From Methanomicrobiales archaeon (GTDB lineage Archaea; Halobacteriota; Methanomicrobia; Methanomicrobiales; JACTUA01), in assembly GCA_029907705.1 (NCBI GenBank), contig JARYLJ010000019.1, positions 1 through 39,814 of the forward strand: a stretch of 39,814 nucleotides of DNA. The letters run 5' to 3'. The notes below the pieces were generated by a model. It had not been told where the DNA came from, made no database searches, and saw nothing but the letters and a program-made list of their open reading frames with translations. Positions 1 through 39,814 of this stretch are shown in pieces. Made by a program: the position numbers and the translations under genes. Within the stretch, counting starts at the first letter, position 1; every line of letters begins with the position of its first letter.

Positions 1-378
1 CATGGGTTTCACAACCTTCAGAGTGATCATTGGCACAAGCCATATATAAAATATATCAATCTGCGGGAAAAAAACAGCATACGGCCATATCGCCGACGAT
101 TTTTCCTGAATCTTTCACCCTGTTGTATTCTCCTTTGTGCCAGGTTTCCCTGTGGTTCTTATCTGATGGTCTATTGCGTTCTCTGTGGAAAAGAAGTTAT
201 TTCCTCCGGTTTCAGGAGATACCCGACTGCCATTCTGTTCAGGGGTTTGTGCGCATGACACCGGGATACACACCGGTCGGGTCTTTCGAGGTCACTGTCA
301 GTATTACACGACACCTGACGAATGGGAATCGGTATCATCCATACAGGAATAACGCAAAAATCTTTGTATCAGGGCGAT
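1..378. other. Non-coding left edge downstream of scpA
   Basis: I see no convincing gene here; the open frames look like chance. An AT-rich TATA-like stretch lies at about 42-57. A run of seven A at 68-74 reads as seven T on the minus strand, about 305 nt beyond the scpA stop, and could end the condensin operon transcript. The AT-rich stretch could equally be the promoter of a leftward gene outside the window. No scpB reading frame follows scpA here. Confidence 0.4.
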
Positions 379-1152
379 TCAGCTGGTTCGCACCGCTCCG
401 TTCCCACCATGCCCATCGTGCAGGGTGCGTGCAGGGGGGTCATATACCTCCGGTTCAGACAAGCCCGGAAGGGTGATATACAGGTCCGAGAAGAACTCCT
501 CCTGTCGGAGGCAGATCTTTCCATCGAGTGCCAGGAAGAGAAGGGGCAGATAGGAGTCGGCAATCGACCAGCCGAGCAGTCTGCTCAACTCCTGAAGCGA
601 TATCGCTTCGTTTTCCGACCCTCTCATCCTCGAGATGGAGACCAGCACCTTCTCAGCAGTCTCGCGGTAGTCCTCACGGTGGGCGATGGCGACCACATCT
701 TCGGCGAATATGAGCGGTTGCAGGGATGGGGCGTGCACCTTCCTCCGCCGTCTCTCCGCCTTCTCAGCGGTTTTGAGCATCTGGATCAGTTCGTAGAGCG
801 TGACGGGCGCCTGCCTCATCGATCTCCGGTCGAGCCGCCGTTCGATCTCGCGTTCCAATCGATCGACCGGATCTCCATATTCATATGATGCGGATTCGAA
901 GCTATCTTCCTCTCCGAATTCCATTGCAACATCATCCGACTCGTCCCTCGGCTCACCGAGATAATCGGACTTTATCCGCAGGAGCGTCGCCGCAAAGAAG
1001 AGTGTCCTCCCCGAAATCCGGAGATCCAGCTCCTTCCTCCTCTCGAGTTCTTCGAGGAAACGGTCGGTGACCTCCACAATATCGATATTCCAGGGGTCGA
1101 TCTCCCCCTTCTCTGCGAGTGCGACGAGTATCTCTACGGGTTCCTCATCCAT
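379..1152 (-). CDS. scpA: Segregation and condensation protein A (ScpA), kleisin of the SMC complex
   Basis: This 257-residue protein is the kleisin that bridges the two heads of an SMC dimer and helps compact and segregate the chromosome. The N-terminal part (about 1-70) has the typical ScpA pattern: an acidic start, then EKGEIDPWNIDIVEVTDRF, then a helix ending in RIKSDYL. An acidic, charged linker follows, and a C-terminal winged-helix-like part (about 165-235) would contact the other SMC head. The length is normal for the family. Its ATG lies inside the end of smc: the smc TGA falls within the first codons, an 8-nt overlap, so the two are translationally coupled. The last 20 or so residues look unstructured. 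No scpB is seen downstream within the window. Confidence 0.93.
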   Translation of the reverse strand: MDEEPVEILVALAEKGEIDPWNIDIVEVTDRFLEELERRKELDLRISGRTLFFAATLLRIKSDYLGEPRDESDDVAMEFGEEDSFESASYEYGDPVDRLEREIERRLDRRSMRQAPVTLYELIQMLKTAEKAERRRRKVHAPSLQPLIFAEDVVAIAHREDYRETAEKVLVSISRMRGSENEAISLQELSRLLGWSIADSYLPLLFLALDGKICLRQEEFFSDLYITLPGLSEPEVYDPPARTLHDGHGGNGAVRTS

Positions 1153-4100
1153 TGGCTTTCACACCAGTGACGAGTGTGCTCTTATCCGGCCTGAGCGTCA
1201 CTCCAAGGATGCGGTCCGCCCGGTCGATCATCGGTTTTCGAAGCGAAACGAGTATGAATTGCGTGTTCCCCGCAAGTTCCTTGATCATGGCGGCGACCCT
1301 TTCCACATTCGAGCCATCGAGAAACATGTCTATCTCGTCCATCGCATAGAAGGGGGCAGGCATGAACTGCTGAATTGCGAAGATGAAGGCAAGTGTCACC
1401 ACTGACTTCTCCCCTCCGGAAAGCGAGGAGAGTATGTGTATCTTTTTGTCCTGCGGCTTAATGGCGAACGTGAGCCCCCCGGAGAATGGATCCTCCTCGT
1501 TCTCCAGCACGAGATTACCGCTTCCACTCATGAGCCTTGCAAAAACCTTTCTGAAGTTGGAGTCGATCTCCCGGAACGCCTTCATGAACGCCTCGAACTT
1601 CATCTGTTCGAAACGTTCGATCCGTTCGATCAGACTGGTTCTTTCGCTTGAAAGGGTCTCTTTTCTCGAACGCCTCTCCTCCACCCGTCCACTCACCTGC
1701 TCGTATTCGTCGATAGCGAGCATATTCACCGCTCCCATCCCCTTCAGGCGTTCACTCGTCTCACTCAGCCTTCTTTCGATCTCCTCCAGTGGCAGGTCAA
1801 TCCCCGGGTCCGCCCTGCACTGAGCTCTCATCTCCTCTATCTCCGTCTGCATAGAATCGGCACGCTCTTCCAGCGCCTTGATTTGGAGCAATGTCCGTTC
1901 GATCGAGTTTTCTGCCTCCGAAAGCGCTCGTTCTGCCTGATGCATTTCGTTCATTATCGCCTCCCGCCTGACCCTGAGCTCCTCTAGCTCATGAGAGAAG
2001 CTCTTCAGCCTCTGTTGGAGTTCGGCGACCCGTTCCCTGTCCTCTTCCATCTGAACCCGAAGAGCGGCCACCTCTGCATCCACACCCCTGTGCCTCTCGA
2101 CGATCCGCTGCCGCTCTGCCTCGAGTTCCTCGGTCCTCTTCGAGAAGTAGCTCCGCTCCCGCTGGAGATCGGTGATCTCTCCCTCCTTGTTCCGGAGGCG
2201 GCGCTCGATCTCTGTCATCTCCTGCCGTTCTTTCTCCATCCGGGCAGCGAGCCCGGGTACATCCGTCTGTTTCAGCTCGCTGTTCGTTCGATCGATATCG
2301 GATGCGAGGGAGCCAATGCGTGCGTTCACACCATTTATCTTCTTCTCCAGTTCGGCGAGCGCCCCCGCACCCTCCCCTATCTCCCTTCGGTAGCTGGCGA
2401 GGCTGGCTTCGAGCGCTCCCCTCTCCTTCGCATGCTCCTCTTCCCTTCTTGCAATCTCTTCGAGGACTGCCCTGCTGCGGGCAATCTCCTCCGAGATACG
2501 CGAACGTTCCTCCCTCGTCCGCTCTGCCTCTGCCGTAAGCCGCCGTACGACTCCTTCCAGATCCTCCGTTTCGGCCCTCATGCGGGTCAGCGCGTCCGAG
2601 ACTCTCGAGATCTCCCCGGCCAGAGAGATGAGAAGACTACGACCCTTCTTCAGATGCCCCCCGGTCATTGCACCCGTCTTTTCAAGGAGTTCCCCTTCCA
2701 GCGTCACCATGCGGTGTCTGCCAAGGAGCGCCCGTGCATGCTCGAGTGTGTCCATCACCAGCGTCTGGCCGAATGCGACCCGGAACGCGGGTTCGAATCT
2801 CCTATCGAATTCGAGAAACTCCACAGCATAACCCAGGACTCCGGTCTCCCTCACCTTTGGCAGAGTCGGAGGGTTCAATCGGTTCAGGGGGAGGAACGTG
2901 AGCCTCCCCAGCCTCGTCTCTTTCAGATACCTGATCGCATCCTCTGCGACCCGGTCATCCCTGGCGATCACATAACCCAGTCTGGCACCGGCTGCCACCT
3001 CCAGCGCGAGCGCATACTCCTTTTCAGCCTTGCCCAGCGTCGAGATGGTCCCGAATATCCCTTCCATTCCCAGCACCGCTTCCAGTGCACGGTTTCCTGA
3101 ATCGTCTCTTGCCTGTTGCTGCGCCTCCAGCCTGGCAAGTTCCTGCTCCAGGGATCTCGTCTGTATACGGATATCCTCGAGGCCTTTGCGTGCCGAGAAG
3201 AGGCGTTGTTCAACGCTGGCAAGTTCTCCATCGCACCTCTCCTTCATCTTCTCCTTCTCTTTGAGGGCTGCCTCCGACTCGACGCGCCTCTTCCTTCTTT
3301 CCACCGACTCCTCATCGTAACGGGATAGCAGCCCTTCGATCCGTTCGATCTCGGATGTCCGTATCCGGGTCCTCTCGTTCAGGGTATCCCTCTCGTGGAT
3401 CAGCTGCGACCTCTCCTCCTTCGCCGCCTCAAGATCCTTCATCAGGCAGAGAAGCCTCTCCTTCGCCTCCTCGACCTCCTTCCCCCTCCCTTTCAGGCTC
3501 TTCTCTACTTCCTCGAGCGAGGCCCTCCTCGTGGAGAGATCCATGGCCAGATTCGCCCGGTCGATGTTCATCTCCTTCAGACGATCTGAGATCTCCTTCA
3601 TCCGGGCCTCTGCGCGTTTGAGATCCATGAAAATTCTATTCAGATTCTCCTCGTCTTTTCCCTTCTCGCGGACCAGGCGCTCGATCGTCTGCTCTGCCAC
3701 CTTGATATTGCCCTTCCTCTCCTCGACGGAGGCGACCAGTGACATATATTCAGGGCCGCTCTTCTGCGCGATGCAGTCCTCGATCTCCCTGAAAGATCCC
3801 CTCGCCACTTCCAGCAACCTTTCCTTCTCGCCCTTCAGGGCTTCCAGCGATGCGAACCCCTTCCTCTGCTCCTCGATCACCTCGATCAGGGTGGCATGTT
3901 CTTTTTCGAGGCCTTTCAGTTGAGCGACGTTTCTTGCGGCTTCGAGCTGCTCAGTCTCCTCCAGGAGGTGGCGATATGTAACAGCTCTTTCGCGCTCCCT
4001 CTCCAGCTCCCCCATCCTCGACTCGAGTTCACGGAGAACGATCTCCTCCCGTTCGATCCGCTCCCTCACGATCTCGAGCTCCTCCAGTGCCTGTTCCCGC

Positions 4101-4585
4101 TTCAGATCGAACTCGGCCACTCCTGCGATCTCGTCGATGATCCGGCGTCTTTCGAGATTGCTCATCTCCATGATGCGGGTGATGTCCCCCTGCATCACCA
4201 CGTTATAACCCTCGGGTTTGATCCCGTGCCTCGAAAGGAACTCGAGAATCTCCATCTGCGTGGAGACCCGTTCGTTCAGATAATAGTAGCTGTAGTAGCC
4301 ATGCGCCGCCCTTTTTATCCGGCGTTTAATCGTGGTCCCATCCGAGAAGGTGGCCTTCACCTCCGAGAGGTTCCTGCCGGAATTCAGATTTATCAGATCG
4401 GTAAGTTTCTCTGCCCTGAGTCCACTGGATGTGGAGAGGGAGAGGACAAAAAGGAGACTGTCTATGATATTGCTCTTTCCAGAGCCATTGGGGCCTGAAA
4501 TAACCGTGAAGCCCTCGAAGAACGGGATGCGCGTGACACCCGAAAAGGATTTGAAATTGTTTATCTCCAGTTCGGTGACGTGCAA
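1145..4585 (-). CDS. smc: Chromosome segregation ATPase SMC
   Basis: This 1146-residue SMC protein is the ATP-driven core of the archaeal condensin. The Walker A motif GPNGSGKS is at residues 31-38, followed by a long coiled coil. The hinge is at roughly 497-645, with GMEGIFGTIS at its start and TGGHLKKGRSLL at its end. A second coiled coil leads to the signature LSGGEKS near 1055 and the Walker B segment AMDEIDMFLDG near 1083. The architecture is complete. The start is TTG, chosen because MHVTELEINNFKSF is the usual SMC N-terminus, a GGTGG Shine-Dalgarno sits 8 nt upstream, and no in-frame ATG or GTG lies nearby. It begins 11 nt after a small coiled-coil gene and overlaps scpA by 8 nt, giving a three-gene operon. 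Confidence 0.97.
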   Translation of the reverse strand: MHVTELEINNFKSFSGVTRIPFFEGFTVISGPNGSGKSNIIDSLLFVLSLSTSSGLRAEKLTDLINLNSGRNLSEVKATFSDGTTIKRRIKRAAHGYYSYYYLNERVSTQMEILEFLSRHGIKPEGYNVVMQGDITRIMEMSNLERRRIIDEIAGVAEFDLKREQALEELEIVRERIEREEIVLRELESRMGELERERERAVTYRHLLEETEQLEAARNVAQLKGLEKEHATLIEVIEEQRKGFASLEALKGEKERLLEVARGSFREIEDCIAQKSGPEYMSLVASVEERKGNIKVAEQTIERLVREKGKDEENLNRIFMDLKRAEARMKEISDRLKEMNIDRANLAMDLSTRRASLEEVEKSLKGRGKEVEEAKERLLCLMKDLEAAKEERSQLIHERDTLNERTRIRTSEIERIEGLLSRYDEESVERRKRRVESEAALKEKEKMKERCDGELASVEQRLFSARKGLEDIRIQTRSLEQELARLEAQQQARDDSGNRALEAVLGMEGIFGTISTLGKAEKEYALALEVAAGARLGYVIARDDRVAEDAIRYLKETRLGRLTFLPLNRLNPPTLPKVRETGVLGYAVEFLEFDRRFEPAFRVAFGQTLVMDTLEHARALLGRHRMVTLEGELLEKTGAMTGGHLKKGRSLLISLAGEISRVSDALTRMRAETEDLEGVVRRLTAEAERTREERSRISEEIARSRAVLEEIARREEEHAKERGALEASLASYRREIGEGAGALAELEKKINGVNARIGSLASDIDRTNSELKQTDVPGLAARMEKERQEMTEIERRLRNKEGEITDLQRERSYFSKRTEELEAERQRIVERHRGVDAEVAALRVQMEEDRERVAELQQRLKSFSHELEELRVRREAIMNEMHQAERALSEAENSIERTLLQIKALEERADSMQTEIEEMRAQCRADPGIDLPLEEIERRLSETSERLKGMGAVNMLAIDEYEQVSGRVEERRSRKETLSSERTSLIERIERFEQMKFEAFMKAFREIDSNFRKVFARLMSGSGNLVLENEEDPFSGGLTFAIKPQDKKIHILSSLSGGEKSVVTLAFIFAIQQFMPAPFYAMDEIDMFLDGSNVERVAAMIKELAGNTQFILVSLRKPMIDRADRILGVTLRPDKSTLVTGVKANG

Positions 4586-4596
4586 ATCACGGCCAC

Positions 4597-5103
4597 CTAC
4601 TTCTTCTTCTTGATCACGACCGCATCGTCGCTGGCGCCATCGTCATCGGTTGCGTAGATGAGCGGGGAGCCATCTCTCTCCTCTGCCTTCTTCGATCCCT
4701 TCGGCATATATCGGCCGCTAGCGATGATGAGGCTCTCGTTCGTCCGCGGTTCGGGTTTCAGTGTACCATCGGACTGCATGATCGGCACAAGATTCTTGTC
4801 AGATCCCTTCTCCAGGCCAGATGTTTCTCTCTGTCCCGTCGCGATCGGCATGCGGACAGGAGGTGGAACACGGCGATCCTCAGCGCGTGCGCTCAGCTTC
4901 ATCACGATCGATTTAAGGTCCAGCATCTCGTCCGTGAGGCCCCTGGTAAGGGCTTCGAGTTCCCTTACTTTCGCCTCCAGTTCCTCGATTCTCTCTTCAG
5001 TGGAAGGTGCCATAACGATCTTCTCTCCAAGTGCTCTGATCTCCCTCCTTCTTTCCTCAATTTCCCGCTCAAGATACCCAATCCTGGCGTCTCGGGGTCG
5101 CAT
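4597..5103 (-). CDS. Small coiled-coil protein, first gene of the smc operon, function unknown
   Basis: This 168-residue protein has no family I can name with confidence. Residues about 8-75 are heptad-like and highly charged (EREIEERRREIRALGEKI, EERIEELEAKVRELEALT), indicating a parallel or antiparallel coiled coil. The middle is proline-rich and probably flexible. The C-terminal 60 residues contain a compact motif around SLIIASGRYMPKG and PLIYATDDD, then an acidic stretch and a KKKK tail. It lies 11 nt upstream of the smc TTG start on the same strand, so it is likely co-transcribed and may be an accessory or regulator of the SMC-ScpA complex. That role is an inference from position and coiled-coil content. 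There is no clear Shine-Dalgarno before its ATG, and an ACATATAGG TATA-like element lies about 40 nt upstream. Confidence 0.8.
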   Translation of the reverse strand: MRPRDARIGYLEREIEERRREIRALGEKIVMAPSTEERIEELEAKVRELEALTRGLTDEMLDLKSIVMKLSARAEDRRVPPPVRMPIATGQRETSGLEKGSDKNLVPIMQSDGTLKPEPRTNESLIIASGRYMPKGSKKAEERDGSPLIYATDDDGASDDAVVIKKKK

Positions 5104-5206
5104 CAGAGATTACAGTATCATTCATGCGGTTCTTCACCTATATGTTTTGTGTTCACTTCTTTCTCTGAAATAAAACTATTATCTCATATACCACATCTAT
5201 TCCTGC
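5104..5206. promoter_or_regulatory. Divergent promoter region between the smc operon and glyA
   Basis: This short AT-rich gap separates two divergent operons. On the plus strand, AAATAAAAC at about 5168-5176 is TATA-like and would place a start site near 5200, so glyA would have a very short leader; no Shine-Dalgarno precedes the glyA ATG. On the minus strand, ACATATAGG at about 5138-5146 is the likely TATA box for the coiled-coil gene. Positions are inferred from archaeal promoter spacing. Confidence 0.45.
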
Positions 5207-6454
5207 ATGTCAGGCCTTGCAGAGACGGATCCTGAGATTGCGGAGGTCATCGAGAAGGAGAGACTCCGTCAATTAAACGGGCTTGAACTGATCGCCTCGG
5301 AGAATCTGGTGAGCCATGCCGTACTGGAGGCGATGGGCTCCATCATGACGAATAAGTATGCCGAGGGGTACCCCGGAAAACGTTACTATGGTGGATGTGA
5401 ATTCTACGATATCGCTGAGAATCTGGCCAGAGACCGGATGAAAAAACTCTTCGGTGCGGAGCATGCGAATGTCCAGCCGCATTCCGGCACGCAGGCGAAC
5501 ATGGCCGTCTACTTCGCCGTTATGGAATGCGGCCAGGGAAAGATGATGAGTATGAGCCTTTCGCAGGGGGGGCATCTCTCCCATGGCTCTCCGGTCAGCT
5601 TCAGCGGGAAGATGTATCAGGTGACCCAGTATGGCGTCGATCTCGAGACGGAGATGATCGACTATGGCGTGGTCGAAGAGATAGCACGCAAGCTGAAACC
5701 GGATCTGATCGTGAGCGGTGCAAGCGCTTATCCGAGAGAGATCGATTTCAGGGCCTTTGCAGAGATCGCAGAAGAGGTCGATGCCTACAGCATGGCCGAT
5801 ATCGCGCACATTGCCGGTCTGTGCGCGACAGGCATGCACAACTCACCCGTCGGCCATATAGACTTTGTCACGACCACCACGCACAAGACCCTTCGCGGAC
5901 CCAGGGGCGGGGCGATCATGTGCAGCAGCGAGTATGCCGGCCTGGTGGACAAGGCGGTATTTCCGGGCATGCAGGGCGGACCCCTGATGAATACGATAGC
6001 CGCAAAGGCGGTGTGCCTGAAAGAGGCCCTGAAACCGTCCTTCAGGGATTACAACCGTCAGATCGTCCGAAATGCGCAGGCGCTGGCAGAGACACTTGCA
6101 GATGGAGATCTCCGCCTCGTCTCCGGAGGCACGGACAATCACCTCATGCTGATCGATCTCACCGACAGGGGGATCACGGGTCTCGAGGCGGAGATGGCGC
6201 TGGGGAAGGCAGGCATCACCGCCAACAAGAATACGATCCCGAGAGAGAAGCGGAGTCCGTTCGTCACCAGCGGGCTTCGCCTGGGGACTCCTGCGGTGAC
6301 CAGCCGGGGCATGAAGGAGGAGGAGATGCGAAGTATCGGTGAGTTCATCATTCGGGCCCTCAGGGATATCCATAACGAGGCGAACCTTCGCCGGATTCGG
6401 GAGGAGGTCGTCGAGCTGACCGGGAGGTTTTCGCTCTATCCGGATGAGCCATGA
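5207..6454 (+). CDS. glyA: Serine hydroxymethyltransferase
   Basis: This 415-residue PLP enzyme interconverts serine and glycine while moving a one-carbon unit to or from a tetrahydropterin. Family marks include [13 protein letters not shown] near the N-terminus, [15 protein letters not shown], and the PLP lysine K227 in [14 protein letters not shown]. The length matches the family. In archaea the carrier may be tetrahydromethanopterin/sarcinapterin or folate; the sequence does not decide, though the neighbouring folD suggests folate use. glyA heads a tight operon: its TGA overlaps the folD ATG by 4 nt, and folD overlaps the next gene the same way. It is divergent from the smc operon, with a likely short leader. 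Confidence 0.97.
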
Positions 6455-7278
6455 TACTCGATGGAAAGAAGATCTCAGAGGAGCGCCTCTCCCTGCTGAG
6501 GGAGGAGATCGCGCGTTCAGGCCTGCAGCCAAAGCTGGCGACCGTGATCGTGGGGGACGACCCGGCGTCCCGTCTGTATGTCAGGATGAAGCAGCAGGCC
6601 TGCGAGAGGGTCGGCATTGCGTCGGTATCGGTCGAGCTCCCGGTGGACTGTGCGGTCGGATCGCTTCTCGCCAGGATCAACGACCTGAACCGTGACACCT
6701 CCATCGATGGGATCCTCGTGCAGCTTCCCCTTCCGGCCCAGATCCGCCCTGAAATGGTGACTTCGGCGATCGCTCCGGAGAAGGACGTGGACGGCTTCAA
6801 TCCCCTCAACCTGGGAAAGCTCCTCTCCGGGAACCCGCTATTCGTTCCATGCACCCCGATGGGCATCATGACCCTCCTCCATACATACGGGATTCGCACG
6901 GAGGGTGCGGAGGCGGTCGTCATCGGAAGAAGCATCGAGGTGGGTCGCCCATGTGCGGTCATGCTGCTGAATGCGCACGCGACCGTCACCATCTGTCATA
7001 GCAGGACTTCAAACCTGAAGTCTCACATTAAAAGGGCCGATATCGTGATAAGCGCCGCAGGAAAGGCGCGATTCATCAACGCTGACATGATCAGGAAAGG
7101 TGCGACCATCATCGACGTGGGTATCAACTACGAGGACGGGAAGTTGTGCGGGGACGTGGATTTCGAGGGCGTTCAACAAAAGGCCGGTGCGATCACGCCG
7201 GTGCCCGGCGGTGTGGGCCCGATGACAATCGTTTCGCTCATGGAGAATACGTTCCGCGCGGCAAGGATGAGGCGATGA
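6451..7278 (+). CDS. folD: Bifunctional methylenetetrahydrofolate dehydrogenase/cyclohydrolase FolD
   Basis: This 275-residue enzyme oxidises 5,10-methylene-tetrahydrofolate to the methenyl form with NAD(P) and hydrolyses it to 10-formyl-tetrahydrofolate, supplying formyl groups for purine synthesis. The catalytic tyrosine and lysine of the YxxxK motif are Y43 and K47. The PCTPMGIM segment and the nucleotide-binding motif [11 protein letters not shown] are present, as is the C-terminal GGVGPMT. The ATG overlaps the glyA stop (ATGA). FolD is not part of methanogenesis, which uses Mtd and Mch on methanopterin. In Methanosarcina barkeri FolD is known to serve anabolism with tetrahydrofolate, and a similar role is likely here. 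Confidence 0.97.
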
Positions 7279-8090
7279 TCCCCTGCCATGTGAATGGCGT
7301 GAGGATCGGCGGGGACGCTCCGGTCCGCCTGATGGGAGTGCTGAATGTCAGTCCCGAATCATTCTGTCCTTCTTCTTATGTCCCACCGGCGGGCGTGAGG
7401 GAGGCCGCATTCCGGATGATCGATGAGGGTGCAGATATCGTCGATATCGGGGGGAGAGCAACAGGCCCGACCTCGCCGTCCGTCAGTATATCCGCGGAGT
7501 TGGAACGTGTCTGCACGGCCCTGAAGGAACTGGAGGGAAGCGGGATCACGGTTTCGATCGACACCTTTCACACCGAGGTCCTCAAAAAAGCGCTTCGATA
7601 CGATATTCATGTGGTCAATGACATCTCGGGCCTGTCAAGCGAAGGTATGGGGGCGCTCATAAAGGATGCGGGCCTGCCGGCCATTCTCATGGCCGCAGAC
7701 ACCCTGCCCGGGGATGCGGGAGATACGGAGGCCGTGATCTCATCTCTCGGACGGGTGACGGAGAGGTGTGCCCGATGGGGTGTGAGGGAGTACGTCCTCG
7801 ATCCCGGGATCGGTCTTTGGACACCATCGCGCACGATAGAAGACAACTGGGAGCTCTGCAGGCGTTTTTCTGCCTTCATGAGGTTCGGAAGGCCCCTGCT
7901 GGCCGCAGTTTCGCGCAAGACCTTCATCGGGGCACTGGTCCGTCGGGGCGTGGAAGGGAGGGTCTCTGGATCCCTCGCGCTCGCGTTATACCTCCTGCAG
8001 CAGGGTGCATCGATGGTGAGAGCCCACGATGTCAGAGAGACGAGGGACGTGATCTCCGTGTATGAGGCTCTCGACAGGAGGGCGAATTGA
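7275..8090 (+). CDS. folP: Dihydropteroate synthase family protein
   Basis: This 271-residue pterin-binding TIM-barrel protein joins a dihydropterin pyrophosphate to an aromatic amine: p-aminobenzoate for folate, or the ribosyl-aminobenzene phosphate for methanopterin. Motifs are clear: [12 protein letters not shown] (about 19-30, the usual MGILNVTPDSF), [26 protein letters not shown], then SRKTFIG and MVRAHDV near the C-terminus. The glycine-rich GG replaces the usual GGES, with Arg where Ser is expected. The reading frame is open further upstream, but ATG 7275 is preferred because it makes an ATGA overlap with folD and starts at the family N-terminus. Which amine it accepts cannot be read from the sequence; the operon with folD favours a pterin cofactor role. 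Confidence 0.88.
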
Positions 8091-8875
8091 TGCATATCTG
8101 TTATTATGCGCTTGAGACCGGGCTGATCAGGGCAGGGGACGATCTGGCCTCCCGTATCGCAGAAGCCTGCAGGACGAGCGAGTGCCATGGGCTTAGGCAG
8201 GGAGATGTGATCGTGGTCGCGGAATCGGCGGTCGCCACATCCGAGGGCAGGGTGATCAGGCTGGAAGATGTGGAGCCGGGCAGGGACGCGCTGGAGTATG
8301 CACTCCGTTACGAGATGGACCCAAGCGTCGTGGAGGTGATCCTGGCGGAGAGCGATCGGGTGATTGGTGGTATACCGGGTTTTCTCCTCTGCATGAAGAA
8401 CGGGACACTCCTCCCCAATGCGGGTGTGGACCAATCTAACGCACCGGATGGGTGCGTGATCCCCCTTCCAGAGAGGCCCGATATGAGTGCTTCCAGGATC
8501 AGAGGCTGTATCAAAGACGTATTCGGGGTCGATGTGGGGGTCATTATCGCCGACAGCCGTACGCATGCGATGCGGCTCGGATGTGCTGGTGTCGCTATCG
8601 GATGTGCGGGGATCCCATCGGTGCTGGACGAGCGTGGGAGGCGCGACCTCTACGGACGGGAGCTGAAGGTGACGAGGCGGGCACTTGCGGACTGCATCGC
8701 CTCCGCGGCGGAGATCCTCATGGGGGAGGCGGACGAGTGTATCCCTGCGGTCGTGGTGAGGGGTCTTGGCCTTCCGATCTCCGACATCTCAGGCGTTGAC
8801 TCGATCGATGCCTCGGAGTGCCTCTTCATGGGTGTGGCGCTTCACTCTGACCCGTCCCTCTTCGGGGGCAAGTGA
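8090..8875 (+). CDS. cofE: Coenzyme F420-0:L-glutamate ligase
   Basis: This protein of about 261 residues adds glutamates to F420-0 with GTP, giving F420-2 and longer forms. It matches CofE through the N-terminal GLIRAGDDLA segment, LRQGDVIVVAESAVATSEG, the central NAGVDQSN, and DVGVIIADSRTHAMRLGCAGVAIGCAG. An in-frame TTG occurs one codon earlier, but the ATG at 8090 is preferred: it forms TGATG with the upstream stop and has an AGGAGG Shine-Dalgarno about 8 nt away. Its last 87 nt overlap the 3' end of cofC on the opposite strand, so the C-terminal 28 codons are also antisense to cofC. It closes the glyA-folD-folP-cofE operon. Confidence 0.96.
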   Translation: MHICYYALETGLIRAGDDLASRIAEACRTSECHGLRQGDVIVVAESAVATSEGRVIRLEDVEPGRDALEYALRYEMDPSVVEVILAESDRVIGGIPGFLLCMKNGTLLPNAGVDQSNAPDGCVIPLPERPDMSASRIRGCIKDVFGVDVGVIIADSRTHAMRLGCAGVAIGCAGIPSVLDERGRRDLYGRELKVTRRALADCIASAAEILMGEADECIPAVVVRGLGLPISDISGVDSIDASECLFMGVALHSDPSLFGGK

Positions 8876-9457
8876 GAACCCCAGCACCTCGAGGAATGAC
8901 CTGCTCCTCCCCCTCCCATGGATCAGGACCTCCACCAGATCGGAGACCTCGTCCACATCGGTGTGAAGGCGGAAGGAGTCGATCACCTCCACACTACACC
9001 CGAATTCGGCTGCGATTCCGAGATGCTTCAGGAAACTCAGACCGTAAAAATCTGCCCTGAACCTTCGGGGATCCTTTAAAAAGAGGGCGTTCGTCCCGCC
9101 GCCTCTGCCTGGGGAGATCGCGACATCTGCCTCTGTCGATATGAGCCTTTTCAGGGATTCGCGGTCTGCGAGCGGGAGGTCTGCCATCACCATCAGCACT
9201 TCGCTGCCTGCCCTCCTGAATAACTGATTCAGCGCATCGTTCAAACCGGCCTCGACCACCTCCACATCCGCATTTTCGCAGCTGAATGAGACATCCGTGG
9301 CCAGAACAACCGTCCTTGAGCTCTCTCGAGGGATCGCCCCGATCACATCCTCCAGCATGCAGCGGGCGAAGGTCTCCCGTTCCTCCCGGCTCAAGATGGA
9401 CGAGAGCCGTGTCTTCGGGTTCACAGGTTTGAATGGGATGACCGAACAGAGCGACAT
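8789..9457 (-). CDS. cofC: 2-phospho-L-lactate guanylyltransferase
   Basis: This 222-residue nucleotidyltransferase activates 2-phospho-L-lactate (or a related phosphate) with GTP for attachment to Fo in F420 synthesis. The N-terminal VIPFKPVNPKTRLSSILS carries the nucleotide-binding basic motif of the CofC family. VLMVMADLPLADRESLKRL and ISPGRGGGTNALFL give the metal- and base-binding signatures. The protein is slightly longer than characterised CofC (about 208 residues in Methanosarcina mazei). The extra C-terminus (about 195-222) lies in the overlap with the cofE 3' end. It is transcribed towards cofE and divergently from cofG. ATTTTTTATT about 30 nt upstream may be the TATA box, implying a nearly leaderless message. 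Confidence 0.94.
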   Translation of the reverse strand: MSLCSVIPFKPVNPKTRLSSILSREERETFARCMLEDVIGAIPRESSRTVVLATDVSFSCENADVEVVEAGLNDALNQLFRRAGSEVLMVMADLPLADRESLKRLISTEADVAISPGRGGGTNALFLKDPRRFRADFYGLSFLKHLGIAAEFGCSVEVIDSFRLHTDVDEVSDLVEVLIHGRGRSRSFLEVLGFSLAPEEGRVRVKRHTHEEALRGIDRVNA

Positions 9458-9567
9458 CGAGCTAACCGTTGAGCCCTGCAGAATAAAAAATCATCGCTCG
9501 ATCCCTCTCTGACAGAATTTCGCCATTATGAATAATTTTTAATCCCCCCAAAAAAGAGATCATCTGG
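9458..9567. promoter_or_regulatory. Divergent promoter region between cofC and cofG
   Basis: This 110-nt AT-rich gap serves two divergent F420 genes. ATTTTTTATT at about 9483-9492 on the minus strand is placed to serve cofC. TGAATAATTTTTAATCC at about 9528-9544 on the plus strand is placed to serve cofG, whose ATG is preceded by a weak AGAGAT Shine-Dalgarno. Shared control of the two F420 genes is plausible but inferred. Confidence 0.4.
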
Positions 9568-10554
9568 ATGCCTGCACCCAGGGAGATCACCTATTCCAGG
9601 AATGTCTTCATACCGCTGACGACCGTCTGCAGGAACCGATGCGGTTACTGTTCATTCAGGACACCGGCGCGTGAAGGGTGCCTGCTCTCCCCCGAACAGG
9701 TGACAGCCACGCTCATGGCAGGCGCCGCCGTGGGGTGCACAGAGGCGCTCTTCACTTTCGGGGAGATGCCTGAAATAGAGCCTGATTTTTCTTTTTTTCT
9801 TCAGTCAGCGGGATTTGGATCCATCCTCGAATATTGCTACGAGATGTGCAGGGAGAGCCTCCGCATCGGTATCCTACCACATACGAATGCGGGGATACTG
9901 ACGTCGGAGGAGATGGAGAGGCTCCGGAAAGTAAACGCGAGCATGGGGCTGATGCTCGAGACCACCGCCGAACTACCCGCACACCGGCACTCGCCCGGAA
10001 AAAGGCCCGAAGTGAGGATAAGGATGATTGAGGAGGCAGGGGAGCTGAGGATTCCATTCACCACCGGAATTCTCGTCGGTATAGGAGAGTGCAGGGAGGA
10101 CAGGGAGGAATCGCTCAGCGTCATCAGGGACCTACACCGGAGGTGGGGACATATCCAGGAGGTGATTGTTCAGAACTTCTCGCCGAAGGCGAACACTCCC
10201 ATGGAGGATGTGAAAGGCCCATCCATTGCGGAGATGTGCGATACGGTGCGACTCGCACGCGAGATACTGCCCTCCGATGTGTCAGTTCAAATCCCGCCCA
10301 ATCTGGTGGAGGTGAGATCCCTGATCGCATGCGGGGCGAACGACCTGGGGGGGATCTCGCCACTGACCGTGGATTATATAAATCCGGAACACCCGTGGCC
10401 GGAACTTGAGGCGCTGCGTGAAGCGCTGAAGGGATATCGCCTCGCCGAGAGGCTCTGCATCTATCCCAAATACATCGAGAAAGGCTGGTATCATCCGAAC
10501 ATCGAAGGACTTATCAGAAGGCTCGCGCAACAGATTCAGGAGAGGTCGGTTTGA
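9568..10554 (+). CDS. cofG: 7,8-didemethyl-8-hydroxy-5-deazariboflavin synthase subunit CofG
   Basis: This 328-residue radical SAM protein works with CofH to build Fo, the deazaflavin chromophore of F420, from tyrosine and a ribityl-diaminouracil. The cluster motif CRNRCGYC has cysteines 21, 25 and 28 in the CX3CX2C pattern. Other family marks are EALFTFGEMPE, LRIGILPHTNAGIL, PFTTGILVGIGE and the C-terminal NDLGGISPLTVDYINPEHPWP. cofH is not in the window. Its TGA overlaps the purC TTG start (TTGA), so F420 and purine genes share a transcript. No regulatory element other than the divergent promoter is evident. Confidence 0.97.
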   Translation: MPAPREITYSRNVFIPLTTVCRNRCGYCSFRTPAREGCLLSPEQVTATLMAGAAVGCTEALFTFGEMPEIEPDFSFFLQSAGFGSILEYCYEMCRESLRIGILPHTNAGILTSEEMERLRKVNASMGLMLETTAELPAHRHSPGKRPEVRIRMIEEAGELRIPFTTGILVGIGECREDREESLSVIRDLHRRWGHIQEVIVQNFSPKANTPMEDVKGPSIAEMCDTVRLAREILPSDVSVQIPPNLVEVRSLIACGANDLGGISPLTVDYINPEHPWPELEALREALKGYRLAERLCIYPKYIEKGWYHPNIEGLIRRLAQQIQERSV

Positions 10555-11267
10555 GCGCAGACGAGCTCATCTACAGTGGGAAAGCCAAAACGCTCTATTC
10601 CACGGCAAGGGAAGGGGAACTCCTGATGGAGTTCCGTGACGACATCACCGCGTTCGACGGCGGCAAGAAGGACATACTGCCCGGGAAGGGATACTGCAAC
10701 TGCTGTGTCACTGCATTCCTGTTCGGTCTCCTGGAGAGAGAGGGGATCAGAACACAACTCATCGGAAAGATCGACGCCACCCACCTCCTCGTCCGATCGC
10801 TCCAGATGATCCCCATCGAGGTGATCGTGAGAAACAGGGCGGCGGGTTCTTTTGTCAGGAGATATCCCTTCAGGGAAGGCGATACGCTGAAGCCCCCCGT
10901 ATGCGAGCTGAACCTGAAGGACGACAGCAGGCATGACCCGATGCTGAACGAGGATATTACCGTCGCGCTCGGACTCGCGACGAAGCTGGAACTGAGGGAG
11001 ATGAGGTCCATCGCATTGCGCGTGAACCGGGTACTCTCCGCTCATCTCGAGCGCCTCGGGATCGTCCTGGCCGACTTCAAGTGCGAGTTCGGACGTTTCA
11101 GGGGAGAACTGCTCCTGGGAGACGAGATCTCCATGGATTCCATGCGCCTCTGGGATGCCCTGGACCGAAAATCCCTCGACAAGGATGTGTACAGGTATGC
11201 GAAGGGGGATGTCATGGAGGTCTATCGTTCGGTGGCAAGGCGCATCACCTCCGGTTCCTGCGGGTGA
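10551..11267 (+). CDS. purC: Phosphoribosylaminoimidazole-succinocarboxamide synthase
   Basis: This 238-residue enzyme joins CAIR and aspartate with ATP to give SAICAR in de novo purine synthesis. Family motifs are IYSGKAKTLY at the N-terminus, FRDDITAFDGGKK, PIEVIVRNRAAGSFVRRY, and IVLADFKCEFGR, with a final helix SLDKDVYRYAKGD. The length is normal for archaeal and bacterial PurC. The start is TTG at 10551, which overlaps the cofG stop as TTGA and is preceded by a good GGAGAGG Shine-Dalgarno; no closer ATG keeps the N-terminal motif. purS begins 4 nt after its stop. Confidence 0.97.
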   Translation: MSADELIYSGKAKTLYSTAREGELLMEFRDDITAFDGGKKDILPGKGYCNCCVTAFLFGLLEREGIRTQLIGKIDATHLLVRSLQMIPIEVIVRNRAAGSFVRRYPFREGDTLKPPVCELNLKDDSRHDPMLNEDITVALGLATKLELREMRSIALRVNRVLSAHLERLGIVLADFKCEFGRFRGELLLGDEISMDSMRLWDALDRKSLDKDVYRYAKGDVMEVYRSVARRITSGSCG

Positions 11268-11271
11268 TTGG

Positions 11272-11517
11272 ATGGAATTCAAGGTCAGAATCACGATTTC
11301 ACTGAAGGAAGGTATGCTCGACCCGGAGGCGAGGGCGATCCGGCACGCGCTTCAAAATCTCGGCTTCCAGCTCTCGGAACTGAAGAGTGCACGTGTATTC
11401 ATCGTCTCGCTCGAGGCAGCATCGGCTTCTGAGGCGGAGAGGCAGGCGGTCCAGATGTGCGAGAGACTGCTCGCGAACCCGGTCATACACAGGTTCACGG
11501 TCGAGGTCCTCGGATGA
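11272..11517 (+). CDS. purS: FGAM synthase small subunit PurS
   Basis: This 81-residue protein dimerises and bridges PurL and PurQ in the three-part formylglycinamidine ribonucleotide synthase. The pattern MEFKVRITISLKEGMLDPEARAI followed by LGF, the LKSARVFIV strand and a final FTVEVLG strand is typical of PurS. The frame extends upstream, but ATG 11272 is chosen from the family N-terminus and its position 4 nt after the purC stop. Its own TGA overlaps the purQ ATG (ATGA), consistent with balanced production of the two subunits. purL is not in the window. Confidence 0.95.
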   Translation: MEFKVRITISLKEGMLDPEARAIRHALQNLGFQLSELKSARVFIVSLEAASASEAERQAVQMCERLLANPVIHRFTVEVLG

Positions 11518-12236
11518 GGTTTGCCGTCCTCCGATTCGGCGGAAGCAACTGCGATCTGGATACGTACCGTGTCCTCACAGAGGTTTGCGGTGTTGACACG
11601 GACCTCGTATGGTACAAGGAGGGGTTGAAGAGGACGTATGATGCCGTCATCATCCCAGGGGGTTTCTCCTATGGGGATTACCTGAGGGCAGGGGCGATCG
11701 CCTCCCGCACCCCTCTGATGAGGGAGGTGCGACGGCATGCAAAGGAGGGGGGCCTCGTCCTCGGGATCTGCAACGGTGCACAGATCGGGACCGAGTGCGG
11801 TCTCGCACCGGGTGCCTTCACGATCAATGAGTACCCCAAGTTCATCTGCAGACAGGTGCATATCCGCGTGGAGAATGTCCTTACCCCCTTCACCAGCCGT
11901 TTCCGGGTGGGAGAGGTGATCAGGATCCCGATTGCACATAAAGAAGGGCGATATGTAGCCCATCCCGAGGCGCTCGAGAGGATGAATGCGAATGGACAGG
12001 TCGTCTTCAGGTTCTGCGATTCGAAGGGCGAGCTGACCCCGGAGAGCAACCCGAACGGCTCGCTCGAATATATCACGGGCATCGCGAATGAGCAGAAGAA
12101 TGTCCTCCTGATGATGCCTCACCCGGAAAGAGCCTCCGAGGAGATCCTTGGCTCCAGGGACGCGAAAAGGGTTTTCGAATCGATGATCGATGCTGTCGGG
12201 GCGGGCAGCGCAGTAACGACGGGAAGAGGAGGCTGA
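11514..12236 (+). CDS. purQ: FGAM synthase glutaminase subunit PurQ
   Basis: This 240-residue class I glutamine amidotransferase releases ammonia from glutamine for PurL. The nucleophile is C86 in LVLGICNGAQIG, and the His/Glu pair is in LLMMPHPERASEE near the C-terminus. The N-terminal MRFAVLRFGGSNCDLD and VIIPGGFSYGDYLRAG are characteristic. ATG 11514 is preferred over longer in-frame starts because it overlaps the purS stop by 4 nt and starts at the family N-terminus. It ends the cofG-purCSQ operon, and the next gene is unrelated. Confidence 0.97.
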   Translation: MRFAVLRFGGSNCDLDTYRVLTEVCGVDTDLVWYKEGLKRTYDAVIIPGGFSYGDYLRAGAIASRTPLMREVRRHAKEGGLVLGICNGAQIGTECGLAPGAFTINEYPKFICRQVHIRVENVLTPFTSRFRVGEVIRIPIAHKEGRYVAHPEALERMNANGQVVFRFCDSKGELTPESNPNGSLEYITGIANEQKNVLLMMPHPERASEEILGSRDAKRVFESMIDAVGAGSAVTTGRGG

Positions 12237-12343
12237 TCGCGGGGGCATCTTAATTTCATCCCCCTCCCTTCGATCATCTGCGCGAACACTCGCCTTCCAT
12301 CCGACCCCGGTCGTTTTTCTCATGCAGAGATGCATGGGCACTT

Positions 12344-12379
12344 CATCTCAAACGTCCAAAACATCTCAAACGTCCAAAA
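12344..12379. repeat. Perfect 18-bp tandem repeat upstream of the PrsW gene
   Basis: Two adjacent identical copies of CATCTCAAACGTCCAAAA lie at 12344-12361 and 12362-12379, in the 205-bp gap between purQ and the membrane protease gene. They sit about 30-65 bp before TTTTATCAT, a possible TATA element at 12409-12417. This spacing would suit an activator or repressor site, but a chance duplication is equally possible. Confidence 0.75.
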
Positions 12380-12441
12380 AACGGTGGGCATGCCATGGCT
12401 AACGATGGGTTTTATCATGAGGACCTGTCACCTTCCTGTGT

Positions 12442-13110
12442 ATGGAGGGAAATGTCTGGGTCATCGGTTTTATTGCGATCGCGCCCGGTATCTTCTGGCT
12501 CTGGTATTTCTACCATAAAGACAGATTCGAACCTGAACCATTGCCCCTGATATTCAAGATATATCTTCTGGGGGCGATGGTCACCTTCCCTGCACTCCTC
12601 CTTGAATATATTTCTGACCTGTTTGTCACCGGACTTCTGGCAATGGTTATAGCGGCCCCGATCATCGAGGAGTCCTGCAAGTTTTGTATCGTAAGAAGAT
12701 CGGTGTTCGCCCACCGGGAGTTCGATGAGCCCCTGGACGGAATCATTTATGCCGTATCGGCAGCGCTCGGGTTTGCCACACTGGAAAATGTCATATACAT
12801 CTTTTTTGCACCGACATTCACCGATGTACTGCAGATAGGAACCGTTCGGGCCCTTCTTTCAGTTCCAGGCCATGCACTTTTTGCCGTTCCGTGGGGGTAT
12901 GCGATGGGCATCGCAAAATTCAGGACAGAAAATCGCCACGAAGGCGTCATACTGGGCGGCCTCCTCACGGGTATGCTATTTCACGGGTTGTTCAACTTCC
13001 TCCTGATGGGAGAGCTGCTCGGTTTTGCCATCCTCATGCTGGTCGCCTTCCCCATCATGTGGATATCAGGCGAGAGTAGAATAAAGGATCTATTGACGAG
13101 AGGGAGGTGA
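12442..13110 (+). CDS. PrsW-type intramembrane metalloprotease
   Basis: This 222-residue protein with about seven hydrophobic segments belongs to the PrsW/CPBP-related group of membrane-embedded putative metalloproteases, which in Bacillus cleave an anti-sigma factor. The expected catalytic elements are present: E76-E77 in IIEESCKF, FATLEN at 111-116, H144 in VPGHALFAV, and FHGLFNF with H181 and N185. The cytoplasmic segment after TM1 (KDRFEPEPLPLI) is also typical of the family. Archaea lack sigma/anti-sigma pairs, so the substrate is unknown. It stands alone after a tandem repeat; no Shine-Dalgarno precedes the ATG, and a TATA-like TTTTATCAT 25-30 nt upstream suggests a leaderless message. 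Confidence 0.88.
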   Translation: MEGNVWVIGFIAIAPGIFWLWYFYHKDRFEPEPLPLIFKIYLLGAMVTFPALLLEYISDLFVTGLLAMVIAAPIIEESCKFCIVRRSVFAHREFDEPLDGIIYAVSAALGFATLENVIYIFFAPTFTDVLQIGTVRALLSVPGHALFAVPWGYAMGIAKFRTENRHEGVILGGLLTGMLFHGLFNFLLMGELLGFAILMLVAFPIMWISGESRIKDLLTRGR

Positions 13111-13947
13111 AGGCGCACACTGACCCCCATCCCCTCCTCGAATTTTATCGACATGAGCCTGTGAGATCTTTCTTTCGTTCATATCACAACCGGATGGGGG
13201 AGTCTGCGTCGCTAAAGAAAGATACTCGATGAATTTTGCTGATTCTGATTATCCAGGGAAAAGAGTTCTGCAAGCCCCCATTCCTGAAGGTTCGTCGGGG
13301 GTCTTCTGTTCCTTATCTTCTCGATATGGGTACATGCGGAGATCGAGGGTGCACGATATCGTTCGTATCACATCGATCGGATCGAACATTTTGGTTATGT
13401 GCGTGCAGAATCCGGCTTACGAATGTACATCACCCGTCTCGTGCACTCAGTGCGCGCAGGGGATCGTCCGAAGTTCGACCGGGACATCACAGGGAAATCG
13501 CCGTCGTGGGCGCCGGAGCGGGGGGCGAAGCAGTGTGTAGCCATGAGGGGCGTTCCTGGATTGGGAGTGAAGAAAAAATTCCCTATTTCAACATCGAAAG
13601 CCAATTTGATACAATCTCCGAAAAATCAAATACTCCCATTAGATTTCTACTCGCAGAAATAGAATATCTCGCCTCCCGTCGATATGATATGTGAAAGAGG
13701 TTCATTCAGGGTTGATTCAGGGAGATTGGAGCTACGAACCCTGTCCAATTTTGTTGGGCAGGCAACGAGGATCAGGTACGACAATCAAAGTTGCAGGGTG
13801 AACAGTGAAGCGTATGTTCGAAGGTGACACCTGCAGTGGCAGGGCCTGGATGATAGAACTTGGAAAATGTTTATCCAGGCTGATGGGATCGTCACGACCT
13901 CATCGTCCTGAACCCATGAAAGGATGGCAATACCTCCATTGACATTC
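13111..13947. other. Gene-poor region of about 0.84 kb, possibly decayed sequence
   Basis: No convincing gene is present. Several frames stay open for 70-150 codons but show no family I recognise, and coding-like segments sit in different frames (for example 13399-13662 and about 13695-13830), as in decayed coding sequence. Base composition is more AT-rich than the flanking genes. A 9-bp perfect inverted repeat (CCCCCATCC at 13124-13132, GGATGGGGG at 13192-13200) follows the PrsW gene. No tRNA fold was found. Confidence 0.4.
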
Positions 13948-14583
13948 TCACAGGCCGGGATGTGAATCTTCTGGCAGAACGACCATCCTCACGATCTCCA
14001 CCGGGATCTCCTTCCTCTCCTCCCTGTGGAAGGTAAACATGCGGGGGATGGTGAGATCGCCACGGATCACCTCGTCGATGTATGCTCTCCCCTTCGTATA
14101 CGCCTCCAGGAACCTGAGAGAGCCCGCATTCTCGATTGTGTAGATCACCCTGGCCAGAGCGAGTGCCCGGTCGATGAACGCCCTGTCTGCATGCCTTCGC
14201 TGTGCACCGAATGGCGGATTCATCACCACCGTGTCGAAACTCATGTCACTGAACGTTTCATCGGAGGTGACATCGGCGAGCAGGAATCTCAACCCGACAC
14301 CCATCAGCGCCGCGTTCCGTTTCGCCACCGCCAGTGAAGCCGGGTCCATATCCACCGCCACGACCTCCTCCGCGCCGAGCAGGGCGGCACCGCAGGCGAA
14401 AATACCATTGCCCGTACCGAGGTCGCAGACCCTCCGCCGTTCGATATCCCCCTTGAGCCACGCATGGTATAGCAGCCTCGCCGCCAGCGGAGCGGGAGTG
14501 GAATACTGCTCCAGCGAAGTGGAGGGGCGAGCGACAGGCTCCAATCGCTCCAGCGTGATCTCGAGGGTGCGCAGTCTTTTCAT
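13948..14583 (-). CDS. METTL5-like N6-adenine rRNA methyltransferase
   Basis: This 211-residue class I SAM methyltransferase has the METTL5 arrangement: LEQYSTPAPLAA (about 24-35), the SAM loop DLGTGNG (54-60), the acidic VAVDMD strand, and the catalytic NPPF at 122-125 within VVMNPPFGAQRRHADRAF. The NPPF motif marks N6-adenine or related amino methylation. In eukaryotes METTL5, activated by TRMT112, methylates an adenosine in helix 44 of the small-subunit rRNA near the decoding site; the archaeal homologue probably acts on 16S rRNA. Its ATG overlaps the dph2 stop by 4 nt, so the pair is co-translated. Its exact rRNA target is not visible from sequence. Confidence 0.88.
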   Translation of the reverse strand: MKRLRTLEITLERLEPVARPSTSLEQYSTPAPLAARLLYHAWLKGDIERRRVCDLGTGNGIFACGAALLGAEEVVAVDMDPASLAVAKRNAALMGVGLRFLLADVTSDETFSDMSFDTVVMNPPFGAQRRHADRAFIDRALALARVIYTIENAGSLRFLEAYTKGRAYIDEVIRGDLTIPRMFTFHREERKEIPVEIVRMVVLPEDSHPGL

Positions 14584-15524
14584 TGGCAGAACTCGTCGAT
14601 CTGGTATTCCTGCCAGCCCCTGACTCCGCAGAGTATCTCGAACTCCGGGGGACTGAGCACAGGCACGGCGAACCTGATACTGTCGTCGTACGCAAGACGG
14701 GGACAGGCAGTGTTCACGTAGCAGTCCAGACCCAGGTTCAGGAGGCCCTCAGGCGTCACCTCTTCCATGACGACCACCACCGCCCTCTCCGTGAGTGCGG
14801 CCATCCGCCGTGCGAGTTCGAGCCGCTTCTGTCCCGGTTTCGTGGAGAGGAGGATTCCCACACTTCCCGCCCCCTTCGCCCGTTCGATCATCGCATGCCT
14901 CCTCCTCAAAAACCGCTCGCCACTCACTTCCCTCACCTCTCCTGTCAGCGGATCGAGGGCGATCACCCTCTTACCTGTGGCGATTGCGATACCGGTGGGG
15001 TGAAAAAGACCCGAACCGATGAAGAGGATCTCGTCGCTTCCCCCTCTTGCCGCCCCGAAGCTGCATCCGAGGACCTGGCCGGGGTACGGAGTCCGGCTCC
15101 CACCCACCGAAGCGGTCGCATCAATTCCCTGTTCTTTCAGGTAGCGGAGGACCTCATGCACCATTTGGACATGCTGGACCGTGGTGGTCACCCTCACGCG
15201 TTTGTCCTTCAACCATGGTATCACCCGATCGAGCAGACGGATATCGAACGCAATGAAAACGGGCTCGAAGAGGACACGGTCGTTCCCACAGAGCGGGGCA
15301 TGTCCGAAATGGACCAGAATGTCTGACATGGCGAGCGTCTCATGGTCTATGTCGCAGGCACCATAACAGGGATTCCCGCTCACCAGAGGCTCGAAACCCG
15401 CCCGCTTGAGCGAGACCGCCAGTCCGTATGCCTTCCTCTTCAGCCCTTCGGGGAACTGGAGCCCGACGCGGCGCACCCCTCTCCGCCTGAGGTGTTCGAT
15501 CAGCCCATCGATCTGTATATCCAT
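14580..15524 (-). CDS. dph2: Diphthamide biosynthesis radical SAM-type enzyme Dph2
   Basis: This 314-residue enzyme makes the first step of diphthamide, transferring a 3-amino-3-carboxypropyl group from SAM to a histidine of elongation factor 2. Archaeal Dph2 is a homodimer with an unusual [4Fe-4S] cluster held by three distant cysteines, which here map to C57 (NPCYGACD), C154 (VLGCSFG) and C274 (VNTACPRLAYDD). The N-terminal VGLQFPEGLK and SDILVHFGHAPLC are also typical. The length is a little short of Pyrococcus Dph2 but nothing is missing. It starts after a GAGG Shine-Dalgarno and is coupled to the downstream methyltransferase. Confidence 0.96.
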   Translation of the reverse strand: MDIQIDGLIEHLRRRGVRRVGLQFPEGLKRKAYGLAVSLKRAGFEPLVSGNPCYGACDIDHETLAMSDILVHFGHAPLCGNDRVLFEPVFIAFDIRLLDRVIPWLKDKRVRVTTTVQHVQMVHEVLRYLKEQGIDATASVGGSRTPYPGQVLGCSFGAARGGSDEILFIGSGLFHPTGIAIATGKRVIALDPLTGEVREVSGERFLRRRHAMIERAKGAGSVGILLSTKPGQKRLELARRMAALTERAVVVVMEEVTPEGLLNLGLDCYVNTACPRLAYDDSIRFAVPVLSPPEFEILCGVRGWQEYQIDEFCQ

Positions 15525-15694
15525 GCTTTTGTCCTCATGAAATGCCGAAACAGATTCTGTCCCCCAATCATACAGAAAGATCCCTCACAATCCATCACAG
15601 GCGAGGATTCAAATTGGCGATAGCCTGCCATTTGATCGTCAAACTGGCTCGTACCACGACTGTTACAGGTGCTGGATATTCCCGTGGGATGCAG
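15525..15694 (-). promoter_or_regulatory. Spacer between mfnA and dph2 with a small palindrome
   Basis: This 170-nt gap separates two same-strand genes, so dph2 may have its own promoter. A palindrome TTTGATCGTCAAA (15631-15643, 5-bp arms) lies about 107-119 nt upstream of the dph2 ATG. No strong TATA box is evident. Use as an operator is only a guess. Confidence 0.25.
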
Positions 15695-16798
15695 TCATTC
15701 TCCCGGCCCCTTCCCCGATACATCCTTCAGGAACGCCTCGATGACCGAACGATCCACATGCGGCATACAGACGATTCTCATATGCCCCTGCCGTGTCCAG
15801 GAGACCTTCCATCCGGTTGGTGCGTTTTTGCACTGGAACGTAGCGACATTCGTATCGGGCTGTACCGGCGAAGGAAAACCGAATGTCTCCATCCCCTCGA
15901 TCAGGCGCCTCGTATTCTTCATGCAGCCCCTTACCATCGCCCGCATGCCCTCACAACCGAGATGATCGAGAACGGCCAGAGCGGCAGCGACAGGGGCGCC
16001 TGACCTGGTGCCGGAGAGTGTGTAACCCTGTCTGACCGTCAGATACGGTGTCTGGATATTCAGGAGCTCGAGAACCTCCGGTTCCCTGACGAGAAGGCAA
16101 CCCGAGGGGATGGTGCTCATCCCCATTTTATGCGGATCCAGCGAGATGCTGGAGACACCCGCGAGCGAGAAATCGAACTTCGGAGCATTCTCGAGGAATG
16201 GCAGGACCAGACCGCCGAATGCCGCATCCACATGAAGGAAGATATCCCTTTCAGCGGCAATACGCGAGAGCTCGCCGATGGGATCCACCATCCCGTATTC
16301 AGTGGTACCGGCGATCGCCACCATGCAGACCGTGTCGTCATCGATGAGATCAGCGGCCCGATCTGCATCCATCCTCAATTCTCTGTCGAGCGGGACCGAT
16401 CTCACCTCCAATCCGAGCATGTCGCACGCCTTTTCGAAGGAGAAGTGTGCCGAATCAGGCATCACCACATTAGGCCTCTTCGAATTCTTTAATTTGGAGG
16501 CAATGCGCAGCGCTTGTATATTCGATTCGGTTCCCCCCGAGGTCGCATATCCTCCTGCTCCCGGTTCACCGAGGAGCGTGCCCAGTCGTTCGATCAGCAT
16601 ACGCTCCAGCTCGGCGGTCCCGCAGAAGAGCCCCGGATCGCCCAGATTGGTGGAGATGAACATCTGGTGCGCCTTCACCGCTATAGGATGAGGCAGGGTG
16701 CACATCGAGCTGAGAATTCTGGAATAAGGCGTATCCTTCTCTTTTCTGATAGAGAGGAGGGAGAGGATCTCCTCCTCGCTACATCCCTTCTCACGCAT
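15695..16798 (-). CDS. mfnA: L-tyrosine/L-aspartate decarboxylase MfnA
   Basis: This PLP group II decarboxylase of about 367 residues makes tyramine from tyrosine for methanofuran; related archaeal enzymes also make beta-alanine from aspartate for coenzyme A. The PLP lysine is K224 in SLDPHKMGMS, with H118 (SAHFSFEKA) and D191 (HVDAAFGG) in the usual places, plus NLGDPGLFCGT and GYATSGGTESN. An upstream in-frame ATG would add seven residues, but ATG 16798 fits the start of Methanocaldococcus MfnA (MQEKGVSEKEI-like) and overlaps the ppsA end by 8 nt with a purine-rich stretch upstream. It is co-transcribed after ppsA. Confidence 0.95.
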   Translation of the reverse strand: MREKGCSEEEILSLLSIRKEKDTPYSRILSSMCTLPHPIAVKAHQMFISTNLGDPGLFCGTAELERMLIERLGTLLGEPGAGGYATSGGTESNIQALRIASKLKNSKRPNVVMPDSAHFSFEKACDMLGLEVRSVPLDRELRMDADRAADLIDDDTVCMVAIAGTTEYGMVDPIGELSRIAAERDIFLHVDAAFGGLVLPFLENAPKFDFSLAGVSSISLDPHKMGMSTIPSGCLLVREPEVLELLNIQTPYLTVRQGYTLSGTRSGAPVAAALAVLDHLGCEGMRAMVRGCMKNTRRLIEGMETFGFPSPVQPDTNVATFQCKNAPTGWKVSWTRQGHMRIVCMPHVDRSVIEAFLKDVSGKGPGE

Positions 16799-19073
16799 TC
16801 TTTCTTCTTGCCATCTCAAGTATGAGTCTCTGTTCCGTCCTCGCGACCGTCTCCCGGATCTTTCCTACCGCATCGATGTTCGCGGAGATACTGGATATTC
16901 CCTGTTCCACCAGCCATTCCGCCATCTTCGGGTCCGATCCTGCCTGACCGCATATCGAGCACTCCACACTGTACCTCCGGCAGACGCCGATCGCGTCGCT
17001 GATCAGCTTCAGCACCGCTGGATGCCTGGGATCATACATATCGGCGACGAGCGGGTTGTTTCTGTCGATTGCAAGAGTATATTGCACCAGGTCGTTCGTG
17101 CCGAAGGACGCGAATTTTATTCCGCGCCTGATAAACTCCTCGATCAGGATTGCGCTGCTCGGGATCTCTATCATGATACCGAGTGTCACCTTCTCGGTGT
17201 CCACCCCCCAGGAGCGGAGCAGTTCCTTTGTTCTGGAGAACTCGTCAGGATGGTTCACCATCGGAAACATGAGTCCCAGATTGTGATACCCTTCCTTCCA
17301 GAGTCTGTGGAACGCCTCAACCTGAAGCCTGAACTGTTCGGGTGTGTGGATGTCCCTGCGAATGCCACGCCAGCCCATCATCGGGTTGTGCTCCAGTGGC
17401 TCGTCCTCTCCCCCCTGCATGTTCCTGAACTCGTCCGTCGGTGCATCGAGCGTCCTGACCCAGACTGATTTTCCGATAAATGCATCCAGAACAGTCTTTA
17501 TTCCTCTGTAGAGCTCCTGTATGAACTCCTCCTCCTTCCTGTTCTGAATATACCACTGCGGCGTCCTGTTCAGGCCCAGAATCAGGTGCTCTATCCTGAG
17601 CAGCCCCACTCCGTCGGCTCCGGTGGCCGCTGCCCGCTGGGCCGCCTCGGGCAGCGAGACGTTCACCTTCACCAGCGTGGCCGTAATCGCCACCGGTATG
17701 ACGGACTGGAGGGGGGGGCTTTCCTTCTTCGCTGCCTGCGCAACGATACCGTCGTACACCACTCCCTTCTCTCCATCCACCGTCACCTGCTGCCCGTTCT
17801 TCAATATGGAGGTCGCATTCTTCGTCCCCACCACGGCAGGTGTACCGAGCTCCCTGCTCACGATCGCGGCGTGGCAGGTCATACCCCCCTCGTCTGTCAC
17901 GATGGCCGCCACTTTGCGCATCGCCGGGACCATGTCAGGATTCGTCATCTTCGTGACGAGTATATCCCCCTCCCTTACAGCGGCGGTATCCTTCACGTCC
18001 CTCACGAGCACCACCCTTCCCGAACCCACGCCGGGGGAAGCCCCCTGGCCCTGCACCAGGATCTTTCCCTCGCTCACCTCCTTCTTCGTTTCAGGCGTTC
18101 CTTTGATGGTGGTGATGGGTCTGGACTGCAGGATGTAGATCTCTCCCTTTGCGATCGCCCATTCCACGTCCTGAGGTGATTCGTAGTGCTCCTCGGCAAT
18201 CTGACCGTAATGAGCAAGTTTCTTGACTTCTTCGTCGGTGAGGACCGGACTCCTTTGCCGCTCCGGATCGAGTTCGACTGTCTTCGTCCCTTTCATGCCG
18301 TCAGGGACGATGGCGATCTTCTTTGTCGCAATGAGCCGATCCACCACCCGTCCCGAATGCCTGTCGTACACGTATTTATCCGGGGAGACGCTGCCCGAGA
18401 CGATTGCCTCCCCGAGGCCCCAAGAGCCCTCGATGATCGAGATCGGTTCACCGGTGACAGGGTGCGATGTGAAGAGCACGCCTGCCTTCTCCGCCTCGAT
18501 CATCTCCTGCACGACCACGGCAATATTCACATGCCGGTCGTCGAAACCCTGCTTCGCGCGGTAGTAGATCGCACGGGCCCCATAGAGCGAGGCCCAGCAC
18601 CTGTGTACCGCCTCGAGGAGATCCTTCTTCCCCCTGATATTCAGGTAGGTCTCCTGCTGGCCTGCGAAGCTGGCCGTTGGCAGGTCTTCGGCAGTGGCAC
18701 TGGAACGGACGGCAACGACCTTATCACCCCCGAGCTCCTCATAGGCGGCCTTTATCGCGTCTGCGAGATCTTTCGGCATCTTCGCCGCCATCACGGTCTT
18801 TTTTGACATGGTCGCGATCTCCTCGAGAGCGGAAGTATCGTCCACATCGATCTTCTCGAGTTTCGAGAAGAGCTTCTCCTCGATCCCTGCCGCACGCAAA
18901 AATCTTCTGAACGCCTGCGCGGTCACCACGAAGGCCTTCGGAACAGGCAGGCCGATGGAGGCCATCTCGCCGAGCGAAGCCCCCTTTCCACCGACAAGGG
19001 AGATATCCTCCTTTGTGATCTCCTCCAGCCAGAGGATATCGGGGGCCTTTTCCCTGCGCAACTCCATACTCAT
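16791..19073 (-). CDS. ppsA: Phosphoenolpyruvate synthase
   Basis: This 760-residue three-domain enzyme converts pyruvate, ATP and water to PEP, AMP and phosphate, the entry step of gluconeogenesis from acetyl-CoA-derived pyruvate in methanogens. The N-terminal ATP-grasp domain includes LVGGKGASLGEMA and AVRSSATAEDLPTASFAGQQET. The swivelling phosphohistidine domain has the catalytic His near residue 400 in GGMTCHAAIVSREL. The C-terminal TIM barrel binds PEP/pyruvate and includes GTNDLVQYTL and the acid/base cysteine near 706 in ECSICGQAGSDP. The length is typical of archaeal PpsA. It starts a leftward transcript with mfnA, sharing a divergent promoter region with serA. Confidence 0.97.
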   Translation of the reverse strand: MSMELRREKAPDILWLEEITKEDISLVGGKGASLGEMASIGLPVPKAFVVTAQAFRRFLRAAGIEEKLFSKLEKIDVDDTSALEEIATMSKKTVMAAKMPKDLADAIKAAYEELGGDKVVAVRSSATAEDLPTASFAGQQETYLNIRGKKDLLEAVHRCWASLYGARAIYYRAKQGFDDRHVNIAVVVQEMIEAEKAGVLFTSHPVTGEPISIIEGSWGLGEAIVSGSVSPDKYVYDRHSGRVVDRLIATKKIAIVPDGMKGTKTVELDPERQRSPVLTDEEVKKLAHYGQIAEEHYESPQDVEWAIAKGEIYILQSRPITTIKGTPETKKEVSEGKILVQGQGASPGVGSGRVVLVRDVKDTAAVREGDILVTKMTNPDMVPAMRKVAAIVTDEGGMTCHAAIVSRELGTPAVVGTKNATSILKNGQQVTVDGEKGVVYDGIVAQAAKKESPPLQSVIPVAITATLVKVNVSLPEAAQRAAATGADGVGLLRIEHLILGLNRTPQWYIQNRKEEEFIQELYRGIKTVLDAFIGKSVWVRTLDAPTDEFRNMQGGEDEPLEHNPMMGWRGIRRDIHTPEQFRLQVEAFHRLWKEGYHNLGLMFPMVNHPDEFSRTKELLRSWGVDTEKVTLGIMIEIPSSAILIEEFIRRGIKFASFGTNDLVQYTLAIDRNNPLVADMYDPRHPAVLKLISDAIGVCRRYSVECSICGQAGSDPKMAEWLVEQGISSISANIDAVGKIRETVARTEQRLILEMARRKNA

Positions 19074-19166
19074 AGCATTTCCCCGGTTACCGATTTAATA
19101 TATCTTCATGATTAAAAAACACAGATACTTAAGTACACATAATCAGATCTGGAGCAGAGGAACGAT
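19074..19166. promoter_or_regulatory. Divergent ppsA/serA promoter region
   Basis: This AT-rich 93-nt gap contains GATATATTAAATC (minus strand, about 19093-19105), a likely TATA box for ppsA, and the 10-bp palindrome TACTTAAGTA (19126-19135), which overlaps a possible TATA element for serA. The serA ATG has a GGAGCAGAGGAA Shine-Dalgarno region. The palindrome may be an operator; that is inference. Confidence 0.45.
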
Positions 19167-20753
19167 ATGGGATACAGAGTGCTGGTATGCGATCCACTCG
19201 CAGAGGAGGGCATAACCATCCTGCGTGAAAGATGCGATGTGGATCTCCTGACCGATCTCCCGGAGGATAAGATCGTGGAGATCATCGGGGATTATGATGC
19301 GCTCGTCGTCAGAAGCGGGACGAATGTCACCTCCCGAATCATCGAAGCAGGTAAAAGATTGAGAATTATCGGGAGAGCGGGCACGGGTGTCGACAATATT
19401 GATGTGGATGCGGCGACGAGGAGAGGTATACCGGTGGTGAACGCACCTGAGGGGAACACGCTCGCGGCCACGGAGCATACGGTGGCGATGATGCTCGCGC
19501 TCGCGCGCAATATTCCGCAGGCGAATGCATCCCTGCGCCAGGGCGAGTGGAAGCGGTCCAGGTTCATGGGGATCGAGCTGAACGACAAGACACTGGGAAT
19601 CGTTGGTCTCGGAAGGATTGGCCGCGAGGTGGCGAAGCGTGCGAATGCGATGTCGATGAGGTGCCTTGCCTATGACCCGTTCCTCAGCAGCGAGCGAGCA
19701 AGGGAGATCGGGGTAGAGCTCCAGCCGCTGGACGAGGTATTCAGGCAGTCGGATGTCATCACCGTCCATACCCCGCTCACCAGCGAAACCCATCACCTGA
19801 TCAATGCAGAGAAGATTGCGATGATGAAAGACGGCGTGCGCCTGATCAACTGTGCCAGGGGCGGGATCATCGACGAGCAGGCGCTCTACGAGGCACTGAA
19901 GAAGGGAAAGGTGGCAGGAGCGGCACTGGATGTCTTCGAGAAGGAGCCGCCACTCGATTCTCCACTCCTGACGCTGGACACGGTGGTGGTCACACCGCAC
20001 CTGGGGGCCTCGACATTCGAGGCGCAGCAGAATGTGGCGATCACGGTGGCAAAGGAGATCGTGAACGTCCTCCACGGCGGGCAGGCGAAGTATGCAGTGA
20101 ACGCACCGATGGTCCCGCCTGACCTGCTGGAGCGTCTGGAGCCATATACGGTGCTCGCAGAGAAGATGGGCAGGTTCATTATCCAGCTTGTACAGGGAAG
20201 GCTGGAGAGGGTGGAGATCGAATATGCAGGGGATCTCTCCTCCCTCGCCCTGAACACACGGTATATCACCCGCTATGTCCTGAAGGGGCTGATGGATCCC
20301 ATACTCCAGACGCCGGTGACCATCATCAACGCCGACTATATCGCAAAGGAGAGGGGGATTGTTGTCAGGGAATCCATCACCGAGGAATCGAGAGGCTTCA
20401 AGAACCTGATCACCCTTTCCGTGAAGACCGATCAGATGTCAGAGACGATGAGCGGTTCGGTCTTTATGAAGGACCGGATCAGGATCGTCTCGATCGGCGG
20501 TTATACGATGGATATGATCCCCGAAGGATACGTGATCGTATCACGCCATCTGGACAAACCCGGTGTGATAGGCAGGGCCTCCACAATCCTCGGGGAGCAC
20601 CAGATCAATATCGCCGGTATGCAGGTGGGGCGGATAAAACCCGGCGAAGAGGCGATCATGGTCCTGAATGTCGACAGCGAGGTGCCGCCACCGGTGATGG
20701 ACCTGATCAGAAAGAAGGTGGGTATCTTCACGGCCACCTTCGTGAAACTGTAA
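19167..20753 (+). CDS. serA: D-3-phosphoglycerate dehydrogenase
   Basis: This 528-residue enzyme oxidises 3-phosphoglycerate with NAD as the first step of serine synthesis, feeding the glyA reaction. It is the long form. The catalytic/NAD domain has the Rossmann motif GLGRIG near residue 148, the arginine in LINCARGGIIDE, the glutamate in VFEKEPP and the histidine in HLGAST. Residues about 315-450 form the intervening ASB-type domain, and a C-terminal ACT domain (about 455-528, HLDKPGVIGRASTILGEHQI) probably binds serine for feedback inhibition. It is monocistronic as far as can be seen. Confidence 0.97.
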   Translation: MGYRVLVCDPLAEEGITILRERCDVDLLTDLPEDKIVEIIGDYDALVVRSGTNVTSRIIEAGKRLRIIGRAGTGVDNIDVDAATRRGIPVVNAPEGNTLAATEHTVAMMLALARNIPQANASLRQGEWKRSRFMGIELNDKTLGIVGLGRIGREVAKRANAMSMRCLAYDPFLSSERAREIGVELQPLDEVFRQSDVITVHTPLTSETHHLINAEKIAMMKDGVRLINCARGGIIDEQALYEALKKGKVAGAALDVFEKEPPLDSPLLTLDTVVVTPHLGASTFEAQQNVAITVAKEIVNVLHGGQAKYAVNAPMVPPDLLERLEPYTVLAEKMGRFIIQLVQGRLERVEIEYAGDLSSLALNTRYITRYVLKGLMDPILQTPVTIINADYIAKERGIVVRESITEESRGFKNLITLSVKTDQMSETMSGSVFMKDRIRIVSIGGYTMDMIPEGYVIVSRHLDKPGVIGRASTILGEHQINIAGMQVGRIKPGEEAIMVLNVDSEVPPPVMDLIRKKVGIFTATFVKL

Positions 20754-21101
20754 CCTTCAAAAATCTGGTAATTGCGTCATCCGAGCCACCGGGGCATATC
20801 GCTGCGGTCTTCCGCCGCATACGAAGGATGCCGCATGACAATCGTGAGCGACCGCGAACGCGGGAGTGACACAGGCCACCTGATGTGTTAAGGGGGTGTA
20901 TGCTCATCACCGAACTGTTAAAGGTCTCCGTCTATAGTATGCGATGAGTAATGACCAGCATATTGGACTTCCGATGGACGATCGGTGAGATGAAACAGGG
21001 GAACCTTTTTTGTATGGGGATGGGATTTCATGCATCCTTTGTGCGTACATTCAAAAGGCATATTTTACCACTCCATTAATATCCCTGGAATTCTGAAACC
21101 C

Positions 21102-21115
21102 TTTTTATTTTTTTT
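21102..21115 (+). terminator. T-rich tract, possible terminator
   Basis: The sequence CTTTTTATTTTTTTT is the strongest T tract in the window and lies about 350 nt beyond the serA stop. Archaeal RNA polymerase terminates at such tracts without a hairpin. It could end serA read-through or a short RNA starting near 20960. Confidence 0.4.
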
Positions 21116-21373
21116 CCTGCGATGGAATGACGCATTAGAGCTTCTTCATCCGCTCCGGCGCTCCTTCATCCCTTTAATTATTACATTGTTTTACGGGGCG
21201 GTGATGGATAGCCCTGTTGCGGGGAACAACGAAGGGCGGAAGTTGAAGCATTCGAACGGGGAATGCTCCGTGTGGCCTTCAATCGCTCATCCACCGATCT
21301 GCAGACTTTTCATGCCGGGGGGTGCGGGAAATATATGGCGGGCGATCATATGCCCTTCGCACAGCGCGAGGTG

Positions 21374-21389
21374 CACTATATTTTTATAC
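21374..21389 (+). promoter_or_regulatory. TATA box for the small hypothetical gene
   Basis: ACTATATTTTTATACT is a strong TATA-like element centred about 27-30 nt upstream of the ATGATG at 21409. That spacing puts the transcription start at or next to the start codon, so the message is probably leaderless; no Shine-Dalgarno is present. Confidence 0.55.
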
Positions 21390-21408
21390 TTGACTGTTGC
21401 ACCCTTCA

Positions 21409-21735
21409 ATGATGGGGAGGAGCGAGGTCTTCCAGGCACAGATTCTGAGGAACTTCTTCGATACCATTACAGGCACGGATCGGAATCTGACCAGGATCTA
21501 CATGTGTGTGATGAGCCTCGCGAAACTCCGGAACGAACCACCCGAGAGGGTCGGCTTTCTCATCGAGCAGTTGCGGAGGAGCCGGGCATCCAAAGAGCTC
21601 TCTGTGGATATTCTTGATTATATGTGCTCAGTGGCAAACAGCCTCGACATGAAATCAGTGCTTACAGCGTACGGTGTAAAGGAGATGGGGGAGATATCCG
21701 AAGACTTCTTCGGGGTAAGCCTGGACTCGCTATGA
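21409..21735 (+). CDS. Small helical protein of unknown function
   Basis: This protein of about 108 residues is not one I recognise. It is predicted to be mostly helical, with the segments VFQAQILRNFFDTITG, RIYMCVMSLAKL, RVGFLIEQLRRS and LDYMCSVANSLDMKSVLTAYG, followed by an acidic end (EMGEISEDFFGVSLDSL). There is no signal peptide, membrane segment or metal motif. The alternation of hydrophobic and charged residues and the well-placed TATA box support a real gene. Either ATG 21409 or the next ATG at 21412 may be used, since a leaderless message is likely; an upstream TTG is less likely. It stands alone between gene-poor stretches. Confidence 0.7.
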   Translation: MMGRSEVFQAQILRNFFDTITGTDRNLTRIYMCVMSLAKLRNEPPERVGFLIEQLRRSRASKELSVDILDYMCSVANSLDMKSVLTAYGVKEMGEISEDFFGVSLDSL

Positions 21736-22035
21736 TGTGCGAGCGATGAAATATCCTCTGGATGTGCCTTTATTTTCAATTCGATAACGATACGATACTC
21801 CTGCCTCTCAGCGCCGGCGCACGTGATGATATGAGCCTGCCGATCGACGATACTGGAGCTCCCCGGGTCAAGGGGCACCGAGCTGGGCATTGGGTCACCG
21901 GAGGAACAGCGCACATACATCTGAAATCAGGGGGTTCCGACATCGGGCAGTGCATGGATTCGACAATGCACAAAAAATTAGATCGGTCAGTGGCCCCTGG
22001 ATATGAACCAGACTTTTTTTATTTTCCGCCTTCTC
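21736..22035. other. Convergent intergenic region with T tracts on both strands
   Basis: This 300-nt region separates convergent genes and shows no supported gene. TTTTTTTATTTT at about 22014-22025 could end rightward transcription. AAAAAA at 21972-21977 reads as six T on the minus strand, about 60 nt past the stop of the winged-helix gene, and could end the leftward operon. Confidence 0.4.
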
Positions 22036-22380
22036 TCACTTCTTCGCCTCTTCAATGGCGAGCCGGTACATCCAGTCGACGAGCAGTGTGCACTCCTCCA
22101 CCACGCACTCGCGGTCGCATCCGATGCAGGGGGCAAGCTCCTCGCCGGCCAGCAGGAGCGAGGCATCGGCCACCTTCCGTTTGGCCTTCAGCAAGAAGGT
22201 CTTTACACCGTCCTTCTTCTGTTCGACCCGTTCTATAAGGCCTTTATCGAGGAGCTGCTTCACGATGCGGGAGCATTTGCGACTGTCGATGCCGAGCAGC
22301 TTCCAGAGATCGCTCTGCAGCACGCCTCCGGGAGAGGATTGTATCGCTTCCAGTGCCTCGTCGAGGTCTTTCATGGCCAT
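22036..22380 (-). CDS. Winged-helix protein with a four-cysteine C-terminus, TFE-beta/RPC39-like
   Basis: This 114-residue protein has an N-terminal winged helix (about 5-65), with LQSDLWKLLGIDSRKCSRIVKQL as the turn and recognition helix and LIERVEQKKDGVKTFLL as the wing. The C-terminal tail has four closely spaced cysteines, C85, C88, C92 and C97, in a CX2CX3CX4C pattern followed by a conserved-looking LVDWM. The winged helix plus a cysteine cluster ending C-x4-W resembles the archaeal TFE-beta/eukaryotic RPC39 family, in which the cysteines hold a [4Fe-4S] cluster. A general MarR/Lrp-like regulator with a zinc tail is the alternative. It starts one nucleotide after the LSm stop, so the two are co-expressed. 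Confidence 0.75.
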   Translation of the reverse strand: MAMKDLDEALEAIQSSPGGVLQSDLWKLLGIDSRKCSRIVKQLLDKGLIERVEQKKDGVKTFLLKAKRKVADASLLLAGEELAPCIGCDRECVVEECTLLVDWMYRLAIEEAKK

Positions 22381-22381
22381 T

Positions 22382-22618
22382 TCATATGAGGGGTGAGATG
22401 GTCAGGATGTTGTTGCCCCTTATGATAACCGTCCCCAGATTCCTTCCCCGCTGGTTATCCACATACTCGGCCGTCTCGTCCATATGCAGATTCAGGTATT
22501 CGTCCACAGCAATCAGCCTCCCCTGAAATTTCCTTTTTTCATCTTTTATCTCCACGACGATCTTCGAATCGACCAGAGAGAATACCTTCTTTATGGGCAG
22601 AACGATACTGACGGCCAT
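22382..22618 (-). CDS. Sm-like (LSm) RNA-binding protein
   Basis: This protein of about 78 residues has both Sm motifs: Sm1 around KIVVEIKDEKRKFQGRLIAV with DEYLNLHMDE, and Sm2 as GTVIIRGNNILTI near the C-terminus. Archaeal LSm proteins form heptameric rings that bind U-rich RNA. An in-frame ATG 20 codons upstream exists, but ATG 22618 gives the normal LSm length, and a TATA-like AAAATATATC falls between the two ATGs, so the shorter start is preferred and the message is probably leaderless. It is followed at once by the winged-helix protein, an arrangement suggesting joint function in RNA metabolism or transcription. Confidence 0.9.
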   Translation of the reverse strand: MAVSIVLPIKKVFSLVDSKIVVEIKDEKRKFQGRLIAVDEYLNLHMDETAEYVDNQRGRNLGTVIIRGNNILTISPLI

Positions 22619-22690
22619 ATCTCGATATGATTCGAGATCAGAGATGATATATTTTATGTTAAATATTTCGGAGGCCATCCGGATAGAAAA

Positions 22691-23788
22691 TTATTCAGGG
22701 ATGGGCTCCCACCGTTTCTCGTACTCCTTCTCCACCACGGTCAGCGTGGTGTACTCCATCTCGTCGAGGGACAACCTGTGCGGTTCGAAGGGTCCGTGCG
22801 CCCTCAGCATGTCTGCGAGCTCGTTCACCCGTCCCCTCACCCGGTCATAGGCCGGATCGTCGAACATGTCCCCCGGACCTATCAGCTTCCCCTCGTTGAT
22901 CTGGAAACCCAGGCAGATGACCCTCGGCGGCCCGTCGAACCTGGTACACTTTGCATCGCAGAGACCGACCGGCATCAGCGGCCCATGATGAGAGCCCCTC
23001 ATCCAACCTGCCACGATAATCGGCGTGGCAAAAGGCTCCAGCACCTCCCCCACGGCGGGAAGCCCGTTCTGCGCCCTGACGATCATCACCGGGTCATCCT
23101 TGCCGACGTACCGCCCCGCGATGAGCGAAAGACGCTGCGTGCTTGTCGATGCCGCGATAATTCCGTCCTTCCTGTGGACGTATTTGATGACGTACCTCGA
23201 AGGAGCGCCGATGTATGCGAGCAGGCTGTAGATCTCCTCCGGCGTGCGGAACCTGATCTTTCTCTTCTCCATCAGGTCGTGGACCTCGAAGACGAAACCG
23301 TCGTGCATCTGCGGGTCGATCACCAGCCCCGGCGAGTTGAACGGGTCGGCAAACATCTTATACAGGAAATAGTTCCATGCGCCGGGTTCGGTCTTGTCTG
23401 CCATGAAGAGAAGGACAGGATCGCTCTTCCTCTCCTCGAACTCCATCTCTGCCACCCCCGGCCCCATACCCTTCACATTGCCGCTGAAAGCATCGCTCAG
23501 AAGATCCTGCCCTGCGCCATAGAGCTTCATGGAGCGGGCCATATCGGCGCAGGTTCTGAAGATCTTCCATGCGAGTTCGTGCACCTCCTTGTCGTTCTCG
23601 CCTCTTCTGTGGGTCATGATCAGCTGGAGATCATCCCCCACGTGTGTGACGAAGGAATCGATGATGATCCCGCCCTCTGCCTCCTTCAGCATCTTCGCCG
23701 CCTTCTCCAGGATCAGAGGGTGCGTCTGCGAGTGACCCGGAAAACTTCCGATGTCTGCTTTTATCAGGGAGATCGTTATCTTCGCCAT
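22691..23788 (-). CDS. fbp: Archaeal-type fructose 1,6-bisphosphate aldolase/phosphatase
   Basis: This 365-residue enzyme belongs to the ancestral class V family that both condenses triose phosphates and dephosphorylates FBP, making gluconeogenesis one-way. Metal ligands are visible: D12 and H19 in SLIKADIGSFPGH, D52-D53 in HVGDDLQL, and D231-D232. The Schiff-base lysine is K230 with its partner Y227 in AGRYVGKDDP, and QNGLPAVGE and PLMPVG follow. An ATG five codons upstream exists, but ATG 23788 matches the family N-terminus. TGCATATATACGC about 30-40 nt upstream is a good TATA box. With ppsA nearby it completes key gluconeogenic steps. Confidence 0.96.
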   Translation of the reverse strand: MAKITISLIKADIGSFPGHSQTHPLILEKAAKMLKEAEGGIIIDSFVTHVGDDLQLIMTHRRGENDKEVHELAWKIFRTCADMARSMKLYGAGQDLLSDAFSGNVKGMGPGVAEMEFEERKSDPVLLFMADKTEPGAWNYFLYKMFADPFNSPGLVIDPQMHDGFVFEVHDLMEKRKIRFRTPEEIYSLLAYIGAPSRYVIKYVHRKDGIIAASTSTQRLSLIAGRYVGKDDPVMIVRAQNGLPAVGEVLEPFATPIIVAGWMRGSHHGPLMPVGLCDAKCTRFDGPPRVICLGFQINEGKLIGPGDMFDDPAYDRVRGRVNELADMLRAHGPFEPHRLSLDEMEYTTLTVVEKEYEKRWEPIPE

Positions 23789-24211
23789 AGAGATACAATA
23801 CATACTTCACGCGAGCGTATATATGCATAATGTTATGGGTAATACCTTTTTTTCCATTTGGACGAAAATGCGGGTGATTCCAGAAAAGATTCCAGATAGC
23901 GGCGACCGGCATTTCTCGATCCTCCATACATTTTATTCCAGGTACCATCGCCGAGCGGGGGATCGATGAGGAACCTGTGCCATAAAATAGAACATGTGCG
24001 GATGAAAACAACCGGTATATCGATGCCTTTGATCCGCAAAAAGCCCCTTGATCGGAAAAAACCATATCGAAGCCTGACCTGGTGTAATATTGGTTCTGAA
24101 AAGAACGCCCTGAACTTTCTATGGATCTCTCCTGCCATCTGAGGCCTCAGGTCCTGCCAGTAGTATTTTATAACGCGTTTCATTCATACGGATGTAACGG
24201 AGGTAATCTGT
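23789..24211. other. Divergent intergenic region between fbp and the rubredoxin-ThDP gene
   Basis: This AT-rich 423-nt region shows no supported gene. It contains the fbp TATA box (TGCATATATACGC on the minus strand, about 23815-23827). TATTTTATAAC at about 24165-24175 is the likely TATA box of the rightward gene, which also has a strong GGAGGT Shine-Dalgarno at 24200-24205. A 116-codon open frame on the minus strand spans the middle but looks non-coding. Confidence 0.45.
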
Positions 24212-25987
24212 ATGGCGATCTGGAGATGTTCGGTCTGCGGGTACCAGTACGACGAGGAGAAGGGAGAACCGGCCAGTGAAACACCAGCGGGAACGAGGTT
24301 CGAGGCACTCCCGGAGACCTGGAGGTGCCCGGTCTGCGGGGCGCCAAAGGCGGCCTTCGTCCGTGAAACGGGTGACGAGGTACACGAACAGGCAGAGACC
24401 ACCGTATCCGACATCATTGTGGAGGAGCTGGAGCGATGGGGTGTGGAGCTCGTATTCGGTCTTCCCGGCACCTCCTCCCTCGGCCTGGTGGATGCGGTGA
24501 GAAAGAGCGGCAGGATCAGGTATATCGTCGTGAGGCACGAGGCAAATGCATCGATGGCCGCTTCTGCGTACAACAAACTGACCGGGAAGATCGCCGCCTG
24601 CCTGACCATTGCAGGTCCCGGGGCGACGAATCTCGCCACAGGCCTGTATGACGCGCTGCAGGACGGTGCCTCGGTCCTTTCCCTGAACGGGCAGGTTCGC
24701 ATGCAATACACCGGCCCCTATGGCATTCAGGAGATCGATCAGGATGCCTTCTTCCGCGCAATCACCGTGTATAACAATACGATATACGACAGGGAGATGA
24801 CGGTGCTGCTCCTGAACAGGGCGTTGAAATACGCGACCCTCCGAAGGGGTCCTGCACAGCTCTCTGTGCCGAACAATATCCAGAAGCAGCGACTTGACAG
24901 GCGTTTCTGCCGATGCGAATCGATCCTTAAGGGATCACCCGTGCTGCCGGATCCGAAGGACCTGAAGAGGGCGGTCGAGGCGGTGGACGAATCCGAAAGG
25001 CCCGTCATCATCGCCGGGTGGGGTGCTATGGGGAACGGCGAGGCAATCCTCGCGCTCGCACGCAAGATCAGGGCACCCATCCTCACCACCTTTAGAGCAA
25101 AGGGGATCATTTCGGAGGAGAACGAGTGGGTGCTGGGCGTGCTGGGGACGGTGGGATCTCCGCAGGCGAGAACCCTTGCCGAGCGTTCAGACCTGCTGAT
25201 CACGCTGGGTGTGGGCTTCTCCCGATACACGAACATCCCAACCGACAGAAAGATCGTTCAGCTTGATGTGAATCCCCTCAAGCTGGGGCAGGGTTCGGAA
25301 TCGATCATACTGTGGGGCGACTGCCATCTGGTACTGCCGGTCCTCGTGGAGAAGAGCCGGACTAAACCCGATGGAGGGGAGGTGGAGGCAATAGCAGAAT
25401 TGAAACGCGAGTGGCAGGCGCAGCTGGAGGCAGAGGCAGATCCAGATGCGAAACCACTGCGCCCACCCTATATCATGAAGGTCCTCTCGGAGAAGATCCC
25501 CATGGACGCGGTCATCACCCTGGATGTCGGCGAGAACCAGTGGTGGTTCGGGCGCAACTTCAGGATGAGGGGGCAGCGGTTCACCATGTCGGGATATCTG
25601 GCAACGATGGGTTTTGGATTACCCGCCGCCCTCGCGGCAAAACTGGCATATCCGGGTAAGCAGGTATTCTGCATCACCGGGGACGGGGGGTTCTCGCAGG
25701 CGATGTCAGACTTCGTCACCGCGGTGAAATACAATCTCCCCATTCTCGTGGTGCTCCTCAACAACCACCAGCTGGGGATGATTCAGGTGGAACAGATGAT
25801 GGAGCACTATCCCAACTTCGGGACTGATCTCCTGAATCCTGACTTCGCCACATATGGGGAGATCTGCGGCGGTGTCGGCATCAAGGTAAGGGCGCCTGCG
25901 GATCTGGGTCCGGCGATCTCACAGGCGATGGATCTGGCTAGACCTGTCATCCTGGATATCGAAACAGATCCACGCAGATTTATCTGA
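24212..25987 (+). CDS. Rubredoxin-thiamine diphosphate enzyme fusion (acetolactate synthase/pyruvate oxidase family)
   Basis: This 591-residue protein joins a rubredoxin to a complete ThDP enzyme. The rubredoxin (1-50) has cysteines 6, 9, 39 and 42 (WRCSVCGYQYDE, TWRCPVCGAPKAAF) for one iron. From about 63 the ThDP enzyme begins: PYR domain with activator glutamate E110 in VVRHEANASMAA, a central domain around 235-370, and the PP domain with the ThDP motif GDGG at 490-493, closing with LNN. Homologues without rubredoxin act on pyruvate (acetolactate synthase, pyruvate oxidase). The rubredoxin suggests electron transfer from the decarboxylation intermediate, an oxidase/oxidoreductase rather than a synthase, but this is inference. 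Strong Shine-Dalgarno; alone in its operon. Confidence 0.9.
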   Translation: MAIWRCSVCGYQYDEEKGEPASETPAGTRFEALPETWRCPVCGAPKAAFVRETGDEVHEQAETTVSDIIVEELERWGVELVFGLPGTSSLGLVDAVRKSGRIRYIVVRHEANASMAASAYNKLTGKIAACLTIAGPGATNLATGLYDALQDGASVLSLNGQVRMQYTGPYGIQEIDQDAFFRAITVYNNTIYDREMTVLLLNRALKYATLRRGPAQLSVPNNIQKQRLDRRFCRCESILKGSPVLPDPKDLKRAVEAVDESERPVIIAGWGAMGNGEAILALARKIRAPILTTFRAKGIISEENEWVLGVLGTVGSPQARTLAERSDLLITLGVGFSRYTNIPTDRKIVQLDVNPLKLGQGSESIILWGDCHLVLPVLVEKSRTKPDGGEVEAIAELKREWQAQLEAEADPDAKPLRPPYIMKVLSEKIPMDAVITLDVGENQWWFGRNFRMRGQRFTMSGYLATMGFGLPAALAAKLAYPGKQVFCITGDGGFSQAMSDFVTAVKYNLPILVVLLNNHQLGMIQVEQMMEHYPNFGTDLLNPDFATYGEICGGVGIKVRAPADLGPAISQAMDLARPVILDIETDPRRFI

Positions 25988-26088
25988 ACGACATTCGTGG
26001 ACACGTCAAAATGAGTGAGGGGATCTCCATCGGGGAGGCTTCCACTTCCTTCCTTCTGACGAATTACCGGTTTCTTCCTCTCCTATGC

Positions 26089-28530
26089 TCACGCATAGAG
26101 AGGCGTCTTCTCGACCGTCTTCTCGAGCCTCTCCAGGTGGCCCTCCAGCTCCTTCGACCACTTCCTTATTTCCGAAAAGTCCTTCCTCCTCGCGAAGACG
26201 AGCGAACGCAGCCTCTTTACCAGATCTGCCAATTCGCCCCTCTCCTCGCTGCCGAGCAGCCTGATCTCACCCCGTTTCACCAGCGAGACCGCCCGCTCCA
26301 GTTCGCGCTGCTGTTCGAGGGTATGGATCAGCTTCCATGCCTGGCGTTCCACCTCCTCCAGTGTGTCGGGGTCGAGCGAAGCCTTCACCCGCTGAAATGC
26401 CTCCTCGAAGTGTTTTCTCGTCACTTTTATATGCTTCACCGCATCCCTCATCTCCTCCTCGCTCTTCCCTGACAGACGTGCGATGAACTCCCTCATGGCA
26501 GCGAGCTTCGCCTCCCTCACGAGCGCCTCGATGTCTGCCCCCACGAAGTACTCATTTCTGGACACCAGTTCACCGATCTCGATGTCAGCTGCGAGGATCC
26601 CCTCGCTCCCCCCTTCATGGAGGTATACTTCGAAGATCTTTCTCCGGCTCTCTGCATCCGGTGGCGGCACGTACATGACTCTGTCCAGCCTGCCGGGCCT
26701 CATCAGCGCCGGATCGAGCAGCTCCGGGCGGTTCGTCGCGCCGAGGACGAAGACGTTCTTCAGCTCCTCCAGGCCATCGAGCTCCGTGAGCAGCTGGCTC
26801 ACCACGCTTTCCGTCACATGCGACGATCCTGCGTAGGTCCCGCGTCTGGGGACGAGCGCATCCACCTCGTCGAAGAATATGATGGAGGGGGCTGCCTGGC
26901 GTGCCTTGCGGAAGACCTCTCTCACGCCCTTCTCCGACTCCCCGACCCATTTGGAGAGGAGCTCCGGCCCTTTGACCGAGATGAAGTTCACCTCGCTCTC
27001 GTTCGCCACCGCCTTGGCGAGGAGTGTCTTGCCTGTACCGGGAGGCCCGAATAGGAGCACCCCCTTCGCAGGCCTCGTATTCAGCCGGGCGAAGACATCG
27101 GGGTACTTCAGCGGCCATTCTATCGCCTCCTGCAGCTCGGCCTTCACATCTTCCAGTCCTCCTATATCCTTCCAGGTGACGTCCGGGATCTCCACCAGCA
27201 CCTCCCGCATCGCACTCGGCTCCACGTGCTTTCTTGCCTCTCCGAAGTCCTCATCCGTCACCTTCAGGCTCTCCAGGATGTCTGCAGGGATCTCCTTGTC
27301 GATGTCGATCCTGGGCAGGACCTTTCGCAGCGCGTTCATCGCCGCCTCCTTCACAAGGAGTGCAATGTCGGCGCCGACGAAGCCATGGGTGGTGTTCGCG
27401 TACTCCTCGAGCCTGATATCCTCTGCGAGGGGCACACCTCTCGTGTGAATCTTGAAGATCTCCAGCCGGCCCTTTTTATCCGGTATACCGATCTCGATCT
27501 CCCGATCGAACCTCCCCCCACGCCGGAGCGCCGGATCGATCTGGTCCGGCATATTCGTCGCCGCGATGACGACGACCTTGCCACGGCTCTTCAGACCATC
27601 CATCAGGGCGAGCAGCTGCGCCACGATACGCCGCTCCACCTCTCCGGTCACCTCTGCCCGCTTCGGTGCAATCGCATCGATCTCGTCGATGAAGATAATC
27701 GATGGAGCATTCTTCTCTGCTTCCTCGAAGACCTCGCGGAGCTGCTTCTCGCTCTCCCCGTAATACTTGCTCATGATCTCAGGGCCGGAGAGCGTGATGA
27801 AGTGGGCATCCACCTCCGTTGCAACTGCCTTCGCGATCAGGGTCTTTCCGGTACCGGGTGGACCGTACAGGAGTACCCCTTTGGGCGGCTCGATGCCGAG
27901 CCTCTGAAAGAGCTCGGGGTGCCGCAGGGGAAGCTCGATCATCTCCCGGACCAGCTGGAGCTCCCTGCCGAGCCCGCCGATATCCTCGTAGTGCACGCCC
28001 GGTGCGACTCTCTTCTCCCTCTCAGGCTCGTATGGGGTCTCCTTCACCTCAATCTCAGTGGCACTGCTTACGATACCCACACCTCTGGGAATCACCTTCG
28101 AGATCACGAAGGTGAGTGGATTTCCCAGTACGGCCACTCTCACCGCCGATCCTTCCTGCACGGTCCTTCCATTGAGCAGCCTCGCCATCATCTGCTCTCC
28201 GCCTGTGAGCCGTATCGCCTCGGTCGGCTGCAGAACGACCTTCTTTGCGTATCCTATCTCTGCCCTTCTGATAGTGACCCGCTCGTCTATGGCGGTGCCT
28301 GCGGCAGATCTCATGTTACCATCGATCCTGATCGTCCCGCGTCCCGTGTCCTCCGGACCCGAGGGCCAGACCACGGCGAATGCCTTCCTCTTCCCCTGAA
28401 TCTCGATCACATCACCGCTTACGAGGCCGATCGCCTTCATGATGTCCACGGGCAGTCTGGCGATTCCCCGGCCCGCATCCTCGTGATATGCCTCCTTCAC
28501 GGTTACTTCGTATCTGTTCTTTTCGGCCAT
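26089..28530 (-). CDS. cdc48: Cdc48/VAT-type AAA+ ATPase
   Basis: This 813-residue double-AAA ATPase unfolds proteins and can feed them to the proteasome. The N-domain (about 1-185) is a double-psi barrel plus a second subdomain. D1 has Walker A GPPGTGKT at 223-230 and [15 protein letters not shown]2 has a second GPPGTGKT near 496 with [14 protein letters not shown]. It is longer than usual archaeal versions (about 730-760 residues): the C-terminus from about 720 forms a charged helical tail and ends in LYA, a HbYX-type motif used by proteasome activators. It is monocistronic, with an AAAGGAG Shine-Dalgarno, a TATA-like TTTAAATATTAATT, and a palindrome between the two. Confidence 0.95.
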
Positions 28531-28828
28531 TCTGTGACTCCTTTGGAAATAATATTTACTAAAAGTTAGTGATAATTAATATTTAAAGTTATCTATGGAA
28601 TGGCTCATTTCTTACTGCGGTTCGTCCCGAGCCCAATGGATAGTTGACTTTCTGAAAAATCATTGAAAAACGCCTAATGTGTCAATCCCCCATTCCCTAA
28701 TGGTATTGATCAGGAGTATCGTGGTTCCGGATGTAAATACAGGACGCATGTGAGGTCAGGTTCGTCCTCTTCGCGGTGCTGATGCTTCGAAATATGGCAG
28801 TGGATAAGGCGCCTGCATATGGAGAGAC
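28531..28828. other. Intergenic region upstream of cdc48
   Basis: This 298-nt region contains the cdc48 promoter at its left end and no supported gene. The rest shows no TATA-box-to-gene arrangement and no tRNA fold. Confidence 0.35.
28558..28570 (-). promoter_or_regulatory. Palindrome next to the cdc48 TATA box
   Basis: ACTAAAAGTTAGT (5-bp arms, 3-nt centre) lies between the TATA-like TTTAAATATTAATT (28574-28587, minus strand) and the start codon, at about the expected transcription start. A repressor bound there would block RNA polymerase, as archaeal heat-shock repressors do. The arms are short, so this is tentative. Confidence 0.3.
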
Positions 28829-29431
28829 TCATCCCGCCTCCGTCAATGGAATTCCCTGTTTCCCTCTGCAATCGATGATCCCGCTTTCCGTTGCAATATA
28901 ATCCATCCTGATGTCGTCCTCGTTCGAGGGGATTCTCGATACCTGCAGGCAGGAGAGACAGACGCCCACCTTCATGATATGCGGATATCTCTGCAGGAAT
29001 CTGTCGTAATAGCCGGCACCGTATCCCAGTCGGTTGCCTGATGCGTCATAGGCGAGCATCGGCACGACGGCGACCTCCACATCCCGGGGATCTGCCCTTA
29101 TCTCGTTCCCGATCGGCTCGGGCACACCGAAGGTGCTGACCACGAGGATGGAGGGGTCCTCGAGGTAGGAGAGCCTGAGAGTGCGATCCTCCCTCACGAT
29201 GATGGGCACCACCACCCGCTTCCCCTCCCCGAGGAGGCGGCGAATCAGTCCGCTCGTGTCGATCTCGTTTGGTTTTGAGGCGTAGACCATGATCGTCGTG
29301 AATTCCTCGAGGAGGGGGGCGAGCCTCTCCACGATGATACAGCTCATCTCCCTCATCTCTTCATGCGAGAATGCCGCGCGTCTTCTCTTCACCTCTGTTC
29401 TGAGTGAATTTTTATCCGAATGAATGCTCAT
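28829..29431 (-). CDS. 5-formyltetrahydrofolate cyclo-ligase family protein
   Basis: This protein of about 200 residues converts 5-formyl-tetrahydrofolate to 5,10-methenyl-tetrahydrofolate with ATP. The hallmark is the C-terminal loop GNRLGYGAGYYDRFL (about 145-160); MVYASKPNEID and the PKRVVVP-like KRVVVPIIV are also in place. An upstream in-frame ATG adds 20 residues with no homology, whereas ATG 29431 has a GGAGAGGG Shine-Dalgarno and gives the family length, so it is preferred. Together with FolD and GlyA it suggests that this methanogen keeps a folate-type cycle beside its methanopterin pathway. Confidence 0.92.
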   Translation of the reverse strand: MSIHSDKNSLRTEVKRRRAAFSHEEMREMSCIIVERLAPLLEEFTTIMVYASKPNEIDTSGLIRRLLGEGKRVVVPIIVREDRTLRLSYLEDPSILVVSTFGVPEPIGNEIRADPRDVEVAVVPMLAYDASGNRLGYGAGYYDRFLQRYPHIMKVGVCLSCLQVSRIPSNEDDIRMDYIATESGIIDCRGKQGIPLTEAG

Positions 29432-29583
29432 CCCTCTCCAGACCGACTGCTCCTCTCCATCCGATATGCCCGAACCCATCAGTCTGACCATTCATCTGAT
29501 CCATGAGTGAAGGGATGCCATAAAGGCGGAGGAGAACGGGGGAACCGGAGGCAGGGGCATCCCCTTCTTTTTTTTACTGGCGC

Positions 29584-30858
29584 TCAGAATTTGAAGTGCT
29601 GATTGATGATCTTCAGGGCGCAGTAATCTCCGCACATGGTGCAGGTCTGCGCGTCGGACGGTAACCTCTGCCTCCTGATCTCCATCGCACGTGCCGGGTT
29701 TATCGCGAGGGCAAACTGCTTCGCCCAGTCGAGCTCCTTCCTCGCATGGGCCATCTCCAGGTCCCCCTCGCGTTTCTTCAGTTTGACCATATCTCCCACA
29801 TGGGCGGCAATACGTGCGCTGATCACCCCCTCGTAGACCTCTTCGGGCGTGGGTAGCGCCAGGTGTTCACTGGGTGTGACATAGCAGATGAAGTCCGCGC
29901 CTGCCGCAGACGAGAGAGCCGCACCGATGGCCGCGACGCGGTCATCATAACCCGGTGCAATATCGGTCACCAGGGGGCCGAGCATGTAGAAGGGTTTCCG
30001 GTTCGTCACCCGTTTCATAACGACGACGTTCGCCTCGATCTCGTCGACCGGGATATGCCCGGGGCCTTCTACGATCGTCTGGACACCTGCATCGTGTGCG
30101 ATGTCGGCGAGTTCCGCATTGATGAGGAGTTCCTGGATCTGCGCCCGATCGGTGGCATCATGCACCGCTCCGGCTCTCATGCCGTTGCCCATCGAGAGCG
30201 TCACCTCGTGCTCCTTCATGATCTCGAGGAGGTAGTCGAACTCCGCATAGAGCGGATTCTCCTTCTCGTTGTGGAGCATCCATGCGGTCATGAACGCCCC
30301 ACCGCGCGATACGAGGCCGCAGTGGCGCCCCTGATGCTTCAGCCTCTTCAGGGTCTCAAAGTTGATGCCGGTATGTATCGCCATGAAGTTCGTACCGGCC
30401 TTCGCCTGCTCCTCCGTGATCCTGAAGAGATCGTCCTCGTCCATATGGACGACCGCGCCCTTCTTCTGCGCTGCTTCGACGAATGCCTGATAAAGGGGCA
30501 CACTGCCCACAGAGAGCCGGGTCGACCCGATCACGCGCCTTCTGATCTCGACCAGATCTCCGCCGGTCGAGAGCTCCATCAGGGTATCCGCGCCTGCCAG
30601 TTCTGCCTGCCTCGCCTTCTCCACCTCCATTTCCAGATCCACGATATCGGTGGATGTCCCGATGGAGGCATTCACCTTCGTGCGGAGACCCTCTCCGATC
30701 CCGCAGATCTTCACCTCCCTGTAGGGAGAGACCGGAATCACAATCCGGCCCTCTGCCACTCCCCTCCGGACGAAATCCTCACTGACACCCTCGCTCTTTG
30801 CGACCTCACGCATCTCCTCCGTGACGATACCGCGCCTTGCCTCCTCGATCATTCCCAT
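29584..30858 (-). CDS. thiC: Phosphomethylpyrimidine synthase
   Basis: This 424-residue radical SAM enzyme rearranges aminoimidazole ribotide into the HMP-phosphate of thiamine. Motifs include [38 protein letters not shown], and [11 protein letters not shown]. The C-terminal cluster motif is CTMCGDYC with cysteines 406, 409 and 413, one residue shorter in the second gap than the bacterial CX2CX4C, as is usual in archaeal ThiC. No TPP riboswitch core was recognised in the upstream region; control more likely lies in the repeat-bearing divergent region shared with the NrdG-like gene. The product supports the ThDP enzyme encoded nearby. Confidence 0.97.
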
Positions 30859-31033
30859 GATTAATTATGGAGAAAAAGACCTGATAAAGACTTGTTTTTA
30901 CCTTTTGCCAATAAATTTTGCTTGTTTTCTATTCAAGTAAATTTGTTTAATTTTTGTCAATTTTACTTTATTATGTGTCTATACAATAGATTCAATAAAA
31001 TTCATCCCCACAATTTACTTGACTGGTGGTTTT
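30859..31033. promoter_or_regulatory. AT-rich divergent thiC/NrdG-like control region with repeated elements
   Basis: This is the most AT-rich stretch of the window. TCAAGTAAATT at 30933-30943 and its exact inverse AATTTACTTGA at 31012-31022 form an 11-bp inverted repeat. A near copy AATTTTACTT lies between them at 30959-30968. The elements sit between divergent starts, so they are candidate operators for one or both genes. Possible thiC TATA elements (minus strand) include AAATTTATTG near 30910. Confidence 0.5.
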
Positions 31034-31762
31034 TTGAGGGTCAACTTCGGAGGATTCATTCCCCTGAGCACGGTGGACTGGTACGGCATGGCCGTGTGCA
31101 CCGTTTTTCTCCGCGGTTGCCCTGTACGCTGCTCCTACTGCCATAACCGCGCCATCCAGGATGGTGAGGACTACCGCAACACAGAGGAGATCATCGATAT
31201 GGTGAGAGGCGCAAGCCTTCTGGTGAGCGGAGTGGTATTCTCTGGCGGCGAACCGACGATGCAGCGGGAGGCGCTTCTCGAGCTGGCCAGGCGCTCGAGA
31301 GAGCTGGGGCTGCTCGTCGGACTGCAGACGAACGGGGTGTATCCCGAGACGATTCAGGAACTGATAAATAATGGTCTGGTGGATAAGATCTCCCTCGACA
31401 TCAAGGCACGATGGGAGAGGTACGATAACCTCCTGAAGAGGAGATATGCGTCCAGTGTGAAGAGATCCCTGGGTATCTGCAGGAGGGCGCTGGAAGAGCA
31501 CGAAATCCGTGAGTTCGAGGTGGTGGTCACCCTTTTTGCCGGCTACGAGGACGAGGTGAAATACATTTCGAGGGAGACCGAGGGTGTCAACCTCGTCCTT
31601 CAGCAGGGAGTCGAGGGGAAGATACCGCCGCTCACGTGCGAGGATCTGATGAGGATTGCGGACGGTATCGGCAGATATGTGAAGATCAGAACGAGGGATA
31701 GGGGGGAGATCGGGTATCAGGGTGATCGGAGTCGTGGGCTATCCGGCAAGCGGCAAGGGTGA
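31034..31762 (+). CDS. Anaerobic ribonucleotide reductase-activating-type radical SAM protein
   Basis: This radical SAM protein of about 242 residues is of the type that installs the glycyl radical on anaerobic ribonucleotide reductase or a similar enzyme. The cluster motif CPVRCSYC has C29, C33 and C36 in CX3CX2C, preceded by the family's VNFGGFIPLSTVDW and followed by VVFSGGEPTMQ and LQTNGVYP. The open frame reaches a TTG five codons upstream, but TTG 31034 is chosen from the family start and a GGTGG Shine-Dalgarno 4 nt away. Its 3' end overlaps the next gene by 41 nt. The glycyl-radical partner (NrdD) is not in the window. Confidence 0.88.
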   Translation: MRVNFGGFIPLSTVDWYGMAVCTVFLRGCPVRCSYCHNRAIQDGEDYRNTEEIIDMVRGASLLVSGVVFSGGEPTMQREALLELARRSRELGLLVGLQTNGVYPETIQELINNGLVDKISLDIKARWERYDNLLKRRYASSVKRSLGICRRALEEHEIREFEVVVTLFAGYEDEVKYISRETEGVNLVLQQGVEGKIPPLTCEDLMRIADGIGRYVKIRTRDRGEIGYQGDRSRGLSGKRQG

Positions 31763-32267
31763 ATTCTCCCGTATTGCTCACGAATTGGGCATTCCCGTCG
31801 TGGTGATGGGCGATGCGATCAGGGAGGCGGTGAAGGCAGAGGGGATCCCCCTCACCGACCTCAATCTGGGGACGACCGCACAGAGGTTGAGAGCCGAATA
31901 TGGTTCGGATATCGTAGCCCGTCTCTGTATCCCCCTGATCGAACGTCAACGGGCGCCGGTGGTGCTGGTGGACGGTATCAGGAGCGACAGGGAGGTGGAG
32001 GTCTTCAGAAGCCGATTCAAAGATTTCCATCTCATCGGGCTGAAGGCCTCCTTCGCGACGAGGATGAAACGTCTGATGGAACGCGGGAGATCCGACGATG
32101 CAAGGGCGGCAGAAGAACTGCAGATGCGTGATGACCGGGAGGAGGGTTGGGGCCTCGCCCGGGCGATGGCGATGGCAGACTGTATCGTCGAGAATGAACA
32201 GGATCTGGGAAGGTTCAGGGCCCTGGCGAGACAGATGATGGAGGAGCTCACGAGGGATGCGGTATGA
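31722..32267 (+). CDS. UPF0200-family P-loop nucleotide kinase-like protein
   Basis: This 181-residue protein belongs to the archaeal UPF0200 group, related to dephospho-CoA and adenylate kinases but without an assigned reaction. The P-loop is GYPASGKGEF at about 6-15. IPVVVMGDAIREAVKAEG follows, then VVLVDGIRSDREVEVF and LERMKRLMERGR-like basic segments typical of a lid. The start is GTG at 31722, within the end of the NrdG-like gene (41-nt overlap), chosen because the P-loop must lie near the N-terminus. Its TGA overlaps the next ATG (ATGA). Confidence 0.88.
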   Translation: MIGVVGYPASGKGEFSRIAHELGIPVVVMGDAIREAVKAEGIPLTDLNLGTTAQRLRAEYGSDIVARLCIPLIERQRAPVVLVDGIRSDREVEVFRSRFKDFHLIGLKASFATRMKRLMERGRSDDARAAEELQMRDDREEGWGLARAMAMADCIVENEQDLGRFRALARQMMEELTRDAV

Positions 32268-33037
32268 GCAACCGCATCTTCTTCTCGTCATCATCGAAGG
32301 TCTGGGACTCAATTGAATGGGTCTCCGGGATAGAAGAAACGGGCTTCGATGGATGGGAGATCGTTGCAGACGGGTCTTATCGTTTCGATCACCAGGAGAA
32401 CTTCATCGCGGTGAGGGAGGCGCTCGGGTGCCTCTCCCTCAACGCAACCGTGCATGCACCTTACAGCGATCTGAACCTCGCGTCCCTGAATCACCCGATC
32501 TGGAGGGAGTCCGTCAGACAGGTCTGTCTCTGCATCGAGAGAAGCTCGGAGTTCACGGAACTCGTCACTTTCCACCCCGGTTATCTCTCGCCTCTCGGAA
32601 AGTTGATGCCCTCCAGGGCATGGGAATCGCAGAGAGAGGCGCTGATCGAGATTGGGAGATGTGCAGAGGAGGTGGGTGTAAAGGCGTGCATGGAGAACAT
32701 GGGGGGGCCGAGAGAGTTCCTGTGCCGTCGGCCCGAGGAGATGCTCGGCACCGTGGACGGCATCGATGGGGTGGGCCTCACCTTCGACCTGGGGCATGCA
32801 AACATGGAGGGGAGGGTGAGGGATTTCCTGCAGGTGCTGGGGCATGCGAGCCACCTCCACCTGCATGACAACCATGGACTCAATGATGAGCATCTACCCA
32901 TCGGAGAAGGGAATATCGATTGGGATTATGCAGGTCGTATGGTGAGGAGTGCATATGCACACATTATCGTGGTGGAGGGGAGGAGTTTGGTCGACGGTGG
33001 ACGGAGTCTGAAGGCAATCAAAGGGTGGTTCCGTTGA
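32264..33037 (+). CDS. Sugar phosphate isomerase/epimerase-like TIM-barrel protein
   Basis: This 257-residue protein has the AP-endonuclease-2 type TIM barrel fold. Metal-site elements can be seen: NATVHAPYSDLNL, LVTFHPGY, KACMENMGG, LTFDLGHANM, HLHLHDNHGLNDEHLPIGEGNIDW and the final VVEG. These give the usual Glu-Asp-His-Glu metal cluster of xylose isomerase-like epimerases. The substrate cannot be inferred. It overlaps the UPF0200 gene at ATGA and the RNase Z gene at TTGA, so the three are translated from one message. Confidence 0.85.
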   Translation: MSNRIFFSSSSKVWDSIEWVSGIEETGFDGWEIVADGSYRFDHQENFIAVREALGCLSLNATVHAPYSDLNLASLNHPIWRESVRQVCLCIERSSEFTELVTFHPGYLSPLGKLMPSRAWESQREALIEIGRCAEEVGVKACMENMGGPREFLCRRPEEMLGTVDGIDGVGLTFDLGHANMEGRVRDFLQVLGHASHLHLHDNHGLNDEHLPIGEGNIDWDYAGRMVRSAYAHIIVVEGRSLVDGGRSLKAIKGWFR

Positions 33038-33975
33038 CGGGGGAGACGCTTCATGTCCATTTTCTCGGCACCGCCGGTGCAATGCCATCCACCGCACGGA
33101 ACCCCCCATGTATCATGATCAGAAGGGGATCGGACACCCTCCTCTTCGACTGCGGCGAGGGTGCGCAGCAGCAGATGATGAGGGCAAAGACCGGGTTCGT
33201 CGTAGATGCGATCTTCATCACCCACTGGCATGCAGACCACTTCCTCGGGATCTTCGGTCTGCTCCAGACGCTCTCCTTCATGGGGAGGGTAGAACCTCTG
33301 GAGATATTCGGTCCGAGAGGATGCAGTGACTTCATCGTTTCTTTAAACCAGATAGGTCCATTGAGGCCTCGGTTTCCTATCGAAGGCAGGGATCTCTCGG
33401 CGGGAGACAGGGTGGAGTTCGGAGGCTACCATGTGGAGGCACTGCCGGCACAGCATAACACGCCCTGCCTCGGTTATCTGCTGAGAGAGGACGCACGTCC
33501 TGGAAGATTCGACAGAGAAAGGGCGATCGAACTTGGCGTCCCTCCCGGACCGCTCTTCGGGAGACTACAGAGGGGCGAGTGCGTCAGGATCGCGAGAGGT
33601 GATGCATGGATCGAGATCAGGCCACAGGACGTCCTGGGCCCGGAGAGACCGGGCCGGGCGATCGTTTACTCCGGCGACACGAGACCCTTTTTCACGCATT
33701 ATGGTCCCGCAGCATTGGAGCCGGACCTCCTGATACACGATGCGACATTCGATGACGGAGAGATCGAGCGTGCCAGAGAGGCATTTCATTCCACCGCAGG
33801 GGAGGCGGGTCAGGCCGCTGCATACCTTCAGGCGAAGATGCTCACACTGGTCCATATATCCTCGCGTTACACGACCACAGGCACGCATACGAGGGATGCA
33901 AGGAAGTATTTCCCGGGCGATGTGCGGACACCACAGGATCTGACGATGCTGGAGATCCATTTCAGGGATCGATGA
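33034..33975 (+). CDS. rnz: Ribonuclease Z, tRNA 3'-processing endonuclease
   Basis: This metallo-beta-lactamase fold nuclease of about 313 residues cuts the 3' trailer from pre-tRNA. The zinc motif is HWHADH at 64-69 (after VDAIFITH). The N-terminal LHVHFLGTAGAMPST and DCGEGAQQQMM are characteristic, as are the exosite-like segment around 160-210, IVYSGDTRP, DLLIHDATF and the terminal LVHISSRY. The start is TTG 33034: it makes a TTGA overlap with the preceding stop, has a GGGTGG Shine-Dalgarno, and begins at the family N-terminus; the frame is open further upstream but overlaps the isomerase gene. Confidence 0.96.
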   Translation: MTGETLHVHFLGTAGAMPSTARNPPCIMIRRGSDTLLFDCGEGAQQQMMRAKTGFVVDAIFITHWHADHFLGIFGLLQTLSFMGRVEPLEIFGPRGCSDFIVSLNQIGPLRPRFPIEGRDLSAGDRVEFGGYHVEALPAQHNTPCLGYLLREDARPGRFDRERAIELGVPPGPLFGRLQRGECVRIARGDAWIEIRPQDVLGPERPGRAIVYSGDTRPFFTHYGPAALEPDLLIHDATFDDGEIERAREAFHSTAGEAGQAAAYLQAKMLTLVHISSRYTTTGTHTRDARKYFPGDVRTPQDLTMLEIHFRDR

Positions 33976-34203
33976 GGCCGTATCGCTCAGGCATGCCAGA
34001 GGGTCAATAACTATACCTTGATAAAGACGATCGCCCATTTAATAACTGGATATCTTTCGTTTTATGGCTAAAAAGAGGGATAGGAGGAGAGGGTTTTCAT
34101 GCCATCACGCGCATTTTCTGTTTTGGCAAAGAATCAGCAGGCGAGAGTGCGTGGTTGGACCTGATCCAGGAGATTTGAAGATATTGGTGCCTGGAGGACG
34201 AGA

Positions 34204-36060
34204 ATGGAGAGGGAGATTATCGTATATCATCTGAGTGCGGGCTGCACGAATACCGAGGTCGAAGAGGGCAAGATATATATCGGGAGAGTTCAGGGTTTTG
34301 CCAATTTCGGTGTCTTCGTCCAGCTGAACGAGAGTGTAAAGGGGCTGGTGCACAGGACCAACCTGAAGAGGAGGCACAGCGAGCGGGATCCGATTCTGGT
34401 GAAGGTCATCTCGATCAGGAGCAATGGGAACATCGATCTCGAGGAGGTGACACCCTCCATATACCACACGGAGATGGTGGTGAAGAAAGCGGCGACGGTC
34501 AGTCTGAATGAACTGAGTCAGAATATCGGCAGAATGATCAGGATCGAGGGTGTCGTCTCCCAGATCAAGCAGACGGGTGGGCCCACGATCTTCATCGTCT
34601 CTGATGGGTCTGCGATCGCGAATGCCGCTGCTTTTGTGGAGGCCGGCGTCAGGGCGTACCCGGAGGTGCAGCTGGACGATGCGGTGAGAATCATAGGCGA
34701 GGTGATGACGCGGAACAACCAGGTACAGGTGGAGGTGTCTTCGCTCGCGGTACTTTCAGGGGAGGAGGCGGAAAAGGTTCATGGAATGGTGGATCAGGCC
34801 ATAGAGAGGCGCGCAGAACCCGCGGACCTTCCATTCCTTGTGGAGAGCGAGGTGCTGGAGAGATTGAGGCCCCAGATGCGCCTGGCGGCGAAGATTATCC
34901 GCCGGGCGATACTCGAATCTGTCCCCATCGTGATCCGCCACCATGCTGATGCGGATGGGATCTGCGCGGCGGTCGCACTGGAACAGGCGATCACCTCCAT
35001 CATCAGGGAGAATACCGGAGACTTCGAGGCAGAATATTTCATGGTGAAGAGATCCCCCTCAAAGGCACCTTTCTATGAACTGGAGGATATCACGAGGGAT
35101 CTGGACTACGCCCTGAAGGATGCGGTGAGGTACGGGCAGAAGATCCCCCTGATCGTCCTCGTCGACAATGGTTCGACCGAGGAGGACGAACCCTCGCTCC
35201 GGATCGCACGAACATTAGATCTGAAGGTCGTCGTTATCGATCATCATCACCCCGACGAGGTGATCGACCAGTTCCTGGTTGCACATGTGAATCCGTATCG
35301 TGCGGGCGGGGACTTCGGCATCACCACAGGCATGCTCGGAACGGAGATCGCACGGATGATCCATCCGGAGGTGACCGATCGCATCAGGCACCTTCCGGCC
35401 ATCTCGGCCGTCGGGGACAGGAGTGAGGCGAAAGAACGTGGACGGTATCTCGATCTCGTGAAGGCTGATTTCACCGAGGAGGAGTGCAAGGACATGGCAC
35501 TTGCTATCGATTATCAGCAGTTCTGGCTCAGGTTCAATGATGGGCGGGAGATCGTGAAGTATATCCTCAATATTGGCAACGAGAGGGAGAACCAGCGGGC
35601 TCTCGTCCGCATTCTCGTTCAGCAGGCGAACAGTGCAATCGAAGACCAGATGGCGGCACTGATGCCGCATGTGGTGACCAGAATACTGAAAAATGGTGCG
35701 ATGCTCTTCCTCTTCGATGTGGAGCTCTTCGCCCACAAATTCACCTTTCCACCGCCCGGCAAGACGTCAGGCGAAGTTCACGATCGCCTCTGCAGATTAC
35801 ACCCGGACAGAGCGGTGGTGAGCATCGGTTTCGGACCTGATTTCGCCGTGCTTAGATCGAGGGGCGTGCTGATGAATCTGCCGAAGATGGTGAGGGAGCT
35901 GCGGCAGGAGATCCTGGGCGGTGGTGTGAGCGGAGGGGGGCATCTTGTCGTGGGGAGTGTGAAGTTTGTGGAGGGGATGCGAGAGAAGGTGATCGAGGGC
36001 CTCATAACGAAGATCTCGGATGTACCCATCGAGGCGTCTTTCACGGGCCCCTGCCGCTGA
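34204..36060 (+). CDS. DHH-family phosphoesterase with N-terminal S1 and OB domains (RecJ-like)
   Basis: This 618-residue protein has three parts. An S1 domain (about 18-80, GKIYIGRVQGFANFGVFVQL, then GLVHRTNL) should bind RNA. An OB-fold (about 105-185, RIEGVVSQIKQTGGPTIFIV) follows. The DHH domain has HHADADG near 247 and the DHH motif as IDHHHPDEV near 345, and the C-terminal DHHA1 part has GGGVSGGGH near 572. This is the RecJ-like nuclease layout of euryarchaea, some members of which associate with the replication GINS complex or the ribosome; the S1 domain suggests an RNA substrate. A GGAGG Shine-Dalgarno lies 6 nt before the ATG. Confidence 0.92.
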   Translation: MEREIIVYHLSAGCTNTEVEEGKIYIGRVQGFANFGVFVQLNESVKGLVHRTNLKRRHSERDPILVKVISIRSNGNIDLEEVTPSIYHTEMVVKKAATVSLNELSQNIGRMIRIEGVVSQIKQTGGPTIFIVSDGSAIANAAAFVEAGVRAYPEVQLDDAVRIIGEVMTRNNQVQVEVSSLAVLSGEEAEKVHGMVDQAIERRAEPADLPFLVESEVLERLRPQMRLAAKIIRRAILESVPIVIRHHADADGICAAVALEQAITSIIRENTGDFEAEYFMVKRSPSKAPFYELEDITRDLDYALKDAVRYGQKIPLIVLVDNGSTEEDEPSLRIARTLDLKVVVIDHHHPDEVIDQFLVAHVNPYRAGGDFGITTGMLGTEIARMIHPEVTDRIRHLPAISAVGDRSEAKERGRYLDLVKADFTEEECKDMALAIDYQQFWLRFNDGREIVKYILNIGNERENQRALVRILVQQANSAIEDQMAALMPHVVTRILKNGAMLFLFDVELFAHKFTFPPPGKTSGEVHDRLCRLHPDRAVVSIGFGPDFAVLRSRGVLMNLPKMVRELRQEILGGGVSGGGHLVVGSVKFVEGMREKVIEGLITKISDVPIEASFTGPCR

Positions 36061-36373
36061 CCTCCCCGGGGGATGGGTATCGATTCGTGGCAATCACTCC
36101 CTTCATGCCGTAGCCTGTAACTTTCCGAGCCAGATCAGGTAGGGCATACCTCCCTGAATGCCCAGGAGAGTTCTTTTTCGCCATGCCATTGCCGCTCCGG
36201 CGCCCCTGATTCTCGTTCGGTATCCTGAGCGGATTCGCGAACACTGTAGCTGGAGGCCCCCATGGCTCTTTTCATGCGGTTAACCCGATTTGTATATGGG
36301 AGGGGTTGCCAGTGCAGCACGTATAGGGAGCAGCTCGCCCCAGAAAAGCAAGGTGATCGCGAAAGTTATGAGG

Positions 36374-36398
36374 ATGCCGTCCCCATGTCGGCATTTTC
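36374..36398 (+). terminator. Stem-loop followed by a short T tract
   Basis: ATGCCG pairs with CGGCAT across a 9-nt loop, with two possible G-U pairs extending the stem, then TTTT. It lies just upstream of the promoter of the HTH gene, which would insulate it from upstream transcription. Confidence 0.35.
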
Positions 36399-36418
36399 AG
36401 ATACTTCGCCTTAATAAA

Positions 36419-36433
36419 TAGTAATATATATTA
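36419..36433 (+). promoter_or_regulatory. TATA box of the small HTH gene
   Basis: GTAATATATATTATT includes the 12-bp palindrome TAATATATATTA at 36422-36433. It lies about 40 nt upstream of the ATG, giving a start site near 36452 and a short leader carrying GGGACAGG as a Shine-Dalgarno. Confidence 0.55.
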
Positions 36434-36468
36434 TTCTTGCGAGAACTAAAGGAATCAGGGACAGGCCT

Positions 36469-36720
36469 ATGTCTGTAAAGTCACGATTGAAGGAGAGTTA
36501 TTCGGAGACCCAGAGAAGGATCGTTCTTTATCTCTCTGACGGCATCATGAAAGGCAAGCATTATTTCAAATCAAAATATATCGCGAAGGATCTGGGCCTC
36601 TCCTCCAAGGAGGTCGGGACTAACCTGAGAATACTCGTGGAGACCTGCAGGGAGCTGAGGATCGTGCCATGGAGCTATTCGAACAGTACCACCTGGATGG
36701 TCCTCCCGAACACCTCCTGA
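36469..36720 (+). CDS. Small winged-helix protein of the archaeal DUF7123 type
   Basis: This 83-residue protein resembles a small archaeal family annotated DUF7123 in haloarchaea. It starts with a helix (ETQRRIVLYLSDG), then KGKHYFKSKYIAKDLGLSSKEVGTN, which has the look of a helix-turn-helix, then a wing ending SNSTTWMVLP. It has no ligand or metal motif, so it is probably a DNA-binding regulator or chromatin-linked protein. The family assignment rests on remembered patterns (YFKSKYIAKDLGLS, EVGTN, STTW). It has its own TATA box and is followed 26 nt later by a 63-residue gene. Confidence 0.8.
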   Translation: MSVKSRLKESYSETQRRIVLYLSDGIMKGKHYFKSKYIAKDLGLSSKEVGTNLRILVETCRELRIVPWSYSNSTTWMVLPNTS

Positions 36721-36746
36721 ATCATCGTCGTTGACGGGGTTGCATC

Positions 36747-36938
36747 ATGCCTGAAAGAATAGAGATTGAGGGAAGACTGGACTTCATTGCGAACGTGAAC
36801 GAATACAAGGACTGCCTGATGTCGCAGGACGAGACGCAGAAGAGGCCTGACTCCCTCTGGTTCAATATCGATGTCCCGAAGGGGCATGGATTCGTTGCAG
36901 GCGATACGGTCCGTGTGATCGTGGAAAAGGTGCGCTGA
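36747..36938 (+). CDS. 63-residue protein of unknown function
   Basis: This 63-residue protein has short beta-rich segments (RIEIEGRLDFIANV, DSLWFNIDVPKG, DTVRVIVEKVR) around a basic, polar linker and may form a small OB- or SH3-like barrel. I do not recognise its family. It follows the HTH gene by 26 nt and has no promoter of its own, so it is probably co-transcribed. Its even codon pattern and sharp start support a real gene. A weak GACGGGG lies upstream of the ATG. Confidence 0.72.
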   Translation: MPERIEIEGRLDFIANVNEYKDCLMSQDETQKRPDSLWFNIDVPKGHGFVAGDTVRVIVEKVR

Positions 36939-37644
36939 TCACCGTCTGGCGCCATCTGTTTCACAATAAAGTGGGTAGGATTCACGACGAAACCGTGAAA
37001 TATTCCTGTTTTGGGGCAATTCTCTCGATGAGCTGGACCTTTTGAGCAGTACACAGGGTTTGGATACGATGGTGCTCAGAAGACTGTATTTCGTCAAACT
37101 GCCGGATCAGAGTGAGCGTCCAAGAGGCGAATTAGATCAGGTCCCATCCCGGTGGTGACGACCTCTGGCAGAAACAATGGGGCCAGGAGGGCGATAGGAG
37201 GGCTGACGCATCGGTTCACCCTCGGTGGGGCATCGGAACCCGTACAGTAGGGCATGTTGCGTTCACGGCCATCTGTTCCGTCAGCGCCTGCGCTATTCAC
37301 GATATTTTCGATCCCGGAATGAGGATGATCCCTCTGTATCGCCTCAGGCTCTCCTTCACGAACGGGAGCAGGGGACCACTGTGGGAGAAGCAGCTCATCC
37401 AAAAAGAGTTCGGTATCGGTGGCATCCTGAAGCAGATCCGGTATCGTCCTCAAAAAATATGTGATATGCTGCGCTGATTCACAGGGATTTATGGGCAGCC
37501 CGAGGTGCATCGGCCCCAGGTAAGTATCGATCTGCTCGATCAGATCCACCGTACTCATATCTTCTCTGCTCGGATCAGGTGGAGCATTGTGTAACCGGAG
37601 AGGAAAGAACCGCATATTTTAAATCCAGAAGGATTCACATTCAG
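36939..37644. other. Gene-poor region with a possible decayed ORF
   Basis: Apart from the doubtful minus-strand frame listed separately, I see no gene in this 706-nt stretch. The right end carries the promoter of the lipoprotein gene: GCATATTTTAAATCC at about 37611-37625 lies 20-34 nt before its ATG. Confidence 0.35.
37094..37558 (-). pseudogene. Possible decayed gene or spurious open frame
   Basis: A minus-strand frame starting MSTVDLIEQIDTYLGPMHLG reads protein-like for about 65 residues, with HITYFLRTIPDLLQDATD as a plausible helix. After LLLPQ it becomes low-complexity and proline-rich, while a different frame becomes protein-like (LLPFVKESLRRYRGIILIPG, then a stop). That pattern would fit a frameshifted remnant, but no family is recognised and it may be chance. 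Confidence 0.2.
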
Positions 37645-38001
37645 ATGATGCGTATTAGAGGCAGCCCCCTCCTGATCCTCGTTATCCTGTTGCTCGGCGT
37701 TACCGCCGGTTGTGTCTCTGCATCTATCGGCCAGGTAAGGTATCACAATCAGACCCTGCTCATTCAGGCAACGAACGAAGATGTGACGCAACAGGCGGTC
37801 CTGCAGGTGACCGTCGATCAGATCAGGAACTTTCATCAGTACAATGTATTCAGAAGGGCGGATTTCATCGAATTCAAATCGGGAGCCGCTGAATACGGGA
37901 TCCCCGTGACGCTGGAGCCCGGCAACTACAAGGTCTATATCTACATCATCGTGGACGGCGACAGCAAGGCGCGTGTAATCAGGGATCTGACCGTCGAATG
38001 A
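37645..38001 (+). CDS. Small secreted lipoprotein of unknown function
   Basis: This 118-residue protein starts with a lipoprotein signal: a basic MMRIRG, a hydrophobic core LLILVILLLG and lipobox VTAGC with the lipidated cysteine at 23. The rest (about 24-118) has alternating strands (HNQTLLIQATNE, AVLQVTVDQIRN, YKVYIYIIVDG), suggesting a small beta-sandwich exposed outside the cell. I do not recognise the family. The frame is open upstream, but ATG 37645 begins at the signal peptide and follows a TATA box by about 25 nt. Its TGA overlaps the adenine deaminase ATG, an odd partner for a secreted protein. Confidence 0.82.
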   Translation: MMRIRGSPLLILVILLLGVTAGCVSASIGQVRYHNQTLLIQATNEDVTQQAVLQVTVDQIRNFHQYNVFRRADFIEFKSGAAEYGIPVTLEPGNYKVYIYIIVDGDSKARVIRDLTVE

Positions 38002-39668
38002 GGAGGAGATCCATCGCCGCACCAACGATAGGGGGGGGACCCCCGGATCTGGCCGTCCACAACTGCAACCTTTTCAACCCCTTCACCTGTTCGTGGGAGG
38101 AGGCATCGTTTGCCATCAGAGGTGGCCACATATGCTCGGTCGGGCATGTGAGCGCGAAGAGGACCCTCGATCTGAGGGGGGCACGCGTCACCCCGGGGTT
38201 CATCGACGCCCATGTCCATATCGAGAGCTCCCTTCTCACACCCGTGGAGTTCTCCCGTCTGGTGCTTCGTCGTGGTACCACGACGGTGGTGGCGGACCCG
38301 CACGAGATTGCGAATGTGCTGGGAGTCGAGGGGCTGGAATATATGCTGAAAGAGGGGAGGAGAGCCCCCCTGGATATTCTCTTCATGCTCCCCTCCTCTG
38401 TGCCCGCATCTCCAGAGGATCTGGGTGGCGCAGTGCTCGGCGCCCGCGATCTGATGAGGTTCAGAAGGAGGAGAGGGGTAATCGGACTGGGCGAGGTGAT
38501 GGACAGCGCCTCTCTCTTCAGGGGAGATCGGGATCTACTCGAGAAGATCGGACTCTTCGAAATCGTGGATGGTCATGCACCCCTGATGAGCGGTGAAGAC
38601 CTCGATGCCTACATAGGCGCAGGCATCCAGAGCGACCACGAATCCACCAGTGCAGAGGAGGCGGCGGAGAAGCTTGCGAAGGGGATGTTCATCTTCGCGC
38701 GGGAGGGGACAGCGGAGAAGAATCTCGGGGAGTTGATTCCCCTGATCCATGCATGCGCGATCTCCCGTTGGTGCTTTGCCACCGATGACAGGACGGCGAA
38801 GATGCTGCACCTCGAGGGTTCGGTGGACGACTGCATAAGGAAGGCGATCTCGTTCGGCTGCGAGCCTGAACTGGCCCTGAGAATGGCGACATTGTCGCCT
38901 GCAGAACGATTCGGCCTACATGATAGGGGTGCAATCACACCGGGAAGGCTCGCGGATTTCTGCGTACTCGGTGATGGAGAGGAGATCAGGCCGGTCAGGG
39001 TTTTCAGGAGGGGGAGGGAGATCACCGGGATCGCTTCTGTCAGACCGCGCATCGTTGTGCATAAGATCGATACAACGATCCCTTCACTGCATGACCTTTG
39101 CATAGTGGGGCATGGGCCGGCGCATGTCATAGGCCTCGTCAGGGGCCAGATCGTCACCGATCACCTCGTGCTGGATGTCGATGGGGAGGACCTTCCCGAT
39201 CCGGACGCCGATATCCTCAAATCGGTCGTCTGCAACCGTTACAAAGAGAATCGCTTCGGCATCGGACTGGTGAGGGGATTCGGCCTGGCGGGTGGTGCCA
39301 TTGCGAGCAGTGTCTCACACGACGCACATCATATCGTCGCCGTGGGAGCGGACGACCGTTCGATCAGATCAGCGATTTCTGAGGTGGTGAAGGCGAACGG
39401 CGGCATGGCCGTGGCAAACAGCAGCGGGGTCCATATCCTCCCGCTCGAATGTGCCGGCCTCATGTCTGGTCGGACCAGCGAGGAATTAATTCCCCTGCTC
39501 CAGGAACTCGAGGAGGAGGTGAGCAGGTTAAACGGTATACAGGACGCGTTCATGTACCTATCCTTCCTCGCACTCTCCGTCATCCCCCGTCTCAGAATCA
39601 CGGATGCGGGTCCCTTCGAGGTACTCTCGCGGAGGCATCTCCCTCTTTTTCTCGGTGCAGAGAGATAA
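37998..39668 (+). CDS. ade: Adenine deaminase
   Basis: This 556-residue amidohydrolase converts adenine to hypoxanthine and ammonia in purine salvage. The metal-binding DAHVHIESS has H72 and H74. VVADPHEIANV, the carboxylate-bearing GLGEVMD, GHAPLMSG, IQSDHESTS and FATDD follow in the usual order, and the C-terminal part (about 375-556) carries the second domain with FGLAGGAIASSVSHDAHHI. The length is normal for the family. Its ATG overlaps the lipoprotein stop (ATGA), so it depends on that gene's promoter and possibly on its translation. Confidence 0.97.
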   Translation: MRRRSIAAPTIGGGPPDLAVHNCNLFNPFTCSWEEASFAIRGGHICSVGHVSAKRTLDLRGARVTPGFIDAHVHIESSLLTPVEFSRLVLRRGTTTVVADPHEIANVLGVEGLEYMLKEGRRAPLDILFMLPSSVPASPEDLGGAVLGARDLMRFRRRRGVIGLGEVMDSASLFRGDRDLLEKIGLFEIVDGHAPLMSGEDLDAYIGAGIQSDHESTSAEEAAEKLAKGMFIFAREGTAEKNLGELIPLIHACAISRWCFATDDRTAKMLHLEGSVDDCIRKAISFGCEPELALRMATLSPAERFGLHDRGAITPGRLADFCVLGDGEEIRPVRVFRRGREITGIASVRPRIVVHKIDTTIPSLHDLCIVGHGPAHVIGLVRGQIVTDHLVLDVDGEDLPDPDADILKSVVCNRYKENRFGIGLVRGFGLAGGAIASSVSHDAHHIVAVGADDRSIRSAISEVVKANGGMAVANSSGVHILPLECAGLMSGRTSEELIPLLQELEEEVSRLNGIQDAFMYLSFLALSVIPRLRITDAGPFEVLSRRHLPLFLGAER

Positions 39669-39814
39669 TTGAACTTCCGGAACCATTGTTTACGTTTGCA
39701 CAGGGTGCCATTTTTACCACTCCATCGATCGATCTTGGATGGATTTCTGTTACGAACCGGATCGGCTGAAAGGGATACGCTCTCCTTTAGCGAGTATAGT
39801 ACACCATAGATTCG
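39669..39814. other. Non-coding right edge
   Basis: This 146-nt end holds no gene. TTTTACCACTCCAT at 39712-39725 matches a motif at 21063-21076. AAAGGGATACGCTCTCCTTT near 39770-39789 could form a small hairpin. Confidence 0.35.

Follow-up and report, generated by a model that had tools for sequence, protein, structure and literature searches.

The rubredoxin-ThDP gene and its domains

The window, that is, the whole stretch of 39,814 nucleotides analysed here from a Methanomicrobiales assembly of 1.79 Mb, contains a plus-strand gene in which a rubredoxin (Rd) domain is fused to a ThDP enzyme. The frame and coordinates of the gene are exact; its features are listed below.

24166..24173, plus strand: TATA-like TTTTATAA, a putative archaeal promoter judged from the sequence, about 39 nt before the ATG
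24199..24204, plus strand: Shine-Dalgarno GGAGGT, 7 nt before the ATG, by sequence reading
24212..25987, plus strand: Rd-ThDP fusion gene, 591 aa plus stop
24212..24361, plus strand: Rd domain, aa 1-50, with C6, C9, C39 and C42 (PF00301)
within 24212..24361, plus strand: Rd aromatic core W4, Y11, Y13, F30, W37 and F49, plus A44, by conservation in 85 family Rd domains
24362..24400, plus strand: linker, aa 51-63, varying little in length across the Rd-ThDP family
24401..24745, plus strand: TPP_enzyme_N, aa 64-178, with activator E110 and Q173-E174 (Pfam and alignment)
24962..25339, plus strand: TPP_enzyme_M, aa 251-376, the FAD-binding domain in POX, PoxB and ALS; FAD binding predicted here
25523..25960, plus strand: TPP_enzyme_C, aa 438-583, with GDGG 490-493, N518, M523 and E527 (Pfam and alignment)
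25964..25984, plus strand: short C-terminus TDPRRFI

Both flanking genes, which encode a type-V fructose bisphosphatase (FBPase) and a Cdc48-type ATPase, lie on the minus strand, so that the Rd-ThDP gene is a single-gene unit in the window. A preliminary description of this DNA had called it a one-gene operon with a very strong Shine-Dalgarno, and the sequence agrees on both points, the Shine-Dalgarno being a good one. A sigma-70 promoter and terminator scan gave no result; its model is unsuited to archaeal promoters.

The same description had reported an intact rubredoxin followed by a complete ThDP enzyme. In the Pfam search that it proposed, Rubredoxin (residues 4-49, 73.4 bits vs. a cut-off of 23) is followed by TPP_enzyme_N, TPP_enzyme_M and TPP_enzyme_C, and the residues it had named (the four Cys, E110 and the GDGG motif) are all where it placed them. 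The TPP_N-TPP_M-TPP_C order, the activator Glu and the GDG...N ThDP motif are those expected of pyruvate oxidases (POX) and pyruvate:quinone oxidoreductases (PQO). In the alignment, M523 corresponds to PoxB F465, and E527 to PoxB E469, a position held by Trp in acetolactate synthases (ALS).

Conservation across the 85 family Rd domains bears on the quality of the Rd part. F30 and F49 are found in all 85, W37 in 81 and Y13 in 84. As the pattern that collected these domains already demanded the four Cys, their constancy is not independent evidence; it is because of the four aromatic residues that we call the domain, on its sequence, canonical and not degenerate. It looks functional, with Fe binding and one-electron redox chemistry predicted. 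Residue 44 is Ala in 63 of the 85 domains. The V44A form of a Clostridium Rd has been described as a high-potential variant, and prokaryotic Rd potentials range from -100 to +50 mV (PMC10130062); by analogy, the family domains may lie at the high end of that range.

Affiliation of the ThDP part

A maximum-likelihood tree of 62 rows included 40 family members and only six named POX references. The family is monophyletic in it (support 100/98) and, relative to those six references, sister to POX/PoxB/YdaP-type sequences; the joint clade has a support of 100/99, with all ALS outside. A phylogeny of the kind called for in the preliminary description thus groups the family with POX/PoxB and apart from ALS, in this sample as a sister lineage not nested among them.

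Diagnostic residues mostly follow the same division. At the E527 position (PoxB 469), Glu is present in 40/40 family members and 6/6 POX references, vs. Trp in six of the seven ALS. Q350, found in 38 of the 40 members as in POX, is His in ALS; the family has GDGG where ALS has GDGS, and the ALS motif RQWQ is replaced by VEQ. The Phe at PoxB F465, a residue tied to electron transfer from ThDP to FAD (PMC7245740), is replaced by Met in 36 of the 40 and by Asn in four. Met is the usual ALS residue at this position and also occurs in one Bacillaceae protein annotated as a pyruvate oxidase. The top NCBIfam score is that of pyruvate oxidase NF006377 (460, below the equivalog cut-off of 742), and TIGR02720 also falls below its cut-off (346 vs. 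638).

The C-terminus differs from that of the known oxidases. After residue 584 the window protein has 7 residues and family members have 6-20, typically TDPxRF, compared with 39-56 after the equivalent residue in POX, PoxB and the Bacillaceae enzyme. In PoxB this segment, which contains the lipid-activation helix, serves in lipid activation and in transfer to quinone; truncating a related enzyme has an effect partly like that of activation (PMC7245740). An AlphaFold model (mean pLDDT 86.6, pTM 0.83, 38 input sequences) was searched against the PDB; the best matches were LpPOX and truncated PoxB (3eya), with ALS structures close behind. Because POX is barely separated from ALS in this search, it was given little weight.

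A separate IlvB gene, followed by one for an ACT-type small subunit, is present on another contig of the genome (C41), and no ALS small subunit lies beside the Rd-ThDP gene. ALS identity was rejected on three grounds: Glu in place of Trp throughout the family, the position outside the ALS clade, and the genome's own IlvB and small subunit. As judged from its sequence, the ThDP part is a POX-type enzyme and not an acetolactate synthase.

Three sets of known enzymes come closest. Pyruvate:quinone oxidoreductases (E. coli PoxB, S. aureus CidC, C. glutamicum PQO) share the three-domain ThDP/FAD architecture, the activator Glu, the GDG...N motif and the Glu at PoxB 469; PoxB is in the tree, in the sister clade, whereas CidC and PQO are outside it, PQO being covered by the fold search. 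Relative to PoxB, to which it is about 29% identical, the window protein adds an N-terminal Rd, is without the C-terminal segment and has Met for F465. Lactobacillales POX and Bacillaceae YdaP-type enzymes (NF006377/PRK08611), whose acceptor is O2 or a quinone, gave the best NCBIfam score and share the SxYLxTMG and FIxxEQ/MIxxEQ motifs with the Rd-ThDP protein; they differ in C-terminal extensions of 39-47 residues. A plasmid-borne Metabacillus pyruvate oxidase, at 39%, has the highest identity among the named plasmid-borne proteins sampled. Acetohydroxyacid synthases (IlvB/IlvI, AlsS) share the superfamily fold and domain order and score close in the fold search, but differ in the residues and clade given above and in having a small subunit, which the window locus is without.

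Distribution, rubredoxin arrangement and neighbourhoods

The family gene occurs in 73 of the 120 Methanomicrobiales genomes sampled (60 of 98 among high-quality genomes). More distant members were found elsewhere in the phylum in a phylum-wide sample, including Methanohalophilus mahii, whose homologue, at 954,881-956,629 of the chromosome, also has a fused Rd. Identity to the window protein is 60-71% for the closest relatives and about 41-53% for distant families. The preliminary description had treated the locus as unusual, which is not supported, as the fusion is found widely across Methanomicrobiales. It had also held that its redox idea would fall if the fusion proved common and already assigned an ALS role: common it is, but we found no such role assigned, and the sequence speaks against it.

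Altogether 96 family loci with a ThDP ORF were found, window included, three of them truncated at the 5' end. Among the 93 with readable 5' ends, a single Rd is fused in 39 and a double Rd in 12, and a separate same-strand Rd ORF lies just upstream in a further 22; the Methanoculleus enzyme is of such a split type. The same fusion is thus present in 50 other loci, which excludes chance or misassembly. In the remaining 20 readable loci an Rd is neither fused nor encoded just upstream, so that for these it is dispensable or supplied in trans. Two loci illustrate unfused layouts: in L044 the two frames overlap by ~20 nt, with the Rd stop at 6198 and the ThDP start at 6179, and L119 has the order ThDP-DUF1122-Rd-Rd on a single strand. 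Six Thermoplasmata-type contigs (L030, L031, L033, L034, L037, L041) carry a ThDP enzyme ~60% identical to the window protein, with no Rd fused or just upstream; horizontal transfer is possible for these enzymes.

Between Cys42 and the ThDP domain (residue 64) the spacing is 18-22 residues, being 21-22 in 46 of the 51 fused loci; the 21-22 residue spacing extends to Methanosarcinaceae members of ~42% identity. The two deepest branches of the family tree (f8/f30 vs. the rest) each contain fused forms, which suggests that the fusion is old and was later split or lost, repeated gain also being possible.

Malic enzyme, which makes pyruvate, adjoins the ThDP gene in six loci, co-directionally in L008, L011 and L016 and divergently in L025, L026 and L069. 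Together with the POX-like active-site residues, these recurrent neighbours support the earlier label of a pyruvate-type enzyme. In L008 and L011, fumarate-reductase-type genes also lie downstream of the Rd-ThDP gene. A cluster seen in L008, L011 and L074 comprises Rd-Rd-ThDP, a fumarate-reductase-type flavoprotein and Fe-S subunit, and a fumarase/aspartase-type lyase, with malic enzyme in L008 and L011 and the lyase checked by Pfam in L074 only.

The other recurrent neighbour is a protein with the glutamate-synthase FMN domain (PF01645), in eight loci and in convergent, divergent and co-directional layouts. It is fused to Rd (Rd-GltB) in the representatives checked, and an unfused version adjoins in L107 (f7). 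In G050 and G108, Rd-GltB and the ThDP gene share one contig, a few hundred bases apart. The preliminary description had electrons passing on to an O2- or peroxide-reducing partner; no such gene recurs beside the Rd-ThDP gene among the loci examined, whereas the Rd-fused glutamate-synthase-domain gene does.

Several other Rd genes were located in the window genome (G000). Rd-GltB, an Rd fused to a glutamate synthase FMN domain, is at G000:C46:475-1956 on the minus strand (L172), a different contig from that of the Rd-ThDP gene. At G000:C7:62483-64000, also on the minus strand (L174), a gene for a flavodiiron-like (FprA-type) protein, assigned by sequence reading and not by family search, comes after two tandem small Rd genes of the same strand; this cluster of two Rds and the flavodiiron-like protein also includes a rubrerythrin. 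Contig G000:C9 (L173) has two genes, at 1658-2059 and 10052-10459, for tandem double-Rd proteins of ~133-135 aa. A gene for another ThDP-binding protein, with a GVPGYPVN motif, lies at G000:C29 near 22066-22263 (L128), directly upstream of a homocitrate/isopropylmalate-synthase-like gene, and may encode a 2-oxo acid enzyme.

A candidate pyruvate:rubredoxin oxidoreductase

The reading that we favour, with some confidence and on sequence evidence, is a soluble member of the pyruvate-oxidase superfamily that acts as a pyruvate:rubredoxin oxidoreductase. Once activated by E110, ThDP would decarboxylate pyruvate to hydroxyethyl-ThDP; electrons would then move to FAD in the middle domain and from there singly to the fused FeCys4 Rd, which would replace a membrane quinone or O2 as the acceptor. 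Acetate is the likely product by analogy with PoxB and CidC. Rd would thereby take the electron-exit role in a family without the lipid-activation segment of PoxB, and the fused carrier probably lets methanogen cells pass pyruvate electrons to Rd. More cautiously, we lean towards regarding the family as a new acceptor class in the superfamily, characterized by Rd as the electron exit, by the absent lipid-activation segment and by the supply of reduced Rd in methanogens.

The earlier idea of a redox enzyme in place of an ALS gains indirect support from the phylogeny, the diagnostic residues, the missing C-terminal segment and the presence of Rd either fused or separate upstream. It is better than the ALS reading, but its O2/peroxide end is a guess. 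Candidate acceptors for reduced Rd include rubrerythrin, the Rd-fused glutamate-synthase-domain protein and the flavodiiron-like protein whose gene neighbours two free Rds; the window genome encodes all three, and any of them might receive the electrons. O2/peroxide defence and glutamate synthesis are one option each within the oxidoreductase reading. Counting against a pyruvate:rubredoxin oxidoreductase are the Met or Asn at PoxB F465, the NCBIfam pyruvate-oxidase scores well below cut-off, the 20 loci with no Rd fused or just upstream, and a fold search that barely parts POX from ALS.

The same POX-type chemistry could instead serve biosynthesis, with Rd delivering electrons to Rd-GltB and not to O2 or peroxide reducers, although we think this unlikely. 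The neighbourhoods described above and the Rd-GltB of the window genome speak for it, and across 120 genomes both genes occur in 29, the ThDP gene only in 44, Rd-GltB only in 7 and neither in 40 (p=0.004, uncorrected for phylogeny). On the other side, 44 of the 73 ThDP-bearing genomes have no Rd-GltB match at threshold, and the two genes are on separate contigs in the window genome. Since the co-occurrence is significant only if shared ancestry is ignored, we keep this role as a rival.

Similarly improbable, in our estimate, is a non-oxidative carboligase or decarboxylase that forms acetolactate, acetoin or acetaldehyde, with Rd as a redox sensor or structural metal site. Such an enzyme would fit the ALS-like Met that replaces PoxB F465 and the family members wholly without Rd, and ALS enzymes retain FAD without net redox use. 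It is at odds with the uniform Glu for the ALS Trp, the place of the family outside the ALS clade, the separate IlvB and small subunit with none near the Rd-ThDP gene, and an Rd that is canonical and not degenerate.

That the enzyme stands in for ComDE as the sulfopyruvate decarboxylase of coenzyme M synthesis is very improbable, and this was rejected as a general role because the ComE and ThDP enzyme distributions are independent (both in 47 of 120 genomes, ThDP only in 26, ComE only in 30, neither in 17; Fisher p=1.0); the non-oxidative chemistry would also need no Rd. What had favoured it is that ComE (TIGR03846, E<=1e-15) is unmatched in 11/11 genomes of the window's family f1 (G000 and 10 others), several of which are incomplete. 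It is likewise unmatched in several near-complete f5 genomes (G005, G011, G029, G041), and coenzyme M synthesis in the ComE-less f1 and f5 genomes may use another decarboxylase.

POX-type enzymes themselves are well known, and so are fusions of Rd to other redox enzymes. In the flavodiiron-Rd-oxidoreductase fusion of Trichomonas, the Rd is likewise an internal one-electron relay, there from NADH to an O2-reducing domain (PMC9364112); the partner of the Rd in the window protein is instead a ThDP enzyme that would oxidise a 2-oxo acid. In the open-licence literature searched, we found no published description of an Rd-ThDP fusion or of Rd as an acceptor in the POX superfamily, and a survey of archaeal fusions does not mention rubredoxin (PMC11237513). 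The described acceptors in the superfamily are O2 and quinones (PMC7245740). A pyruvate:rubredoxin oxidoreductase would extend this range to an iron protein. It would also imply that a strict anaerobe oxidises pyruvate at the high potential of an Rd, which looks wasteful and calls for an explanation.

Rubredoxins, rubrerythrins and flavodiiron-type proteins are all present in methanogens, and where their Rd obtains its electrons is poorly defined; for oxygen-defence proteins, the M. mahii genome paper suggested only thioredoxin reductases (PMC3017947). If our favoured reading is correct, a pyruvate-driven Rd reductase in roughly 60% of the sampled Methanomicrobiales genomes would provide a concrete donor.
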